The notes beneath the pieces are model-generated. The model was not told the origin of the DNA, did not search any database, and worked only from the letters and a program-made list of their open reading frames with translations. From positions 682,001-746,000 of the forward strand of contig NZ_JAPWDU010000001.1 in assembly GCF_027257155.1 (NCBI RefSeq): a DNA stretch of 64,000 nucleotides. The letters are read 5' to 3'. The DNA comes from Cerasicoccus sp. TK19100. Its GTDB lineage: Bacteria > Verrucomicrobiota > Verrucomicrobiia > Opitutales > Cerasicoccaceae. Of the stretch, positions 1 to 64,000 are shown one piece after another. Each line of letters starts with the position of its first letter. Position 1 is the first letter of the stretch. Made by a program: the position numbers and the translations under genes.

Positions 1-304
1 GCAGTTTTGGAACGTCTTTAAGGGCGACATGAGCGTCGTCGGCCCGCGCCCGCATTTACCCGAGCACGACAAGTTATTTGGCGAAACGGTGCGCATCTAC
101 CCGCAGCGCCATTTCGTGAAGCCCGGCATCACGGGTCTGGCGCAGTGCAATGGCTTTCGTGGGGAAATCACCGAGCCAGCCATGATCCGGTCCCGTGTGC
201 AATACGACCTCGAATACATCACGGAGTGGTCGCTCTGGCTGGACCTTGAGATCATGGCCCGCACAGGCATGATTCTGGTGCGTCCGCAAGCCAGCGCCTA
301 CTAG
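1..304 (+). CDS. Bacterial sugar transferase (undecaprenyl-phosphate glycosyl-1-phosphate transferase family), C-terminal part
   Basis: The gene enters from outside the window; reading starts in frame at base 2 and stops with TAG at 302-304, leaving about 100 residues. The visible part holds the family hallmark NVFKGDMSVVGPRPH, then a KPGITGLAQ segment and a tail ending in an amphipathic helix (WSLWLDLEIMARTGMIL), all typical of the C-terminal catalytic core of WcaJ/WbaP-like membrane enzymes. These transfer a sugar phosphate to undecaprenyl phosphate to start exopolysaccharide or O-antigen synthesis at the inner membrane. A Wza-like export gene at 1698-2297 supports an exopolysaccharide locus. 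Sugar specificity cannot be read from this fragment. Confidence 0.93.
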   Translation, partial: QFWNVFKGDMSVVGPRPHLPEHDKLFGETVRIYPQRHFVKPGITGLAQCNGFRGEITEPAMIRSRVQYDLEYITEWSLWLDLEIMARTGMILVRPQASAY

Positions 305-356
305 ATTGTTCTTCGGTGAATTCATTTCTCAGAATCCACTTTATACAGTGAGGCAA

Positions 357-393
357 AACTCTAGCTGCGTGTCCGGAACTAGCAGCTAGAGTT
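357..393 (-). terminator. Hairpin terminator of the tautomerase gene
   Basis: A perfect 12-bp inverted repeat (AACTCTAGCTGC at 357-368 with its complement at 382-393) encloses a 13-nt loop. On the minus strand the stem runs straight into TTTTG, and it lies 20 bases past the stop of the gene at 415-849. The T run is short, so termination may be partial. On the plus strand no T run follows, so it is a poorer terminator for the sugar transferase. Confidence 0.6.
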
Positions 394-414
394 CGTAAGA
401 ATGGATTCAGAAGC

Positions 415-849
415 TTAGACGTTGGCTAGGCTGGCGGCAGCCGATATTTGTTGGCCCAACTCTTCATTCGTGTAGGCCTTTCCGCTGATCCCCCAGAAGC
501 CGTCGACCGCGTAGACCATATTTACCCAGATGTTGTCGATTGGAAGATTACCACCAGTTGCTTCGTGAACCAGCCGAGTCGCCTCGGCCGTAAAGCGTTC
601 CCGTAGCTCAGCCGTCGCTAGCACAAAAGATGGTGCTCTTAGTTCGACGATTGCAATTTGCTGCGCTACAGATCCCGCGAAGCTGAATCCCTCAGGGATG
701 AAGCTCACTTCGCCAATAACATTGGGACGCATGAAGGCGTTTTGTTCAAGTCCATGAACCTCCAACAGTAGCTTGCTAAGCGAAGAATGGAGTTGTTGAG
801 CAGACTCTTTGTCTAAGAGCCCTTCCGTTATGATTACCTCAATTGGCAT
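415..849 (-). CDS. Tautomerase-superfamily protein
   Basis: The 144-residue product begins MPIEVIITEG, placing Pro2 at the N-terminus after Met removal, the catalytic base of 4-oxalocrotonate tautomerase/MIF-type enzymes. At this length it is a two-subdomain (fused beta-alpha-beta) form; a second half contains IAIVELRAPSFVLA and an INMVYAVDG-like strand (WVNMVYAVDG). The natural substrate is unknown. An AAGGAA ribosome binding site precedes the ATG. It is transcribed away from the TetR-type gene at 1018-1578, with two operator-like palindromes between them, so it is probably the regulator's target. Hairpin terminator at 357-393. Confidence 0.75.
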   Translation of the reverse strand: MPIEVIITEGLLDKESAQQLHSSLSKLLLEVHGLEQNAFMRPNVIGEVSFIPEGFSFAGSVAQQIAIVELRAPSFVLATAELRERFTAEATRLVHEATGGNLPIDNIWVNMVYAVDGFWGISGKAYTNEELGQQISAAASLANV

Positions 850-912
850 TGTGTTCCTTGTTTATGTTTCGCGTCGACCAAACCCGGTCAATCACGTTGG
901 TGGCCACTTTTT

Positions 913-957
913 ATAACGATCGCTATATGGTCAAACTCAAAATATAGTGATCGTTAT
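913..957. promoter_or_regulatory. Paired palindromic operator candidates between tautomerase and TetR genes
   Basis: Two 16-bp boxes lie in the divergent intergenic region: ATAACGATCGCTATAT at 913-928 and ATATAGTGATCGTTAT at 942-957. They are inverted copies of each other with one mismatch, and each is itself nearly palindromic around CGATCG (or TGATCG). Centre-to-centre spacing is 29 bp. TetR-family regulators normally bind such palindromes in the promoter they share with a divergent target. The TATA-rich ends could also serve as -10 elements, so bound repressor would block both promoters. Binding is inferred. Confidence 0.65.
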
Positions 958-1017
958 ATTTTTGCTTTGCTAACCTGACAGGGCGGTCTACACTCAGGCT
1001 CAGTATTCCCAGCTATT

Positions 1018-1578
1018 ATGGAACAAAAACTGTCTAAGAAGGAGAAAACCCGGCTTCGTATCCTTGAGTCTGTGCATAAAGGATTTCGTCGACACGGATT
1101 TGCTGCTGCTGGAGTCGACGGCCTCGCTAAAGAGGCAGGTGTCACCTCAGGAGCATTCTACGCTCATCTGGGCTCGAAAAACGCGGCTTTCCGTGAAACG
1201 ATCGCTGATTCGATCGATACATTCCTCGCCGCAGTTCTATCGTATCAGGAACAATATGGAGCGAACTGGCTTTCGGAGTTTGCAGACTTTTACTTGAACG
1301 AGAAGCGCAACTGCCCACTCGGTCAAAGCTGTGGTCTGCAAAGTCTTTCGGCCGACGTATCCCGTAGTGACGATGAAACCAAGTCGTTGTTTGAGAATAA
1401 GCTAGTGCAAGTGCGTGATGCCGTAGCGGATCCAGATGTGGACTCAGCCTCCGTTGAAAAAGCCTGGTGCTATCTCGCGATGCTGATTGGCGGCGTTACG
1501 CTTGCCAGAGCCGTAGAAAAGCCAGAAACCGCAGATGAAATTGCTAACGCCGTAAATGGTTGCATCGACAAGTTCTAG
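1018..1578 (+). CDS. TetR/AcrR-family transcriptional regulator
   Basis: The 186-residue protein has the N-terminal helix-turn-helix of the TetR family: TRLRILESVHKGFRRHGF, then GLAKEAGVTSGAFYAHLGSK at about residues 38-57, where the recognition helix ends in the usual FYxHFxSK-like pattern. The C-terminal half is a ligand-binding helical domain with no assignable ligand; it contains a CPLGQSCG segment, seen in several small-molecule sensing TetR proteins. It is divergent from the tautomerase gene and probably represses both promoters through the palindromes at 913-957. No clear Shine-Dalgarno sequence precedes the ATG. Confidence 0.88.
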   Translation: MEQKLSKKEKTRLRILESVHKGFRRHGFAAAGVDGLAKEAGVTSGAFYAHLGSKNAAFRETIADSIDTFLAAVLSYQEQYGANWLSEFADFYLNEKRNCPLGQSCGLQSLSADVSRSDDETKSLFENKLVQVRDAVADPDVDSASVEKAWCYLAMLIGGVTLARAVEKPETADEIANAVNGCIDKF

Positions 1579-1697
1579 AACAAGCCTATACTTTAGATAA
1601 AGCTATGTGGAGTTGGCATATAGCTTATGCACTTTCACCACACTCATTCCATCGGCAGCAGCATTTGAAAATGCTCTGAGTTTATTCTACCCTTGGC

Positions 1698-2297
1698 TTA
1701 AATCCAGCGCTCGCTCACAAAGATGGAGTCACCGTTTTTGATGATGATATCGTTGGAGGCGGGATCTTCGAGAATGTCATCGAAGTAGTGGATCGTGACC
1801 GTCTTTTTGCCATCGGCGTCAGTGCGGGTGAGCTGAATTTTATCACTGGCCAGCCGAGTCATGCTGCCCGCAGCACTGATTACTTGCGAGAGCGTCATGT
1901 TTTCCTCGGGCGGTATCACGACTGGGCCTGGAGTATTGACTTGGCCGTGCACGTAAACGCGTTGTTCCGTGTAGGACATCAACTCAAGTGAAATTTGCGG
2001 ATTCACCAGGTAGTCCCGGTTATAGAGGTCAGTAATGTGGTTGTTGGCCTGCTTGATCGACATGCCGCCCAGATTGGTGTTGCCGATGAGGGAAAGGTTT
2101 GCCGTGCCGTCCTGACTGAGTCGAATTTCCTGCTCTAAATCGGGTTCCATGTAGACGGTGACCCTAAGGATGTCCATTGGCTTCAGCTCATAATTTTTGC
2201 CGATAAGACCGATGTTCTTAGTGGATTCCTGTGCGCCAGCCAAAGCTGGAAATATGCTAACTATGATTAGCAAAAGGTAATATCTTGAAGTTAGCAT
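1698..2297 (-). CDS. Polysaccharide export protein (Wza-like, periplasmic/outer-membrane)
   Basis: A 199-residue secreted protein with signal peptide (residues 1-22, ending ALAGA), a poly_export domain (LKPMDILRVTVYMEPDLEQE, then a DGTANLSLIG strand) and a SLBB-type domain (RVYVHGQVNTPGPVVIPPEE). Family members form the outer-membrane or periplasmic channel that exports exopolysaccharide. It is short and lacks the lipobox cysteine and the C-terminal membrane helix of full Wza, so it resembles the compact EPS export proteins. It faces the sugar transferase fragment at the window start across the tautomerase/TetR pair, consistent with one exopolysaccharide neighbourhood. Confidence 0.88.
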   Translation of the reverse strand: MLTSRYYLLLIIVSIFPALAGAQESTKNIGLIGKNYELKPMDILRVTVYMEPDLEQEIRLSQDGTANLSLIGNTNLGGMSIKQANNHITDLYNRDYLVNPQISLELMSYTEQRVYVHGQVNTPGPVVIPPEENMTLSQVISAAGSMTRLASDKIQLTRTDADGKKTVTIHYFDDILEDPASNDIIIKNGDSIFVSERWI

Positions 2298-2420
2298 GTA
2301 TGTCTTTGTTGTGTGAATATTTCTCTATTAATTACCCGTTTGGACCAATATATGCGACATATGTTCACCGAGAACGGCAAATACTTCCCAGGATTGTAAA
2401 AAGCAAGAGCTCGACGCTCC

Positions 2421-2861
2421 TTATTGGTGCACCGCTAGCTTTTCCAGGGCGGCGGTCAGTTCGTCCGGAATAGATGCCGATTCGATGGCACCGGTTTCGG
2501 GGTGGCGTTTGGCGAAAACGGTGGTCATCGCGCCGGTGGCGACGTGGACTGGTTCTTCGCCACCCAAGCGAAAGATGCGAAAAGCATACTCCACGGCGCG
2601 GATTTTGACCTGCTTCACGGTCAGTTCCACCTCGATTTCGTCGCGAAACTGCACCGGCGCGTGAAACTCCGCCTGTACACGGACGCGGGGCCAACCGCAG
2701 GAGACGCCGTTACGGGTCTCGATCAGGGGGGTGCCGAGAGACTCAAATAGCTCGGCCTCAGCGGCTTCCATCCACCGGAAAAAATTCGTAAAGTGCGCGA
2801 TACCAGCCATATCAGTTTCACTGAATTCGACTCTCTTGCGGTAGCGGGTGGTTGTAGGCAT
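2421..2861 (-). CDS. Acyl-CoA thioesterase, 4-hydroxybenzoyl-CoA thioesterase (hotdog) family
   Basis: About 146 residues with the single hotdog fold pattern: RVEFSETDMAGIAHFTNFFR near the N-terminus, in which the Asp of the TDMAG motif is the usual catalytic acid, then a central helix (EAELFESLG) and strands including VQFRDEIEVELTV. Such enzymes hydrolyse acyl-CoA or aryl-CoA thioesters in the cytosol; YbgC-like members associate with the Tol-Pal system. I take the ATG at 2859-2861; an in-frame GTG at 2892-2894 would add 11 residues of unlikely sequence. It is divergent from the small membrane protein at 2926. Confidence 0.87.
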   Translation of the reverse strand: MPTTTRYRKRVEFSETDMAGIAHFTNFFRWMEAAEAELFESLGTPLIETRNGVSCGWPRVRVQAEFHAPVQFRDEIEVELTVKQVKIRAVEYAFRIFRLGGEEPVHVATGAMTTVFAKRHPETGAIESASIPDELTAALEKLAVHQ

Positions 2862-2925
2862 GGGATAAGTCTGTCCCAAATTTTTTTTACGCACAATGGA
2901 AATTCCCCTTAAATTTGAGGGCCAA

Positions 2926-3048
2926 ATGGACGATAATACCCCTATGCAAGATAGTCGTAATTCCTCAGAAAAGATTACCCCTTATATCATTCAAGGCATT
3001 GCCCTGGCGATTCTGGTGGCGATTCTGTTGGCCCTGATGCCAAGCTAG
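2926..3048 (+). CDS. Small membrane protein, 40 residues
   Basis: An ATG at 2926 with a good ribosome binding site (GAGG, 2917-2920) opens a 40-codon frame ending in TAG at 3046-3048. The product starts MDDNTPMQDSRNSSEKITPY, hydrophilic and mildly acidic, followed by one hydrophobic helix (IIQGIALAILVAILLALMPS) reaching the C-terminus, the layout of a tail-anchored single-span peptide. An in-frame ATG at 2896 would extend it to 50 residues but lacks a binding site. No known family is recognised. It lies divergent to the thioesterase and upstream of the thiC riboswitch, so it may use its own promoter around 2880. Confidence 0.55.
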   Translation: MDDNTPMQDSRNSSEKITPYIIQGIALAILVAILLALMPS

Positions 3049-3119
3049 GAGACGCCTCGCAACGAGCCGCGCGTAGTTTTTCATTGCGTCGCGGGCAGGC
3101 TTGATTTTCGATTGATAGC

Positions 3120-5239
<2,120 letters not shown>

Positions 5240-5255
5240 AATTTCGGATGCCGAC

Positions 5256-5287
5256 AAAAAACCGTTCTTGGCAGGAACGGTTTTTTT
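5256..5287 (+). terminator. Rho-independent terminator of thiC
   Basis: AAAAACCGTTC is followed by a short loop (TTGGCAG) and GAACGG plus seven T residues, 17 bases past the thiC stop. A-run before and T-run after the stem make it potentially bidirectional, but only thiC ends here. Confidence 0.93.
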
Positions 5288-5317
5288 GTCCACAGGTGTT
5301 TGCAGGTTCTTTTAACC

Positions 5318-5788
5318 ATGCACAACACGCTGTTGGCGCCGCAGATCGGCGCGTTCGGTTCTTTAGTTGAAGTCCGCTCGAGCCAGATTCATGGCTTGGG
5401 CGTTTTTGCCCGTGAGTTTATCCCGGCAGGCACGGTTTGGTGGCGAGCCAATCAGGACAACGTTCTGATGCTCAATAAAACGCAGTTCGAAACGATCATG
5501 TCTTCCAATTGCAACGCCAATATTCAGGAGTTCCTGAATACCTGCCTGATTTACGGCTACTACTCGGTGACGCTGGACAAGATCATCATCTGTCTGGATA
5601 ACGCGCGCTACGTCAACCACAGCCTCACGCCCAACAGCGGCGGCCCACTCGATTTTGACGGGCTCACGTCGACGGCAACACGCGACATCTTGCCAGGCGA
5701 GGAAATTGTCGAAGACTACACCGGCTACGACCATTGCCCGTGGAGCAATTTGTTCTGTTCGCTGGCGGCAAAGGACGGCTTTCAGTAG
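5318..5788 (+). CDS. SET-domain-containing protein
   Basis: A 156-residue stand-alone SET fold: VEVRSSQIHGLGVFA near the N-terminus (the GxG SAM-binding part), RYVNHSLTPNSG in the middle (the RFxNHSCxPN-like motif) and RDILPGEEIVEDY at the end (GEELxxDY motif). In eukaryotes SET proteins methylate protein lysines; bacterial single-domain versions are common but their substrates are mostly unknown. The NHSC cysteine is replaced by Leu (NHSLTPN) and no Cys-rich post-SET cluster is obvious, though the tail has two Cys. The ATG at 5318 is preferred over an in-frame TTG at 5300 that would sit next to the thiC terminator. Confidence 0.85.
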   Translation: MHNTLLAPQIGAFGSLVEVRSSQIHGLGVFAREFIPAGTVWWRANQDNVLMLNKTQFETIMSSNCNANIQEFLNTCLIYGYYSVTLDKIIICLDNARYVNHSLTPNSGGPLDFDGLTSTATRDILPGEEIVEDYTGYDHCPWSNLFCSLAAKDGFQ

Positions 5789-6319
5789 ATCATCCCAAGC
5801 CCGCAACCCGCGTGACAGTCGGCGCGGCCAACTGAGGTGAATGATGCTCTGCCGGCGCAAAGGTGCCAATCGGGGCAGCTGAGCCCAAATAGCGTTTCCT
5901 ATGCGGTTGTTTGGGAGTTTCCTATACGGTTGTTTCGGAAAACCCTAATGCGGTTTCTCCGAAAAGCCTTATGCTGTGTTTCGGAAAAGCCACTACTGTT
6001 ATTGAGGCAGTACAGCCACTGTTGTTGGGTCAGTACAGCCACTGTTATCGTAAGAACAACAGTGCGGTTCTTTTTCACTTACAGCATTAGGCTTTTCAAA
6101 TACGCATGAACGCATTTTTGCTCTTCTTGCCCCGAAATGTTTACCAGGTTTCGTTGCAAAGTACTTTACGGCCTGACGGCCCTTCGTTAACTTCTTGTGG
6201 ATGCGCATCTCCCGTCCCCCAAGACTTAATGGCCAAGCACCCCAGCTTATCATCATCGGCAAAGGCTGGCCTTGTCCAATAGAGGTTTGGGTTGCTTAAA
6301 ACACTGTTGGGCAAAAGAA
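5789..6319. other. Intergenic region of about 530 bases, repeat-rich in its middle
   Basis: No convincing gene is seen between the SET protein and the gene at 6320. The middle (5898-6098) carries a degenerate tandem repeat, described separately. The last part (6100-6310) is AT-rich with scattered GTTAAC and homopolymer runs but no hairpin or tRNA-like fold that I can identify. Several overlapping short open frames run across the repeat; they change frame with each 23-base unit and are not credible proteins. Confidence 0.6.
5898..6098. repeat. Degenerate 23-bp tandem repeat with inverted copies at its end
   Basis: Units starting with CC recur at 5898, 5921, 5944, 5967, 5990, 6016 and 6039, with lengths of 23, 23, 23, 23, 26 and 23. 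The first four share CCTAATGCGGTTTCTCCGAA-like sequence (units 1 and 2 differ at only a few bases); units 5-7 drift to CCACTGTTGTTGG-like. After 6055 the same words return in reverse: AACAACAGTG mirrors CACTGTTGTT of unit 6, and ACAGCATTAGGCTTTTC (6081-6097) mirrors GAAAAGCCTTATGCTGT (5961-5977) with one mismatch. The block could therefore fold back on itself. There are no unique spacers, so it is not a CRISPR array. Confidence 0.7.
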
Positions 6320-6832
6320 ATGATCACACCTGAAATAGAACGCGAGCACGTCAGGATGTTTTGTTCTGATATAAGCGGAGGGAATTTACCTCGCATTCTT
6401 CAGCTTGCCCCGCACCCCAAAGCCTCTCTCCATCGATGCGTCCAAAATGTTGAAACAATCGTGTCTATTTATGGCGGTAAATCCATCGCAGGATGGCACA
6501 TATCGGAATGGCCCGGACTATACCTAGAAGCCCGAAGTCATGATGTATGGGAATCCCCCGAAGGAAAAATAATCGACCCGACACCAACATCGATGCGTTT
6601 TCTGGCTACAGCATTCGTCGAAGATCATAGAGTTAAGGAATTGAACGAGCACACTTCACACATCAAGATCCTCGTAGATGATGACCTAGTTTACGATTTT
6701 ATAGGTGAAGGGGATCTCTTAAATAATGAGTTTTCTCGGACAGGAGTATTTCCCCTGCATAGACAACATCGGATAAAAGAACTGTTGAAAAAAATGATCC
6801 GGAAGTATGGAGAAGAGCCCTTTGATTCATAG
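6320..6832 (+). CDS. Uncharacterised protein with Cys/His/Asp motif set
   Basis: About 170 residues from the ATG at 6320 (MITPEIEREHV). I do not recognise a named family with certainty. The central part has RCVQNVETIVSIYGGKSIAG, WHISEWPGLYLEARSH and DVWESPEGKIIDPTP, a pattern I associate with a group of small bacterial proteins of unknown function. The order Cys, His (SHDVW), Asp (IIDPTP) would fit a papain- or transglutaminase-like fold, but this is inference only. No signal peptide or membrane helix. The gene is clearly AT-richer than its surroundings and, with the HNH gene that follows after 90 bases, may be a recent acquisition. Confidence 0.65.
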   Translation: MITPEIEREHVRMFCSDISGGNLPRILQLAPHPKASLHRCVQNVETIVSIYGGKSIAGWHISEWPGLYLEARSHDVWESPEGKIIDPTPTSMRFLATAFVEDHRVKELNEHTSHIKILVDDDLVYDFIGEGDLLNNEFSRTGVFPLHRQHRIKELLKKMIRKYGEEPFDS

Positions 6833-6922
6833 TTACATAAAAACCAAGCCAACCAATCGGAGGTCTCAATTCAGTTACGCGTACCGCGCTTCACTTCTTG
6901 AGGCTCCTCGACGTTGCTAAAA

Positions 6923-7702
6923 ATGGCTATTACCGATAGAACACGCAAAGTCCTTTGGGGGCGTTCAGGAAATCGATGTGCGATATGTAAGAATGCGCTC
7001 GTGGTGGCTGCCACTACGCATGATGACGAGTCAATTGTTGGAGAAGAGTGCCACATAATCTCAGCAGCAGAATCGGGTCCGAGACATGACGCAACTTATC
7101 CGAAAAATCTATTAGATGACTACGTGAATCTTATTCTTCTGTGTCGCACTCATCACAAGATGGTGGATGACCAAGTAGACACATATAACTCGGAGATCCT
7201 GCTTATGATGAAAAAGAATCACGAAGAATGGGTCTCAAAGAAACTAGATGAACCCGAGAATCGACCTCTGAGAATCACTCGACGTCGCGAGAATTTGCCA
7301 AAGTATCTTCACCCGATTTTTACCGGTAAGGGTCTGTTCGATCTCGTCGCACAGGCGAGCGGCTATTTATTCGATTACGAGGAACTCGAAACTGAGGACG
7401 AGGTTGGATTAGTGAGTGATTTTCTTCAGAACCTACAGGATTGGGGTAAGGTTTCCGATGATTTGGAGTCAGGAGAGCGAGTTAGAGCGTCTTTTACGCT
7501 TCAGCAAGAGTTGGAGAGATTGAGGATTGCTGGATTTTGTGTATTTGGCGCGTCCGAAACGAGGTATATTGAAGGAGGAACTAGCTCCGAACGTACTCCG
7601 TTTAGCACCGCCATCGTGAAGGTGATGCGTCAAGACAGTCCTGACATCTACAAGCCCGAGAATCAATCAGAGGCCGAACAAGGCGCTGCGCCTAACTCCT
7701 GA
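6923..7702 (+). CDS. HNH endonuclease-domain protein
   Basis: The 259-residue protein starts with a compact HNH/ββα-metal nuclease domain: RSGNRCAICKNAL (first zinc knuckle), GEECHIISAAESGPRHD (the catalytic His region), then LDDYVNLILLCRTHHKMVDDQ with the C-x2-H second knuckle and final H. Such domains cut DNA in restriction, phage-packaging and mobile-element proteins. The C-terminal 140 residues (from KYLHPIFTGKGLFDLVAQASG) match nothing I know and may sense or select the target. Start taken at ATG 6923; an in-frame TTG nine bases upstream is also open. AT-rich relative to neighbours. A defence role is plausible but unproven. Confidence 0.85.
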   Translation: MAITDRTRKVLWGRSGNRCAICKNALVVAATTHDDESIVGEECHIISAAESGPRHDATYPKNLLDDYVNLILLCRTHHKMVDDQVDTYNSEILLMMKKNHEEWVSKKLDEPENRPLRITRRRENLPKYLHPIFTGKGLFDLVAQASGYLFDYEELETEDEVGLVSDFLQNLQDWGKVSDDLESGERVRASFTLQQELERLRIAGFCVFGASETRYIEGGTSSERTPFSTAIVKVMRQDSPDIYKPENQSEAEQGAAPNS

Positions 7703-7870
7703 GCGCTGTGAGTGTAAACTGTTATTGCTATTGAGCCATCGAGCTGCAGTCGAAGCCATGCTCAAGGTCAGGCGCAGGTGGCCTTTGACGCACGATGCAC
7801 CCACGTCAAGGCCCGCAGAGGTCAGTCTGGCAGCACGATTTGATTTTTTAGAAAATGCAGATTGGTTGTC

Positions 7871-8527
7871 ATGATGTCACCGATTGCTTTGTCTTGGTTC
7901 AGGCTCGTGTTGGCCACTATAGCCGCGTTAAGCCTTGGTGCTTGTGGAACCGTGGGTGATGTGAAAGAGCCGAAATATCAGATCATTCAGACTTTTGACG
8001 AAGAGTCGATTGAAGTGCGGGAGTATCCGCAATTGTTGGTAGCGGAAGTGACGGTGGAAGGCAGTCGGAGTGAGGCCGCCAATCAGGCGTTTCGGCCTCT
8101 CTTTAATTACATTAGCGGCGAGAATACCGTCCGCGAAGAAATCGAAATGACGGCGCCAGTGACGCAGGAGCAGGCAGAGGACGCGTCGACGGAGATTGAA
8201 ATGACGGCGCCGGTCACTCAGAAACCTGGGCCCGAGGATGAAGCATGGGTAGTTGCCTTTGTCATGCCAGAGCGTTTCACATTGCAAACTTTGCCTGAGC
8301 CCAAGAATGAGCAAATCCGGCTTCGCGAAATTGAGGGCAAGCGCGTGGCCGTTTACCGTTCTTCAGGCTCGTGGTCGGATGAAGCTTTGGAGGAAAAGCG
8401 TCGATTTTTAGCTAACTTCCTTGATGGGCAGGGGATGGCCTACGGTGATTACCAATATGCGTTTTACGATCCGCCCTTTATGCCGTCATTCCTGCGACGC
8501 AATGAAGTCATCTATGAGCTAAAGTAG
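7871..8527 (+). CDS. SOUL-family haem-binding-like lipoprotein
   Basis: About 218 residues. The N-terminus has a hydrophobic segment ending LSLGACG, a lipobox whose Cys would be acylated after signal peptidase II cleavage, so it sits in the envelope. The rest is a SOUL/HBP domain: YQIIQTFDEESIEVREYPQL, two IEMTAPVTQ motifs, AFVMPERFTLQTLPEP, and RVAVYRSSGSWSDE with a C-terminal AFYDPPFMPSFLRRNEV ending typical of bacterial members. Eukaryotic relatives bind haem or tetrapyrroles; bacterial function is unknown. ATG at 7871 or 7874 fits the signal peptide. Confidence 0.9.
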   Translation: MMSPIALSWFRLVLATIAALSLGACGTVGDVKEPKYQIIQTFDEESIEVREYPQLLVAEVTVEGSRSEAANQAFRPLFNYISGENTVREEIEMTAPVTQEQAEDASTEIEMTAPVTQKPGPEDEAWVVAFVMPERFTLQTLPEPKNEQIRLREIEGKRVAVYRSSGSWSDEALEEKRRFLANFLDGQGMAYGDYQYAFYDPPFMPSFLRRNEVIYELK

Positions 8528-8564
8528 GCGTGACACTCAATGTTCGGGCCCTTATGGTGAACGT

Positions 8565-9401
8565 GTGTCTTTTGAGGCTCTTTATGCTCCGCTGATTCAA
8601 CCGCCGCTGCCTTGGTTTAGCCTCGGGCTCGCCATCTTTACGGCGTGGCTGATGGGGTTTTCGCGTAGCGGGTTGGGGGCAGGCGGCTTTGTGGTGTCGC
8701 CGCTGATGGTGCTCGCGCTGGGGGCCAAAGATGGCCTGGCGGTGATCGCGGTGATCATGATTCCGGCTGGTTGTCTCGGCTGCTGGCAGTATCGGAAGAA
8801 TGTCGACCGCAAGCTGCTCAATCCGCTGATCCCGGCGGCGTTTGTAGGCACGGCGCTGGGCGCGTTGATCCTTTGGGCGCTGATTGCCTCGGGCGAGGAA
8901 ACGGTGGTCCACCAGCGAATGGAATATGTCGTGGCGGGCTTGTCGCTGGTTTACGTGGCGCTGGTGAGTTTTCGCGATAAGATCGCCCAGCTTGGCGGAG
9001 GTGGCGGCCCGGCAACGCCCAAAGGTGTATTCTCCGTGGGCAGCTTGCTGGCGCTGAGCCAAACCGTGGCCAACTCCGGTTCGCCACTGATCACGGTTTA
9101 TTTCGTGCGTCATGGGCTGGAGAAGAAGCAATTCGTGGCGGCGCAGAATTTCTTTCTGTTGATCCAAAACACGATCAAACTCATTCCGTTTGTGGCACTC
9201 GGCGTGTTGCACATCGGCAATGCAGGTGCGGCGCTATTGCTCTTTCCCCTGACGCTTTTGGGGAGCTGGAACGGCAAACAATTTAACCGCGCCTCGTCTG
9301 AGAAGTCTTTCTTTGCACTCTACATCGTGCTTTTGGTCATTGGCTTCGTATCGAGCGTAATCCTGCTCTGGGGCCGCTCGAAATTCCTTGGTCTGTTTTA
9401 A
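8565..9401 (+). CDS. TauE/SafE-family sulfite exporter-like membrane protein
   Basis: The 278-residue product has about eight hydrophobic segments in two repeats, each with the family's glycine-rich signature (GFSRSGLGAGGFVVSPLMVLA near residues 31-51 and SQTVANSGSPLITVYFV in the second half). Family members export sulfite, organosulfonates or related anions across the inner membrane. The start is a GTG (8565), supported by the usual N-terminal distance to the first helix. It may be cotranscribed with the Cys-cluster gene at 9439, 37 bases downstream. The substrate is not predictable from context; no sulfur genes are adjacent. Confidence 0.85.
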   Translation: MSFEALYAPLIQPPLPWFSLGLAIFTAWLMGFSRSGLGAGGFVVSPLMVLALGAKDGLAVIAVIMIPAGCLGCWQYRKNVDRKLLNPLIPAAFVGTALGALILWALIASGEETVVHQRMEYVVAGLSLVYVALVSFRDKIAQLGGGGGPATPKGVFSVGSLLALSQTVANSGSPLITVYFVRHGLEKKQFVAAQNFFLLIQNTIKLIPFVALGVLHIGNAGAALLLFPLTLLGSWNGKQFNRASSEKSFFALYIVLLVIGFVSSVILLWGRSKFLGLF

Positions 9402-9438
9402 AACGTGCATTGCTTCGCGTGTTGTGCATGGTGGCTCG

Positions 9439-9918
9439 ATGCGCGAAACGTTGCTCGACCAGATTCGGACCCTTCACATTGAGATTGAGCAACAGCTTCA
9501 GCACATTGGGCAGATCACCAATCAGCCGCACTGCGCGACGTGCACGAGCGTTTGCTGCCAGGAGCACATTTGTCGTGAAAGCGTGGAGAGCGCGTTTCTT
9601 CGTTTCATTTTGGGCGACCGCGCACAGGACTACGATGCGGAGGCCGGTTGGTTTGCCCCGGGGAAGGGATGCCAGCTCGATTACGGTCGCCCGCTGCTTT
9701 GCTACGAATACTTTTGCCTGAAGTTTAGCGCCGAGGAACTGGAGCGGAGCCATGCCTCGGTGGCCCGCGAGTTTCGGGCAATCTACGCCAAGACCTGGCG
9801 CGGCCAGCACATGTTGACCATCGACGACTTGAACGAAATTCCCGAGACGCGCCTGCAACGTATCGTGGAGGATTTAGCGGCTTTGAGGGAACGCATGGCG
9901 GCTTCGGCACCAGTTTAG
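9439..9918 (+). CDS. Cysteine-cluster protein resembling the YkgJ zinc/iron-chelating family
   Basis: About 159 residues from ATG 9439, which has a GGTGG binding site nearby; longer upstream reading overlaps the transporter gene and adds atypical sequence. The cysteine pattern CATCTSVCCQEHIC followed by GKGCQLDYGRPLLCYEYFC is the mark of the YkgJ-like family (C-x2-C-x3-CC ... GC-x5-GRPxxC), thought to bind a metal or Fe-S cluster. The C-terminal third is helical and charged. No biochemical role is established for the family, so function stays open. Confidence 0.65.
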   Translation: MRETLLDQIRTLHIEIEQQLQHIGQITNQPHCATCTSVCCQEHICRESVESAFLRFILGDRAQDYDAEAGWFAPGKGCQLDYGRPLLCYEYFCLKFSAEELERSHASVAREFRAIYAKTWRGQHMLTIDDLNEIPETRLQRIVEDLAALRERMAASAPV

Positions 9919-9922
9919 TCGA

Positions 9923-10927
9923 TCAATCCTGCCCGTGCCATTCGGCTTCGCCGGTTTGTTTATCCAGTTCGCCGGATTGCGAATTTGCATAAGTCCAGCG
10001 AACATCGTCACCCTTAACACCCAGATAGCGCATTTGCGGATTCGGGAACCGGTATGAATAGAGATCGAGGGCCTCGCGCGGGTTGATGCTCCACAGTACT
10101 TTGGTTTCAAGACTCGTGGGATCCAGGGAAGCAAATTGTAGGGCGGTGATCGTTTGGCCGTCGGACTCGACGAGGTAGAGCGTCTGTGTTTCCGTGTCCC
10201 AAGCGGTTAGGCGAGGCCAGGTCGACTTCTCCGGCAGCGCCTTTTCGCTATCCCAAGTGCGTTTGCCGGGGAGCTCATCGATGCGCCAGAACACGAGTTG
10301 ATTTGCCAGCGGGTCGCTTTCCACTTTGCTCACATAGGTGACGCCAAAATCAAACGGAGTTTGCGGCTGCTGCAATTGGTTCGTTGGTGATGACAAAGCC
10401 TCGATCAGTTCTTGGCTCGATGCGTCTTCTGGCGCTTCGATGCGGGCAATTTCTTTAAGCCGGACTTGTTCCGTATTATCGCCGTGAATCCGCATCGTCG
10501 GCCATTGCGGGTTGATTAAGACCTCGTCTATTTTCTGCCTATCGTCACGCGTGAGCATCAGCGAAGTTTCCACTGCTACAACCCACTGCCCATTTTGACG
10601 AGTGGTGTCCAGTTTCACCATCTCGGTAAACACCTTTCGGCCGTGAAAGTCGAACCATGGGTTTGGAGCTTCAAAGAGTGCGTCGGCCCCATCGCCAGTC
10701 TCGTGTGTTTCGGAGAGCACCAGCAATCCTGCTGGCGGCTCGCGCCAAAGATCTTCCGCCGCCCACTGTCGCGCGGTCGGCTGCTGCGTTTGGACTACCT
10801 GCATCGAGACGCGCCACTTTTTGCGTCCATAAACGTATTGCTCGGGCTCTTCAGCAGTAGCCTGCAATAGCAAACTTAAAAAGAAAATAGGGGCGAGGAG
10901 AGGGAAGCGGAAATGGGGTTTGATCAT
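9923..10927 (-). CDS. Secreted protein of unknown function
   Basis: A 334-residue protein with a clear signal peptide (FPLLAPIFFLSLLLQATAEE, cleavage near residue 25). The mature part has no repeats, Cys clusters or catalytic motifs I recognise. Its second half reads as beta-rich, with short strand-turn segments such as VFWRIDELPGKRTWD and TLYLVESDGQTITALQF that could form a beta-propeller- or lipoprotein-carrier-like sheet; this is only a guess. It ends 5 bases from the convergent Cys-cluster gene, and it is transcribed in the same direction as the M42 peptidase gene upstream of it (10995-12041). Confidence 0.7.
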   Translation of the reverse strand: MIKPHFRFPLLAPIFFLSLLLQATAEEPEQYVYGRKKWRVSMQVVQTQQPTARQWAAEDLWREPPAGLLVLSETHETGDGADALFEAPNPWFDFHGRKVFTEMVKLDTTRQNGQWVVAVETSLMLTRDDRQKIDEVLINPQWPTMRIHGDNTEQVRLKEIARIEAPEDASSQELIEALSSPTNQLQQPQTPFDFGVTYVSKVESDPLANQLVFWRIDELPGKRTWDSEKALPEKSTWPRLTAWDTETQTLYLVESDGQTITALQFASLDPTSLETKVLWSINPREALDLYSYRFPNPQMRYLGVKGDDVRWTYANSQSGELDKQTGEAEWHGQD

Positions 10928-10994
10928 AGCTCTTGGTATAAATTAACCCATAGCTTGGATCATGACAGGAAAGCTGTCCACTTCGGAAAATGAG

Positions 10995-12041
10995 CTACAA
11001 GTAGGAACTCAGCAGCTTGAGCGCGGCGCGGACGGAGTCGATGGTCGCGGTTTCGCTGGCGGTGTGGTAGCCGGTAGTGGGGATCTGTAGTGTCGTGCCA
11101 TTGATCGCGCCGCCAGTCGCTGCGACGAGACGACCAAGCTCGGTGCGGCCAAGGGACATCGGTTTCGGGCGGTCGGCGTTTTGCGCATCGATCCAGGCGT
11201 CCTTGAAGGAATACTTGATGCCGAGTCGGTCGCATAGACCCGTGATCTCACGCGTGAAGCCCATGTCGAACCCGGCAGTGGCGTCCTTGTTGCGCAAGAC
11301 GAGCTGCTGCTCGGCGGCGGCCTCGGGCGTGGGGTAAGGGCTGGTGTCGAGCACGAGCAAGCGCGAGGTCATAATGTCCCCGCGCTGGAACCATGACAGT
11401 GCGTAGCGCCAACTGCGACCAGCTTCTTCCTGGGCGGTGAGCAGGGCCGTACCCTTGAAGCCATTGCGGAAAAGGTAGATGATCAGCGCGACGCTAAGCA
11501 CATTGTCCAATTGCGCGGAGAGGTGGGTGTCGGTTACGGACAATCGATCGAGGAACGACACCGGTGCGCCGGGCATGAGGAACTCGAGGCCCTTGATCTC
11601 GAAGATCAAGTTATTGCGCTTCGGGCAAAGGTAGCTGCTGGAGATGACGCCCTGGCCCTGGTAGGTGCCAGTGTAGGGCAGGTGGGCTTGCACGCGCTGC
11701 CCGGTAAAGCGGTCGGCGATGGTGGCCATCATTTGCTCGGAAACGGAATCGCCGGTTAGTTCGCCGCGGTTGGCGGCGATGAAGGCCGCGTATTGGAACT
11801 CATTGGGCCCAGTGCAAAGAAGGCCGTGGCGATCGATGTGCGCGGACAGGATCAGGCTATCGGGCTCATCGCCCTGCGCTACCAGGACGCCGAGGTGGCG
11901 CTCTACCTTGACATTGACCTCTTCCAGTTCACGCCGACAAACGCGGAAAAACGAATCTTCCGCGCCAACCACCGATGGTTCGCGCACGAGCAGTTGGAGG
12001 ATTTCAAAGAAGTCGAGAAGGTCTTCAGGATACTTATTCAA
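10995..12041 (-). CDS. M42-family aminopeptidase-like metallopeptidase
   Basis: The 348-residue product has the ordered metal-ligand motifs of the M28/M42 clan: SAHIDRHG (first His/Asp), SAQLDNVLS (bridging Asp), TAQEEAGRSW (the Glu pair acting as base and ligand), LDTSPYP (Asp ligand) and a late GYHTASE (His ligand). M42 enzymes are cytosolic, oligomeric aminopeptidases for short peptides; no signal peptide is present here, in agreement. The start codon is a TTG (12039-12041) with no good ribosome binding site, so the exact N-terminus is uncertain. Confidence 0.85.
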   Translation of the reverse strand: MNKYPEDLLDFFEILQLLVREPSVVGAEDSFFRVCRRELEEVNVKVERHLGVLVAQGDEPDSLILSAHIDRHGLLCTGPNEFQYAAFIAANRGELTGDSVSEQMMATIADRFTGQRVQAHLPYTGTYQGQGVISSSYLCPKRNNLIFEIKGLEFLMPGAPVSFLDRLSVTDTHLSAQLDNVLSVALIIYLFRNGFKGTALLTAQEEAGRSWRYALSWFQRGDIMTSRLLVLDTSPYPTPEAAAEQQLVLRNKDATAGFDMGFTREITGLCDRLGIKYSFKDAWIDAQNADRPKPMSLGRTELGRLVAATGGAINGTTLQIPTTGYHTASETATIDSVRAALKLLSSYL

Positions 12042-12092
12042 TGCTGAATTTTTTTGTCCAATATCTCGGTTGTGGCGATCCTGAATGAATGA

Positions 12093-13640
12093 TTATTTCG
12101 CAGAGGGTCCTGCGCGCTGGCGTCGGCGCAGAGCAAACAGCAAGGCAATGGCACCCGCAAGCCCGGCGTAGTGGCTCGGCTCGGGGACGAGGTTAATAAC
12201 ACCCGTGCCGGAAAAGACCGCATGGATGTTGTCCGCGCCGGAGCCGGCGGCCCCCCAGGTGCCGGTGGTGAAGGTGTCATCGCCGATTTGCAGCGTTCTT
12301 AAAATGTCTTCCCCGAGAAAGTTGAGCTCGAATGAGCCGGGATCGAGGGACTCCACCAAGTGCAGCAAACCTTCGTCATGAAGGGCTGGCCCAATGAGTG
12401 AAACCTTGCCGCCTTGCACGCTGAGATCTCCCGCGCCGAGCCCGGTGGTGGAGCCGATGACCAGCATGCCGGATTCCACGATGACGCCCCCGGTAAAGGA
12501 GTTGTCGCCGCTGAGGGTGATCGGGCCTTCGCCCGTGATGCGCAGGCCGCCGTCGCCAGTTAGGTTGACGGGCATGTCGCCATAGTTTTGCCCGGCAAAG
12601 CTGTCCGGCGCATTCTCGAATCGGCGCACTTCCAGGTAGCCATCTTGGGTGATGTCGTCGCTGAGTTCGATGGTGTCATTGAGGCGGGCAGCGGCGGTGA
12701 CCTTTACTTCTGGATTGCCAGTGTTCGGCAGGTAATCGTCACCATAGTTGAAGCGCGTTTGGAGCACCTTGCCCTCGGCGTCGAGCGATAGCCAAATGGT
12801 ACCCGTACCGATGCCGCCAGCGTGGAGTTCGGATTCTGGTACGCCTTCGGGTTTGTAGGCCGGGAGTTCGTAGGCATTGGAATCGTTTTTGCGGTTGTCG
12901 GGACTGAAATGGGTAATGTCGCTGGAATCGACAATCTCGACGGCGATGACTTGGTGAACCTTGGAAGTATCAAGCGTGGGCGAGCCGCCGGGTTTGCCGT
13001 AGTAATCCGCATGCGAGGGATCGATGACTTGTGGCGTGCCAACAATGATAAATGTGTGCCCGGTGTCGCCGGTCCAGGTTAAGCTGCTGTTGCTGGGGTC
13101 CGTCCAGCGGCCGGTGGAGTAGGCCACGACATCGCCTGGTTGGAGATTACTGAAATCGGTTACGGGCGTGAAGCCGGTGTTGGCGGCATAGCCGGAGTCA
13201 AAGTATTCGGAAATGACGAAGGCACGAGACCAGCCGAGATCACTTTCCGAGAGCGTTTTATGGTGCGTACCCGTGCCGTAGGATTTGTTGTATTCGCTGA
13301 GCAAGCGCTGGCCAGCAATGACGGATTGGTGCAGTGGGGAAACAGTGTTCAGCGCGTAATTTACCCAGCCGGAGCAATCCGTGTAGGCCATTGCGGAGTA
13401 GTTGGCGGTGGGGGAGAGAAAGACGGGCGGGTCATTGAGCGTGGTGCTCTCCGCGTAGTTTTCATAGCTGTAGCTGTTGCTCGGAAGCGGTGAGGCGGAG
13501 CCGTTGTTGAGCGCAGTGCTGGCGTCGTTGGCAAACTGGGTCAGCGCACTGGCGTAGTCCTGCGCGTGCGCCATGCTGCCAGTAAGTATGATCGTGGTGG
13601 CGAGGCCGTGAATTGATAGGCGAAGTGGTGTCTTTTTCAT
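12093..13640 (-). CDS. Secreted NlpC/P60-like protein with autotransporter-type repeat and PEP-CTERM tail
   Basis: About 515 residues from ATG 13640 (MKKTPLRLSIHGL) with a signal peptide ending SMAHA. An N-terminal domain of about 200 residues carries AYTDCSGWVNYALN and DTGHTFIIVGTPQ, the Cys and His of an NlpC/P60-like cysteine peptidase or amidase. Next comes a beta-strand repeat (ITLSGDNSFTGGVIVESG) of the autotransporter-associated type, and the end is a PEP-CTERM signal: VPEP, a hydrophobic helix (YAGLAGAIALLFALRR) and a basic tail. This tail directs sorting by an exosortase, not present in the window. It may act on peptidoglycan or exopolysaccharide-coated surfaces. The peptidase link is by motif only. 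Confidence 0.75.
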   Translation of the reverse strand: MKKTPLRLSIHGLATTIILTGSMAHAQDYASALTQFANDASTALNNGSASPLPSNSYSYENYAESTTLNDPPVFLSPTANYSAMAYTDCSGWVNYALNTVSPLHQSVIAGQRLLSEYNKSYGTGTHHKTLSESDLGWSRAFVISEYFDSGYAANTGFTPVTDFSNLQPGDVVAYSTGRWTDPSNSSLTWTGDTGHTFIIVGTPQVIDPSHADYYGKPGGSPTLDTSKVHQVIAVEIVDSSDITHFSPDNRKNDSNAYELPAYKPEGVPESELHAGGIGTGTIWLSLDAEGKVLQTRFNYGDDYLPNTGNPEVKVTAAARLNDTIELSDDITQDGYLEVRRFENAPDSFAGQNYGDMPVNLTGDGGLRITGEGPITLSGDNSFTGGVIVESGMLVIGSTTGLGAGDLSVQGGKVSLIGPALHDEGLLHLVESLDPGSFELNFLGEDILRTLQIGDDTFTTGTWGAAGSGADNIHAVFSGTGVINLVPEPSHYAGLAGAIALLFALRRRQRAGPSAK

Positions 13641-13758
13641 GGTAGCGAAGAAAACTCTAGTACGAATAAATGTAGCCGTCGAGCGTGCTCGAAACAAATT
13701 TACCTATACTAAGTGTATTCTGCGGGAGATTTATTTCCGCTCAGTTGCAGAAAAATCG

Positions 13759-15450
13759 CTATACGCGGAAGATTGCGCCCATCTTTTTGCCGAGGAGTAT
13801 GTTGGCACCGATGATCGTCACTGCCAGGAAGCACATGGCCCAGACGCCGAGCGCGCAGGCGAGGTAGGGGCCGTCGCCGAGAAGGCTCATTAGCTCAAAC
13901 ATCGCTTTCGTAATCGGGTAATACTCCTGCTTTACAGCGAGGATCAGCGAGTCGCTAACCTCCAGCATCGACTGCGAAAAAGCAAGGATCGCGCCCGCGA
14001 GCAAGTTAGCGGTGATCAGCGGCAGCGTCACTTTGAATGCGGCCTTAACCGGTGGGCAGCCGAGGTTCTGTGCAGCCTCTTCGTAAGTCTCTGAGGTTTG
14101 CTGGAGCCCAGCGACGGCGCTGCGGACCATGAACGGTAATTTGCGCACGGCGTAGGCAATGATCAGCAGCCAGGTCGGGTTTTCAATCGGGTTGAGGAAG
14201 CCGAAGAATTTGCCCTCCTGCGCCATGGTGAAATAACCAAAGGCCATCACCAGGCCGGGCACCGCCAGCGGCAGCATGGAAAGGGTGTCAAGCACGCCGC
14301 GGCCCGGCAGCTTGGAGCGCACGACGACGTAGGCAATGGCCAGGCCGAAGGACGCGTTGACCAGCGTGGCTAGCCCGGCGTAAAAGAGGCTGTTGCGAAT
14401 CGCGGGCACCGTCAGGCCGTTGCTCAGAGCGAGGTCGTAATTGTGGAGCGTCCAGCCCGTTGGCAAAATGGTGTCATACCAGTCGCTCGAAAACGAAATA
14501 AGGATCACCGCGAGGTGCGGCAGGAGCGCGAGAAAGCTGACCCCGGCAAAGAGCGAGAGGCAGAGCACTTGGCCCAGTGCGCCAGGGCGCTTGGCACCGC
14601 TGGCATGGCTGGCCTTGGCCATCATCGTGAAGTTATTGCGACCGAAGAGCCCTTTGCCAATCAGGTAGAACGCGACCGAAAAAACGAGCATCACCGTGAC
14701 CAAAGCGTAGGGGAATGGGTTGTCGCCGACTTCTTTTAGGCCGTCGAAAATTTGCACCGAGGTCACGCGCGGGTAATTGAAAATCAAAGGCACGCCCAGC
14801 TCGGTGAAGGCCCAGATGAAGACGATCGTGCAGCCGGCGAACAGCCCCGGGCGCATGAGGGGCAGGGTGATCTTACAGAACTTTTTCCAGCCGCGGCAGC
14901 CGAGGTTTTCCGCGGCTTCTTCCATGGCTGGGTCGATGTTGGCCAGCGATGCGGCGGCGTTCAGGTAAAGGATCGGGTAGAGGCTGAGCGCGTTGAGCAC
15001 CACGATGCCCCAGAACCGGCCGTCGGCCAGCCAGTCAATCGGCATGCTGGGATCGAGCAGCCCGAGCTTGGCGAGCACGACATTAAACACGCCGTGGCGG
15101 CCAAGGATTTGCTGAATGCCAATCGCTCCGACGAACGGCGGCAGCATGATCGGCAGCAGCGCGGCACCGAGGCAGATTGCCTTCCCACGAAACTCATAGC
15201 GGTCGGCCACGAAGGCTAACGGCAGCGCGAGCAGCAGCGCGAGAATCGTGGAAAAGACGCCCATCGCAAAGGCGTTTAGGAGGCCTTCCAGATAAATCGG
15301 GTTGGAGAACACCTCGCCAAAGAACGCCAGCGTAAACTCGCCATTGACGAAGAACCCGCCCTGCAAAATCTGCAGAATGGGCCAGATCAGAAAGCAGCCG
15401 AAAAAGGCGACGCTGATGCCGTAAACTGTCAGCGAGAATCCGCGGTTCAT
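13759..15450 (-). CDS. ABC transporter permease, two-domain iron/thiamine/putative Fe(III) type
   Basis: A 563-residue, twelve-helix inner-membrane protein made of two fused permease halves. Each half has the EAA loop that contacts the ATPase: EEAAENLGCRGWKKFCKITL and EEAAQNLGCPPVKAAFKVTL. This fused layout is typical of AfuB/FbpB- and ThiP-like permeases for ferric iron, thiamine or similar ligands. No ATPase or binding protein gene lies beside it, which is unusual since these are normally in one operon. ATG at 15450 is preferred over an in-frame TTG four codons upstream. Confidence 0.85.
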   Translation of the reverse strand: MNRGFSLTVYGISVAFFGCFLIWPILQILQGGFFVNGEFTLAFFGEVFSNPIYLEGLLNAFAMGVFSTILALLLALPLAFVADRYEFRGKAICLGAALLPIMLPPFVGAIGIQQILGRHGVFNVVLAKLGLLDPSMPIDWLADGRFWGIVVLNALSLYPILYLNAAASLANIDPAMEEAAENLGCRGWKKFCKITLPLMRPGLFAGCTIVFIWAFTELGVPLIFNYPRVTSVQIFDGLKEVGDNPFPYALVTVMLVFSVAFYLIGKGLFGRNNFTMMAKASHASGAKRPGALGQVLCLSLFAGVSFLALLPHLAVILISFSSDWYDTILPTGWTLHNYDLALSNGLTVPAIRNSLFYAGLATLVNASFGLAIAYVVVRSKLPGRGVLDTLSMLPLAVPGLVMAFGYFTMAQEGKFFGFLNPIENPTWLLIIAYAVRKLPFMVRSAVAGLQQTSETYEEAAQNLGCPPVKAAFKVTLPLITANLLAGAILAFSQSMLEVSDSLILAVKQEYYPITKAMFELMSLLGDGPYLACALGVWAMCFLAVTIIGANILLGKKMGAIFRV

Positions 15451-15526
15451 GCGCGGTAGCAAAGCAGATGCCGCGCCGATAGCGAGTTGTTTGTGGTTTT
15501 ACCGACGTTACGTTTAAGAAAAAGCG

Positions 15527-17524
15527 TCAGCTTTCAAACGGCGCGGGGAGGCTCTCCGGGGCGTCGGGGAACCAATGGAGCTCGGCGGCCTGCTTGCCCA
15601 GGGCAGTCTCGGGGCAGCGCACGACGAGCTGCTTGTAAAACCGGTCGGCCGCGTAGGGGTCGCGGTTTTTGATCCAGGAGCCGGCGATGCAGTAAATACG
15701 GGCGGCGTTTTCGTCGTTGTTGGGCAGCAGTCCGGCGGCGAGTTCCGCCAACTGCGCGGCGCGGTAGCGATAGTGGAAACGCTGGTCAGGCTTGATGGCG
15801 CTGCGATCTACGCGGTCCTCCTCAGCATGGGTAGGGGTGTTGATCTCGTAGCCCGGCTCATAGCGCTGGTTAATGCGGCATGCGATGGAATGCGGCCAGT
15901 CAAAGGTGCCGCCGCTCCAGGCGAAGTCGGGCTCCAGCTCTGCGCCAAAAAGCTCCATGCCGTGATCGCGGACCAGGCGTGCGGCGGTCCAGTATTGTTG
16001 CGCGCGGGAGCGGGCCTCGCCCCCGGCATTGCTGGCCTGCTGCATGGCGCTGATGTAGGCTTCGGCATGGGCGCGTAATCCTTCGGGGAAGAGCGGAAGC
16101 GCGGCCCGAAACTGAGCCTCGCGCATGAGCCGCCGGGCAATCAGCTGGCGCGGGTCATTGTCGTATTCGTTTTGCGGCTCGGCGGCCTTGGGCATAAAGA
16201 GCGCCCAGTCCTGCGCCTCTTGCACAGTCATGACGCGCTCCAGCACGTAGGCGAGGTCGAGCCAGCTGTGGGCATTGGCAAAGCAGTTGGCGGCCTGGGC
16301 GTAGTTTTCCTTCTTTAAATAGAGCAGGCCCAGCTCCCCCCAGGCGTGGCGGGTGTCGATGCGATCCCAGTCGGGCTGCTCTCCAGCAGTGTGACGCAGC
16401 AGCTCGACGAGCAGCGTGCGGCCTTCGTCGATGTGGCCGTCACGCAGCAGTAGCTTACTGCGGACCCAGAGCGCGAGGGCATCATCGGCATCTGCGTAGG
16501 CGAGCCAGTGGCGCGTGGTGGACAGATTATTCTGCTGATACTCCAACAGCGCGAAGCGTCCAGCCTCGGTGACCGTGATTGCTTTGGGGGATGGGAGCGC
16601 GTTGAGCAGGCGTGTGCGGCGGGCTTGTTTTTGAGGGCTGTCGTAGCGCGTCAGGAGGTCGGCGGTCAGGACTGCGCGGATGTTGTCAAAGTTAACCAAT
16701 GACGCGAAAATTCTATCATCGCCGATGAGCCAGACCTCGTTGGCCACGCGTTGTAGGCTTAGGCCCGCATTCCAATAACCGGTGGAGTATTGCGCCAGAT
16801 ATAACTCAGCAGCGCGGGGATAATTGCCCCGCTGTAGGGCGTGCTGCGCCTCGCGGCCATAGCTGGCGGCGGCCAGGCCATCGGGGTCGTCGAAACCATC
16901 AGCCACGAGCTCGCGCACCCGTTGCCAAGCCGTGGGGGTGGGCTCCGTCTTGGCCAGCATGAAAGCCGCGCGCACCGTTTGGTGCTGGCGCTCAGTTCGT
17001 GGTAGGTCGAGCAATGCCTGCCACTGCTTTCGTGCCGCCGCTTGGTTATCAAGGTAGTAGTAGCGCGCGCCGTCGAGGTAGAGGCGGAATTCGTCGGGCA
17101 GCGCTGCGGGAGGTGCCTCGTCTTTCAGGCTAGCTAGAATGTGTTCGGCATCGAGTTCGTGGGCCGGATAGTAGCTGCGGTAAACCGGCACATCGTGTAG
17201 CGCTTTGGCATCGTTGAGCAGTTGACGGTAGTGCTGATAGGCACCGAGCAATTGTGTGCGCTCCGGCTCGGCAATGCCGTTAGAGTGCAGTGTGTTGAGC
17301 AGCGCCTCGGTTGCGTTGGGTGCCTGGTTTTCCACGAGGACGGCGGTATAGGCGGGATCGGGCGGCAGCACGTGCTCTAGCTCTTGGAGGAATCCCACGC
17401 GCGGCGAATTGAAAAACACGCGGTCATTGCGGACAATGTAAGGCGTCGGAATCCAGGGTCCGCAGGCAAGTGCAGCCAGAGGCGTGAGTGAGGATAGGCA
17501 GGCAAAAATTTTGATGAGCTTCAT
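15527..17524 (-). CDS. Secreted TPR-like repeat protein
   Basis: A 665-residue protein with a signal peptide (KIFACLSSLTPLAALACG; the Cys could be a lipid anchor). The body is alpha-helical with TPR-like pairs such as ELGLLYLKKENYAQAANCFAN and REAQHALQRGNYPRAAELYLAQ, suggesting a superhelical scaffold for protein contact. No catalytic motif is visible. Its start overlaps the stop of the DUF3142 gene by 4 bases (ATGA at 17521-17524), so the two are translationally coupled and probably work together in the envelope. Function unknown. Confidence 0.75.
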   Translation of the reverse strand: MKLIKIFACLSSLTPLAALACGPWIPTPYIVRNDRVFFNSPRVGFLQELEHVLPPDPAYTAVLVENQAPNATEALLNTLHSNGIAEPERTQLLGAYQHYRQLLNDAKALHDVPVYRSYYPAHELDAEHILASLKDEAPPAALPDEFRLYLDGARYYYLDNQAAARKQWQALLDLPRTERQHQTVRAAFMLAKTEPTPTAWQRVRELVADGFDDPDGLAAASYGREAQHALQRGNYPRAAELYLAQYSTGYWNAGLSLQRVANEVWLIGDDRIFASLVNFDNIRAVLTADLLTRYDSPQKQARRTRLLNALPSPKAITVTEAGRFALLEYQQNNLSTTRHWLAYADADDALALWVRSKLLLRDGHIDEGRTLLVELLRHTAGEQPDWDRIDTRHAWGELGLLYLKKENYAQAANCFANAHSWLDLAYVLERVMTVQEAQDWALFMPKAAEPQNEYDNDPRQLIARRLMREAQFRAALPLFPEGLRAHAEAYISAMQQASNAGGEARSRAQQYWTAARLVRDHGMELFGAELEPDFAWSGGTFDWPHSIACRINQRYEPGYEINTPTHAEEDRVDRSAIKPDQRFHYRYRAAQLAELAAGLLPNNDENAARIYCIAGSWIKNRDPYAADRFYKQLVVRCPETALGKQAAELHWFPDAPESLPAPFES

Positions 17525-18771
17525 TGAATGATGGAAAATTGAACGGTTGGTGCGTGATCAAACCGGACCCAGCCGAGTGTCCAGCGTTCGCCCTGGGCCA
17601 GCGTTGGGCAGGTCGGCGGGCGGCTCCAGGTGAGCGAGTTAGCTGATGGTTGGCTGACCGTGAAATTGCGCTGCCCGTCCCAGGTGATGGCTTCGGCGTC
17701 TTTCCAATGCAACTCTATGCGGGCGGGTGGTTCGCTGGAGGCACTGGAGCGGTGCGATAGCTGGATCTCCGTAAGACCATCTGCCTGTGGGATGGCCTGC
17801 ACTTGCCACTGTGCGGGCGCGACAGCCCCCTGCATGACCGTGTGCCAGGTCGCTTGGTCCCAGTTGAGGCGTTCGTCGCCTACCGGAAGGCGATACCAAA
17901 TAATGCCCTGACAATGATTGGGTGGCGTGCCTTGCATTGCGCGAACAAGGCTCGCCATCTCCACGGGGTTAGCGCGCACTTCCTGGTAGGTGTACTGCGG
18001 GGCACGCGCCGCAGTGGCGTCCTCAGCATTGACTTCTACCAAGGCACCTGAGGCGTCGTAAACGAGCTGGTAGCCGTAGGTCGGCAGTGCGATGGAAAAC
18101 GAGCGGCCAAAGGCACTGGCTTGCTGGGCCCAACGCAGAGATTGCTCTGCATCGCAAAGTTTCGTTGCTTTGCGATGCAAAGTAGGGCGCTGAATACTGT
18201 GGACTTGCAACACGTAATGGTCGGTTGCGTTGACCAGTGATTGAAAGGCCGAAGGTGCGGACATCCACGTGGGTAGCGTGGTGATGGAGAGGGGCGTCTC
18301 CCCGAGCACGGGCCGGAGCTGCCGGAGCCAGCTTTCGTAGCCGGCCAGCTTGCTCGTTGCGCAGTCGAAATCGATCTCGACCGCCGCGGGCTCGATACCC
18401 CGTGCACGGGCCGATTCCAGCGTGTCTTGCGTGACGCGGAGCAAGGTCTGAGTGACGTTCGCTTCCGACGTGAATGGCCCCGGGTATTGACCGACACGGA
18501 TCGCCAATGTGATCGGCTTTTGCGAGGCCACTAGGGCGTGGGCGTCGTAGGCAACACGATCCACTTTGGCACCCGCAGAGCTTGGCGTAATTTCCGCCGC
18601 AAGCACGGTAAAGCCATCGACTTGATGCTGATTATCCTCGATGGCTTGGCGGACGCTGGGCTTCCAATCGCGTTGCCAAATGTAGGCGCTGGAGGGCTGG
18701 GGATTTGCCGTGATCGTTGTAGTGGCTAATAATATGAAAAAGGATAAAAAGACTAGGGCTAACGGTGGCAT
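17521..18771 (-). CDS. DUF3142-family secreted protein, TIM-barrel-like
   Basis: The 416-residue protein has an N-terminal signal peptide and sequence typical of DUF3142: YIWQRDWKPSVRQAI near the start, AVEIDFDCATSKLAGYESWL at about residues 130-149, and SIALPTYGYQLVYDASG later. The conserved EIDFDCATS line resembles the catalytic strand of GH18-like barrels, where Asp and Glu line the sugar pocket, but DUF3142 activity is not established. It is the first gene of a two-gene unit with the TPR protein. The pair faces a thioredoxin gene across a 194-base divergent gap. Confidence 0.8.
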   Translation of the reverse strand: MPPLALVFLSFFILLATTTITANPQPSSAYIWQRDWKPSVRQAIEDNQHQVDGFTVLAAEITPSSAGAKVDRVAYDAHALVASQKPITLAIRVGQYPGPFTSEANVTQTLLRVTQDTLESARARGIEPAAVEIDFDCATSKLAGYESWLRQLRPVLGETPLSITTLPTWMSAPSAFQSLVNATDHYVLQVHSIQRPTLHRKATKLCDAEQSLRWAQQASAFGRSFSIALPTYGYQLVYDASGALVEVNAEDATAARAPQYTYQEVRANPVEMASLVRAMQGTPPNHCQGIIWYRLPVGDERLNWDQATWHTVMQGAVAPAQWQVQAIPQADGLTEIQLSHRSSASSEPPARIELHWKDAEAITWDGQRNFTVSQPSANSLTWSRPPTCPTLAQGERWTLGWVRFDHAPTVQFSIIQ

Positions 18772-18965
18772 GGATCGAATACGGATTTGGACTCAGCTAG
18801 CCGCAGAACATTCAAAGAAATTTATCCAGTCTGGAATTTTGTCCGCGAAGGCCCAGAAATTCAGGAAAGTTTTTAAAACGGCTTGCGCTGCTGAGGTGGT
18901 TGGCTCATTTGAAATAGATCGTGCGCGCGGCGAAATCCCGTCGTGCTGCAAACCATATTTTTAAA

Positions 18966-19292
18966 ATGAGCGCACTTACCTTAGTTACCAAAGAAACGTA
19001 TGAAGCCGAAGTCGTGAACGAGTCCAAGCTCGTCATTGTGGACTTTTTCTCGCCCTTTTGCATGCCTTGTAAACAGATGGAGCCCGTGCTGGAAGAGATC
19101 GCCGACGAGCTCGCGGCGAATGTAAAGATCGTCAAGGTCGACGCCTCGGCTGAGCCCGATTTGGCGGCTCAGTTTGGTATCCGCGGTGCCCCGACCTTCG
19201 TCGCTTTGCGCGGTGGCGAGAAGCTGGACATGCTCATCGGTGCCAAGCCTAAAGAGGCGATGATGGAGTGGATCGATTCCGCTGACCTTTAG
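18966..19292 (+). CDS. Thioredoxin
   Basis: A 108-residue single thioredoxin domain. The active site is FCMPCK (Cys32, Cys35) in place of the usual CGPC, followed by KVDASAEPDLAAQFGIRGAP with the conserved cis-Pro region (GAPTFV) that closes the active site. The small change in the middle residues alters redox potential in other members. It reduces protein disulfides in the cytosol; no signal peptide is present. ATG at 18966 fits the family N-terminus; 15 upstream in-frame codons look non-coding. Confidence 0.93.
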   Translation: MSALTLVTKETYEAEVVNESKLVIVDFFSPFCMPCKQMEPVLEEIADELAANVKIVKVDASAEPDLAAQFGIRGAPTFVALRGGEKLDMLIGAKPKEAMMEWIDSADL

Positions 19293-19742
19293 ACAAAGGT
19301 TTTCGCCTGTTCTAGAAGCGTACTTCGTAACGCTTTGATATCCATGCTATAACGTTCCCATTGGATTGGGACGTTTCGTGGCTGGAAGGCTTGTCGTTCT
19401 ATATAACAGAATGGTGACAACCATGAGCGAAATTTGCGTACGAGCCACCTTTGCATTAGCAGGAAACAACTCATACGAATTAAGGTCTTATTGCGCTAAT
19501 GTTTTTTGAAAGATAATTAACTTACTGCTTGCCAAGTGGGGTGATGAGCCTAAGGATATCGATTGATCACAGTTAATCTTTTCTCTAGTTAATTCTAGGG
19601 ATTATTGGGGAATATACGAGAAGCCGCTCTTCCTAGGGGTAGGAAGGGCGGCATTTTTTTTTGTCCAAATCCGTCAAAACACGTTTGCGGATTTTCGCAG
19701 TTGCCGGGATTTCCTCCATGGCGCAATGTAAAGTTTGTGAGC
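19293..19742. other. Intergenic region before the antiporter gene, with leader-type terminator
   Basis: About 450 bases lie between the thioredoxin stop and the antiporter start. The first 300 are AT-rich with no clear gene. A strong hairpin terminator at 19623-19662 sits about 80 bases ahead of the antiporter ATG, too far from the thioredoxin gene to be an ordinary 3' terminator. It may end an untranslated RNA made from a promoter near 19560-19600 or serve as an attenuator. Confidence 0.5.
19623..19662 (+). terminator. Strong intrinsic terminator upstream of the antiporter gene
   Basis: GCCGCTCTTCCTA pairs with TAGGAAGGGCGGC (13 bp, one G-U pair) across a 4-base loop, followed by A and nine T. 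It is the most canonical terminator in this part of the window and stands in the leader of the gene at 19743. Confidence 0.85.
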
Positions 19743-22106
19743 ATGGAAAGTCACACGCCGGTGCTGATTAATGACTTGGCTATCGTGCTGATGTGCGCGG
19801 CCGGGGTGACCTTGCTCTTCAAGCGGCTCAAGCTTCCGGTATTTCTTGGGTATCTGCTTAGCGGTTTCCTCGTTGGTCCCAACCTCTGGGAGCGCTCGCC
19901 GGTGCATGACTTGGAGACGATTCAGGCTCTTAGCGAACTGGGGGTGGTCTTCCTGATGTTTTCGCTGGGGCTGGAGTTCGATCTGCGGCGCTTGCGGCAG
20001 GTACTCGGGCCCGCGATGCTGGCAATCATCCTGCAAACACTGCTCATGCTTTTCATCGGCTCGCAGGCGGCACCGCTGATGGGGCTTGGCGTGGTGCAGG
20101 GCTTGTTCCTTGGGTCGATTCTGGCGATCAGCTCGTCGATGGTCACGGTGGCGATCCTCAAAGAACTCGGGCGTTGGCAAAAGCCGCACGCGCAACTTGC
20201 CGTGGGCGTGCTGATTTTGGAAGATATTTTGGCGATTGCGCTGCTGGTGATTCTATCGGGTGTCGCGGTGACGGGTGCCTTGAACTGGGCCGCCGTTGGC
20301 GGCGTAACTTTCCTGATCTGCCTGTTTGTGGTGTTTATCTACTTCGTGGGAAAGCTCGCGGCACCGCGTCTGCTCGATGCATTGGAGCGCCACGGATCGA
20401 GTGAGCTCATCACGATCTGCGTCGTGGCGCTGATGCTCGGACTGTGCTTTGTGGCTGAGCTGTGGGGGCTTTCCGTGGCGCTGGGGGCGTTTTTGGCCGG
20501 TTCCATCTTATCACAAACGAGCCTCACCGAGCAGATCGAGCATTCTACTGAGCCGTTACGCAACGTGTTTTGCGCGGTGTTCTTCGTGTCGGCGGGTATG
20601 TTGATTAACCCCGAGACGCTGTGGGACAACGCCCTGGTGATCATTCTGCTGACGTTGGCCATGCAGCCGGCCAAGGTAATCTCGGTCTGGCTGGGGTTCT
20701 TCCTCGCCGGGCAGCGGACGGAAACCAGCTTTCGCGCGGCTACGGTAAAATCCCAGATTGGGGAATTCTCGTTCATCATTGCAGCGCTGGGGCAACAGTT
20801 GGGGGTCACGGATGCCTCGCTGATGTCGATCGCGGTTGGCGTATCGGTGCTCAGCACGGGGGGCAGTATCGTTCTCGCGAAAAACTCTGACCCGCTGCAT
20901 GCCTGGCTGGCACGAAGGCTCCCGCGCGGACTCTCGACGCTGGCGGAATTTTATCGCAACTTGCTGGACGGCTTGGGTGGGCAAGCGCAGCGCACCGTGT
21001 TGCTTAAGCTCGTGAAGCGTCCGCTGCTGCAAATTCTCTTTAATTTCCTGCTGCTCAATGCGTTTTTGCTAATCGCATCCGTGGCCAGTAACCAACTGGG
21101 GGAATACATTGAGGAGCCCGAACTACGGATGCTTTCAGGGCTCGCGGTCTGGCTTCTGGCGGGTTTGATCGCACTACCTTTTGTTACCGCGATGATCCGA
21201 AACCTCAGCGCCATCGTGATGATGATCACCGATACGATGCTCTCCACCGGGGCCACGCGCAGCTTCATCCAAGGGCGCATGCGGAATATTTTTAATGGTG
21301 CCATCGTGGTGGCGGTGGTGCTGCTCGTAGGCGGTATTTACTTGTCGGTGGCGGCGCAATACCTGCCCTCAGGCACGGCGCTGGCGGCATTTCTCCTGCT
21401 CATCTTACTGGCCGCCGTCTTCTTCTGGAATCGTATCATCCGCATCAACAGCCAGTTGGAATACATGTTTATGGAAAGCTTTAACCAGCGCGTGGTTTCC
21501 GAGGAAAAATCCCGCCGTGACGCGACGCTGGAGGCGATTGAAAAACGCTACCCATGGCCGGTCTCTGTTGAGGAGGTCACCGTACCGCCCGGTGGCAAAA
21601 TGTGCGGCCGCACGCTGCGCGAGGCCAATCTCCGCGCGGCCACGGGTGCCTCGGCCGTGGCGTTGGCGCGTGCCGGTCAAGTGCTTTACGATCTCGATCC
21701 GGACGAGATTATTTTCCCCGGAGATCACTGGTATCTCTTCGGCAATCATGGGCAGATTCGCGACGCCGTGCGCCTCTTCACGGCTGCGGGTTCGTCGTTG
21801 GTCAAGACACCCGCCGCGCCTGATCTGCGCATCGAGAAACTTTACGTGACGCGCGAGTCCCAGCTCGTCGATGAAACCCTCGCCAGCGCTGAGCTGCGGC
21901 AGAAGCACGGGGTGACGGTGCTGGGCATACAGCGCGGCGAACACCGGATTACGAACCCGCCACCGGAGGAGATCATCCACGCGCAGGACGTTCTCTATGT
22001 TGTCGGTGAAACCTCAGCGATTGAGGCGCTTCAGGCGATCGAATCCGCTGATGATGAGCTCCCAGGCACCGCTTTGGGTAATACTTCCGCCGATTACGCG
22101 GTTTGA
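19743..22106 (+). CDS. KefB-like monovalent cation:proton antiporter with two RCK C-terminal domains
   Basis: About 787 residues. The N-terminal half is a Na+/H+ exchanger (CPA2) domain with some twelve helices, including FLGYLLSGFLVGPNLWERSP and the ISSSMVTVAILKELG segment. A further membrane portion follows (residues about 420-580), then two RCK_C/TrkA_C-like regulatory domains (VEEVTVPPGGKMCGRTLREA and LYVTRESQLVDETLASAEL). It likely exports K+ or Na+ in exchange for protons under ligand control. No KTN nucleotide-binding domain is visible. ATG at 19743 is preferred because the longer reading crosses the terminator at 19623. Confidence 0.9.
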   Translation: MESHTPVLINDLAIVLMCAAGVTLLFKRLKLPVFLGYLLSGFLVGPNLWERSPVHDLETIQALSELGVVFLMFSLGLEFDLRRLRQVLGPAMLAIILQTLLMLFIGSQAAPLMGLGVVQGLFLGSILAISSSMVTVAILKELGRWQKPHAQLAVGVLILEDILAIALLVILSGVAVTGALNWAAVGGVTFLICLFVVFIYFVGKLAAPRLLDALERHGSSELITICVVALMLGLCFVAELWGLSVALGAFLAGSILSQTSLTEQIEHSTEPLRNVFCAVFFVSAGMLINPETLWDNALVIILLTLAMQPAKVISVWLGFFLAGQRTETSFRAATVKSQIGEFSFIIAALGQQLGVTDASLMSIAVGVSVLSTGGSIVLAKNSDPLHAWLARRLPRGLSTLAEFYRNLLDGLGGQAQRTVLLKLVKRPLLQILFNFLLLNAFLLIASVASNQLGEYIEEPELRMLSGLAVWLLAGLIALPFVTAMIRNLSAIVMMITDTMLSTGATRSFIQGRMRNIFNGAIVVAVVLLVGGIYLSVAAQYLPSGTALAAFLLLILLAAVFFWNRIIRINSQLEYMFMESFNQRVVSEEKSRRDATLEAIEKRYPWPVSVEEVTVPPGGKMCGRTLREANLRAATGASAVALARAGQVLYDLDPDEIIFPGDHWYLFGNHGQIRDAVRLFTAAGSSLVKTPAAPDLRIEKLYVTRESQLVDETLASAELRQKHGVTVLGIQRGEHRITNPPPEEIIHAQDVLYVVGETSAIEALQAIESADDELPGTALGNTSADYAV

Positions 22107-22255
22107 TTCGCAGAGCACCAATTGGGGCACCTGATTTTCGTTTTGGGTGTGCCGGAAGTGCTCGAGGACTTTGCCTAGGTGTTTCATGCCACGAAACCTA
22201 GGTGTATTGTGTCTGTTTGCCCATAGGTTTCGTGACAGTTTGACTATGGGCAAAC
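22107..22255. repeat. Interleaved and competing inverted repeats downstream of the antiporter gene
   Basis: Three overlapping palindromes lie here. CACGAAACCTA (22190-22200) pairs with TAGGTTTCGTG (22224-22234). GTTTGCCCATA (22215-22225) pairs with TATGGGCAAAC (22245-22255), interleaved with the first. GACAGTTTG (22234-22242) can instead pair with CAAACTGTC (22251-22259). The second and third compete for the same bases, so alternative structures are possible. No gene is seen in this stretch. Confidence 0.65.
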
Positions 22256-22615
22256 TGTCTGCCCTAGCCGGTAACGGGCATTTATTCTGAGCGCCAAAGG
22301 CGCGGGCTTATATTAGCCTAGGGTTAGCAAGGAGCAAAGCGACGCAGCGCAGCCCTAGGAAGAATGAACAAAGTGTTCTTGGAGTGCTGAAAGCACGGCT
22401 TCATCGACCTTGTTGAGGCCGCCCCTTTAGGGCTTAGACGACTGGTTTGCGCATGACACCTAGGGCTGCGCTTCAGTCGCGCTGCGACTTGCGCTGACCC
22501 TAGGCTAGTATGGGATCGCACCTTTGGTGCTTATCTTCAAGGACTTATGAAAATCCAACTTGAGAGTGATTTATTCTTTTGATTACGTGTCTGTCCTAGC
22601 CGGTAACGGGCATTT
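22256..22615. repeat. Hairpin-array repeat element bounded by a 28-bp direct repeat
   Basis: A 28-bp sequence (starts TGTCTGCCCTAGCC, one mismatch) occurs at 22256-22283 and 22588-22615; the second copy contains the last codons and stop of the YCII gene. Between them lies a palindromic element: arms at 22291-22359 and 22459-22530 are imperfect complements sharing TAGCCTAGGGT and GCGCAGCCCTAGG. Inside are short hairpins: GCGCCAAAGGCGC, GTGCTGAAAGCAC, GCCCCTTTAGGGC and GCACCTTTGGTGC. I recall similar modular hairpin elements between genes in PVC-group bacteria, but cannot name a family. It looks inserted at the 3' end of the YCII gene. Confidence 0.75.
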
Positions 22616-22883
22616 CGCAAAGTTCGGCGGAGCCGCCATGCAGCAATACCGGATGCACCTCAAGTAGCTTTAGCACTTGCGCGCGGTCTTCGGCCTTAAA
22701 CTGCATGAAGCCGGATATTTGATCTGACGGCTGCGCGGTCTGATCCCCCAGCAGCCAGCGCTCACCCAAGGCGCTGCCGCCTTGGAATAAGCCACTGGAT
22801 TGCGCGCTCTTAAAAAACGCCTGCCAATCGTCAGCCGAGGCTTCTGATTTGGCGTTTCCGTGGATGAGCAGGAGATACTGCAT
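22596..22883 (-). CDS. YCII-family protein
   Basis: A 95-residue protein starting MQYLLLIHGNAKSEA, with a ferredoxin-like dimeric alpha-beta fold typical of YCII/YciI-related proteins, including SGLFQGGSALGERWLLG and PVLLHGGSAELCEMP strands. Their function is mostly unknown; some are small enzymes or stress proteins. It begins 3 bases after the thrS stop, so it is almost certainly cotranscribed with thrS. Its last five codons plus stop form one copy of the 28-bp repeat, so the 3' end borders the repeat element and could have been altered by it. Confidence 0.75.
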   Translation of the reverse strand: MQYLLLIHGNAKSEASADDWQAFFKSAQSSGLFQGGSALGERWLLGDQTAQPSDQISGFMQFKAEDRAQVLKLLEVHPVLLHGGSAELCEMPVTG

Positions 22884-22886
22884 CGG

Positions 22887-24803
22887 TTACATGCCTTCCG
22901 GCAGGGCCTTGGCGTCGATGTTGGTCTTGAGCGTGGCGATGGCCTCGTCGACGCTCACGGTGCCTTCGATGCTCTTGCCGATGCGCGAGCGGATCGAGAC
23001 ATTGCCGGCTTCGGCTTCCTTCTCGCCACAGACGAGCATGACGGGGACCTTGTCCATCTCGGCGCGGCGGACCTTGGCACCGAACTTTTCGTCGTGCCTG
23101 TCGATGTTGGCGCGGATGCCGACGGCCTTGAGCTTGTTGAGGAGCTCGTTGGCGTAGTCGGCGGTCTTTTCCGAGATTGGCAGCACGCGGACTTGCTCCG
23201 GCGAAAGCCACAGCGGGAAGTTGCCACCAAAGTGTTCGATCAGCACGCCGCAGAAGCGCTCCATGGAGCCGAACGGCGCGCGGTGAATCATGACTGGGCG
23301 GTGCGGCTGGTTGTCCGGGCCGATATAGGAAAGGTCAAAGCGGACGGGTAGGTTGTAGTCTACCTGCACGGTGCCGAGCTGCCATTCGCGGCCGATAACG
23401 TCCTTGACGACGAAGTCGATCTTCGGGCCGTAGAAGGCGGCCTCGCCAGCCTCTTCGGTGAACGGCACGCCGAGCGTTTTGGCGGCGTTGCGACAGGCTT
23501 CCTCAGCCTTGTCCCAAACGGCGGCCTCGCCAGCGTATTTGTCGGAATCCGGATCGCGCAGGCCGACACGGACGCGGTAGTCCTGCATGCCGAGCGTGTT
23601 GAGGACGATCTTCACGAGCGACAGGCAGCCGAGGACTTCGTCGGCCACTTGGTCTTCGGTGCAGAAGAGGTGGGCGTCGTCCTGCGTAAAGCCGCGCACG
23701 CGGGTCATGCCGTTGAGCTCGCCGGATTGCTCCCAGCGGTAAACGGTGCCAAACTCGGCCAGGCGCAGCGGCAGGTCGCGATACGAGTGCTGCTGCGAGG
23801 CAAAAATCTTGATGTGGTGCGGGCAGTTCATCGGCTTGAGCATGAAGCCGTCGAGGAGCTTGGTTGGGTCCATGACTTGCTCTTCGCCGATGGTCTCACG
23901 GCCGGTGCGCTCGTTGATCTGGTCGCGGAAATGCGGGGCCACGGCTTCGAGGCGCGCGGTGAGCTCGGCGCAGGAGCAACCCTCGTGCGCGACGTGCTCC
24001 AGCTCGTCCGGGTAGGGGATCGCCGGGAACTGCGACTCCTTGTAATATGGGAAGTGGCCCGAGGTCTTGTAAAGCGCGAGCTTGCCGATGTGCGGCGTGA
24101 AGACCTGGCTGTAGCCCTGCTTGCGCAGTTCTTCGCCAATGAAGTTTTGTAGCTCCTGGCGGATGATCGCGCCATTGGGCGTCCAGAGGATCAGCCCCTG
24201 GCCGACGTCTTCATCGATCACAAACAAGCGCTGGTCACGGCCGATCTTGCGGTGGTCGCGGGCCTTGGCCTGCTCGAGCTTGTCCAGGTAGTCGGCGAGC
24301 TCGTCCTTGCTGGGGAAGGCGGTGCCGTAGATGCGCTGGAGCTGCTTGTTCTTCTCGTCGCCGCGGTGGTAGGCACCGGCGATGGAGAGCAGCTTGAAGG
24401 CCTTAATCTTCTTGGTGTAGTTGACGTGAGAGCCCGCGCACAGGTCGATGAACTCGCCATTGCGGTAGAAGGAAATCGCGTCGCCCTCCGGGATGTCGGC
24501 GAGGCGGCCGAGCTTATAACGCTCCTGGCCGCAGCCCTTGATGATCTCAACAGCCTCGTCGCGGGAAACTTCCTGTCGCTCGAACTTCTGGTTCTCCTTG
24601 ATGACCTTCTTCATCTCGCCCTCAATGGCTTCGAGGTCGTCGGAAGTGAGCTTCTGATCGAGGTCGATGTCGTAGTAAAAACCGTTGTCTGTTGGCGGCC
24701 CGATGTCGAGCTTGGCCTCCGGGTAGAGGCGCAGGATTGCCGTGGCCAGCACGTGGGACGCGCTATGCCGCAGCTCTTCGAGCGGAGTCATCTGGGCTTT
24801 CAT
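22887..24803 (-). CDS. thrS: Threonyl-tRNA synthetase lacking the TGS domain
   Basis: ThrRS charges tRNA-Thr in the cytosol. The 638-residue protein starts directly with the editing domain (HSASH at 13-17, CAGSH at 122-126), with no N-terminal TGS domain; an in-frame stop lies nine codons upstream of the ATG, so none is encoded. The catalytic domain has KPMNCPHH (zinc Cys), DDAHLFC and VMIHRAPFGS (zinc His residues), and the anticodon-binding domain follows. An insertion of about 57 residues (262-318, with two nearby Cys) sits between the SGH motif and KPMNCPHH, where E. coli ThrRS has a short loop. It heads a two-gene unit with the YCII gene. Confidence 0.96.
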   Translation of the reverse strand: MKAQMTPLEELRHSASHVLATAILRLYPEAKLDIGPPTDNGFYYDIDLDQKLTSDDLEAIEGEMKKVIKENQKFERQEVSRDEAVEIIKGCGQERYKLGRLADIPEGDAISFYRNGEFIDLCAGSHVNYTKKIKAFKLLSIAGAYHRGDEKNKQLQRIYGTAFPSKDELADYLDKLEQAKARDHRKIGRDQRLFVIDEDVGQGLILWTPNGAIIRQELQNFIGEELRKQGYSQVFTPHIGKLALYKTSGHFPYYKESQFPAIPYPDELEHVAHEGCSCAELTARLEAVAPHFRDQINERTGRETIGEEQVMDPTKLLDGFMLKPMNCPHHIKIFASQQHSYRDLPLRLAEFGTVYRWEQSGELNGMTRVRGFTQDDAHLFCTEDQVADEVLGCLSLVKIVLNTLGMQDYRVRVGLRDPDSDKYAGEAAVWDKAEEACRNAAKTLGVPFTEEAGEAAFYGPKIDFVVKDVIGREWQLGTVQVDYNLPVRFDLSYIGPDNQPHRPVMIHRAPFGSMERFCGVLIEHFGGNFPLWLSPEQVRVLPISEKTADYANELLNKLKAVGIRANIDRHDEKFGAKVRRAEMDKVPVMLVCGEKEAEAGNVSIRSRIGKSIEGTVSVDEAIATLKTNIDAKALPEGM

Positions 24804-25123
24804 GGTGTGATTTGGGTTTTTAGGCTTTCAGAAAAAGTCTGCGATCACAGAGGATTCCGCGTGCGCTGTCAACCAACGTAAGCCAGTGAATTTTACGAAG
24901 TGCTTTCGTCGCATCGGCGTCCCGCCTGTGCCCGATACGAGGATTTCGAAGCGCTTGAAAAAATGAAGGAGTAGGGCACAGGCAAGATGTCCGTGCTACG
25001 AGGTTACGATGATTGGGGGCGAAGTGTTGACTGTTTTCCTCACCTTCCCGGCCACATTTGCTCAGAAATGGCGTTTGACGGGCAGTTGGCGCGGCATAAG
25101 CTGGCCACAACTACTGTCACATC
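24804..25123. other. Divergent intergenic region between thrS and the lipoprotein gene
   Basis: About 320 bases without a gene. A 10-bp inverted repeat, GCCTGTGCCC (24924-24933) and GGGCACAGGC (24974-24983), followed by AAGATGTCCGTGCTAC, resembles a dispersed intergenic repeat rather than a tRNA-sensing leader. No T-box or aptamer motif that I know is apparent upstream of thrS. Confidence 0.5.
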
Positions 25124-25756
25124 ATGAAAACTATTCTTTTTTATTTAAGCGCTGTCGGGGCAATGATCTTGACTGGCTGCAGTCAGCAAGGTGCCAGCCC
25201 GTCCACGGCAGGCTTTACCAAGACCCAATTGGGCGGCTCCGGCGAGTTCGCCATTAAGAACGCTCAAGCCTTGGCCGGTTACGAATCGGTTTACGTGCAA
25301 TCCGTGACGGCCCTGCCAACGACCAGCGTTACGGACCCCAATGCATCCGATGTCGCGGCGTTGGAGTTTGCCTTTGAGAAAGCGCTGAAGAGCAAGATTG
25401 ACGCGGTACTGCCGATCGTGAATGCCCCGGGCGAGAAGACGCTGACCGCCAATGCATGGGTGACGGAGTTTTCCGCCATCCCGCCCGGCTCGGATGGCAT
25501 CGATGCAGCCGATCCCGAGTCTCTTTATGGCAACACGCTGATCAGCGGCACCTCGATGTATGTGGACGAGATTTCGGTTAAAGTCACCATGAGCAGTTCT
25601 TCGGGTGAGTTGCTGGCTGTCTTCACCGATAGCGATTTCGGTAGCGATATCGAGGTAGCTCCAACGGGGATGACGAACTGGCCGCGTGTGTCGGAAGCCT
25701 TCGGTGCCTGGTGCAGCGAACTGGCGGATCAGTTAGGTTCCGCCGCAAGTCGTTAG
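25124..25756 (+). CDS. DUF3313-like lipoprotein
   Basis: A 210-residue protein with a signal peptide ending in a lipobox (MILTGCSQ; acylated Cys19). The mature part fits DUF3313-type lipoproteins: GYESVYVQSVTALP, a helix (DVAALEFAFEKALKSKI), then beta strands including ISVKVTMSSSSGELLAVF. These are envelope proteins of unknown function. No partner gene is obvious. The terminator at 25779 follows. Confidence 0.7.
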   Translation: MKTILFYLSAVGAMILTGCSQQGASPSTAGFTKTQLGGSGEFAIKNAQALAGYESVYVQSVTALPTTSVTDPNASDVAALEFAFEKALKSKIDAVLPIVNAPGEKTLTANAWVTEFSAIPPGSDGIDAADPESLYGNTLISGTSMYVDEISVKVTMSSSSGELLAVFTDSDFGSDIEVAPTGMTNWPRVSEAFGAWCSELADQLGSAASR

Positions 25757-25778
25757 GGCAGGTGTTGCCTCGTTAGCC

Positions 25779-25829
25779 GAAGCGCACTTTGATTGACGCA
25801 ACACGCTCCCTAAAGTGTCGCTTCGTTTT
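25779..25829 (+). terminator. Terminator between convergent genes
   Basis: GAAGCGCACTTT (25779-25790) pairs with AAAGTGTCGCTTC (25812-25824, one bulged base), followed by GTTTTG. The right arm overlaps the stop codon of the convergent deacetylase gene. The loop is about 20 nt, so efficiency may be moderate. Confidence 0.5.
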
Positions 25830-27630
25830 GCTCCGGCCAAGTGAGTTCCACGCGTCCATTGGTCACCGGAATTTGCTGCCCTTGCCATGTGACGGATGTC
25901 ACGCCATCGGGCACGGTCAGGCTGATGGGGCATCGCTCGGAAAGCCAGGGGTGCAGCCACGGGCGCTGAAGCTTGACCACGGTTGTTTGCGGGCTGCTGG
26001 ATTCCACGCTGACATTGACGTTGTCCTGTGCCCAGAGCCATAGGGCGAACTCGGTGTTCGAAGGATACCAGGAATCGGGCTGTCCGGCAAACTGCGCAAC
26101 GAAGTCTTCGAACTTTTTCCATTGCTCATCGCTTTTGCCAATCTGCCAACTATGGCCCTTGATGTAGAATAGGCCGCCATCTTCCTCAAGGAACTTCGGC
26201 CAATCGGCTTTGAGCATTTTATTGCCGCTACCGTAAAGACCGTTCGAGCGCATGAGCAGCGGCTGATCGACATCTCCGATCGTTTGTTGCTTGGTAATCT
26301 GAGTGCGCGCAATCCAGTAACCGGCATCCTTTACGGCACGCAGCACGTAATCACCTTCTTCGTCTTGAGCAGCGAAGTAACCATCGGGAAAGGAAAATGC
26401 AATGACTGGATGCCCGAGACGATTTTCCAGTAACTTTCGCATGGCAGTGGCGTTGTCTAGCGCACCATTTGGAGTCAGTGTGTTGTATGGCTTGTGCTGA
26501 TAGCCGTGGGAGCCAATCTCAGCACCCATTGCTTCCAGCTTATCCATGAACTCAAGGGCAGGCGAATTTCCATTGAGCATGAAGGTGGGGCTATAGCCGT
26601 GCTTGACCAGGATCTCCGCGCAACGCAGGTCGGTAGGCTTGCCGTCGTCCCACGACGTGAGCACGACTTTGCTTTTGCCCAGCGGAAACTTTGGAAAGCT
26701 TGGGGCGGTTCCGTCAAGCTGGCTGCCGTGAAGTTCTAGGACCTCTTCGACTTGACGAGTCGGGTCGGTCGTAACGAGTAACTCACCTTCTACATCAAAA
26801 TTCACTTCGCGCGTGGCCTTGTGGCGAAGAATCACCGATGAAAACAAATCCTTCGTCAGTATCTGCACGCGCTCAAGCGGGGTGCGCAGGTGGAAAGATG
26901 ACGAGTAAACGCCGCTTCGATTCCAGCGGTCCAGCTTATAGGACAAGTTGATTGGCAGACCTTCACTGCCTTCCACTTCCGCTTCACCCGGCTCGCTCAT
27001 GTAACCACCGACGGACCAGTTGCCCGTTGGCAAAGGGAAAGGCAGGGGCACGGAACCGTCCTGCTCAACAGGAAGCTCTAAGGTGACAGCTACCGATGCG
27101 TCCAGCTCAGTCGGGTGAACTTGCGTCAGGATAATTTTACTAATTGGCCAAGTTTTGTTCCAGCGCCAAAGATCGCCCTTCGGGTCTATGCGGACAGCGG
27201 TCGAGGGCGTATTGGTGTAGATGTAGAACTCGAATCGTTGTTCTTCACCTTTGGTGACCCAGATATAATTGGGAGCCACGCGAACGTCAGGATCCAGCCC
27301 CCCGACCATCTTGATGCTGATATCGCGATTGGCGTATGATTCTTTGTAGTTGCTCTCGACAACGCCATGCCACCAACCCGCTGGAAGGGGCGTTTCGGGC
27401 GTCCACTCGATGCATGCCTGGCTCTTTTTCTCGAAGTTTTCCTCGCAAGATCTGTCGAGGGTGACGCCGATCAAATAGCCACTCGAGGTTGTGAGAACCT
27501 TGCCACCAGTGGATTGCTCTGCGGTCAGTTCGATACGTCCGTCACTTAAGCGTGGTGGTTCGACGGCGTTCGTGGCGATGGGTATGGCGATCGCGAGGAC
27601 TAGCGAAAAAGTTTTAATAATATTGTGCAT
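25810..27630 (-). CDS. Secreted polysaccharide deacetylase (NodB-like, CE4) with N-terminal beta domains
   Basis: About 606 residues from ATG 27630 (MHNIIKTF), with a signal peptide ending IATNA. The N-terminal half is beta-rich and probably binds sugars. The C-terminal part has the NodB catalytic set: VLTSWDDGKPTDL (two Asp, one metal ligand), EIGSHGYQHKPY (the H-x3-H metal pair), AFSFPDGYF and late YIKGHSWQ. Such enzymes remove N- or O-acetyl groups from chitin, peptidoglycan or xylan. Substrate cannot be told; the neighbours suggest plant- or algal-type polysaccharide. Confidence 0.83.
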   Translation of the reverse strand: MHNIIKTFSLVLAIAIPIATNAVEPPRLSDGRIELTAEQSTGGKVLTTSSGYLIGVTLDRSCEENFEKKSQACIEWTPETPLPAGWWHGVVESNYKESYANRDISIKMVGGLDPDVRVAPNYIWVTKGEEQRFEFYIYTNTPSTAVRIDPKGDLWRWNKTWPISKIILTQVHPTELDASVAVTLELPVEQDGSVPLPFPLPTGNWSVGGYMSEPGEAEVEGSEGLPINLSYKLDRWNRSGVYSSSFHLRTPLERVQILTKDLFSSVILRHKATREVNFDVEGELLVTTDPTRQVEEVLELHGSQLDGTAPSFPKFPLGKSKVVLTSWDDGKPTDLRCAEILVKHGYSPTFMLNGNSPALEFMDKLEAMGAEIGSHGYQHKPYNTLTPNGALDNATAMRKLLENRLGHPVIAFSFPDGYFAAQDEEGDYVLRAVKDAGYWIARTQITKQQTIGDVDQPLLMRSNGLYGSGNKMLKADWPKFLEEDGGLFYIKGHSWQIGKSDEQWKKFEDFVAQFAGQPDSWYPSNTEFALWLWAQDNVNVSVESSSPQTTVVKLQRPWLHPWLSERCPISLTVPDGVTSVTWQGQQIPVTNGRVELTWPEQNEATL

Positions 27631-28040
27631 AACAAGCGGAACGGCCCATGGCACCGAGAAGTGGGGGCTGGAGCGAGGAGAACGATTAGTCGGTCAATAG
27701 TCTTTCATCCTAACGTGAGTGTGTTCAACTGCAGTGCGACTTTATCAGTTAGGCGCTGAGGTCTGTTGCTTTGAGTGAGCTGTTCGTGGTTATGGTTGCT
27801 TGAGTTCCATATCTTGATTCTCAGTCTTTATTTTTTAGATGCGAGGTCTTTCAAGGGGTTCGTTTACATGAGTATCGGTGCAAGTCTTTCGCTGTGATCC
27901 TGGAGGGCGCGTAGCCTAAATGTGAATAGCTTCAATTTAGAAGTATTCGAAGTCGGAGCTGCTGTGATTCAAGCTTGGTTTTAGAAGCAGTTTACGCTGC
28001 TTCTTCACACCCCTAATTAACCCCCCAATAAGATTATCGT
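27631..28040. other. Divergent intergenic region, about 400 bases
   Basis: Lies between the deacetylase and the beta-helix gene and should hold both promoters. It is AT-richer than the genes. I see no operator-like palindrome, tRNA or small gene with a good ribosome binding site. Confidence 0.4.
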
Positions 28041-31000
28041 ATGCTTGATTCTCTTCTACGAAGTCGTGGCTATCCACGTCTCGGCATTTGCCGTACGCTA
28101 CTTTCAGTGGCAGCGCTCTCCTCTTTATGCAGCGTGATTCATGCTGCTGATTACTACATGACTCCCAATGGATCGGGGGATGGCTCGGGATCCGATTTTT
28201 CCAACGCCTTGGCGAAAGGTAGTTTGTCCAGCACGCTAAACACCACGATGGTGGCCGGTGATACACTCTACATAGGTTCCGGAAATTATACTAATACCCG
28301 CATCTACATCAATTCCGATGGGACGGCCTCACTACCCAAGTCGATCATCGGCGTGGATACCGGAGGCGGAAGGCCACATTTCAATGGCGACCCTGATTGG
28401 ACGCGGAGTAACCCGGATGCCGGAATGGATCACGGCCTCTACATCATTGGTGATCACTGGCTGGTAGAGAACCTGGAAATTAGTCGTGTGCGCCACGGCA
28501 TTAAAAGCTCCTCATCGTCTTCGAATGCGTCCAATTACATTACTCTTCGTGACTTGTTCGTGCACGATGTTCGCCATGGCATGTATGTGTATTACATGGA
28601 CAACTCTCGCTTTGAGAATGTGGTCATTCAGGAATACACGAAGCAAGGGTTTCGCCTCGACCGAGGTTGCAATAATGTGACCTTTACCAACTGCGTGGCC
28701 GACATGACCGGTGGTGATGAGTCATGGTGGGATTATGGTGAGAAGTTCCCCTTTGGCTTTGTTTCCTATGGGAACGGGAGCTCGAATTCCAATTTGGTCT
28801 TCGAGGATTGTGTGGCCCTGAATCATCGCATGAATGGCCAGACTGACTCGGATGGAAATCCGCTGAGCTACTACAATGGAGACGGCTTTGTCCTTGAAGA
28901 TAATAACAACGGTACGACACAATTCATTCGTTGTATTTCGGTCAACAATGAGGACGGCGGCTATGATCTGAAATCGGCAGCGAATCTCGAAGGCTGCGTT
29001 TCGGTTAAAAACTACCGTGGATTCCGACTCTGGCACACCGCAAAAACGCTCAACAATTGTGTGGCTGCTTTTCCCTTCCGGCGAACGAGCAGTAACGAAG
29101 TCGGCAGTGAGCCAAGTGGCGGTTCGGGTATCTGGACCCAGAACGGTCATTCCACCGTCAACAACTACACCTACTACGGTAACAACGGCCGTGGACTGGA
29201 TGAGGACGGCAGCGGTAGCTTGACTGTCTCAAACAGCATTATCGCGTTCAGTGGTGCCTCGGGTAGCTTTAAAACGGGGACGGTAACTTTCGATGCCAGC
29301 ACGGTGCAGTATCGTCCGGGCAGCGGAACCGATCCGTTGCTGATCAGTCCATCCATCGACTGGAACGGAATCGGGGATGAACTGGATAGCGAAACCTTCG
29401 GGCATAGCAAAGGTTACCACTCGCTATCGACGCCCTATGAGGCGGAGTCACTGGTGGTAACCAATTCAGGCGAGGGCAGTGTCGAGGTTACCAATGCTTC
29501 TGCTGGTGGCGGAGAATTGATTCGCTTCGATGCTGATGGCATTGGTGATTACATTGAGTTCAATGTGCCGAACCTGCCAGCGGGCACCTACTCGGTTTAC
29601 GTGATGGATAAGACTTCTTCCGACCTGGGGACCTATCAACTGAGCGTGGACGGTGTCGATGTCGGTGCTCCGGTGGATCAGTATAGCGCGAGTGATGCCT
29701 ATGGCGAAGTCTCCATCGGCGATGTCACTTTGGCAGCCGACACTTCTGCGGCTTTCCGTTTCACTGTGACCGGCAAGAATGCTTCGAGCAGTGGTTTCAA
29801 ACTTTCCGTGGATACCATTCGCCTTTCGCTCGTAGGTGCGGTCGTGGAAGAAGAAAGCGAATTCTATGACGTCCTCCCCGAAGCGGATACCTTTGTTAAT
29901 GATGGGAACCCCAACACTAACTTTGGCAGTGACACGCGCTTGATTGTGAAGGATGCCAGTCCCGACTACGATCGCATCGCCTACCTACGTTTTGCGATCC
30001 CCGGCGAAGTCACTGAACTCGTTGGCGCAAAGTTGAAACTCTACGTGCAGTCCATCGGCGGTGAAGGCTCAGGCGCGCGCAACATCGAAATACGCCAATT
30101 GGCCAATGACGCCTGGAATGAATCCACGATGACCTGGAACACCCGCGAAGCGTCCAATGGAACCTTGATCACGACTATCGATGCGCGCACGGTGGATGAA
30201 GTGCACGAGATCGATGTGAGCGCCTATGTGGACCAGGAACTGGCTGGCGATGGAACCGTTTCCTTTGTGCTCATTCAGCCGGCTAACGATAATCGCATGG
30301 TTATCTTTGGAAGCCGCGAGAATGTAGGCAAGGAGCCGATCCTTGAATTGGAAACTCCGGTGGCGACTTCAGTGATTTCGAACATCATCTCCGAAGCGGA
30401 TACCTACGTGCGTGATGGCGCTGCCACGACCAACTACGGTGGCGACTCCGGGATGGCCGTTAAGGACGCCAGCTCCGAATACAATCGCATCGCTTATGTC
30501 CGCTTTCCGCTGACTTCCATCTCAGGATCAGTCTTGAATGCGAAGCTCAAACTTCGCGTAAAAAGCATTGGTGGTGAAGGCCCCGGCGCGCGCTACATTG
30601 AGATCCGACAATTGGCCGACGATGCTTGGGATGAAATGACGATGACCTGGAACACCCGCGCGTCATCGACTGGAACGATCATTGAGACGATTGATGCACG
30701 CACCGTAGGCGAAGTGCATGAGATTGATGTCAGTGCCTACGTAGCACAGGAGGCCGCTAGCGATGGCTACGTTTCCTTTGCCCTGAAGCAGCCGGATAAT
30801 GTGGTGATGTATGTCGTCTTCAACACGCGTGAGGACACGGGCTACGAGCCTACGCTGGAAGTCGAAACGACCAGCGGCGCTCTTGGCTCAATGGTCTTCA
30901 ATTCGGCAGGATTCTCGGACTATTCTACCCAATCGGGAAGTGGGTCCATGACGCTGGGCAGCGGTGATACATCGATTCAATTGACGGGCAATTATTGGCG

Positions 31001-31340
31001 TCGCTATGCGTTCCCATACACGGTGACCGCGAACACGGTCGTCGAAGTGACGGTGGATGCCTCTGATGCTGGCGAACTGACCTGCATCGGATTCGATTCA
31101 GACAACGATTATTCCACCGGTTTGAGCCACGTGAAGCTGGCCGGCAGCCAAGTGATGAATGAGTCTTTTGCGCCGATTAGTCCGCTCTACACAGCCGGTT
31201 CGGGGCCTGAGACGTTGGTCATACCAGTCGGCTCTTATTTCACTGGAAGTATGACGCATATGACCTTTGTTGGCGACGACGATGCAGACTCGAGTATCAA
31301 TGTGACCTTCTCGGGTATTAAGGTCTACGAGTCACAGTAG
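28041..31340 (+). CDS. Secreted beta-helix lyase-like protein with two DNRLRE (CBM96-like) modules
   Basis: A 1099-residue secreted protein (signal peptide to about residue 35, ending VIHAA). Residues 35-460 are a right-handed parallel beta-helix with YNGDGFVLEDNNNG and NNEDGGYDLKSA, positions where PL9-like pectate lyases carry Ca2+-binding Asp and the base Lys. Then a CBM-like domain, two tandem DNRLRE domains (EADTFVNDGNPNTNFGSDT and EADTYVRDGAATTNYGGDS, both with AYxRF), and a C-terminal module ending PVGSYFTGSMTHMTFVGDDD. It probably cleaves and binds an acidic polysaccharide outside the cell. The DNRLRE (CBM96) family includes alginate binders. Cleavage activity is inferred. Confidence 0.75.
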   Translation: MLDSLLRSRGYPRLGICRTLLSVAALSSLCSVIHAADYYMTPNGSGDGSGSDFSNALAKGSLSSTLNTTMVAGDTLYIGSGNYTNTRIYINSDGTASLPKSIIGVDTGGGRPHFNGDPDWTRSNPDAGMDHGLYIIGDHWLVENLEISRVRHGIKSSSSSSNASNYITLRDLFVHDVRHGMYVYYMDNSRFENVVIQEYTKQGFRLDRGCNNVTFTNCVADMTGGDESWWDYGEKFPFGFVSYGNGSSNSNLVFEDCVALNHRMNGQTDSDGNPLSYYNGDGFVLEDNNNGTTQFIRCISVNNEDGGYDLKSAANLEGCVSVKNYRGFRLWHTAKTLNNCVAAFPFRRTSSNEVGSEPSGGSGIWTQNGHSTVNNYTYYGNNGRGLDEDGSGSLTVSNSIIAFSGASGSFKTGTVTFDASTVQYRPGSGTDPLLISPSIDWNGIGDELDSETFGHSKGYHSLSTPYEAESLVVTNSGEGSVEVTNASAGGGELIRFDADGIGDYIEFNVPNLPAGTYSVYVMDKTSSDLGTYQLSVDGVDVGAPVDQYSASDAYGEVSIGDVTLAADTSAAFRFTVTGKNASSSGFKLSVDTIRLSLVGAVVEEESEFYDVLPEADTFVNDGNPNTNFGSDTRLIVKDASPDYDRIAYLRFAIPGEVTELVGAKLKLYVQSIGGEGSGARNIEIRQLANDAWNESTMTWNTREASNGTLITTIDARTVDEVHEIDVSAYVDQELAGDGTVSFVLIQPANDNRMVIFGSRENVGKEPILELETPVATSVISNIISEADTYVRDGAATTNYGGDSGMAVKDASSEYNRIAYVRFPLTSISGSVLNAKLKLRVKSIGGEGPGARYIEIRQLADDAWDEMTMTWNTRASSTGTIIETIDARTVGEVHEIDVSAYVAQEAASDGYVSFALKQPDNVVMYVVFNTREDTGYEPTLEVETTSGALGSMVFNSAGFSDYSTQSGSGSMTLGSGDTSIQLTGNYWRRYAFPYTVTANTVVEVTVDASDAGELTCIGFDSDNDYSTGLSHVKLAGSQVMNESFAPISPLYTAGSGPETLVIPVGSYFTGSMTHMTFVGDDDADSSINVTFSGIKVYESQ

Positions 31341-31640
31341 TCGCGGCCTTCGCGTAGAGTCGCATTTGCGATTCTCACGGAGGTAACGCTTAAGTTAGCG
31401 TCATTGAGGTTCGTAACTTCAAGGGCGCTTTTCTTTTATCCAGCTACTGGATCGAGTAGCTACAAACTTAGGTTGCTGTCGAAATCTATTTAACTGCCGT
31501 ATATTCGGCGGTCGAAGCAGTTAGCTTTTCAATACCAGCCTGTGGTGCTCCTCGCGCTTTGCTGGGCATGCACAATCAGGAGCGTAAAATGTTCCTCCCC
31601 CGAACGATCTTGTCGTCCGGAGGAGAAAATCGGGAATCAT
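31341..31640. other. Intergenic region between the convergent beta-helix genes
   Basis: About 300 bases. Near 31355 there is a weak hairpin without a T run, and a clearer hairpin at 31593-31624 serves the minus-strand gene. The 31400-31560 stretch is AT-rich and holds no gene I can support. Confidence 0.45.
31593..31624 (-). terminator. Hairpin terminator of the second beta-helix gene
   Basis: On the minus strand TCCTCCGGACGA pairs with TCGTTC and GGAGGA around a 5-base loop and a 3-base bulge, followed by ACATTTT. It lies about 15 bases beyond the stop codon at 31641. Confidence 0.5.
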
Positions 31641-33521
31641 CTACAGAGCGGGTTCTAACCGCACATTGTCGATGTAAAGTGGTGTTGCCATATCGCCATT
31701 GGCGCGGATGTAAAATCCGGCGAAGTCCTCCAATGGCTGCCCATTGGCGACAAAGCTGCTCAGAGGTATGGAAATTTCCTGCCAGTCGGTGACGGTACCA
31801 TCGAGTGTTCCCGGCATTGGAATCTCCTTGAATTTCGCTTCATTCGACATGGAGAGAATTTGTATTTCCAGGTTGTCCAATGGTACACTTTTGCTGCGAA
31901 TGGCCATCCGCAGTTCCCAGTCTGCTGGTTCGTAATTGACGAATTGAACGGTCTCTGAAAGGCGCTTGGTGCGATAGGTTGCACCGCCGCCTCCCGAACC
32001 TTTTGTTGTCACTGCCAACGCATTGCTATGATCAATTCCTTCTCCTCTGACTTGGCGCATGTCTGCATCGCGCCATCCGCTGAGATACCAGCCGGTAGGA
32101 TTTTTATCGCCGTAAATGGAGATGCGTTTTGCTTCGAGTAGGTTTGCCTCGGTTTTCAGCAGAGGCTGCAAGGATCTTGCTTGTGCGAGTAATTCGGCAG
32201 TGTCTTCGTTGAATTTTGTGTACCCTGTGATCCCTTCGCCTGGCTTTAAATCTGAGCCCAGTGGGCGGATGAAGTTATTGCTGGTAACGAAGTTCTCGGT
32301 TGGTAGCGCATTTTTTCCTTCCGGTAGCTCAACGATCGAATCCTTTACGGTGATGAGCATTCGGGCTTTCTTTTCCGGAGTTACCTTATAGGTGTTGACC
32401 TCCATCGGGACTTTGGAGTTGAGGAAGCTTGAATGAATGATCTGGACTTTTCCGCCAGTCCACAGTCCCACGTAATTTGAGTTGCCGCCGCGTTTTATCG
32501 GCGCATCCGAAAGGCAGTTCCACAGCACAGCACCAGGCTGGTGGCTCCAGAATCGAAAGTTCTTTTTGTTGTCCTTGGCTATGCAGCTAATGAGCAGCGG
32601 ATTTAGAGACTTATCATCCCATCCTCCGTCGGTATTTCCGTAGGACTCACAGCGAATATACGTGAGGTTGTAGGCCGTGCCTTCGGCACAAAAACCGTCG
32701 CCATTCCAGTACTTACTGTCGTCCGTGACGTGCCAATTATTCTTGGCAATGCAATCAATGAAGGTGATGTCGTGGTCAAACACACCGCTTCCTTTTTTTC
32801 CACCGATCACGTTGAAGCCCATCGGGAATGGCTCAACATACCACTCTTTGCCGCCGGCATCGGCTGTGCAATTCTCTACCACAATGTCGTAGCATCCGTC
32901 ACGAAAGCGAAAGCCGCGCTTCGTGTAGTTTTGCACGTCGCAATCTCGGATTTCTATATTATGCGTGCCAATCTCGGGATCGCTGGCATAGGCACCTCCG
33001 ATGAACACAAACGCGTCACGAGTGCCCTGAACATCTACATCGATGATGCGACCGTTTGAGACCTGTCCTGGTGACGAAGTGACAACGCCTTCCCGGCAAT
33101 TGCGAATTTCGATATTTTCTATCGCCCACCAAGATGACTTTGGGGCAATTTTAAACATGGCAAAGCCCTTGGCTTTGTCTTCTTTATTCCAGCTTCCGGA
33201 GAATACGGGGCGTTTACCATCACGAGTTACACCTTTCAGTGTTTTCGTGTCGTCTTGATTGCTGCCACTAGCGCTCAGGGTTACGGACCGGGCTTCGTAG
33301 TCACCTCCGCCCAAAAATAGTGTATCGCCTGGTGTCAACTGATCCCATGCGTTTTGCAGACTATCCGGGTTGGCAGAGTAGGAGAGTGCATTGTCCCAGT
33401 CTTTGCCATTTTGTTCGCCCGATCCGTCGGGCAGCATGTATAGATTCGCTGCGTTAGCTTGAACGCTAAACGTTAATGCAGCTAGCAACAGCAAGCTTTT
33501 ATTGGGTATTATTCGACTCAT
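31641..33521 (-). CDS. Secreted beta-helix lyase-like protein, paralogue of the gene at 28041
   Basis: A 626-residue protein with a signal peptide (LLLLAALTFSVQANAAN). It shares the layout of the 28041 product: N-terminal YMLPDGSGEQNGKDWDNAL, a parallel beta-helix with WNGDGFCAEGTAYNLTYIRC and NTDGGWDDKSLNPL, then CIAKDNKKNFRFW. These match the PL9-like positions of the paralogue. The tail (from about 530) is a beta-sandwich with WQEISIPLSSF, a CBM-like fold. It probably cleaves or binds an acidic polysaccharide. The two genes are convergent with one lyase domain each; cell surface or medium is the likely location. Confidence 0.75.
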   Translation of the reverse strand: MSRIIPNKSLLLLAALTFSVQANAANLYMLPDGSGEQNGKDWDNALSYSANPDSLQNAWDQLTPGDTLFLGGGDYEARSVTLSASGSNQDDTKTLKGVTRDGKRPVFSGSWNKEDKAKGFAMFKIAPKSSWWAIENIEIRNCREGVVTSSPGQVSNGRIIDVDVQGTRDAFVFIGGAYASDPEIGTHNIEIRDCDVQNYTKRGFRFRDGCYDIVVENCTADAGGKEWYVEPFPMGFNVIGGKKGSGVFDHDITFIDCIAKNNWHVTDDSKYWNGDGFCAEGTAYNLTYIRCESYGNTDGGWDDKSLNPLLISCIAKDNKKNFRFWSHQPGAVLWNCLSDAPIKRGGNSNYVGLWTGGKVQIIHSSFLNSKVPMEVNTYKVTPEKKARMLITVKDSIVELPEGKNALPTENFVTSNNFIRPLGSDLKPGEGITGYTKFNEDTAELLAQARSLQPLLKTEANLLEAKRISIYGDKNPTGWYLSGWRDADMRQVRGEGIDHSNALAVTTKGSGGGGATYRTKRLSETVQFVNYEPADWELRMAIRSKSVPLDNLEIQILSMSNEAKFKEIPMPGTLDGTVTDWQEISIPLSSFVANGQPLEDFAGFYIRANGDMATPLYIDNVRLEPAL

Positions 33522-34342
33522 AAACAGGGTTTTAGGTTGGGGGATATTGCGAATTAATTCGCGTGATATATGTCTAAGGGTAGGTGCGCTACAGTTAGCG
33601 GAATTCAGATAATTGGTTAAATCATCTGCTTAGCTGTCCTTTGTAATGTGTATCTATCTTTAATATCTAATAGGTCATATGGTCGTGATTCACTTTTTGT
33701 TGAGTTTAACCTATTCAATGCTAGGTGTTATCGCGGAAAATCTTTTTGATGGGCAACATGCCTGAGCAGTAATTTGCCGGTGTTAAGCGGCCTGTCAGGC
33801 AGTCTCGTGTGCCTGTGCTGCGGTGATCTTGAAACGAGCCAATAGATGTCCCATTAATACCAATTAGTTCTGCAAGGTTATGATAGACAGGGTATTGGGG
33901 ATTCTGTGCTTTGTGATGGATATTCGATGGTTACTGCCATACTCAACAGCTCATTATCCTGAACGGCGTGGGAGACTGTCCCTGGAAGACCGCTTTGCAC
34001 TAAAGTGCGTGGATGTTTAATAGATTAACTACCCCTTTGCTGGAGTAGCTGGTAATTATCGATATTAATGAGTTATACTTTAATGACCCCTTTAAGTTAC
34101 CTCATTCCTCATCGTTTAAGCCCGCATCTAAAACGACAGCTGCGGAGACCATCATTGCTATGAATTATCAACATGGTGAGCTGCGGTATTTTTGGGTGAT
34201 CACTTAGGAATCAATTTTATCTGAAGTGCAGAATGTCAGAAGCCTATTTTAGCCCGACATCCTTTTATATGAATTCTTAGTTTTTATTTTAGCATCTAAG
34301 CTCACACATGCGAAAGCTGTAAAAACTTTTCCCCTTCCCCCC
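33522..34342. other. Long AT-rich divergent intergenic region
   Basis: About 820 bases without a gene I can support, and the longest such gap in the window. It must hold promoters for the beta-helix gene (minus) and the pilin-like gene (plus). The only palindrome noticed is GCACTAAAGTGC at about 33998. Rich in TTTA and TATT blocks. No repeats, tRNA or riboswitch were found by eye. Confidence 0.4.
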
Positions 34343-37300
34343 ATGACCCCCATTTTTAGATTCAATCGAGACGCATCCACGCGTCTTGACCTTCGAAATA
34401 CAAGAAAACCACAAAGAGGTTTCGCATTGGTCGTCGCACTTGCACTTATGGCCTTTGCCGTAATGCTCGCGCTGTCTCTTTCGTCCTTATTGCAGGTGAA
34501 TCTTGCGACAACTAAGCATTCGGACGAGTTGTCGATCGCGCGGCAGAATGCTTACATGGGTATGCTCACTGCAATGGGCGAACTGCAAAAAGCTACTGGG
34601 CCGGATGCAAGAATTACCGCCCGTGCAGACATCTTTCTTGGGCCCGATGGGCTGGGAGAAGATACATTAAAGCAGCAGTATTGGTTAGGCGTGTGGAACT
34701 CCAAAAATTCGGATGGGACGGTTAAGACCGCCGATGACTATGCCTTCTGGGACGAGCTTCAACCAACCGAGAAAATCAAGTTGGCCCAGTGGATTGTCAG
34801 TGGAAACGAAGGCTTAAACCCCGGAGATCATGGGTATCTGACACCCTTGGACGATTTGACCGACGATGATTCCAGCGTCGTTCTCGTTGGAGAATCTGCG
34901 GACTACAATGTGCCCGCAGTGCGCGCGCTTAAAGTTGCGCTGCCAGGGGACAACATGAACGGCAACTATGCTTACTGGGTCACTGGGGATAACAGCAAGG
35001 CTTTGGTAAACGTGATTAATACTGAAGTTGCTACGTCCTCGGACCCTGAGCTGCTAAATCGTTCTTTCCAGGTGCCGACTCGCAATGGCATTAATCAAGT
35101 CAGTGGTCTCGGCGATTATTCTGCCTCCGATGATTCTCTGCAGCATCTTTATGACTTAGCGCTGGGTTATGGGAAATGGCTTAGTGATAAGTCGGCAGAC
35201 CCAGTGTCAGTGGGACGTGCGAGATTTCACGATCTGACCACGTTTTCCAAAGGGCTTCTGGTCGATGTAAAGGATGGCGCATTGAAAAGAGATTTAACGC
35301 AGGCCTTCGAAATTGACGCATCATTCGCGACACATTTCCCAGAACAGACTTTTGGTACCCAAGCGTTGTCAGATGAAGCCGCTGCGGATCCTACGAGTGC
35401 TGAGCCTTACTTCTTTGTTGAAGATCCAATCATCGTGAGTGGAGCTCCCAACTGGGGCGTGCTGCGTGATTACTATCAGCATTATTGGCCGCTCAGCAGT
35501 AGTGTTGCTCACATGAGGGACGATACTCTCAGCTTTCGTAAGGCTTATGAGAATATTCCTGGGGGCGGAGGCTCAACTGAACCGCGCTTTACCCCTTACT
35601 GGCATAACTCGTTCACGCACACGGATCCTTATGTCAGTTCTGGATTGCCTTACCAATATATTGGCGAGAACAGCAAGAACAAGGGCGATAACTATCAATT
35701 CACCAGTTGGATTACGCCAATCATTGCTCAAATTCGGATTTCTCACTCCTTCGAGCTGGTTACGCCTTCGGGCGGTGGCACGCCTGTGCCTGTAATTTCA
35801 TTCAAGCCGGTTGTCTCTCTGTATAATCCTTATAACACAAAGATGCAGGCGAATGATTTTGGATTTCTCGCGACATTAAGTCCAAAGATTACCCTGACTC
35901 TCATTTTTGAAGATGAGGTGCAAATTGTGGAATTTTATCAGTCAGAGTTGCATACATCCAACAAGCAGGGGACATTGAAAATCTCACTGGATAGCTTCAA
36001 TATCGACCCCGGCACAATTGTGCATCAGGCTTTTGATGGTAACCCCTGGGCCAAGATTGAGAGTAATAGTGGAGCCAATGCGGATTATCTAAAAAATGAC
36101 TGGGAAGCTGTAGGTGGTTTGAGGTTTCCACTGGATGAAATTGATGATCAAAAACCCGATGGCGCGCCGAATAATGGCGCAGTCTCCTTGGAGGAGGCTC
36201 GGGAGTCTGGCGTTAAAGAACCATCTTGGCATCCCAAGTGGGGAATATCTGCGCAGGAGAAGGAATGGCTCAAGCGTGCGCTGGAGGAAGACGCTGGCAT
36301 AACCATAAAAATTGAATACGACAAGTTTGGGGGAATACGTAGTTATACCAACTCCTCCGCCGCAGGTCAGAGCTATCACAACATTACGGACTTATGGCGC
36401 CCATACAGTAATGACCAACCCAAGACTTTCACTACGAGCTATTCTTCGATTTACGATGCGGTAAAGCAGGACTCGTTTGAGACGCTGGCTTTCTCTATTC
36501 GGACGACTGAACGCATGGGCGGTAGCGCTTCGGAAATGGAAGTCGTTCGAAATCTGATTGATTTCAACGTGAGGGCGATTCACTCGAATTCTGCCTGGGA
36601 CGGTAAGTCGGATTGGGGAGCCACTCGCTACTTGAGTCTCTTCGATGTCGAGTCGCTTGGCTCTAATGAGCAAGAGCCGGCTAGTTATACGGATCCGGAT
36701 ACGGATGTAAAATACGGCTTCTGGGGGCGCAGTATCGAGGCAGATGAGGCACTAAAAAGTGTTGTCCTGTTTGAACGGCCGAGAGGACCTTTGCTGTCCT
36801 TGGGACAATTGCAGCATGCCAATTTGGGCCGCTATCAATTTGACCCAACTTACATCGTAGGGACTTCTTATGCCAATGTGCGTATTCCGATGGATCAGAC
36901 GCGGGTTACTGACTTTGCGGGCGTCAATGACCTCACTTACTTTGATTTACCGTATCTGGTGAATGAGCGTATCTGGGATGGTTTTTTCTTTTCCACGTTA
37001 AACATTCCGCCACAGGAGGCCCGTCGCGATGAACTGCTTCTGGAGCTTGAGGAAACCGGTGCTTCGCTCTCTGATCATACCCTCAATCCGCGGATGGAAT
37101 TCATCGGTAGCGAACTCTCCCCATTGGAGCGCTATAATCGTATCGTGGTTGAAGACGTCGAAGATGAGAACTTTGAAGATGCCATCTATCGTCCTGCATC
37201 GGAGATGTGGGTGAACGGTGCATTCAATGTTAATTCGACTTCAGTTGAGGCATGGAAAGCAATTCTTGCCGGCACGCAAAATCTTCGTTTCCCAGTTTAC

Positions 37301-38014
37301 GATACGAGCGGAACGAATTCGATCGTTAGCGAAAGTGATGTCATCGTTTCGCGGGTGAGCCGCCCCTACAACCGTGGCTTCAAAACCACGGATGCGAATA
37401 GCGAAGCAGAGTTTTGGAAAGGTTACCGTTTGCTTTCTGATGAGGAAATTACCGATCTGGCCGAATCCATAGTGGAAGAGGTAAAGAAAAGAGGTCCATT
37501 CCTTAGCCTTGCCTCGTTTATTAATCGGAGCTTGAGCAACGATGAGTTTGGGAAAAAAGGGGCATTACAGGCAGCCTTGGACAACCCTCTACTGGGATCG
37601 GACTCCGCCCTCGGGGTTAATCAAATCACTAGCCCGGACCTCGCTGGCGAATTAGTCGAACCTTTTGTCAGCCTCCGTAGCTTCCTTTCCGAGAATTTAT
37701 CGGAAACAGATCGTAGTAATATGGGGTTCCCAGGCTATGTGTTGCAGTCTGACCTCTTGCAGCAAATCGGTTCTTTTCTTACGGTCCGTTCTGATACCTT
37801 TACAATTCGGGCCTATGGTGATGTGGTGAACCCTTTCACGAATGAGGTTACGAGCCGAGTATGGTGTGAAGCAAAGGTACAACGCGTTCCGACGCCTGTC
37901 CCTACAGCGGCTTCAGATCCAAGCTCGATGGAAGAAATGATTCGACCATCCAGTGCGCTCGGTCGTCGCTACCAAATTGTCTCATTCAAGTGGTTAGATC
38001 CGGAAACAATTTAA
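34343..38014 (+). CDS. Large pilin-like protein related to Verru_Chthon cassette protein A
   Basis: A 1223-residue protein. Residues about 24-56 read GFALVVALALMAFAVMLALS, a type-IV-pilin-like N-terminal helix preceded by a basic arm, as in the Verru_Chthon cassette A family (named from Verrucomicrobia and Chthoniobacter-type genomes). The rest is a long, mostly non-repetitive extracytoplasmic region with no Cys cluster. Cassette A proteins usually sit with partner proteins B, C and D of pseudopilin type; none of these is visible here. Downstream genes at 38021 and 38713 follow in the same direction within a few bases. Role: possibly assembly of an extracellular fibre, unproven. Confidence 0.65.
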   Translation: MTPIFRFNRDASTRLDLRNTRKPQRGFALVVALALMAFAVMLALSLSSLLQVNLATTKHSDELSIARQNAYMGMLTAMGELQKATGPDARITARADIFLGPDGLGEDTLKQQYWLGVWNSKNSDGTVKTADDYAFWDELQPTEKIKLAQWIVSGNEGLNPGDHGYLTPLDDLTDDDSSVVLVGESADYNVPAVRALKVALPGDNMNGNYAYWVTGDNSKALVNVINTEVATSSDPELLNRSFQVPTRNGINQVSGLGDYSASDDSLQHLYDLALGYGKWLSDKSADPVSVGRARFHDLTTFSKGLLVDVKDGALKRDLTQAFEIDASFATHFPEQTFGTQALSDEAAADPTSAEPYFFVEDPIIVSGAPNWGVLRDYYQHYWPLSSSVAHMRDDTLSFRKAYENIPGGGGSTEPRFTPYWHNSFTHTDPYVSSGLPYQYIGENSKNKGDNYQFTSWITPIIAQIRISHSFELVTPSGGGTPVPVISFKPVVSLYNPYNTKMQANDFGFLATLSPKITLTLIFEDEVQIVEFYQSELHTSNKQGTLKISLDSFNIDPGTIVHQAFDGNPWAKIESNSGANADYLKNDWEAVGGLRFPLDEIDDQKPDGAPNNGAVSLEEARESGVKEPSWHPKWGISAQEKEWLKRALEEDAGITIKIEYDKFGGIRSYTNSSAAGQSYHNITDLWRPYSNDQPKTFTTSYSSIYDAVKQDSFETLAFSIRTTERMGGSASEMEVVRNLIDFNVRAIHSNSAWDGKSDWGATRYLSLFDVESLGSNEQEPASYTDPDTDVKYGFWGRSIEADEALKSVVLFERPRGPLLSLGQLQHANLGRYQFDPTYIVGTSYANVRIPMDQTRVTDFAGVNDLTYFDLPYLVNERIWDGFFFSTLNIPPQEARRDELLLELEETGASLSDHTLNPRMEFIGSELSPLERYNRIVVEDVEDENFEDAIYRPASEMWVNGAFNVNSTSVEAWKAILAGTQNLRFPVYDTSGTNSIVSESDVIVSRVSRPYNRGFKTTDANSEAEFWKGYRLLSDEEITDLAESIVEEVKKRGPFLSLASFINRSLSNDEFGKKGALQAALDNPLLGSDSALGVNQITSPDLAGELVEPFVSLRSFLSENLSETDRSNMGFPGYVLQSDLLQQIGSFLTVRSDTFTIRAYGDVVNPFTNEVTSRVWCEAKVQRVPTPVPTAASDPSSMEEMIRPSSALGRRYQIVSFKWLDPETI

Positions 38015-38020
38015 ATTTTG

Positions 38021-38707
38021 ATGAAACTATCTATCGGCTTTAAAGCCCTTCTTCTTGCCTTTCTTGCCGCTGGGGCGCTATTCGGGCAAGCGCCTGAAAA
38101 TGTTCGCGTCAGCTTCTCGATGCTTAGCTGGAACCGGACGATAAATCAGGTTTTTTACGAGGGCATCAATGGAGAGGTCGCAATACCGTTTATTCCAAAT
38201 GGCGCACCGACCAAAAATTTCGAATACTACGGGCCGCTTCCGGTTTACTTTTATCAGTATGACGGTGTCGACGCGGAGGGAAATCCTCTAAAGAAAGTTA
38301 TCGGAAGTTTCACGCCCAGGGCGAACGCGAATCAACTGCTGATCTTCATTCCTGATGAGCAAAGAGGTAAGGGGCTATATCGCATTTTGCCGCTGAATTT
38401 TGCCCGGAATGAAGTTGCAGATGGAACCTATCAGTTCTTTAATTTGGCAAGTTACCCGCTCTACGTGCGCTTTGGTAAAGATCAATTTAAAGTGCCAGCA
38501 GGAAAGTCCGAAGCCATTGTCTCAAATCCCGAAATCGCCAAAGGTCTGGATGTTGCCATGGCCCTGCAGGTTAGTGAAGCTCCAGGAGGCACGGAGGTTG
38601 TCTATTCGGCTGGCTGGACGCTAAAGAAGGGGCGATCTGCGCTTGTCTTCATCACCAATGATCAGGGAACCGAAGGAAGCGTGGATGTGAAACGTATATA
38701 TTTTTAG
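38021..38707 (+). CDS. Secreted protein of unknown function
   Basis: About 228 residues from ATG 38021 with a signal peptide (LSIGFKALLLAFLAAGALFG). The mature part is beta-rich (PVYFYQYDGVDAEGNPLKK, LLIFIPDEQRGKGLYRILPL) and ends SVDVKRIYF. It has no recognised family. It starts 6 bases after the pilin-like gene stop and ends 5 bases before the esterase start, so the three genes form one transcription unit and this protein may partner the pilin-like one. Confidence 0.7.
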   Translation: MKLSIGFKALLLAFLAAGALFGQAPENVRVSFSMLSWNRTINQVFYEGINGEVAIPFIPNGAPTKNFEYYGPLPVYFYQYDGVDAEGNPLKKVIGSFTPRANANQLLIFIPDEQRGKGLYRILPLNFARNEVADGTYQFFNLASYPLYVRFGKDQFKVPAGKSEAIVSNPEIAKGLDVAMALQVSEAPGGTEVVYSAGWTLKKGRSALVFITNDQGTEGSVDVKRIYF

Positions 38708-38712
38708 TAAGC

Positions 38713-39477
38713 ATGCTCTTTAAACACCTCACTATTCTCCGACTCTCAATTGGCCTATTGCTGAGTCAATGCCTTCTCGGTGCGCCTGAACTGACAACGC
38801 AAATTGCCACTACGACGATCTACATGGTCGGTGATTCGACAATGGCTAATAAAAGCAATCCGGATCAAAATCCCGAACATGGTTGGGGACAAGTTTTGGA
38901 TGAATACCTTATGGATGAGGTCATCGTTTCAAATCATGCCGCAGGGGGGCGAAGCACACGTAGCTTTATTGCTGAAGGGCGCTGGGAGCGGGTAATCGAA
39001 GCCGTAAAGCCAGGTGATTGGGTGATCATTCAATTTGGGCACAATGACCAAAAGAAGAATAAACCTGAAATCTACACAGATCCGGAAACAGATTATCGAG
39101 ATTTTCTGATAAAGTTCGTCAATGAGACGCGGGAGAAGGGCGCTCAGCCAATTCTTGCGACTTCGATTTACCGTCGCTATTTCAAGGATGGCAAAGCCCG
39201 GGATTCTCTGGGCCGGTATCCTCAGGCTACACGTGAGGTCGCTGATAGTTTGGGCGTGCCCATGGTGGACTTGAATCTGCTGACTGAGCGTTTGCTCAAT
39301 GAGTATGGCGAAGAGGGATCAAAGGCGCTGTTCCTGCATTTTGAGCCAGGAGAAAACGAATATTTTCCGGATGGAAAACGCGACAATAGCCACCTTTCGG
39401 CCAAAGGGGCACGCGAGGTCGCAGCTCTATTTGCGCAAGAGGCTGCGGCGCTGAATATCGGGTTTCCGGCTAAGTAG
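38713..39477 (+). CDS. SGNH-hydrolase, rhamnogalacturonan acetylesterase-like (CE12)
   Basis: A 254-residue secreted enzyme (signal peptide through LLLSQCLLGAPE). The SGNH blocks appear in order: GDST at about 40-43 (catalytic Ser), GGRSTRSF at 78-85, FGHNDQKK at about 108-115 and DNSHLS near 224-229 (catalytic Asp and His). This set and length match CE12 enzymes that deacetylate rhamnogalacturonan and xylan. It supports the view that this region handles acetylated pectin-type material together with the beta-helix proteins and the deacetylase. Confidence 0.87.
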   Translation: MLFKHLTILRLSIGLLLSQCLLGAPELTTQIATTTIYMVGDSTMANKSNPDQNPEHGWGQVLDEYLMDEVIVSNHAAGGRSTRSFIAEGRWERVIEAVKPGDWVIIQFGHNDQKKNKPEIYTDPETDYRDFLIKFVNETREKGAQPILATSIYRRYFKDGKARDSLGRYPQATREVADSLGVPMVDLNLLTERLLNEYGEEGSKALFLHFEPGENEYFPDGKRDNSHLSAKGAREVAALFAQEAAALNIGFPAK

Positions 39478-39659
39478 ATACGGGTAGGGCGTAAAGTTCC
39501 CGCTTTCTTTAATCACCTTGTTCAGCTTGGTAATGTCAGCGCGTTCGCTGATGCGGTTCTACTGGGTAAGGCTCGATGTTGAGCTTTAGGCACTCCTTCA
39601 ATCACATAATCGAAGATGAGAGTGCTTTTAGTGGGACCAGAAAACTACTTTCTGTCGAG
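39478..39659. other. Intergenic region between esterase and tRNA-Leu
   Basis: About 180 bases without a gene. It begins with ACGGGTAGGGCG, a short word that recurs in other intergenic regions of this window. No terminator hairpin with a T run is apparent after the esterase gene. Confidence 0.4.
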
Positions 39660-39744
39660 TGGTACCCAGGATCGGGGTCGAACCGATACTCCTTTCGGAA
39701 GCGGATTTTGAGTCCGCCGCGTCTGCCAATTCCGCCACCTGGGC
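39660..39744 (-). tRNA. tRNA-Leu (anticodon CAA)
   Basis: Read on the minus strand, an 85-nt tRNA with acceptor stem GCCCAGG/CCTGGGT, D arm (TGGCGGAATTGGCAGACGC), anticodon stem-loop GCGGA-CTCAAAA-TCCGC (anticodon CAA), a long variable arm (CTTCCGAAAGGAG) typical of type II tRNA-Leu, and TTCGA in the T loop. Discriminator A and an encoded CCA end it at 39660. It decodes UUG. Confidence 0.95.
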
Positions 39745-39817
39745 CCTCGGAAAAGTTAGGAAAATGAAGCGAGGAGACTGCCTTGTAAAGCCCTTTTCTG
39801 CGGCTTGATGAAGTGTC

Positions 39818-41830
39818 TTAATTGCGCAAGGCCTCGGTGGGGCACATGAGCACCGAGAAATAGCAGACGGAGGGGCCGTTCTCCAGGCGAATCAGCACAG
39901 TATTATAGCCGGGCTTGAGCAGGATTGTGCGGAAGCCTTCATCCATACGCCAAGGGGAGAGGCCGGAGTCTTCAAAGACCACCAGATCGTTGATCCACAG
40001 CTTGGCCATGTCGTCACTGGCAACGGCGACTGTGACTTCCGTTGCAGTTTCGCAAAATACCTCGGTGTAACCGTAGTAAACGGCATCGCTGATTTCGTCA
40101 GGCGGATTGATGCGGATATTTTCCGTCTGTACAAAACGCCACTTCAACTCCATGTTTTCCTTGGTGAAGCGGCTTACCTTCCCAGTGTAGGTTGCGTCGA
40201 GATCGACGAGTGTTTCGGGCGGGAATTCCACTTCGAACGATTCGCGTTGGTTGGGGCGTTGCCAAGGACCGATGACGTACCAGGTATCGAGAAATATCCA
40301 ACCTTGCCGCGCGGAATTTTTATCGAGGCGGCGACCAGGGACGGCTTGTGCCAGCGTGCGGTTGGTGTCGAGGTGGGCTTGTTTGGGCAGGGGGGATTCG
40401 TGCTCCATTGCGGTCTGGTAATTCATGTCTACTGCCTGGCCTTGGCGGAAGCCTTCGCCGCTCATTGAGCCACCGCCGGTCAGAGAGTAGTTCTCGGCCA
40501 TGAGCGCGCGCATGTCCTGCACATTGCCCACTCTGCGCCCAGCGTTACTGGCAAGCAGATTCATTTGGGCACGCAGTTCGTTGCCTTGTTGGAGCGAGGC
40601 TTGTAGCTGCTCGCTGCTTTGTCCCTGGCCGGATTGCTGGGCGCTTTGTCCGGTCAGTGATTCTTTCCGGTTGTTTGCGGTGCGGGCCATCTGCTGAGCG
40701 GCGCTGGCCGCATTTTCCAAGGCTTCGTTAAACTGCTGAAATTCCTCGCGAGTGGACGGCTGATTCTGGCTCAACGCCTCTTGCAGGTCCGGGCCTTTGT
40801 CGGATTCCGGCTTGAAAACTTCGTCCCGCGCGCGCTGCAGGGACATGTCCTTACGATTGGCCAAATCCGCGGCCTGGCCTTCGGCGAAGGCTTCATCGAC
40901 CATCTCGGACATTTCTTGAATCTGCTCGTAGAGCTCGGCCGTAGTCATTTCGTCGAGCTGTTGGTCACTGGGTAATTCGTTACCGAGAGTGGTGGTTTCG
41001 CCGTCTTCGAGCTCGCCGTTTTGGCTGGGGTCATTGGCCAGCTCGGTGTCGGCCAAGTCGGTTGTTTCGGCTTCGGGCGATTGCTCCAGATTGGCGTAGG
41101 GAGATTTTTCAAGCTGCGCCATTTCCTTGGCGTGTTCCTCCAGCTCAGCGACGAATTCCATGACTTCCTCGCGCAGTTCCATGGCGTCGGCTTTATCTTC
41201 TGCCGGGGTGCGTTGGGTGGCCTGGTTGAATTTATTTTGAAAATCTTTGGCCTGATTCAGGAGTTTGCGCGCTTCGAGGGCGGCTTCCTTGGCATCCTGC
41301 GTGGTCACGCTTTCATCCTTCTTCTGGTTGACCATTTCTGCATAGGCCTCGGCCATATCGGTGAGCTCCTGGCTGGCGGGCTCTGCGGTCTCCAGACTGT
41401 CCGGGGTGTCCTCCTGCGCGAGGTTATCGTTAAATTCCTTCATCTGCTGGGCGAGCTCCTCGGCTTTCTCGGCAAGGCGATCCCATTCGGTTTCTTTGTC
41501 GCCCAAGAGCTTTTTCTGCGCTTCCACGACCTCTTCGATTTCGTAAATGGTCTCGCGCATTTCCTTGGCTTTTTCTTTCAGCTCATCGCGTTTTTTGCGC
41601 TCCTGATTGCGGGAAATTTCGCGGACTTGTTTTTCATTGGGCTCCGGCTTTTCGATTTTTACGCGCTTAACTTTTTCACCGTCTTCGTTGGTGATCTCTT
41701 CGATCTGGGCAATGGTGTAGCGCCGTAAGTCTTCGTTGACCAACAGTGCAACGGCGAAGCCTCCCACGAGAATCGTTGCGATGACAAACGCGATCATCAA
41801 AGGCGTGCGGCTGGTAAGGGGATTGGCCAT
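39818..41830 (-). CDS. Coiled-coil membrane-anchored protein at the end of the ExbB/ExbD operon
   Basis: A 670-residue protein with one N-terminal membrane helix (MIAFVIATILVGGFAVALLV), then about 350 residues of charged heptad-type sequence rich in Glu, Lys and Gln (coiled coil or rod), and a C-terminal beta domain of some 170 residues (WIFLDTWYVIGPWQRPNQRE, LWINDLVVFEDSG) resembling a galactose-binding-like fold. It begins 2 bases after the second ExbD gene, so it is part of the same operon. It may span the periplasm from the motor to the outer membrane like TolA or TonB, but with no known homology to either. Confidence 0.7.
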   Translation of the reverse strand: MANPLTSRTPLMIAFVIATILVGGFAVALLVNEDLRRYTIAQIEEITNEDGEKVKRVKIEKPEPNEKQVREISRNQERKKRDELKEKAKEMRETIYEIEEVVEAQKKLLGDKETEWDRLAEKAEELAQQMKEFNDNLAQEDTPDSLETAEPASQELTDMAEAYAEMVNQKKDESVTTQDAKEAALEARKLLNQAKDFQNKFNQATQRTPAEDKADAMELREEVMEFVAELEEHAKEMAQLEKSPYANLEQSPEAETTDLADTELANDPSQNGELEDGETTTLGNELPSDQQLDEMTTAELYEQIQEMSEMVDEAFAEGQAADLANRKDMSLQRARDEVFKPESDKGPDLQEALSQNQPSTREEFQQFNEALENAASAAQQMARTANNRKESLTGQSAQQSGQGQSSEQLQASLQQGNELRAQMNLLASNAGRRVGNVQDMRALMAENYSLTGGGSMSGEGFRQGQAVDMNYQTAMEHESPLPKQAHLDTNRTLAQAVPGRRLDKNSARQGWIFLDTWYVIGPWQRPNQRESFEVEFPPETLVDLDATYTGKVSRFTKENMELKWRFVQTENIRINPPDEISDAVYYGYTEVFCETATEVTVAVASDDMAKLWINDLVVFEDSGLSPWRMDEGFRTILLKPGYNTVLIRLENGPSVCYFSVLMCPTEALRN

Positions 41831-41832
41831 GC

Positions 41833-42255
41833 TTAGTCGAATTTTTCGTGATAAGTGCGCACGCCGACGTTGCGCAGGTTGCGGAAGCTGAGCGCATCAA
41901 GGACTTCTACGAGGCGGTAAAAGGGCGTGTTTTCGTCGGTATCCAAGCGGATGCGGCGCTCAGGGTCGTTGACCTCGATTATCTTTAATTCGTCGATGAG
42001 CTGGCCGATGGTGGTAGCCTCACCTTCGAGGAAAACTTCGCCCTCGGCATCGATCGCGATTGCGAGCACCGATTCATCTGGTGGCACTTCGAGCGATGAG
42101 CGCGAGATGGGCAAATTCAGGTGCTCCACCTCGCGGAGGTCTTTTTTCAGCATCGTGGTGACGAGGAAGAAAATGAGCAGCAAGAACACGCAGTCGATCA
42201 GCGGGGACATGCTGAGCGCGACATCTTCGTCGTCTTCATATACGTTGCGTGGCAT
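41833..42255 (-). CDS. ExbD/TolR-family protein (second copy)
   Basis: A 140-residue protein with a short N-terminal cytosolic part, one membrane helix (SPLIDCVFLLLIFFLVTTML, whose Asp is the proton-pathway residue) and a periplasmic domain (ESVLAIAIDAEGEVFLEG). ExbD and TolR couple the inner-membrane proton motive force to TonB- or TolA-like partners. It is the third gene of the operon, starting 2 bases after the first ExbD stop. Two ExbD copies may form a hetero-oligomeric stator. Confidence 0.9.
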   Translation of the reverse strand: MPRNVYEDDEDVALSMSPLIDCVFLLLIFFLVTTMLKKDLREVEHLNLPISRSSLEVPPDESVLAIAIDAEGEVFLEGEATTIGQLIDELKIIEVNDPERRIRLDTDENTPFYRLVEVLDALSFRNLRNVGVRTYHEKFD

Positions 42256-42257
42256 GG

Positions 42258-42803
42258 CTAATTACCCCCTCCGCGTAGTTCGAAAAACTCGCGTTCACGG
42301 TGGCGCAGGCGTACTCCCACTTTTTCAAAGCCCTGCAGCGCAAGGGTGTCCAGGGCATCGATGACGGTTTGTACGGGCACTTCGCGTTCGGCGTCGATGC
42401 GGATCTCCACATCCGTGCCTTGCTCAGTGGAGACGAGTGCCAAGTCTTCCTCCAGTGAAGTAATTGGGCGGTAGCTGAGTCCTTGGATGGAGCGCTTGCC
42501 TTCGTTGGCTTTCAGGAACTCGCCGTTTTTGGTGATCGCGTAAATGATCACATCGTTCTCGGCCACAGGCGCGAGGGCGACGGTGTAGTCTGGCAAGACC
42601 ACGGGGATCTGCTTTTCCAGCTTTTTCAGCATCGTGGTGACGAGGAAAAAGATGAGTAGCAGGAACACGCAATCGATCAATGGGGACAGGTCAACCTCGA
42701 TCTCGGAATCACCACGGCGTCGGCTGCGCAAGCGACGGATGGTCGCGACGCGAGAGACGTTGCCTTTGGTGATGGGCGTAAACGCTGTGGGCGTCCGGGC
42801 CAT
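42258..42803 (-). CDS. ExbD/TolR-family protein (first copy)
   Basis: A 181-residue protein with the membrane helix LSPLIDCVFLLLIFFLVTTM, nearly identical to the second copy at this motif, but with a longer cytosolic N-terminus (basic RRLRSRRRGDSE) and a different periplasmic domain (GVRLRHREREFFELRGGGN end). It starts directly at the stop of the ExbB gene (42804), so it is translationally coupled. It is part of a proton-driven energiser with the ExbB/TolQ protein. Confidence 0.9.
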   Translation of the reverse strand: MARTPTAFTPITKGNVSRVATIRRLRSRRRGDSEIEVDLSPLIDCVFLLLIFFLVTTMLKKLEKQIPVVLPDYTVALAPVAENDVIIYAITKNGEFLKANEGKRSIQGLSYRPITSLEEDLALVSTEQGTDVEIRIDAEREVPVQTVIDALDTLALQGFEKVGVRLRHREREFFELRGGGN

Positions 42804-43544
42804 TTATTCCTCGCTGGTTTCTTCCTGATTTTCCGGGTGGAGCCAGGGCGACATCAGCGTGTCGACGAGCTCTTCCAACCGGATGCCGTAGCTGTTAATG
42901 CGGGACTTGAAAAAGTGATAGCTCGCCAGTGCCGGGATGGCGATCATCAGGCCGAGCGCAGTCGTGATGAGCGCTTTACCGATGGAGTCCGCCAGCACCG
43001 ATGCGTCGCCAGTGTCGCCCATAAGTGCGACTTTCTGGAATGACTCAATCATGCCAATAATCGTGCCCAGCAGACCGAGCAGTGGGGAGATCGTGGCAAC
43101 CACCGCCAGCGGATAGGTGCGCTGGTGCTGGCGGCTGACGGTGCGGCCAATCATGTCGGTGACGCCGAAGGAGAGAATCTCAAACGGGATGTGCGTGTGC
43201 GTGGCCACGTATTTGCCAATGTCGCCGAGGACGCTGTTGGATTTGCGGCATACGCGCTCGATGGACTCGAAGTCGGCCTGTTCGGCAAACTTTTTGATGT
43301 CCTTTTCCAGCTTGCCCGGAATGAAATTTCCGGAACGCACGACCAGCAGGCGCTCAATAAAAAAGATGATGCCAATGAAGCCAACCACCAGAAGCACGAC
43401 CGAAGTCGCGCCGCCTTTTAATACCTCGGCGACCCAGTCAATAGAGCCGGTGGCCTCGGTTTCGGGCGCAGCGGCGCCGGTGGTTTGAGCGAATGCCTGA
43501 TGGGCAAGCAAGAGCGTAACGATAAGGGGGAATGATCGTTTCAT
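42804..43544 (-). CDS. MotA/TolQ/ExbB-family proton channel protein
   Basis: A 246-residue inner-membrane protein with a cleavable or anchor signal (LIVTLLLAHQAFAQ), a first helix region (VVLLVVGFIGIIFFIERLLV), a cytosolic domain, and the conserved TolQ/ExbB core ATISPLLGLLGTIIGMIESF followed by SIGKALITTALGLMIAIPAL. With the ExbD proteins it conducts protons to power TonB-, Tol- or related systems. It is the first gene of a four-gene operon (43544 to 39818) on the minus strand. TonB is not in the window. Confidence 0.93.
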   Translation of the reverse strand: MKRSFPLIVTLLLAHQAFAQTTGAAAPETEATGSIDWVAEVLKGGATSVVLLVVGFIGIIFFIERLLVVRSGNFIPGKLEKDIKKFAEQADFESIERVCRKSNSVLGDIGKYVATHTHIPFEILSFGVTDMIGRTVSRQHQRTYPLAVVATISPLLGLLGTIIGMIESFQKVALMGDTGDASVLADSIGKALITTALGLMIAIPALASYHFFKSRINSYGIRLEELVDTLMSPWLHPENQEETSEE

Positions 43545-43666
43545 AATGGAAAACTTTGCCGACGTTGAGCGCCGATTGCGGTCAAGTCAACTGCCGACCC
43601 ACAATAAAATGTGCACCATGTTGCACACGCTGCCTGTTTGCTGGAGGTACCAATCGGCTCTATTCG

Positions 43667-45028
43667 CTATGGCGCTTCTTTTACACTAATCCACATAAAG
43701 CCGGGCGCGTTATCGGCCACGGGGTTAATTAGTCGGAATGTGCGGTATTCCCAATCGGCACCCGGGATGTCGTCCAGATCGTCTAGCGCAGGCAGGCCGG
43801 AAGTGAGGGCGGGGGTGACTTCTTCCACGGACATATCGCCGAATGGCGCACCCAAGTCGCTGTCGCCAAGAATCGTGTAGATCACGCCATCTATTGGAGC
43901 AGAGGTTAGTGGCGTGCCGCTGAAAGTCGCACCTAGGCGGATGGGCACGGTGATGGTCAGGTGGTATTCAGCCTCTTCTTCTTCGGCGCTCATGGCGGAT
44001 TTGCCTTCGTTTACGCCGAGCCCCATCGGGTCAGTCGCCGTGGCAAAGTGGAAGTAGTTGGGCTTGCCGTCGTTGTTGGAATCCGCAGCCATCGGAGCGC
44101 TTGTTAGCGGGTCAATGCCGACGGCGTCTGCCCAGATGGTACCGGCACTGGGCACATACAGCCGCACGTTTGAGTAGCGGGAAACCGCGTTTTCATTGGC
44201 ATCGTCATCCTGCACAAAAATAAGGTAGCGGAAGTCCCCCGTGAAGTAACTGCCGACAGGAACCTCGTAGTGTTTTTCAGTGGGAGAGCTGGCACCGTAG
44301 TTATCCAAGTTAAAGTCAGCCCAATTTTGCGTGCCCCAGATTTGGACGGTGTGCTGTGGGTTCAGATCGCTCAGGTCGTTATCGAATCCGATGCCCTGAA
44401 TTTCTGCCTCAGTTTCACTTTGGAAATCGAACGAGAGCACGGTGTCGGCGGTGATGTTGACGTTGCTCAAATCGACCATGAACCAGCCGTTGCCGGTAAT
44501 CTCAATCGTGCGCGAGCCATAGACTGTGTGGGTGCCGTTGGACAATTGACCGTCGACATAAACTTCCGGCACAATACCGATCACTGTGCCAAATTGGTTC
44601 ACCTTGAGCGCGGTGGTGACGACGCCAAGGGTAACCGTGGTCGCGGGTGATTGCTGCAAGCCGTCATCCGCATAGTAGGTGAAGCTATCCGTGCCCTCGA
44701 AGCCGTTTTGGGGTGTGTAGGTGAAGGAGCCGTCGCTGTTGAGGCTGAGATTGCCGTGAGCTACGTCTTGCACCAATACGGCGGTAATCGGCTCGTTGTT
44801 GGCGTCGGTGTCGTTGCCGAGCACGCCGGGCGCATCAATAAAAAGCTGGGTATCGACCACGACTGTGTAGTTGTCCGGCGTCGCCACTGGAGGTTGCGCG
44901 GTGTCGAGCTCGTTCACGGTTAAATTGAGCGTTTCCAGGCCACTACCACTGATGGCGAAGACAGCGCTGTCGCTGGAGATATCGGCATCGTAGGGGCGGC
45001 AAAAGTCACTGTTTGCGCAATGCTCCAA
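43667..45028 (-). pseudogene. C-terminal part of the frameshifted secreted multidomain gene
   Basis: This frame (real coding begins near 44992) continues the protein that is read in the other frame from 47739. From YDADISSDSAVFAISGSGLE it finishes the Calx-beta-like domain, then shows a VCBS/cadherin-type domain (PVATPDNYTVVVDTQLF, VLGNDTDANNEPITAVLVQD), a module with EVPVGSYFTGDFRYLIFVQD that matches the end of the 28041 protein, and a C-terminal domain ending FRLINPVADNAPGFMWISV. A one-base deletion in a C run (44993-44996 on the plus strand GGGG) separates the two parts. It has no start or ribosome binding site of its own at the break, so it should be inactive unless translation slips. Confidence 0.8.
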
Positions 45029-47739
45029 TTGCTGCCGTCGAAGTCGAGCGAAGCACCGCTGGAAACGCTCAGGTCGGTATCACCGGAGGTACGCGCCACG
45101 CTCAGAGTGATCGGGGAGGCTGGTGGGGCCGAGAGGCTGACGCCGATGCTGGCCTCGCCTTCTTCCGCAACATCGACCGATGTCGCGCTAGCGATAATGC
45201 TTGGCGTGCCGGAATCTGTTGTCATGTAGCCGCGCAAGGAAACGTCTTCGATGGCGTCGTAGTAAACGACATCGGTCAGTTTGCCTACGCCGACTGAAGA
45301 GCTACCGCCGGTATGCCAAAAATGCAGGCGAAATTCGACCGGCTGGTCCTGGTTTTGTAAGATCCCGACCGCGCTGGCGTCGGCAGTGTCGAGTGTGCCG
45401 GCATTGTCGCCATAGCCGCGACCGGTGACGTTGCCCAGCTCCAGAGGGACGACTGCATGGCTCGCAAAGCCGTCCGCGCTGGCGCGGAGCTCGTAGAAAA
45501 TATTATCTCCGCTGTTGCCGCAAATGCCGAGATTGATCCGACTGATGTTCATGCGGTAGCCGGAATCCGGTGTCACGGTCCAGGTAAAATAGTTGCTGTT
45601 TTCATCGAGCGTTGAGCCGATGGAACGTGAGGTGTAGCTGTCTTTGCCGGGCCAGCTGGAAATAATATCGGTGCCCGGCCCACCGGCGATGGCGGTGCTG
45701 CTCATGTGGCTTGCAGCGTAAACCGGATTTTGTGCGGAGGTCGTGCCGTCCGGGTATTCCCAGCCCAGTAAGGTGTCGCCAATGGCATCGGTGGTGAAGG
45801 TAATCGTCGCCGGTTCGCTGACGGTTACCCCGTCGAACAGGATAAAAGTTGCCGTTTCGGTTCCGCCTTCGTCGCGCTTGGAAACGTAGTAGGCTTTGCC
45901 GCCCCACCAACGAATTTGGCCGCTGTCGGGGTTGTCGACCAAGATGGGCGTAAGCGTGTCGCCATCGGCGTCGCTACCGGCAAACTCAATGAGCAGCGGT
46001 GTGTTCATTTTGCCGCTCACGATGAGGTCGTCCGCAACGGGCGGTGTGTTGACCGAGCCGTCGGCTTTGGCCAAGGTGAAGCGACCATGGCTTTGCTCTT
46101 CGTAAACGCCGGTGGGCACGGTTACATTGGCGACGGCGCGAACTTGAAACCACGTTTCAGTGTCGTCAGCCGCAGGGGCGCTGTAAGTCGTCGCGGTGAT
46201 TGGTGTGGTGGTCAATCGCGAGTAAACGCCGAGGCGCGTGTCATTCTTATAAACATGGTAGCCAATAAGATCGGCAGCGGGGGAGGCGGTCCAGCTGAGC
46301 TCGATATTGGCGGCGTCGGTGCGCGTGATAGAGAGGTTGCTGATGGGCTCGACATGGGCTACGCGGACGGTTGGGTCGCCCATCAAGTTATTGGAAACAT
46401 ACGGCGTGGGCAGTTCGTCACTGCGAAACTCATAGTCGCGCGCTTGGGTGTAGGTAAATGTCGCGGTGTCGGGATCGTAGCTGGAGGTGTAGCGCGCATT
46501 GAGCAAGTCGTTCTGCGTATCGATGACGCACTCGCCAATTGGTCTACCAGCGGCGAGCTTGTGCAGATACCAGGCCGGGCGTCCGCCCCAGAGCGCCGTC
46601 AAGCCCCAGTCGGGCTGGGCAAGCATGCCGCGCATGTTGTTGTTGCTACTCCAGAATTCCTGGATGTGGCTGCGGAAGCAGGCGGTGAAAATAGCTTTTT
46701 GAAAACCATCACGCGCAGCCTCCCAGCTACTGGTGCGGTTGCCGAACGCGACGAGGTAGGACTCCTCGCCGATGATGGTGTCAAGGTTGCCCGAGCTGTT
46801 CCAGTTACCCGTGCCAACCATGGCTTTCAGTGTGGCATTGGAGGCGTAGAGGTAATGTTCGTCGCCGACATAGTTCTGGTAACTCACGTTGCGGTGCCGA
46901 TTGCGGTAGGCGTGTTCCTTGTGGATGTAATCGCGGAGGTATTCGCCCTCGGTCTTCTTGAAAGCACCCATATTGTGGAAGGTCACGCGGCCGGTGCGAA
47001 GGTCGATCTCGGACGGGTAATAAGTTTCATCGTAAATGCCGTCGCCGGGTGTGTAGATGGAGCTATCGGCCGTGTCGTCCCATTGGCCGTCGATGTCGCC
47101 GTAAAAAAGATCCGTCTCGTGTGGATGTGCGGCGTGGCCATCGGGTGCCAGATAGCCGGATTTAACCATTTCCACAGCCCCAAAGATGAAGAGGCTGTTG
47201 ATCTCCTGATTGGCCGCGACCGCGTCCTGAATGGCGGTGCGCAGGGCTTCGCCGTTGCCCGCTCCTTCGCGATCCCAGTCCAGGCGTTCGACTTCCCAAC
47301 CATCGGCGGTTAAATTTAATTCCAGCAGGCGAAGCTCTTCGGCGAGCTCGGTCGCCCAGGTGTTTTCCACCACGAGCAACACCGCGCCGCGCGTGTCTCG
47401 TAGCGGCGCTTCAATCGTCGCCACAAAATGGGCAAGTCGGTTGTTGCTGCCGCTGGTGGTCAGCGAGCGCACGGTGTATTCGTAGGTGTTGCCAGTGACG
47501 ACGGTGTCATCGACGAACGGCGAGCTGGCGTTGGCGGACAGCTCTGTCCAAGTATCAATGCCGGCCAGATCAATGTCACGGCGGAGCACCTTCACTGTGT
47601 TGCTGCCTTGGCTGTTCCAACTGATACTAACCTCAGGTGTTGCGCCAGTTTGCACAGCGACGTCAAGCGAGATCGCTCCTTGGATTAATTGACACGCCAA
47701 CAGCAAGGCCAGCACGGACAGTAAACGGGAAACAAGCAT
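44920..47739 (-). CDS. Secreted C25-like multidomain protein, N-terminal part of a frameshifted gene
   Basis: A secreted protein (signal peptide LLSVLALLLACQLIQGA). Domains in order: an FN3-like domain, then a region of about 270 residues (from RGAVLLVVENTWATELAEEL, with SGYLAPDGHAAHPHETDLFY and PSEIDLRTGRVTFHNM) that looks like a large extracellular C25-type peptidase relative, an FN3 domain (SNLSITRTDAANIELSWTAS), a VCBS-like domain and a Calx-beta-like domain (SATSVDVAEEGEASIGVSLS). Its own frame runs 25 residues past the shift with meaningless sequence. C25 relationship is by general likeness; a catalytic Cys-His pair is not confirmed. The gene should span 43667-47739. Confidence 0.75.
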   Translation of the reverse strand: MLVSRLLSVLALLLACQLIQGAISLDVAVQTGATPEVSISWNSQGSNTVKVLRRDIDLAGIDTWTELSANASSPFVDDTVVTGNTYEYTVRSLTTSGSNNRLAHFVATIEAPLRDTRGAVLLVVENTWATELAEELRLLELNLTADGWEVERLDWDREGAGNGEALRTAIQDAVAANQEINSLFIFGAVEMVKSGYLAPDGHAAHPHETDLFYGDIDGQWDDTADSSIYTPGDGIYDETYYPSEIDLRTGRVTFHNMGAFKKTEGEYLRDYIHKEHAYRNRHRNVSYQNYVGDEHYLYASNATLKAMVGTGNWNSSGNLDTIIGEESYLVAFGNRTSSWEAARDGFQKAIFTACFRSHIQEFWSSNNNMRGMLAQPDWGLTALWGGRPAWYLHKLAAGRPIGECVIDTQNDLLNARYTSSYDPDTATFTYTQARDYEFRSDELPTPYVSNNLMGDPTVRVAHVEPISNLSITRTDAANIELSWTASPAADLIGYHVYKNDTRLGVYSRLTTTPITATTYSAPAADDTETWFQVRAVANVTVPTGVYEEQSHGRFTLAKADGSVNTPPVADDLIVSGKMNTPLLIEFAGSDADGDTLTPILVDNPDSGQIRWWGGKAYYVSKRDEGGTETATFILFDGVTVSEPATITFTTDAIGDTLLGWEYPDGTTSAQNPVYAASHMSSTAIAGGPGTDIISSWPGKDSYTSRSIGSTLDENSNYFTWTVTPDSGYRMNISRINLGICGNSGDNIFYELRASADGFASHAVVPLELGNVTGRGYGDNAGTLDTADASAVGILQNQDQPVEFRLHFWHTGGSSSVGVGKLTDVVYYDAIEDVSLRGYMTTDSGTPSIIASATSVDVAEEGEASIGVSLSAPPASPITLSVARTSGDTDLSVSSGASLDFDGSNWSIAQTVTFAAPTMPISPATALSSPSVVVAWKRSI

Positions 47740-47841
47740 TTTCGTGGGGGATCGATCGGGGGATTGATGCGAATTACAGCATTAATCTATTAATTGTAGC
47801 CCCGCCTATGCAAGCCTGAAGGATAACGACTTTGGTAAATA

Positions 47842-48816
47842 CTACTGCATCCAGATCGCCCAGTCCTGAGCGACCTCATCGAGCCGCTCACGGGTGACGA
47901 TTTCGCCGCCAAAGCGGTAGGTGTCCTTCTCCGGAGTTACCTTCAAATGTATGGCGTTGATGGCGATCTCCATCGCGCTTTTTCCCCAGCCAAAGTACGA
48001 TCGGGTAACTAGCGCATTGACTTGGCCCTGCGCGAGATAAGCCAGTGACTGCGGCAGTGCGTCGATCGCAACACAGACTTCCTTGCCTGGTTCCCAGGGC
48101 AGAGGCGTGGCACTCATTAGCGGCCATGGGCCAAGAAACACCCAGCCATCGAGCGCTTCATCGCGGTCGCCGGCCTGGACTTGGTGAATCAAATTTATCG
48201 CCTCACTCACATCTTCCTCTCCGGAGTAAACTTCTGCAATGGAGAGCTTGCCGACTTGTCCGGCCATGTCCTGAAAGCCATCAAGGCGCTCTTGGTTAAT
48301 GGGGTTGGTGAGGTCGCCAGCGAACACGGAGATTTCGTCGCCTTGCTTAAGGAGGGCCGCTGCCGCTTCGTAGGCGCGCATGCCGAGCAAGCGGTTGTCA
48401 TTTTCGATGGTTGCCAGGTGGAAATCGGCCGGTCCCTCGCTGTCGATGGTGATCACGTAAACGCCCTGCCGCTTCAGTAAATCCAGTTCCTCGGACAGCG
48501 CGTCGGCATTGGCGATGTCGATAATAACCGCCTTGGCTCCCTCGACGAAGGAGTCGCGCAGCGCTTGTTTTTGCCCGTCCGGCGTAACCGGTGTCAGGTC
48601 GGTTATGGTGATTTCCAGCTTGTACTGGTGTTCCAGGACATCGGCTGCTGCGCGTGCGCCATGCATTATGGCACCGTTGGCGGGATTGTCGCGCTTCTCG
48701 CCAATGAAGACGACCGTGTAGCGCTCCCAGATTTCGCGTGGACGCGCGGCCGAGAGATCGACCATGCTGAAAGCGGCGAGAAAAATTATCAGGAAAATGG
48801 GGATGCGTCGGGTCAT
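47842..48816 (-). CDS. Periplasmic sugar-binding protein (Peripla_BP_4 type), orphan
   Basis: A 324-residue protein with signal peptide (IFLIIFLAAFSMVDLSAA). It has the type I binding-protein fold seen in ribose or LuxP-like proteins: YTVVFIGEKRDNPANGAIMH, GAKAVIIDIANADALSEELD, GVYVITIDSEGPADFHLATI, and EVYSGEEDVSEAINLIHQVQ. It probably binds a sugar or quorum-type ligand. No ABC permease or ATPase is close by, so it may instead feed a receptor or a distant transporter. Confidence 0.82.
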   Translation of the reverse strand: MTRRIPIFLIIFLAAFSMVDLSAARPREIWERYTVVFIGEKRDNPANGAIMHGARAAADVLEHQYKLEITITDLTPVTPDGQKQALRDSFVEGAKAVIIDIANADALSEELDLLKRQGVYVITIDSEGPADFHLATIENDNRLLGMRAYEAAAALLKQGDEISVFAGDLTNPINQERLDGFQDMAGQVGKLSIAEVYSGEEDVSEAINLIHQVQAGDRDEALDGWVFLGPWPLMSATPLPWEPGKEVCVAIDALPQSLAYLAQGQVNALVTRSYFGWGKSAMEIAINAIHLKVTPEKDTYRFGGEIVTRERLDEVAQDWAIWMQ

Positions 48817-48880
48817 TGGGTTGCTTTATCGTTGCCAGCCACGGGAAGCTTGGACGGGGTAGAATGCCATAAGTTCCAAC

Positions 48881-50266
48881 ATGGATGCAATAACGGGCAT
48901 AGTGATTTTTATAGTGGGCCTCGCCGGTGGTGCCGGGGGCGCGTGGTTGATGCTTAGCCGTCAGATTCAGGGGGCGCGAGAAACGGCGCGATCCGAAGCC
49001 GCGACCGAGCTGGCCTTGGCGCGTCAGCAAGTCGAGCAGTTAACGGTCCGGGCCGGGGCGTTGGAAAAAGAGGTGGCCGAACGCACACAGCATTCGAACG
49101 ACTTGGCCTTGCAGTTACGCGAAATTGAGACGCTGCGCCAGCAGGAACGCCAATCACTGGAGGCTCAGGTGCGCAATTTCGAGGAGGTGAAGCGTCAGCT
49201 ACTGGAGTCGTTTAAAGGCCTGTCGGCAGACGCCCTGCGCGCGAATAGTGAAGACTTTATTAAGGCGGCAACGCAAACTCTGGGCCGTTATCAGGAGGGT
49301 GCCAAGGGTGATCTGGAGAAGCGGCAGCAGGCGATCAACCAGTTGGTAAAGCCCATTGGCGAGTCGCTGGAAAAAGTCCGCCTAAACATCACTGAGATCG
49401 AAAAAAAGCGCGAGGGTGCCTACTCGGGCTTGCAAGAGCAGCTCAAGCACATGCTCAGCGCGCAGCAGAGCTTGCAGTCGGAAACGGCGAACCTCGTCAA
49501 GGCGCTGCGCGCGCCGCAGGTCCGTGGTCGTTGGGGCGAGATGCAGTTGCGGCGAACGGTCGAGATGGCGGGCATGATTAACTACTGCGACTTTTTTGAG
49601 CAGGAAAACGTCAACACCGAAGAAGGTCGTTTGCGCCCGGATATGGTCATCCGTTTGCCCAACAGTCGTCAGGTGATCGTTGATTCCAAGGCCCCGCTCG
49701 ATGCCTACCTGACGGCGCTGGAGGCGGACAATGTTGACGAGCAACGTCGCCGCCTAGCCGACCACGCACGTCAAGTCCGCGATCACTTGAAGAAGCTTGG
49801 CGAAAAGCGCTATTGGAGCCAGTTTGAGTCGACGCCGGAGTTTGTTGTCCTCTTCCTGCCGGGCGAAACATTCTTCTCCGCCGCACTGGAGCAGGACCCG
49901 ACGCTGATTGAATACGGTTCGGAAAACCGCGTGATCCTTGCCACGCCGACAACGCTTATTGCGCTGCTGAAGGCAATTCACTACGGTTGGCGGCAGGAGG
50001 AAATCGCCAAGGAAGCCAAGAAAATCAGTGAGCTTGGCAAAGAGCTTTACGACCGCATCTCGACCTTTGCAGGCCACTTTGACGACATGCGGAAGGGGCT
50101 CGACCGCGCGACGAATTCCTACAACAAGGCGGTGTCGTCGTTTGAGCGGCGCGTACTCGTTTCCGCGCGCAAATTTAAGGACTTGCACGTGACCACTGCC
50201 AAGGATTTACCCGAAGCCGAAGACGCCAATATACAACTGGAGCAACCACCAGCGCCCGAGGAATAA
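48881..50266 (+). CDS. rmuC: DNA recombination protein RmuC homologue
   Basis: A 461-residue protein with an N-terminal membrane helix ([19 protein letters not shown]), a long coiled coil (residues about 30-190) and the RmuC nuclease-like core: [40 protein letters not shown] and [20 protein letters not shown], plus [20 protein letters not shown]. RmuC is linked to limiting DNA inversions and possibly to anti-phage action in some bacteria. The core is the restriction-endonuclease-like fold with conserved D (DMVI) and D-x-K (DSKAP) residues. Confidence 0.93.
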
Positions 50267-50340
50267 TCCGTGCTCGAAAAGATTTGCGGCATGCGAATAG
50301 ATGGGCCTAGCTGCTTGATATCGAACCCTAATAAATTGTT

Positions 50341-51306
50341 ATGCCAGCATTCGATTACCCGCTCGATAAACTGAAAACCTACATGGGCCAAAACCCATGT
50401 CCGTCTGATTTCGACGCGTACTGGGAGGAGGCGCTCAATGAAATGCGCGCGGTCGATGCCAAGCCAGAGCGTGTCGCCGCAGATTTTACTACGCCGTTCG
50501 CTGATTGCTACGAGCTGTATTGGACTGGCGTCGGCGGTGCCCGGGTGCATGCGAAATTGGTTATCCCGAAGCACATTCCCAAGGGTGGCTGTCCGGCGAT
50601 CTGCCAGTTTCACGGCTATAGTGGCTGGAGCGCTGAATGGACCGGGTTACTGTCAATGGCGGCGTCGGGCTTTGTCATGGCGGCTTTGGATTGCCGCGGT
50701 CAAGCCGGTGAATCGCAAGAGATTGTTTCCGCAAACCTGAGCACTTTCAAAGGGCACATTATTCGCGGCCTTCGCAATGGACCGAAGGACTTGGCATTCC
50801 GCTCGATCTTTCTCGATACCGCGCAAATGGCGGGCCTCGTGATGGACATGCCAGAGGTCGATGCCAGCCGCGTGGCCAGCCAGGGCGGCAGCCAGGGTGG
50901 GGCATTGGCGTTGGCTTGTGCCGCGCTGGAGCCACGTATCGCGAAGGTCGTTTCGCAGTTTCCCTTTTTGTCCGACTACCTGCGTGTTTGGCAGATGGAC
51001 CTTGCCGAAAACGCCTACGAAGAGCTGCGCGCATTTTTCCGCCAAATCGATCCACTGCATGAGCGTGAGGAGGAAATTTTCAATTGGCTTGGCTATATCG
51101 ATGTCAAGAACCTCGCCCCGCGCATCAAGGGCGACGTGCTGATGGCGATCACGCTGATGGACAAAATCTGCCCGCCATCCACCCAGTTCGCGGCATATAA
51201 TAATATCCACTCCAGCAAGCGTCACTTGATCTACCACGACCATGGACACGAAGGCCTGCCGCACTGGTCCGACCACACCTATCGTTTTTTCCAGGAATGG
51301 ATGTAA
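50341..51306 (+). CDS. Acetyl xylan esterase / cephalosporin-C deacetylase (CE7)
   Basis: A 321-residue alpha/beta-hydrolase of the AXE1 (CE7) family. The signature RGQ-like block appears as AALDCRGQAGES (Gly-Gln after Arg), with the nucleophile elbow QGGSQGGALALA (Ser184), a later Asp in AITLMDKICPP and His in IYHDHGHEGLP. There is no signal peptide, so it is cytosolic and could remove acetyl groups from short imported xylo-oligomers or antibiotics. It follows rmuC by 74 bases in the same direction. Confidence 0.88.
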   Translation: MPAFDYPLDKLKTYMGQNPCPSDFDAYWEEALNEMRAVDAKPERVAADFTTPFADCYELYWTGVGGARVHAKLVIPKHIPKGGCPAICQFHGYSGWSAEWTGLLSMAASGFVMAALDCRGQAGESQEIVSANLSTFKGHIIRGLRNGPKDLAFRSIFLDTAQMAGLVMDMPEVDASRVASQGGSQGGALALACAALEPRIAKVVSQFPFLSDYLRVWQMDLAENAYEELRAFFRQIDPLHEREEEIFNWLGYIDVKNLAPRIKGDVLMAITLMDKICPPSTQFAAYNNIHSSKRHLIYHDHGHEGLPHWSDHTYRFFQEWM

Positions 51307-51354
51307 GGCGGCGGTCGCGGGCTGCATTGGCGCAACTTTACAGGTAGGGCATCG

Positions 51355-51516
51355 GTGCCGCGTGTCGCACTTTTAGGTAGCGAAGAGGTGCCGAGCAACG
51401 CACTTTTGAGGTAGCGCAGGCGCGTCTCGCGCCGCACCCCACAGGAGTGGTCCCTTCGCTGGTGAAGAGAACAACCTTCAGCATGGGGTGCGGCGCGAGA
51501 CGCGCCTGCGCTACCT
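51355..51516. repeat. BIME-like repeat with a perfect 33-bp inverted repeat
   Basis: Two imperfect direct repeats, at 51355-51382 and 51388-51416 (both start GTGCCG and end AGGTAGCG), lead into a perfect inverted repeat: 51409-51441 (AGGTAGCGCAGGCGCG...) and 51484-51516, separated by 42 nt. Each arm has its own inner hairpin GGCGCG-TCT-CGCGCC, so the pair looks like two REP units facing each other (BIME-like). No RAYT transposase gene is in the window. On transcription it would form a very stable stem. Confidence 0.78.
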
Positions 51517-51551
51517 GATTGGGGGCACTGGCTAGAGCATTTTCAGCCGCT

Positions 51552-52292
51552 CTATCGCCCGATGATCGGTTTGATGCCCCCGAAGGCGGCAAAGCAGGAA
51601 TTTTTATGCAAAATGTCCACTGGCCGGAAGCCCACGCGGTGCATGAGCTCAATCTGGAAAGTGACCGAGCGCGGGGAGTCTTCCTTATCGATGTAGGCAA
51701 AGACTTTTTCCGCGTATTCGGAGCCACCGAGCTCACTTAAATATTGGCCATAGCGGTTCCACATCAGCGCGTGCACGCTGCCAGACTCATGGGCAACGAG
51801 GTCGGTAATCCAAAATGAGCCGCCGGGGCGAAGCAGGTGAAAAATCATTTCAAAGGCCGCCGCCCAGTCGTCATCATCGCGCAAATGGTGAAGCACGGCG
51901 GCGGCGATAACGACATCGAATGAGTTCGTGGGAAAGGCGATGTCGCGGAAGTCACCCTGATAAACGGTGATCAGGCCAGCGTTTTCGGCGGAAATGCGCT
52001 CCTCGGCACGCTCCAGCATCGGCAAGGATAGGTCGCAGATGTCGCAATCAAAGTCCTGGCCGTATTCGCGGCGGAGCTTGATGGTGTTGTTCGCCGCACC
52101 GCAGCCAATGTCGAGCACGCGGCGAATGGTGGGCGTAGCGGCGATAGCGGCCTGCGTGATGAGGTCCATCGCCAGGGGCGCGTCAATAGTCGCGGCCTGG
52201 CCGGTTTCCAAATTGGAGAAACGCTCGACATCAGCATCGAACCGGGTGCGAATTTCGTCCAGTGAGGACTTCTCATGCAGTGGCGTGGCCAT
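51552..52292 (-). CDS. Class I SAM-dependent methyltransferase
   Basis: A 246-residue protein with the Rossmann methyltransferase fold: motif I RRVLDIGCGAANNTIKL, then DICDLSLPMLERAEERI (acidic loop binding the SAM ribose), VYQGDFRDIAFPTNSFDVVIAAA and RPGGSFWITDLV. The substrate is unknown. It sits downstream (same strand) of the def gene with 63 bases between; cotranscription is plausible. The 33-bp repeat lies just past its stop. Confidence 0.87.
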   Translation of the reverse strand: MATPLHEKSSLDEIRTRFDADVERFSNLETGQAATIDAPLAMDLITQAAIAATPTIRRVLDIGCGAANNTIKLRREYGQDFDCDICDLSLPMLERAEERISAENAGLITVYQGDFRDIAFPTNSFDVVIAAAVLHHLRDDDDWAAAFEMIFHLLRPGGSFWITDLVAHESGSVHALMWNRYGQYLSELGGSEYAEKVFAYIDKEDSPRSVTFQIELMHRVGFRPVDILHKNSCFAAFGGIKPIIGR

Positions 52293-52354
52293 GCATAATT
52301 ATTGTTATATTTTCGTGGATTCGTCAATAACCGGGTGCGAAATCCGCGATTGGC

Positions 52355-52930
52355 CTAACCGTATTTTTTGAGCCAGTCGCGGGTGGACCGCTTCAGCTTC
52401 TTAATGCGTGTTTGCAGCGGGCGAAGCGTTTGCGGCGTCATGTGGTCGATGAAGAGCACGCCGTTGAGGTGGTCGTTTTCATGGAGAATCACGCGAGCGA
52501 AAATACCATCGCACTTAACCTCGTGATGGTTGCCTTCGACGTCCTGAAATTTCATTTCCACGTAGGTGTCGCGCACGACGTCGCCGCGAACACCGGGGAA
52601 GGAGAGGCAGCCTTCTTCGTAGGGGGCCGACGGCTCCTTGGTGACGATTTGCGGGTTTACGACTACCATCGGCATGATGAGATCCAATGGCGGCGTCTTG
52701 CCATCGAGCTCGTAGAAAAATTCCACCGGTCGGTCGCCGAGCTGCAAGTCCATGACGAAAATCTGCTTGGCCACATCGACTTGCTGCGCGGCCAGGCCGA
52801 TGCCTTCCTCGTCATACATGGTATCAAGCATGTCCTGCGCGAGCTTCTTCAGCTCGGCATCAAACTCGGTGACGGGCGCACCTTTCTCCCGCAGGATCGG
52901 CTCGCCAAATTGGGTTACTCTAAGAATCAT
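52355..52930 (-). CDS. def: Peptide deformylase
   Basis: PDF removes the formyl group from the initiator Met of new proteins. The 191-residue product has all three motifs: GIGLAAQQ (residues 43-50), EEGCLSFPG (Cys108, metal ligand) and HENDH (H150, E151, H154; HExxH with catalytic Glu). The C-terminal extension RIKKLKRSTRDWLKKYG is basic. ATG at 52930. The usual partner fmt is not adjacent. Confidence 0.97.
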   Translation of the reverse strand: MILRVTQFGEPILREKGAPVTEFDAELKKLAQDMLDTMYDEEGIGLAAQQVDVAKQIFVMDLQLGDRPVEFFYELDGKTPPLDLIMPMVVVNPQIVTKEPSAPYEEGCLSFPGVRGDVVRDTYVEMKFQDVEGNHHEVKCDGIFARVILHENDHLNGVLFIDHMTPQTLRPLQTRIKKLKRSTRDWLKKYG

Positions 52931-53052
52931 GGGTTTAAAACTCGGAGCGTTCCTTTTAGTAGGCTTTTAGTCAATGCCTCAATGGTTGGTGCTGTATCGG
53001 AACTCCATTTGCGTCCATACCGAGGTCTGTCTATGGACACTTCCACACCGTC

Positions 53053-55155
53053 CTACGTCTGAAACCGCGTGATCTCGGAGCGCAGGACGTCGGCGCTGCG
53101 CTTGAGGTTCATGATCATGCGGTTGGTTTCGCGGACGGCGTTGGCGGTCTGCTGGGCGGAGGAGCTGAGCTGGCCCATGGCGACGTTGATCTGGCTGGCA
53201 CCTTCGGCTTGGCTTTCCATGCCTTCCAAGATCATGTCGAAGCGCGGGGGCAGGCCTTGGACTTGTTGAATAACGTCAGTCAGGCGGCTGCTGATGTCGA
53301 TAATCTCGCTGACGCTGTTGTCCACTTTATTGGAGAACACACCCATATTTTTGACCCCCGTTTGCACGGCGGTGAGCATGTCCTGCACACTTTGCTCGAT
53401 TTCCAAAGTGGAGGATGCTGCCTGGTCGGCTAGGCGTCGAATTTCAGTCGCAACCACGGAGAAACCGCGACCGTGCACACCGGCTTTTTTGGCCTCGATT
53501 GAGGCGTTGAGCGAAAGCAGGTTGGTCTGGTCAGCCACTTTGGTCATCGTGGCGATGACACTGGTAATTGCGTAGGCGCGCTGGTTGATCAGGTTGAGCT
53601 GCTCGGATACGTCGTCATTGGCCGCCCCAAGCTCTTTCATTGACGCTTGGAGCGCGGTCAGCACATCGAGACCAGCCTCGGCCTTGAGTGCGGTGCTCAG
53701 CGTGACTTCGTTTACCTGCTTCATTGTCTGCGCGAGCTCGCGTGAAGTTGTGGAAATTTCTTTCGCGGTCGCATTAACCTCGACCGAGGCGGTGCCCGTT
53801 TGTTCGGCGGCGGTTACCTGCTGGGAGGCCGATGAATTAAGGTGCGAAGAGGTGCTGCTAATCTCTTCTGCGGTCACCTTCACCTTGCTGACCAGTGACT
53901 TCAAATTGGCGGACATGGTTTGTGCGGCAGCCGAAAGTTGGCCGATTTCGTTGCGTGCCTTGCAACGAATGTCCGCTGTCAGGTCACCTTGGGCGAGGCG
54001 ATTGGCGGCATCAGTCAGGCTGGCGATCGGTTGAGTGATGCCGCGCGACATGAGGATCGCGGCGATAAACACCACCAGCAGGGTGATGCCCGCCACGAGC
54101 ATGGAGGCCTGCAAGAGATCATTAACCGGCCCAAAAACTTCATCGCGGTCGATTTTGAGCACGAGGCCAAGGCGGAGATTCGGCAAATAATCCCAGATTG
54201 CGACGACTTCCTTGTCGCGGTAGTCGACATCCAGCGCGCCACCACTCATGCCGCGAACTGCGCGTTGAGACGGGTTCAGCGGCTGGCCCTTGGGGGGATC
54301 GAAATCCGTTATTTTGGTAAAGGCCGCCGTGTCTTCAGTGCGCAGTTTATTGAGCGCGACAATACTGTCCCCACGCTGCGCCAGAAACATCACTTCGCCG
54401 GTTTCACCGAGCCCGGTCGTGTCTTCGATCACGGAGAGCAGCTTCTCGTTCTCCGGCACGAGGGCCACGGCACCCAGCAGAATACCGTCTTCGAAAACCG
54501 GGCTGGTAATGAATAGTGCGGGTTCGTTGGTCGGTGGAAAAATATCGTAGTCGCCAGCTTGGGGGCTCATCAAGCGAATGGAACTTTCAAAAGACTTGGC
54601 GAGCTGGTTATCGATGTTTTCCGGGCTGCGCAGATCGCGGTTTTCGACGGGCAGGGCGGGGTTACTGTAAACAACGACGCCCTGGTTGTTGATCAGCAGG
54701 ATTTGCTTGAAGCCCAGCTTGATGCGAAGATCTCGCACGATGGGGCGGGCAAACTCCGAAACTTCCAGATATGTGGCATTTTCTTCAATGCCAGGCAGGT
54801 CATCTTTGGTGACTTCGCCCAGGTAAAGCAGGCTGTATTGCACGGCTGGGCTGTCGGCGACGAGGCCTACGATGTTCTCAACCTCCTCCAAATAGTTGCG
54901 AATTTCCTCAAGCTGGAGGCTGGAAATGGCTTTCAGGTATGAGCCTTCGGTTTCGAGCAAAGCCTCTCGCGCGGCCATGTATTGCACCACGCTGACGATG
55001 ATTAGCGGTGCCATCGCGATCGTGATGAAGTAGATCATGATCTGCCGGAACAAACGACGGCCAGTCAGCGGCTTCTTTGCCGATTCGTCCGCGCTCTTGG
55101 CGTTGTTGGCCGAGCGGCGTTGCGTCAGCAGGGTGTGGCTGGGGTGATCGCTCAT
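53053..55155 (-). CDS. Methyl-accepting chemotaxis protein
   Basis: About 700 residues from ATG 55155, which overlaps the stop of the upstream binding-protein gene (ATGA), so I prefer it over the ATG six codons upstream. A first membrane helix ([20 protein letters not shown]), a periplasmic dCache-like sensor (about residues 60-345), a second helix ([20 protein letters not shown]), HAMP, then a signalling domain with the conserved tip [19 protein letters not shown] and [14 protein letters not shown]. The tip differs from Tar-type (ALNAAIEAARAG) as in WspA-like receptors. No C-terminal NWETF-like tail. No cheA, cheW or flagellar genes are in the window. Confidence 0.93.
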
Positions 55156-56432
55156 TGGGCAGGTGCGCTCCATTCTCCATTCCAGCCTTGCTTGAGCATG
55201 GCCAGATATTCATCCCAGGCTTCCATGGGGCGAAACATCGGGTAGGGGGCAGGGCGCACGGGGGCGTCGCTTTCCCATTCGATTTCGAACTGGCCCTCAT
55301 TGGTGATTCGGCCAATGCGGGCAGTCTTGTAAAGGTGCTGGTTTTGCGGATCGATAAATACCATGCCGCCGGGGGACTGGAAACTGCGGTTGCCGATGTG
55401 CTCACGGACGGCTTTAGCGGAAGTTGCTTCGACCGGGATAACGTCCTTGTTTTCGCTGGCGTGTTTCACCGCCTCGGCCCAGAGGTAAACGCCGCTGTAG
55501 GCCGCGACAATCGCATCCGTAGTGGTGGCGTCTTTGCCGTAGGCGTTCTGGTACTTTTTTACGAAGGCGCGGTTTTCGCGAGTCGGGATGGACTGGAGGT
55601 AATTCGATGCGGCATAGTCGCCCTCGAGCAAGCGCTTGCGGACGCCCATGCGATCGAGCATGTTCTCATCGATGCTAAATGAGATCGTCGGAATGGCATC
55701 GCTGGTGATCCCGGCTTCACGCAGAGAGTGGATAAACGCGCCATTGGTGTCGCCGTTGATCGTGTTGAGGATGAAGTCCGGCTTCATATCGAGGATTTCC
55801 TGGGCGACCTCGTCGGTGTCTTCGGAGCCGAGTTGCAGATAGCGCTCACCGACGATCTCCCCGCCGAGCGCGCGGACTTGGTCTTTGATCACTTCGTTGG
55901 CCGTGCGAGGGAAAACATAATCTGAACCGACGAGGTAAAAGCGGTTCGCGCCTTTGTCCTTCATCGCCCAATAAACGGCGGGAATGATCTGCTGATTGGG
56001 CGCGGCTCCGAGGTAGACGACATTCGGTGAGCTTTCGGCCCCTTCGTATTGCACCGGGTAGAAGAGCAAACCATCGTTCTTTTCCAGAACGGGAATCATC
56101 GCCTTGCGGCTGGCAGATGTCCAACCGCCAAAAATGACGGCCACGTTTTCATCGTTCAGTAAATCTTCAGCTTGTTTGGCAAAGACACGCTCCTTGGATT
56201 GGCCATCGCGCACAACGGGTTCCAGGCGGATACCGGGCAGGTAGTTACTGTCGTTGATTTCATTGATGGCGAGTTGAACCGCGTCGATGACGGGCTTCTC
56301 GGAGTTGGCCATGGTGCCCGTCGAAGAATGGAGGATGCCGACTTTGACCGTCTCCTCTTTCTTCTGATCGCCGCAACCGGAAAATGCCAGAAGGGCGAGC
56401 GCCAACCAACTAAGCAGAATAGTGCGAGTCAT
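55152..56432 (-). CDS. UrtA-like urea/short-chain amide-binding lipoprotein
   Basis: A 426-residue binding protein with a lipobox (LAFSGCGDQ) and the UrtA/FmdD-like type I fold: VKVGILHSSTGTMANSEKPV, IFGGWTSASRKAMIPVLEKN, FYPVQYEGAESSPNVVYLGA (the conserved PVQYEG-E contact of urea-binding proteins) and LNTINGDTNGAF. It would bind urea or an amide in the periplasm. No urtBCDE genes or urease are present; instead it lies between a histidine kinase (54 bases upstream) and a chemoreceptor (4-base overlap). It may be a ligand-binding partner for the chemoreceptor rather than a transport protein. Confidence 0.87.
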   Translation of the reverse strand: MTRTILLSWLALALLAFSGCGDQKKEETVKVGILHSSTGTMANSEKPVIDAVQLAINEINDSNYLPGIRLEPVVRDGQSKERVFAKQAEDLLNDENVAVIFGGWTSASRKAMIPVLEKNDGLLFYPVQYEGAESSPNVVYLGAAPNQQIIPAVYWAMKDKGANRFYLVGSDYVFPRTANEVIKDQVRALGGEIVGERYLQLGSEDTDEVAQEILDMKPDFILNTINGDTNGAFIHSLREAGITSDAIPTISFSIDENMLDRMGVRKRLLEGDYAASNYLQSIPTRENRAFVKKYQNAYGKDATTTDAIVAAYSGVYLWAEAVKHASENKDVIPVEATSAKAVREHIGNRSFQSPGGMVFIDPQNQHLYKTARIGRITNEGQFEIEWESDAPVRPAPYPMFRPMEAWDEYLAMLKQGWNGEWSAPAQ

Positions 56433-56485
56433 CGTCGAATATGATTTGCCATGGCGTCGGCGGCTTCAACTCAAAAGGCGCTCGG

Positions 56486-57601
56486 TTATGCCTCGGATTT
56501 TGCTGCCGGTTGTTTGCGGGGCAGGCTGATGATGAAGGTCGTGCCTTTGCCGGTTTCCGTTTCAAATCCGATTTTGCCGTGATGCGCTTCGACGATGGAT
56601 CGGGCGATAGCCGAGCCCAGGCCTGTGCCGCGGCTTTTGCCATAAGTGACAAATGGCGTCCAGAAGGTGTTGCGAATTTGCTCAGGAATACCGCCACCGT
56701 TGTCGGTAATGGTGATTAGAATAAAGTCTCCTTCCGGGCCGGCCTTGATTTTTATGGAGCCATCCGGCTGATCGGTGAGGGCGTCCACCGCGTTGCCCAC
56801 GATGTTTTGCAACACACGCAGGAGTTTGTTTTGTTCACCCTCGAAATCCGCGCTGGTGACGTCGAGCTCGATCTTCAAGTTGTCCTTGGCGAATGAGGGC
56901 TCGTTGAGATCTTTGAATTTCGCGATCAGCGCATCGAGCTGGACGGTCTCGATGAAGAGCTTTTGCTCACCCCGGGAGAATTCAGAAAGCTCGTTGGCCA
57001 TTTCCACCATGCGGTCGACCTGGGCCGTGATATTGTTGCAGATCTTGATCGTTTTTTGGTCTTCTCCGTGGCGATTTTGGATCATCTGTGCGCCGAGGCC
57101 AATCAGCGTGAACGGGTTCTTAAAGTCGTGGATGATGCTGTTAACCATCGTGCCGACGAGGCTCATTTTCTCCTGCTGGAGCATGTCGTCGAGGTAGTGA
57201 CGTGTCGTCTGGTGTAGGTGGTTGACGATGCTGCCCAGGATTTGCTCGATCGGGCCCGGGGTTCTTTTGATAAAGGTTAACAGGTCCTCGCGGTATACTT
57301 TGGCAATGCTGACGTTGCCCTGCGCAATGGCGCTGAGGGACCGTGGAGCGCCGGTAAAGATGCCAATCTCGCCGAAAAAGTTACCTTGTTTGGTGGTGGA
57401 AATTACACGGCGCTGCTTGTCTGGCGTTTCGGCGGCAAAGGTCACGACACCGTCTAAGACCAGGCAGAGGCTATCAGATGGGCTGCCTTCGAGGAAAATC
57501 ACTTCCCCGTCGGAGTAGTGGTCGACGTCAGCCTGGTCAACCAGTTGCATGACACTCTCCTGATCAGAATTTCGGAAAAACGGATGGTCGTTCAGCTTCA
57601 T
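56486..57601 (-). CDS. Soluble histidine kinase with N-terminal cyclic-nucleotide-binding domain
   Basis: A 371-residue protein. Residues about 5-120 form a cNMP-binding domain (GEVIFLEGSPSDSLCLVLDG, then GNFFGEIGIFTGAPRSLSAI, the phosphate-binding cassette FFGExxxxxxxPRxxxxxA). A linker helix leads to the kinase: IIHDFKNPFT with His158 as phosphoacceptor, LLRVLQNIVGNAVDALT (N box), ITDNGGGIPEQI (G1) and GTGLGSAIARSIVEAHHG (G2). There are no membrane helices. It is first in the operon with the UrtA-like protein and chemoreceptor; no response regulator is encoded nearby. Kinase activity under cAMP or cGMP control is likely but inferred. Confidence 0.9.
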   Translation of the reverse strand: MKLNDHPFFRNSDQESVMQLVDQADVDHYSDGEVIFLEGSPSDSLCLVLDGVVTFAAETPDKQRRVISTTKQGNFFGEIGIFTGAPRSLSAIAQGNVSIAKVYREDLLTFIKRTPGPIEQILGSIVNHLHQTTRHYLDDMLQQEKMSLVGTMVNSIIHDFKNPFTLIGLGAQMIQNRHGEDQKTIKICNNITAQVDRMVEMANELSEFSRGEQKLFIETVQLDALIAKFKDLNEPSFAKDNLKIELDVTSADFEGEQNKLLRVLQNIVGNAVDALTDQPDGSIKIKAGPEGDFILITITDNGGGIPEQIRNTFWTPFVTYGKSRGTGLGSAIARSIVEAHHGKIGFETETGKGTTFIISLPRKQPAAKSEA

Positions 57602-57969
57602 GTAGCGAGACGATTAATGTAGTCCAAAATATTTGGAGACACGGTCATATGCTGGCACTCTAGTCTCTAACGCTGACAGGTCTAGCCCAAAAACGCGCTA
57701 CTCCCGCAGGATGAGGAACTTCTGCTGCTTGGCGCGGTCTCATTTATTCGTTGATTGATCGAAGTTCATTGCAATATGCCCGATGACATCTGTGGCACCC
57801 CGGTGTTTTTGCTTGAATGATTTTAGTGAAAGCCTATCACAGGAGTCTTTTCGGGACGTCGGATGGAATATCCGCCTACAGCCATTGGCTTCCCACCCCG
57901 AATTTGGCCCGGCGCCTCTTAATTAACGACTCACGGCGGCCGGCCATTGCACAACACCAAAAACGAAGT
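57602..57969. other. Divergent intergenic region between kinase and disordered-protein genes
   Basis: About 370 bases without a gene I can support. It should hold the promoters for both neighbours. No palindromic operator or riboswitch motif is seen by eye. Confidence 0.4.
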
Positions 57970-59217
57970 ATGCCTTCATTCGAACACACTAATTCGCAGC
58001 CTAAGGCGCGAGAGGACGATCATTTTCGTCCCGGTGAAGATGCGTCTGAGAAAAAGGACGCCGCCGAAGAACAAGCCAAGGCAGGCCTTGGTCAGGAAGC
58101 CCTATCTTGGGGTGACCTCGCCAAAGAACCCGAGCCGGAACCCATCGAGGAACCGAAGAAAGCTCCGGAAAAAGCAGCCTCCCAAACGGCTGAAGCCGAT
58201 AAAAACGTCCTCGCGGAAGAATCCGTGGACGAGTTTGACATGTCCGGCTTCGACATCGCGGCTGAAGAAGCCGCCCCGGAACCCGTCGCCGAAGCCTCTG
58301 TTGAGGCAACTGCGGCGGATGCCGAACCCACCAAGGAAGAACCCGCTGCCGAGGCCCCCAAGCCTCAGCGTATTGACGACAGCGATTTGCCGAATCCCGG
58401 CCCCGCGCTGTTGCAGAACCGCGAGTCGCTGGCCAAATACGGCCCCGGTCGCAAGCGCAACCGCCCGGAAACCGCTGGCGAAAAGTCCAAGCTGCCCGCC
58501 GGCCATCCCGGCTTGGTGGAGACACCGGAGGCTTTTAAAGAGAAGCTGAGTGGCCGCTTTGCCGAAGGTAAGCCTGAGCGCAAGCCGCGTCGTGATCGCG
58601 AGACTGAGAAACCTAAGGCTGACAAGCCTGAGAGCACCACGGACGAAGCCGCCAAGGCCAAGCCCGCGGACGGTGAATCCTCCGACGAGGCGACCAAGCC
58701 CAAGCGCAAGCGCCGCCGCCGGAGCAAGAAAAGGACCGACGGTGATGCCCAGCAGCAGGACGGCCAAAAGCCAGATCGCCAGCCTCAGCCGAAGCAAGAC
58801 CAACCGCAGGCAGCCAAGCCCCGGCAGGCAGCTCAACAGAGCAAGCCGCAGCCAAAGGCCAAGGCCGCTCCGGAGCCGACTGGCTTTATGGGCGCGGTCA
58901 AAAAGTTCTTCAGCTCGCTCTTTGGTGCGCCGGCCACGCCGGAAAAGCCGAAGGAGCAGCCCAAGGACAAGGCCCAATCTCGCAACGACGATCGTCCGCG
59001 CGGCAAGAGTGGCCAAAACCGTGGCAAAGGCGGCCAGAACCGTGGTCAGGGCAACCGCCAGGGCGGTGGTCAGAATCGCGGTCAGGGTGGTAACGGACCC
59101 AAGGGCCAGGATGGGGATCGCCCCAAGCGTCGTCGCGGTAAGCGCGGCGGCAAGAATCGTCGCGGTGGAAATCGCCAGGGCGGGCGCGATAACCAGCCGT
59201 CCGCTCAGGAGTCCTGA
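57970..59217 (+). CDS. Disordered Lys/Arg/Gly-rich protein
   Basis: About 415 residues from ATG 57970 (MPSFEHTNSQPK); a longer reading upstream is unlikely. The N-terminal third is acidic (EPEPEPIEEPKKAPEK), the middle basic (KPKRKRRRRSKKR), and the C-terminal 90 residues contain RGG/QNRG repeats such as GGQNRGQGNRQGGGQNRGQG. One short hydrophobic or amphipathic segment (GFMGAVKKFFSSLFGA) breaks it. No folded domain is seen. RGG-rich disordered proteins often bind RNA, so RNA binding is a reasonable guess. Terminator at 59239. Confidence 0.7.
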   Translation: MPSFEHTNSQPKAREDDHFRPGEDASEKKDAAEEQAKAGLGQEALSWGDLAKEPEPEPIEEPKKAPEKAASQTAEADKNVLAEESVDEFDMSGFDIAAEEAAPEPVAEASVEATAADAEPTKEEPAAEAPKPQRIDDSDLPNPGPALLQNRESLAKYGPGRKRNRPETAGEKSKLPAGHPGLVETPEAFKEKLSGRFAEGKPERKPRRDRETEKPKADKPESTTDEAAKAKPADGESSDEATKPKRKRRRRSKKRTDGDAQQQDGQKPDRQPQPKQDQPQAAKPRQAAQQSKPQPKAKAAPEPTGFMGAVKKFFSSLFGAPATPEKPKEQPKDKAQSRNDDRPRGKSGQNRGKGGQNRGQGNRQGGGQNRGQGGNGPKGQDGDRPKRRRGKRGGKNRRGGNRQGGRDNQPSAQES

Positions 59218-59238
59218 GCTCTCTTCAGCGAAACTTTC

Positions 59239-59272
59239 AGCGTCATCCTCAGTTGGGGATGGCGCTTTTTTT
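59239..59272 (+). terminator. Intrinsic terminator of the disordered-protein gene
   Basis: AGCGTCATCC pairs with GGATGGCGCT (10 bp, one G-U pair) around an 8-base loop and is followed by seven T. It lies 22 bases past the stop and about 100 bases ahead of murA. Confidence 0.9.
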
Positions 59273-59367
59273 GGCTCAGCGAATTTAAGTCATTGAACCC
59301 GTGGCGGGCTTGTTTTTCGATAGCGGGAAGATTGGTGCGATGACCGCGCCGACTGCTGTTTTTACCC

Positions 59368-60672
59368 ATGGATGTTTTTAAGATTAACGGGGGGCGCCCC
59401 CTACGTGGCGAGGTGACCGTGAGCGGTGCCAAAAATGCCTGCCTACCAATTTTTGCCGCTACATTGTTGACCGGAGAAACCTGCGTCATTGAGAACGTGC
59501 CGAACCTTTCCGACCTGCGCTTCATGGCGGAGATTATTGAAAATCTCGGTGCGAAGGTTGAGAGGCCGGACAAAAATACCTGGCGCATTACGGCGGCAGA
59601 CATCACCCACCGCGCGCCGTATGAGCTCGTTCGCCGCATGCGCGCCAGCGTGTGCTTGCTGGGTCCCTTGGTCGCACGGTTGAAGAAGGCCGAGGTCTCG
59701 CTGCCGGGTGGTTGCGTGATCGGACCGCGTCCGATTGACTTGCACCTGAAGGGGCTGAGCAAGCTGAATTGCGATGTGGACGTGCGCGCCGGCTATGTCC
59801 ACGTTAACGCCAAGCGAGCGCGGGGAGGGCATGTCTTCCTGGGTGGCCGCCATGGTAGCACGGTTACCGGCACGGCCAATATTTTGATGGCAGCTGTGCT
59901 CACGCCCGGCATTACGCGCATCGAGTCCGCCGCGTGTGAGCCCGAGGTCGTGGACTTGTGCAAGATGCTGCTGTCCATGGGGGCCAAAATCAAAGGCGTT
60001 GGCAGCCATTGCCTCACGATCGAAGGCGTGGACAAGCTTCACGGCACGACCTACCGCGTGATCGATGACCGTATCGAGGCCGGCACTTACCTGATTGCCG
60101 GTGCCATGCTGGATGCGGATATTACCGTAAACGGCGCGCATGCCGAAGACCTCTCCGCGCTGCTCGACAAGCTGGAAGAGGCGGGGGCGAATTTCTCCAT
60201 CGAGCTCGGTGGACGTATCCGTATCAAAGGCACACCGGGCACGCTGTCGCCGGTGGACATCATTACGCTGCCGCATCCTGGCTTCCCGACGGATTTGCAG
60301 GCCCAGATGAGCACCCTGATGGCGGTGACGCCGGGCTTGTCGATCATCACCGAGCGCGTTTACCCGAACCGCTTCATGCACGTGCCGGAGCTGCAGCGGA
60401 TGGGGGCCGACATCGCGATCGAAGGGGCCAGCGCCATCGTTAAGGGCCGCCGCAACCCGCTCTCCGGCGCTCCCGTGATGGCCAGTGATTTGCGTGCTAG
60501 CGCGGCGCTGATTCTCGCGGCGCTTTCCGCACACGGCGAGACGTGGGTGCAGCGTATTTACCACCTCGACCGCGGCTACGAATCCTTTGAGAAAAAATTG
60601 CAGGCGCTCGGGGCCGATGTGGAGCGACTCAAGCAGGAAGAGATGCCCAAGGACTTGTCTGCGGATGGGTAG
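59368..60672 (+). CDS. murA: UDP-N-acetylglucosamine 1-carboxyvinyltransferase
   Basis: MurA adds enolpyruvate from PEP to UDP-GlcNAc, the first committed step of peptidoglycan synthesis in the cytosol. The 434-residue protein has the EPSP-synthase-like double fold, with SGAKNACLPI (Lys22) at the start, PGGCVIGPRPIDLHLKGL (Cys116, the PEP-binding and fosfomycin-sensitive Cys) and the closing ASDLRASAALILAAL. Cys116 is retained, so it should be fosfomycin-sensitive. The next gene overlaps the stop by 8 bases. Confidence 0.97.
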   Translation: MDVFKINGGRPLRGEVTVSGAKNACLPIFAATLLTGETCVIENVPNLSDLRFMAEIIENLGAKVERPDKNTWRITAADITHRAPYELVRRMRASVCLLGPLVARLKKAEVSLPGGCVIGPRPIDLHLKGLSKLNCDVDVRAGYVHVNAKRARGGHVFLGGRHGSTVTGTANILMAAVLTPGITRIESAACEPEVVDLCKMLLSMGAKIKGVGSHCLTIEGVDKLHGTTYRVIDDRIEAGTYLIAGAMLDADITVNGAHAEDLSALLDKLEEAGANFSIELGGRIRIKGTPGTLSPVDIITLPHPGFPTDLQAQMSTLMAVTPGLSIITERVYPNRFMHVPELQRMGADIAIEGASAIVKGRRNPLSGAPVMASDLRASAALILAALSAHGETWVQRIYHLDRGYESFEKKLQALGADVERLKQEEMPKDLSADG

Positions 60673-61966
60673 CCTGATTGGCAAATCGTTGCCGTTTGGA
60701 TGGCTGATGCAGTTGCGCTGCATGCTCTTGGCACTGCTCGTCTACGGACTGCCGACTTCCAGCCCGGCAGTCAACACGCCGGAGGATTGGTCGCTCGCGT
60801 TTGAGGTGCCCGAAGGGTGGGAGGCAGAGCTATTCGGCGGTTTGGCCGATTATTTCGAAATCAAAAAACTGGACGGCTCGGCTGACCTGTTGCTCAAGGT
60901 AGAGCGGAACCTCGACCTCAACGAGGAACAGCTTTCGGCTGAAATGACTGTCCTGGCGGACGATCCCGTGAACTGGGAAATCGATGGTGCTAAGTTTCGT
61001 GGAAACTCATTTGGGGAGTTCTCGAACGATACATCCAAGGGCAGCGTTTCTTTCTACCTGACGGACGGCCATCAGTTCATCACGGGCAAATATAATGGGC
61101 CCCGGGAGGATTGGCCAGAGGTCCAGCGTATGCTGGAGTTAGTGGAACGTTCGGCGTGGAACACGCTAGGTGAGGGTGCTTTACTCGCGGAGAAGTCCAA
61201 CGGAGCTGGCCTGAAAGCGACGTTCTTTTCGCGCACCGGCTGGCGCGACCGGCTCACTTACCATCTATCCATCTTGCCCGAGGGCGCCAACGCATTGCTG
61301 ACCAATGGCAATGTCGCGATTTTGGATCAGCCGATTCCAGATTTTAGTTGGACCGATGAGAAAATACTCGCCGTCAATGTGCCGGATTCAGCGCGCGTTT
61401 TTTACCGAAACCGGGTGCCCACGATGGTCGATGCGGCGGTGGATTTCTCCGATCTGGCCCCTGGTTTCATTAAAAAGGAACGGCCGGACGACACCGAACA
61501 GGCCATTGAGTTTGCGCTACCTGAAGGCTGGGAGCTGAATTACGACCCGGAGGATGGCGGTTATTACACCCTGGTCAGCCAACAAGCTGAAAAGGCCGCC
61601 ATTTGGCTGCAGCCGATTACTGGTGTATTATCCAACAGCGTGGAGTCCGCACAGCTACAGCTCAACCTATTCATGGAATTTTATCCCCGCCAAGTCTCGG
61701 TCGACAACGAAGGCCAGTTAGAGGTCATTGAGTTGGCGCGTCACTCGATCGATGGCAAACTGTTTTCGGGCAAAGCGGCGATGGCCACCATCCGTAGTTT
61801 GCAGGACGGCGATACTTACTGCATCGGTTATTATTATATTGTCTCGGGTGACTCACTTTTCATGGGCCAATTTAGGGGGAGCACCGCCGTCTGGAGCACG
61901 GTGAAAAGTATCCTGGCTTCGGCCAAACCCTACGTGCCAGACGAGACAAACTCCGTCGGGGAATAA
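60665..61966 (+). CDS. Secreted protein of unknown function, coupled to murA
   Basis: About 433 residues if the ATG at 60665, which overlaps the murA stop, is used; an ATG at 60707 (MQLRCMLLALLVYGLPTSSP) would start right at a signal peptide. The mature part contains two similar segments, SLAFEVPEGWEAELFGGLAD and EFALPEGWELNYDPEDGGYY, suggesting a duplicated domain of about 200 residues. No catalytic motif is seen. Coupling to murA hints at an envelope role. Confidence 0.68.
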   Translation: MGSLIGKSLPFGWLMQLRCMLLALLVYGLPTSSPAVNTPEDWSLAFEVPEGWEAELFGGLADYFEIKKLDGSADLLLKVERNLDLNEEQLSAEMTVLADDPVNWEIDGAKFRGNSFGEFSNDTSKGSVSFYLTDGHQFITGKYNGPREDWPEVQRMLELVERSAWNTLGEGALLAEKSNGAGLKATFFSRTGWRDRLTYHLSILPEGANALLTNGNVAILDQPIPDFSWTDEKILAVNVPDSARVFYRNRVPTMVDAAVDFSDLAPGFIKKERPDDTEQAIEFALPEGWELNYDPEDGGYYTLVSQQAEKAAIWLQPITGVLSNSVESAQLQLNLFMEFYPRQVSVDNEGQLEVIELARHSIDGKLFSGKAAMATIRSLQDGDTYCIGYYYIVSGDSLFMGQFRGSTAVWSTVKSILASAKPYVPDETNSVGE

Positions 61967-62003
61967 TCTTCCGTTTCGCTGCGAATATCTTTAACTGCCC
62001 ACC

Positions 62004-63044
62004 ATGCCTGACGACGCAAAAGGAACCGATTACTTGGCCCAGGTGCTCGAAGCACCCGAGACCGCCGTGGAAAAAGCGCTACGGCCGCTGAGCTTTGCGG
62101 ACTTTAGCGGGCAGGGCAAAACCAAGGAGCGCCTCGAAGTGATGGTGGGGGCCGCCAAGTCGCGCGGTGAGCCGTTGAACCACATTTTGCTGCACGGTCC
62201 GCCCGGGCTTGGCAAAACGACGCTCGCGCACATTTTGGCCAACGAAATGGAGGCCGACCTGAAGCTGACCAGTGGCCCCGTCATCGACAAAGCGGGTGAT
62301 TTGGCTGGCCTCCTCACCGGCTTGCAGGAGGGCGACATCCTCTTCATCGACGAAATTCACCGCATCCCCAAAAGCGTGGAGGAGTATCTTTACTCGGCGA
62401 TGGAAGACTACCGGATCGACATCATGATCGACCAGGGGCCCAACGCCCGCAGCGTTCGTTTGTCGATCCCGCGCTTTACGCTCGTTGGCGCAACGACGCG
62501 CACTGGCCTGCTCACTGCGCCACTGCGTAGCCGCTTTACCCTGCAGACGCGTCTCGATTACTATGATCGCTCGACGCTGGAGAAAATTGTCCGACGCAGT
62601 TGTAAGCTGCTCAATGTGCCGATCAACGACGCTGGTGCGACCGAGGTTGCTGGGCGGGCCCGGGGCACACCGCGCATCGCGAACAATTTGATCAACTTCG
62701 CCCGCGACTATGCACAGCAGCGCTCGGACGGCGAGATTACCGGCCCCGTTGCTGCCAGTGCCTTGGAGCTACTCGAAATCGACGCCAACGGCCTGGATGA
62801 GATGGATAAGCGCATCCTCCGTCTCATGGCGGAGAACTACCGTGGCGGTCCGGTCGGCCTTGGCACGGTGGCGGTCGCCGTTGGCGAGGAGCAGCACACT
62901 GTGGAGGAAGTCCACGAGCCGTACTTAATCCAAGAGGGCTACATCGCCCGCACCCCGCAAGGCCGCGTGCTAACCCCCAAGGCCTGGACCACCATCGGCC
63001 TCAAACCGGAGAATCCCGGCGGGCAAAATTCGTTGTTTCAATAG
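62004..63044 (+). CDS. ruvB: Holliday junction branch migration helicase subunit RuvB
   Basis: RuvB is the hexameric AAA+ motor that drives branch migration with RuvA. The 346-residue protein has Walker A HGPPGLGKTTLAHI (64-77), Walker B DILFIDEIHR (111-120), sensor 1 ATTRTGLL, the arginine-finger region APLRSRFT and the C-terminal winged-helix domain (YRGGPVGLGTVAVAVGEEQH). Full length. ruvA and ruvC are not in the window, so ruvB stands alone here. Confidence 0.98.
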   Translation: MPDDAKGTDYLAQVLEAPETAVEKALRPLSFADFSGQGKTKERLEVMVGAAKSRGEPLNHILLHGPPGLGKTTLAHILANEMEADLKLTSGPVIDKAGDLAGLLTGLQEGDILFIDEIHRIPKSVEEYLYSAMEDYRIDIMIDQGPNARSVRLSIPRFTLVGATTRTGLLTAPLRSRFTLQTRLDYYDRSTLEKIVRRSCKLLNVPINDAGATEVAGRARGTPRIANNLINFARDYAQQRSDGEITGPVAASALELLEIDANGLDEMDKRILRLMAENYRGGPVGLGTVAVAVGEEQHTVEEVHEPYLIQEGYIARTPQGRVLTPKAWTTIGLKPENPGGQNSLFQ

Positions 63045-63053
63045 TCTAAGGGT

Positions 63054-63110
63054 AGGGCGCAGTCTCCAGACAAGCCGACAGCATCTTGCTGGACTGTTAG
63101 TTTGCGCCCT
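63054..63110. repeat. Long imperfect hairpin between ruvB and the methyltransferase gene
   Basis: AGGGCGCA (63054-63061) pairs with TGCGCCCT (63103-63110), and the inner CAGTC/CTCCAG-type segments (CAGTC...CAAG with CTTG...GACTG) extend the stem. It lies between convergent genes, has no long T run, and begins with the GGTAGGGC word that appears in several other intergenic repeats here. It may be a repeat unit that also slows transcription. Confidence 0.55.
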
Positions 63111-63177
63111 GTGCAAATTGTGGTGAGCGGTCTCCAAGTGCCAGCCTCGTTGATTGGCATTTGCACGATGTGCAAAT

Positions 63178-63903
63178 CTAACGGTCCAGCCGGAGGCTGG
63201 CGCGAAAGCCCACAAAGCTCGGGTATTGATTGGTTCGCTCGTAATACTCTGGAAACTTCTCCTTGGCTGCTTCAATCATGCGGGCCTCGCGGAGATCCTC
63301 GATGACAAAGCCGTTGGCGAAAAGCGCCTGCGCAATATTTTCGAAGGTGTGGTGATAAGCGGTTAGGTCCATGCCCGCCATTTGAAATTGATAAGGGTCG
63401 TTGTGAAAATAGGGTCTGACCTTGCGCCCGTCGTCTATGCGCGTGCCCATGCTGGTGACTTCGTCCAGTGGGTGATGCATCGAGAAAACCAGTTGGCCGC
63501 CAGGCTGAAGAATACGCGCGATTTCCGCGAACACCGGTGCGAGATCCTGCTCGTAATGGACGACGAGCGCGCTCACGATCAGCGCAAAGGAGTCTGCGGG
63601 GTAGGGCGTCGATTTGATATCGGCCACGCAGAATCCGATGTCGGGGTTTTCCCCGCGGGCGATATCAACCAGCGATTGGGAAAAGTCGGCTCCAGTCACA
63701 TCGAAACCGCGATCTTTAAGCCAGCGGGAAAGCAGGCCGCTGCCGCAGCCGAGGTCCGCGACTTTGCACGGGGTAATCCCCGCGAGCAGCGCCTCGATCA
63801 TAGGCTGGTCGAGATAGCGGTTCCAGGCGCTGTCTTGTTCGCGCCCGCGCTTGGCATGGTAGGCGACACCGAAGCGGTCATACATTTCCTGATTGGCTTG
63901 CAT
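63178..63903 (-). CDS. Class I SAM-dependent methyltransferase
   Basis: About 241 residues from ATG 63903 (MQANQEMYDRF); an in-frame reading continues to the window edge but is less typical. Motif I reads KVADLGCGSGLLSRWLKDRG, then DVTGADFSQSLVDIARGENP, SFALIVSALVVHYEQDLAPV and QPGGQLVFSMHHP. The HHP after motif III and the long C-terminal helix are frequent in small-molecule methyltransferases such as ubiquinone-type ones. Substrate unknown. Confidence 0.88.
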   Translation of the reverse strand: MQANQEMYDRFGVAYHAKRGREQDSAWNRYLDQPMIEALLAGITPCKVADLGCGSGLLSRWLKDRGFDVTGADFSQSLVDIARGENPDIGFCVADIKSTPYPADSFALIVSALVVHYEQDLAPVFAEIARILQPGGQLVFSMHHPLDEVTSMGTRIDDGRKVRPYFHNDPYQFQMAGMDLTAYHHTFENIAQALFANGFVIEDLREARMIEAAKEKFPEYYERTNQYPSFVGFRASLRLDR

Positions 63904-64000
63904 GAAGACAGAGCAAACACCGCCCGACCTTGGGTCAATCCCAGTAATGCATACGCTTGTGGCGACGTCGCCAATAAACCACCAGAGATAACGTGCCAAA

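Follow-up and report, generated by a model that had tools for sequence, protein, structure and literature searches.

What has placed the last codons of a gene on both sides of a cluster of hairpins? The question is raised by a locus of Cerasicoccus sp. TK19100, within a stretch of 64,000 nucleotides that was analysed as a whole (the window, in whose numbering positions are given). Here a 28-nt direct repeat (copies at 22256-22283 and 22588-22615, plus strand) is 27/28 identical at a spacing of 332, the sole mismatch being a C/T at position 7. An initial annotation had described a 28-bp repeat 332 bases apart, which agrees in coordinates and spacing save for that one mismatch, and had rightly stated that the repeat takes in the end of a YCII gene; copy 2 overlaps the gene's last codons and so takes in the 3' end, with the stop, of the minus-strand ORF at 22596-22883. 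We arrive at a reading to which we assign a probability of about 60%, and which is drawn from sequence comparison: the locus would hold a non-autonomous element of two layers, with the frame of a Y1 transposase cassette inside and the ends of an IS5-family insertion sequence outside, and the 28-bp repeats would be tandem junctions of such ends.

The hairpin array and its surroundings

The ORF at 22596-22883 encodes 95 aa and ends CEMPVTG-stop. Its match to Pfam YCII is weak (E 0.015; 16.2 bits, under the cut-off of 24), and we therefore label it YCII-like. Its convergent neighbour is a Na_H_Exchanger/TrkA_C antiporter ORF (19605-22106, plus strand). Upstream of the array lies a second hairpin repeat, family C (22167-22259), which reaches copy 1 of the 28-bp repeat; family C forms clusters of units like GTTTGCCCATAGGTTTCGTG in both orientations, with convincing copies only in the genome of origin among the four searched.

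The element itself, termed type A, extends end to end from 22267 to 22596 (plus strand, 330 bp), between two TA dinucleotides. The left-border TA (22265-22266) lies within a CTAG in the sequence, and the right-border TA (22597-22598) is also part of the gene's stop codon, which reads CTA on this strand and takes two of its bases from it. Six hairpin stretches follow one another on the plus strand: an outer short hairpin h1 (22291-22303; GCGCC-AAA-GGCGC, with the foot CTGA), a long CCTAGGG hairpin H2 (22317-22359), an inner short hairpin h3 (22384-22396; GTGCT-GAA-AGCAC), then h3' (22421-22433; GCCC-CTTTA-GGGC, with a four-pair stem), a second long CCTAGGG hairpin H2' (22459-22504) and an outer short hairpin h1' (22518-22530; GCACC-TTT-GGTGC).

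When these six stretches were folded one by one and the element was scanned with a minimum stem of 5 bp (6 bp proved too strict), the hairpin array that had been claimed here turned out to be real; the 330 nt hold five perfect stems of at least 5 bp, in excess of 200 random stretches of the window (mean 1.26, maximum 4). Folded whole as single-stranded DNA, the element gave a z of -6.7, and none of 100 shuffles folded as well. This best fold pairs the left half with the right half, so that the separate small hairpins represent an alternative fold. The only ORF of at least 60 aa wholly inside the element encodes 65 aa, and there is no transposase gene; the length of the element matches that of copies that likewise have none. 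A scan found no promoter-like sites, and one terminator-like site compared with a shuffle mean of 0.9. As it now stands, the element most likely has only a passive role: two convergent transcripts would carry its strong hairpins at their 3' ends, and a mild effect on these ends is possible.

A dispersed family with two-ended copies

The array had been proposed to be a mobile element inserted beside the gene, and the search for further copies bears this out. With 22240-22630 as query, the genome of origin (G000) returned 39 matches, the longer ones 77-83% identical, which we grouped into about 18 places, including fragments and places close to a contig end; the element is thus not unique to this place. 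Among 54 genomes surveyed, G000 included, type A was present in two of three congeners (G001 and G003) and absent from the third (G002) and from all 50 other relatives. It is also absent downstream of the orthologous gene in two congeners, as described below. Besides the window copy, both ends could be placed for eight type A copies, and six of these measure 316-329 bp; the outliers are L024, shortened to 203, and L102, which at 589 carries a nested insertion. A search with a 13-mer pattern was discarded as too unspecific (91+83 places, compared with 66+50 in the control).

The nested insertion in L102 (G001:C35) has ends GAGCACTTTTCATCTAGATTGGCC and lies, by eye, in the CCTAGG hairpin of that copy. 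A piece resembling a GAGCACTTTTCATCTAGATTGGCC-type end was also seen by eye just downstream of the YCII-like gene in G001 (L096, about 3400-3430), and a second element that targets CTAG may therefore have struck there too.

Y1 transposase genes inside the array

Searching G000 for Y1_Tnp gave eight matches, two of which sit inside a type A array, on C1 and C4. On C4 the Y1 gene (159821-160135) is flanked by parts 34-165 (before) and 220-302 (after) of the element query. On C1 (Y1 gene 63034-63375) BLAST matches the left arm only, and the right arm and hairpin order were read by eye. In the cassettes L099 and L100 the transposase gene lies, again by eye, between h3 and h3'. Both the C1 and C4 proteins score above the Pfam cut-off for Y1_Tnp and below the NCBIfam cut-off for IS200; the C4 protein fails to align with the others at its N-terminus, and that copy therefore looks decayed. 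A Y1 gene on C31 of G001 is set in the same hairpin order with other letters (by eye), and the arm upstream of that gene bears a weak likeness to type B, a second hairpin family (70.7% over 123 bases).

The arrangement extends beyond the genus. Scanning named genomes with the C1 protein yielded six relatives, one from Sumerlaeota, four from Verrucomicrobia and one from a planctomycete. Five of the six show, by eye, a short-long-short series of hairpins, the gene, and a second short-long-short series, with extra hairpins upstream in two of these five (L187 and L188); the sixth cassette is cut on one side by a contig end. All ten aligned Y1 proteins carry the HVH motif, and the residue at Y+4 is Q in nine of them and R in the C4 copy.

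Since the two halves of the array frame Y1 genes, the window copy, itself lacking a Y1 gene, corresponds to the same cassette without its gene. By its sequence, the interior of the window element is the hairpin frame of a Y1/HuH (RAYT-like) cassette whose transposase gene is missing.

IS5-type ends and TA borders

Well-kept type A copies begin GGGCCAACGGACATTC and end GAATGTCCGTTGGCCC. The ends GGGCYAACGGACATTC / GAATGTCCGTTGGCCC are common to type A, to type B and to an IS5 copy (L162). With at most two mismatches, the end motif was found 45 times in G000, compared with 5 for the reversed control, 23 times versus 2 in G001, 6 versus 1 in G003 and once versus 2 in G002. Pairs of the motif 220-221, 297 and 314 bp apart bound the type B family, and one further pair, at a distance of 839 bp, encloses an IS5 transposase that lies in two frames. 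Against NF033580 (cut-off 110), the second ORF of this copy scored 142.5 and the first 76.8, below the cut-off. The IS5 element is complete once in G000, which also has pieces of it at two contig ends; further pieces occur in G001 and G003, as type A does, and G002 is without either.

Borders were tabulated for 20 copies with both ends placed, the end motif serving to fix the ends; places with one end only or at a contig end were left out, as were the type B loci L178 and L180. TA lies on both sides of 12 of the 20, and the same dinucleotide on both sides of 14. For type B the borders are TA/TA in 8/10 copies; for type A, the window copy excepted, they are TA/TA in 2/8, with the same dinucleotide in 4/8. 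The type B copy at G000:C7:43057-43276 (L170) interrupts the CTAG of one type A hairpin and the other arm is uninterrupted, so that the two arms offer a natural filled/unfilled pair of one target, with a TA duplication. Together with the Y1 cassettes, these data favour, with somewhat better than even confidence, the view that type A is a chimera in which a Y1 hairpin frame is carried inside an IS5-type miniature transposon.

The 28-bp repeat and the end of the YCII-like gene

Placed in register with the type A family, each border of the window element reads as a right-end position, TA and a left end, and the 28-bp repeat coincides exactly with the two ends of the element. Copy 1 runs TGTCTGCCC-TA-GCCGGTAACGGGCATTT. 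Its right half, GCCGGTAACGGGCATTT, forms the diverged left end of the element (22267-22283), which departs from the consensus GGGCCAACGGACATTC by several base differences and one inserted base; against the family left ends it scores 14, and of 9129 window positions sampled, 0.044% reach that value. As left end, the two repeat copies rank second and third among 112 readings of CTAG on both strands of the window. Near 18753, a CTA followed by GGGCTAACGGTGGCATG has a left-end score of 17, above both repeat copies; this CTAG-adjacent stretch is a possible decayed left end near a thioredoxin-like ORF (named by eye).

The left half of the repeat is a different matter. The right-end position of the element (22581-22596; family GAATGTCCGTTGGCCC) is strongly diverged, and the half does not resemble the family right end to a significant degree, 5.1% of positions scoring as well. 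This weakens a reading of the repeat as a junction, and a true 28-bp duplication still has a place among the explanations. The 21-base core of the 28-mer, searched in four genomes with up to three mismatches, occurs only at these two places, exact in both; its reversed control gave one place in G000 and two in G002. The core as a wider end variant was rejected on this count.

End repeats of at least 14 bp were found at two other tabulated copies. The 18-bp repeat of L105 duplicates that element's own right end, immediately outside the left one, and the 14-bp repeat of L004 is the left end of a type B copy next to it; the two can be read as precedents for each half of the 28-bp repeat, as the ends of neighbouring elements. 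Copy 1 is thus probably the right-end stub of a lost neighbour, a TA and the left end of the window element. As an explanation of the repeat, the target-site duplication of unusual length suggested by the initial annotation is not the best one, because the usual border duplication is TA and the right half resembles a left end; the 28-bp repeat probably consists of diverged right-end/TA/left-end junctions from neighbouring copies rather than of a long target duplication.

The YCII-like gene has matches in 5 of 104 genomes, its own included. Three orthologous C-termini were read (a fourth hit, in G057, is a fragment and was left out); they end EMPKS, EMPKT and EMPRT (CEMP[KR][ST]-stop), compared with EMPVTG in the window. 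BLAST likeness to the gene in both congeners begins at window positions 22608 and 22609, the first bases of GGGCATTT. G001 and G002 have the orthologous gene with no array downstream, and their flanking intergenic DNA does not align. An exact empty site (TGTCTGYCCTAGCCGGTAACGGGCATTTCGC, with one copy of the 28-mer) was not found at any orthologous locus, and the gene was not found below thrS in G003 (4.1 kb) or in six family members (about 2 kb each). The proposal that the repeat was formed from the end of the YCII gene therefore probably has the direction reversed, as the orthologue ends and the start of BLAST likeness point to the element: the last codons and stop of the gene (VTG-stop) were probably supplied by it. 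The diverged C-terminus could nonetheless be native rather than element-derived, three orthologue ends having been read.

Discussion

Several known systems resemble parts of this element. TIRtrons/TIRYT were described as a Y1 gene framed by inverted, partly self-complementary repeats that are also dispersed alone (PMC3733652, 2013), and a Y1 gene between inverted hairpin arms was found here at C1 and C4 of G000 and C31 of G001, with the arms read partly by eye. Like the gene-less repeats described in passages of that paper, the window interior would work as a frame without its gene; unlike TIRtrons, this frame is bounded by IS5-type ends. The relevant passages of PMC3733652 describe REP units adjoined to unrelated stem-loops, and no wrapping in insertion-sequence ends. 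Class 3 of TnpA_Y1 is characterised, in the passages on it, by several unusual high-copy hairpins round the gene and a Q soon after the tyrosine (PMC6006769, 2018). The present cassettes are alike in having several hairpins around the gene, a high copy number and a Q shortly past the tyrosine, at Y+4 in nine of ten proteins here; the four dashes printed before Q in that part of the paper could mean +5. Compared with the CnGA foot given there for class 3, CTGA is found at the outer left hairpin in 6/7 type A copies and not at their other hairpins. The fit to class 3 is thus partial.

REPINs and REPtrons (class 2 TnpA_REP) consist, according to PMC3116915 (2011) and PMC6006769, of inverted hairpin units that have no gene and presumably descend from the frame around a Y1 transposase, a description that fits the present element as well; unlike the REP doublet of those accounts, it has six hairpins in about 300 bp. 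No GT[AG]G hairpin foot was found at seven type A copies, the C1 cassette and five MAG cassettes (C4, C31 and type B not being part of this count), and the Y---NP signature of class 2 TnpA_REP occurs in none of the ten aligned Y1 proteins. Identity with class 2 REPINs was accordingly ruled out where tested, there being neither a GT[AG]G foot nor NP past the tyrosine. The ends and TA borders shared with the 839-bp IS5 copy recall IS5-family MITEs (NCBIfam NF033580), which are unlike the present element in that its interior, of which there are two sequence versions (A and B), derives from Y1 cassettes and is unrelated to the insertion sequence.

From the family, the cassettes around transposase genes, the common ends, the TA borders and the orthologue gene ends, all observed directly, an origin in two layers can be proposed. 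The inner layer would be a Y1 frame, h1-H2-h3 / h3'-H2'-h1', which lost its transposase gene between h3 and h3'; the outer layer would consist of IS5-family insertion-sequence ends, and insertion would take place at CTAG with TA duplicated. We infer that an IS5-type DDE transposase acting in trans cut the outer ends and so spread the gene-less cassette. The window copy would then have inserted between the antiporter gene and the YCII-like gene, which converge on this gap, and its ends would have decayed after landing, if the order of events is as we suppose. The 28-bp repeats would be right end-TA-left end junctions of neighbouring, presumably tandem, copies that were for the most part deleted. 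On the right side, a deletion would have fused the gene, at the common GGGCATTT, with the left end of the following copy, and with the joint at this point the last codons and stop (VTG-stop) would derive from the element. Counting against this origin, the window right end is not recognisable as a family end, TA borders are poor for type A (2/8), the stretch at 18753 outscores the window left end, and the IS5 transposase is in two frames and complete only once in G000.

A rival explanation is a true duplication of the target, in which a 304-bp body (22284-22587) inserted at a 28-bp staggered or repaired break and the gene end was duplicated. The left flank does run unbroken through copy 1 and the right flank through copy 2, and it speaks for such an event that the 21-base core was found nowhere else in four genomes and that the left half lacks significant likeness to the family right end. 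The body would, on the other hand, have to start and stop just where the family ends start and stop, in a family whose usual borders are TA, and the right half resembles the family left end; none of the 19 other tabulated copies has a repeat so long, the next being 18. Members of the IS5 family are not known to make 28-bp duplications. We regard this explanation as unlikely, and give slightly less weight to a normal insertion at CTAG whose two ends were later overwritten by short gene conversion, from the opposite flank or from an empty-site allele. The length of 330 and the CTAG at both borders are those of a normal insertion, and each end of the element indeed holds a copy of the opposite flank, at the cost of two separate conversions that would presumably have had to proceed over very short homology.

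The ends might instead belong to the Y1 cassette, in which case types A and B would be moved by the Y1 transposase, and the IS5 copy would have gained its ends secondarily. The Y1 cassette on C4 has a recognisable left end, CGGCCAACGGACATCC, and the weak likeness of type B to the hairpins before the C31 gene of G001 (70.7%, 123 bases) points the same way; no such ends were seen by eye at the C1 cassette or adjoining the outer hairpins of the named-MAG cassettes. Inverted ends and a duplicated TA are what DDE elements typically show, and elements of the IS200/IS605 type are not known to duplicate their target. The DDE-typical borders and ends thus count against this assignment, which we hold to be a little less credible again than gene conversion. 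Least probable by far is a host regulatory structure, a bidirectional terminator or stable 3' RNA hairpin that was never mobile: the position between convergent genes, the fold (z -6.7) and a sub-threshold match to Rfam RF01687 would suit it, and the dispersed copies, the copies that frame transposases, the common insertion-sequence ends and a number of terminator-like sites close to that of shuffles (1 vs 0.9) would not. The two-layer element remains our preferred reading.

The match to RF01687, the Acido-Lenti-1 RNA listed in PMC2864571 (2010), covers 22290-22359 on the minus strand (32.2 bits, E 2.6e-5, under the gathering score of 37). It is the H2-h1 arm that fits the model; unlike the filing of this family by Rfam as an sRNA gene, the matching sequence here is the arm of a transposase cassette. 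Among 15 loci searched at E<=0.01, only L183 matched, and there was no match at the type A loci L002-L006, L105 and L106 or the Y1 cassettes L099, L100 and L104; G000 had a single match in a search of the phylum. Of 387 genomes in that search, 119 matched at E<=0.01 and 69 exceeded the cut-off, several having at least 15 matches; among 14 control genomes one matched, without exceeding the cut-off. Among the matches listed, 2 of 30 RF01687 loci (86 kb) contain a Y1 gene, whereas no Y1 gene lies in 14 loci from thrS and YCII-like gene neighbourhoods (42 kb) or in 45 loci of G000-G003 (132 kb), control loci that come from other genomes and are not matched. At L207, L221 and L183, loci of three genomes, RF01687 matches lie on both sides of a Y1 gene and point outward; three of these eight matches reach the gathering score and five fall below it. 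With a Y1 gene in just 2 of the 30, the association is a lead and not proof. Full-text literature searches turned up three papers that name Acido-Lenti-1, and listed none naming it together with RAYT or TnpAREP.

We tentatively suggest, at somewhat short of even odds, that Y1 frames changed mobiliser twice in one genus, types A and B becoming IS5-type MITEs, and that Acido-Lenti-1 in Verrucomicrobiota and Sumerlaeota is the outward-facing arm of Y1 cassettes and of their derivatives without a gene, and not a free-standing RNA gene. The hairpin cluster would thereby be explained as a chimera of two unrelated systems, the single-strand chemistry of a HuH transposase and the cut-and-paste mode of a DDE transposase, and the debris of such an element may rewrite the end of a gene. 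A candidate RNA family would also gain a testable origin, in that matches to Acido-Lenti-1 flank transposase genes in outward orientation in three genomes, as the DNA ends of a mobile cassette would.
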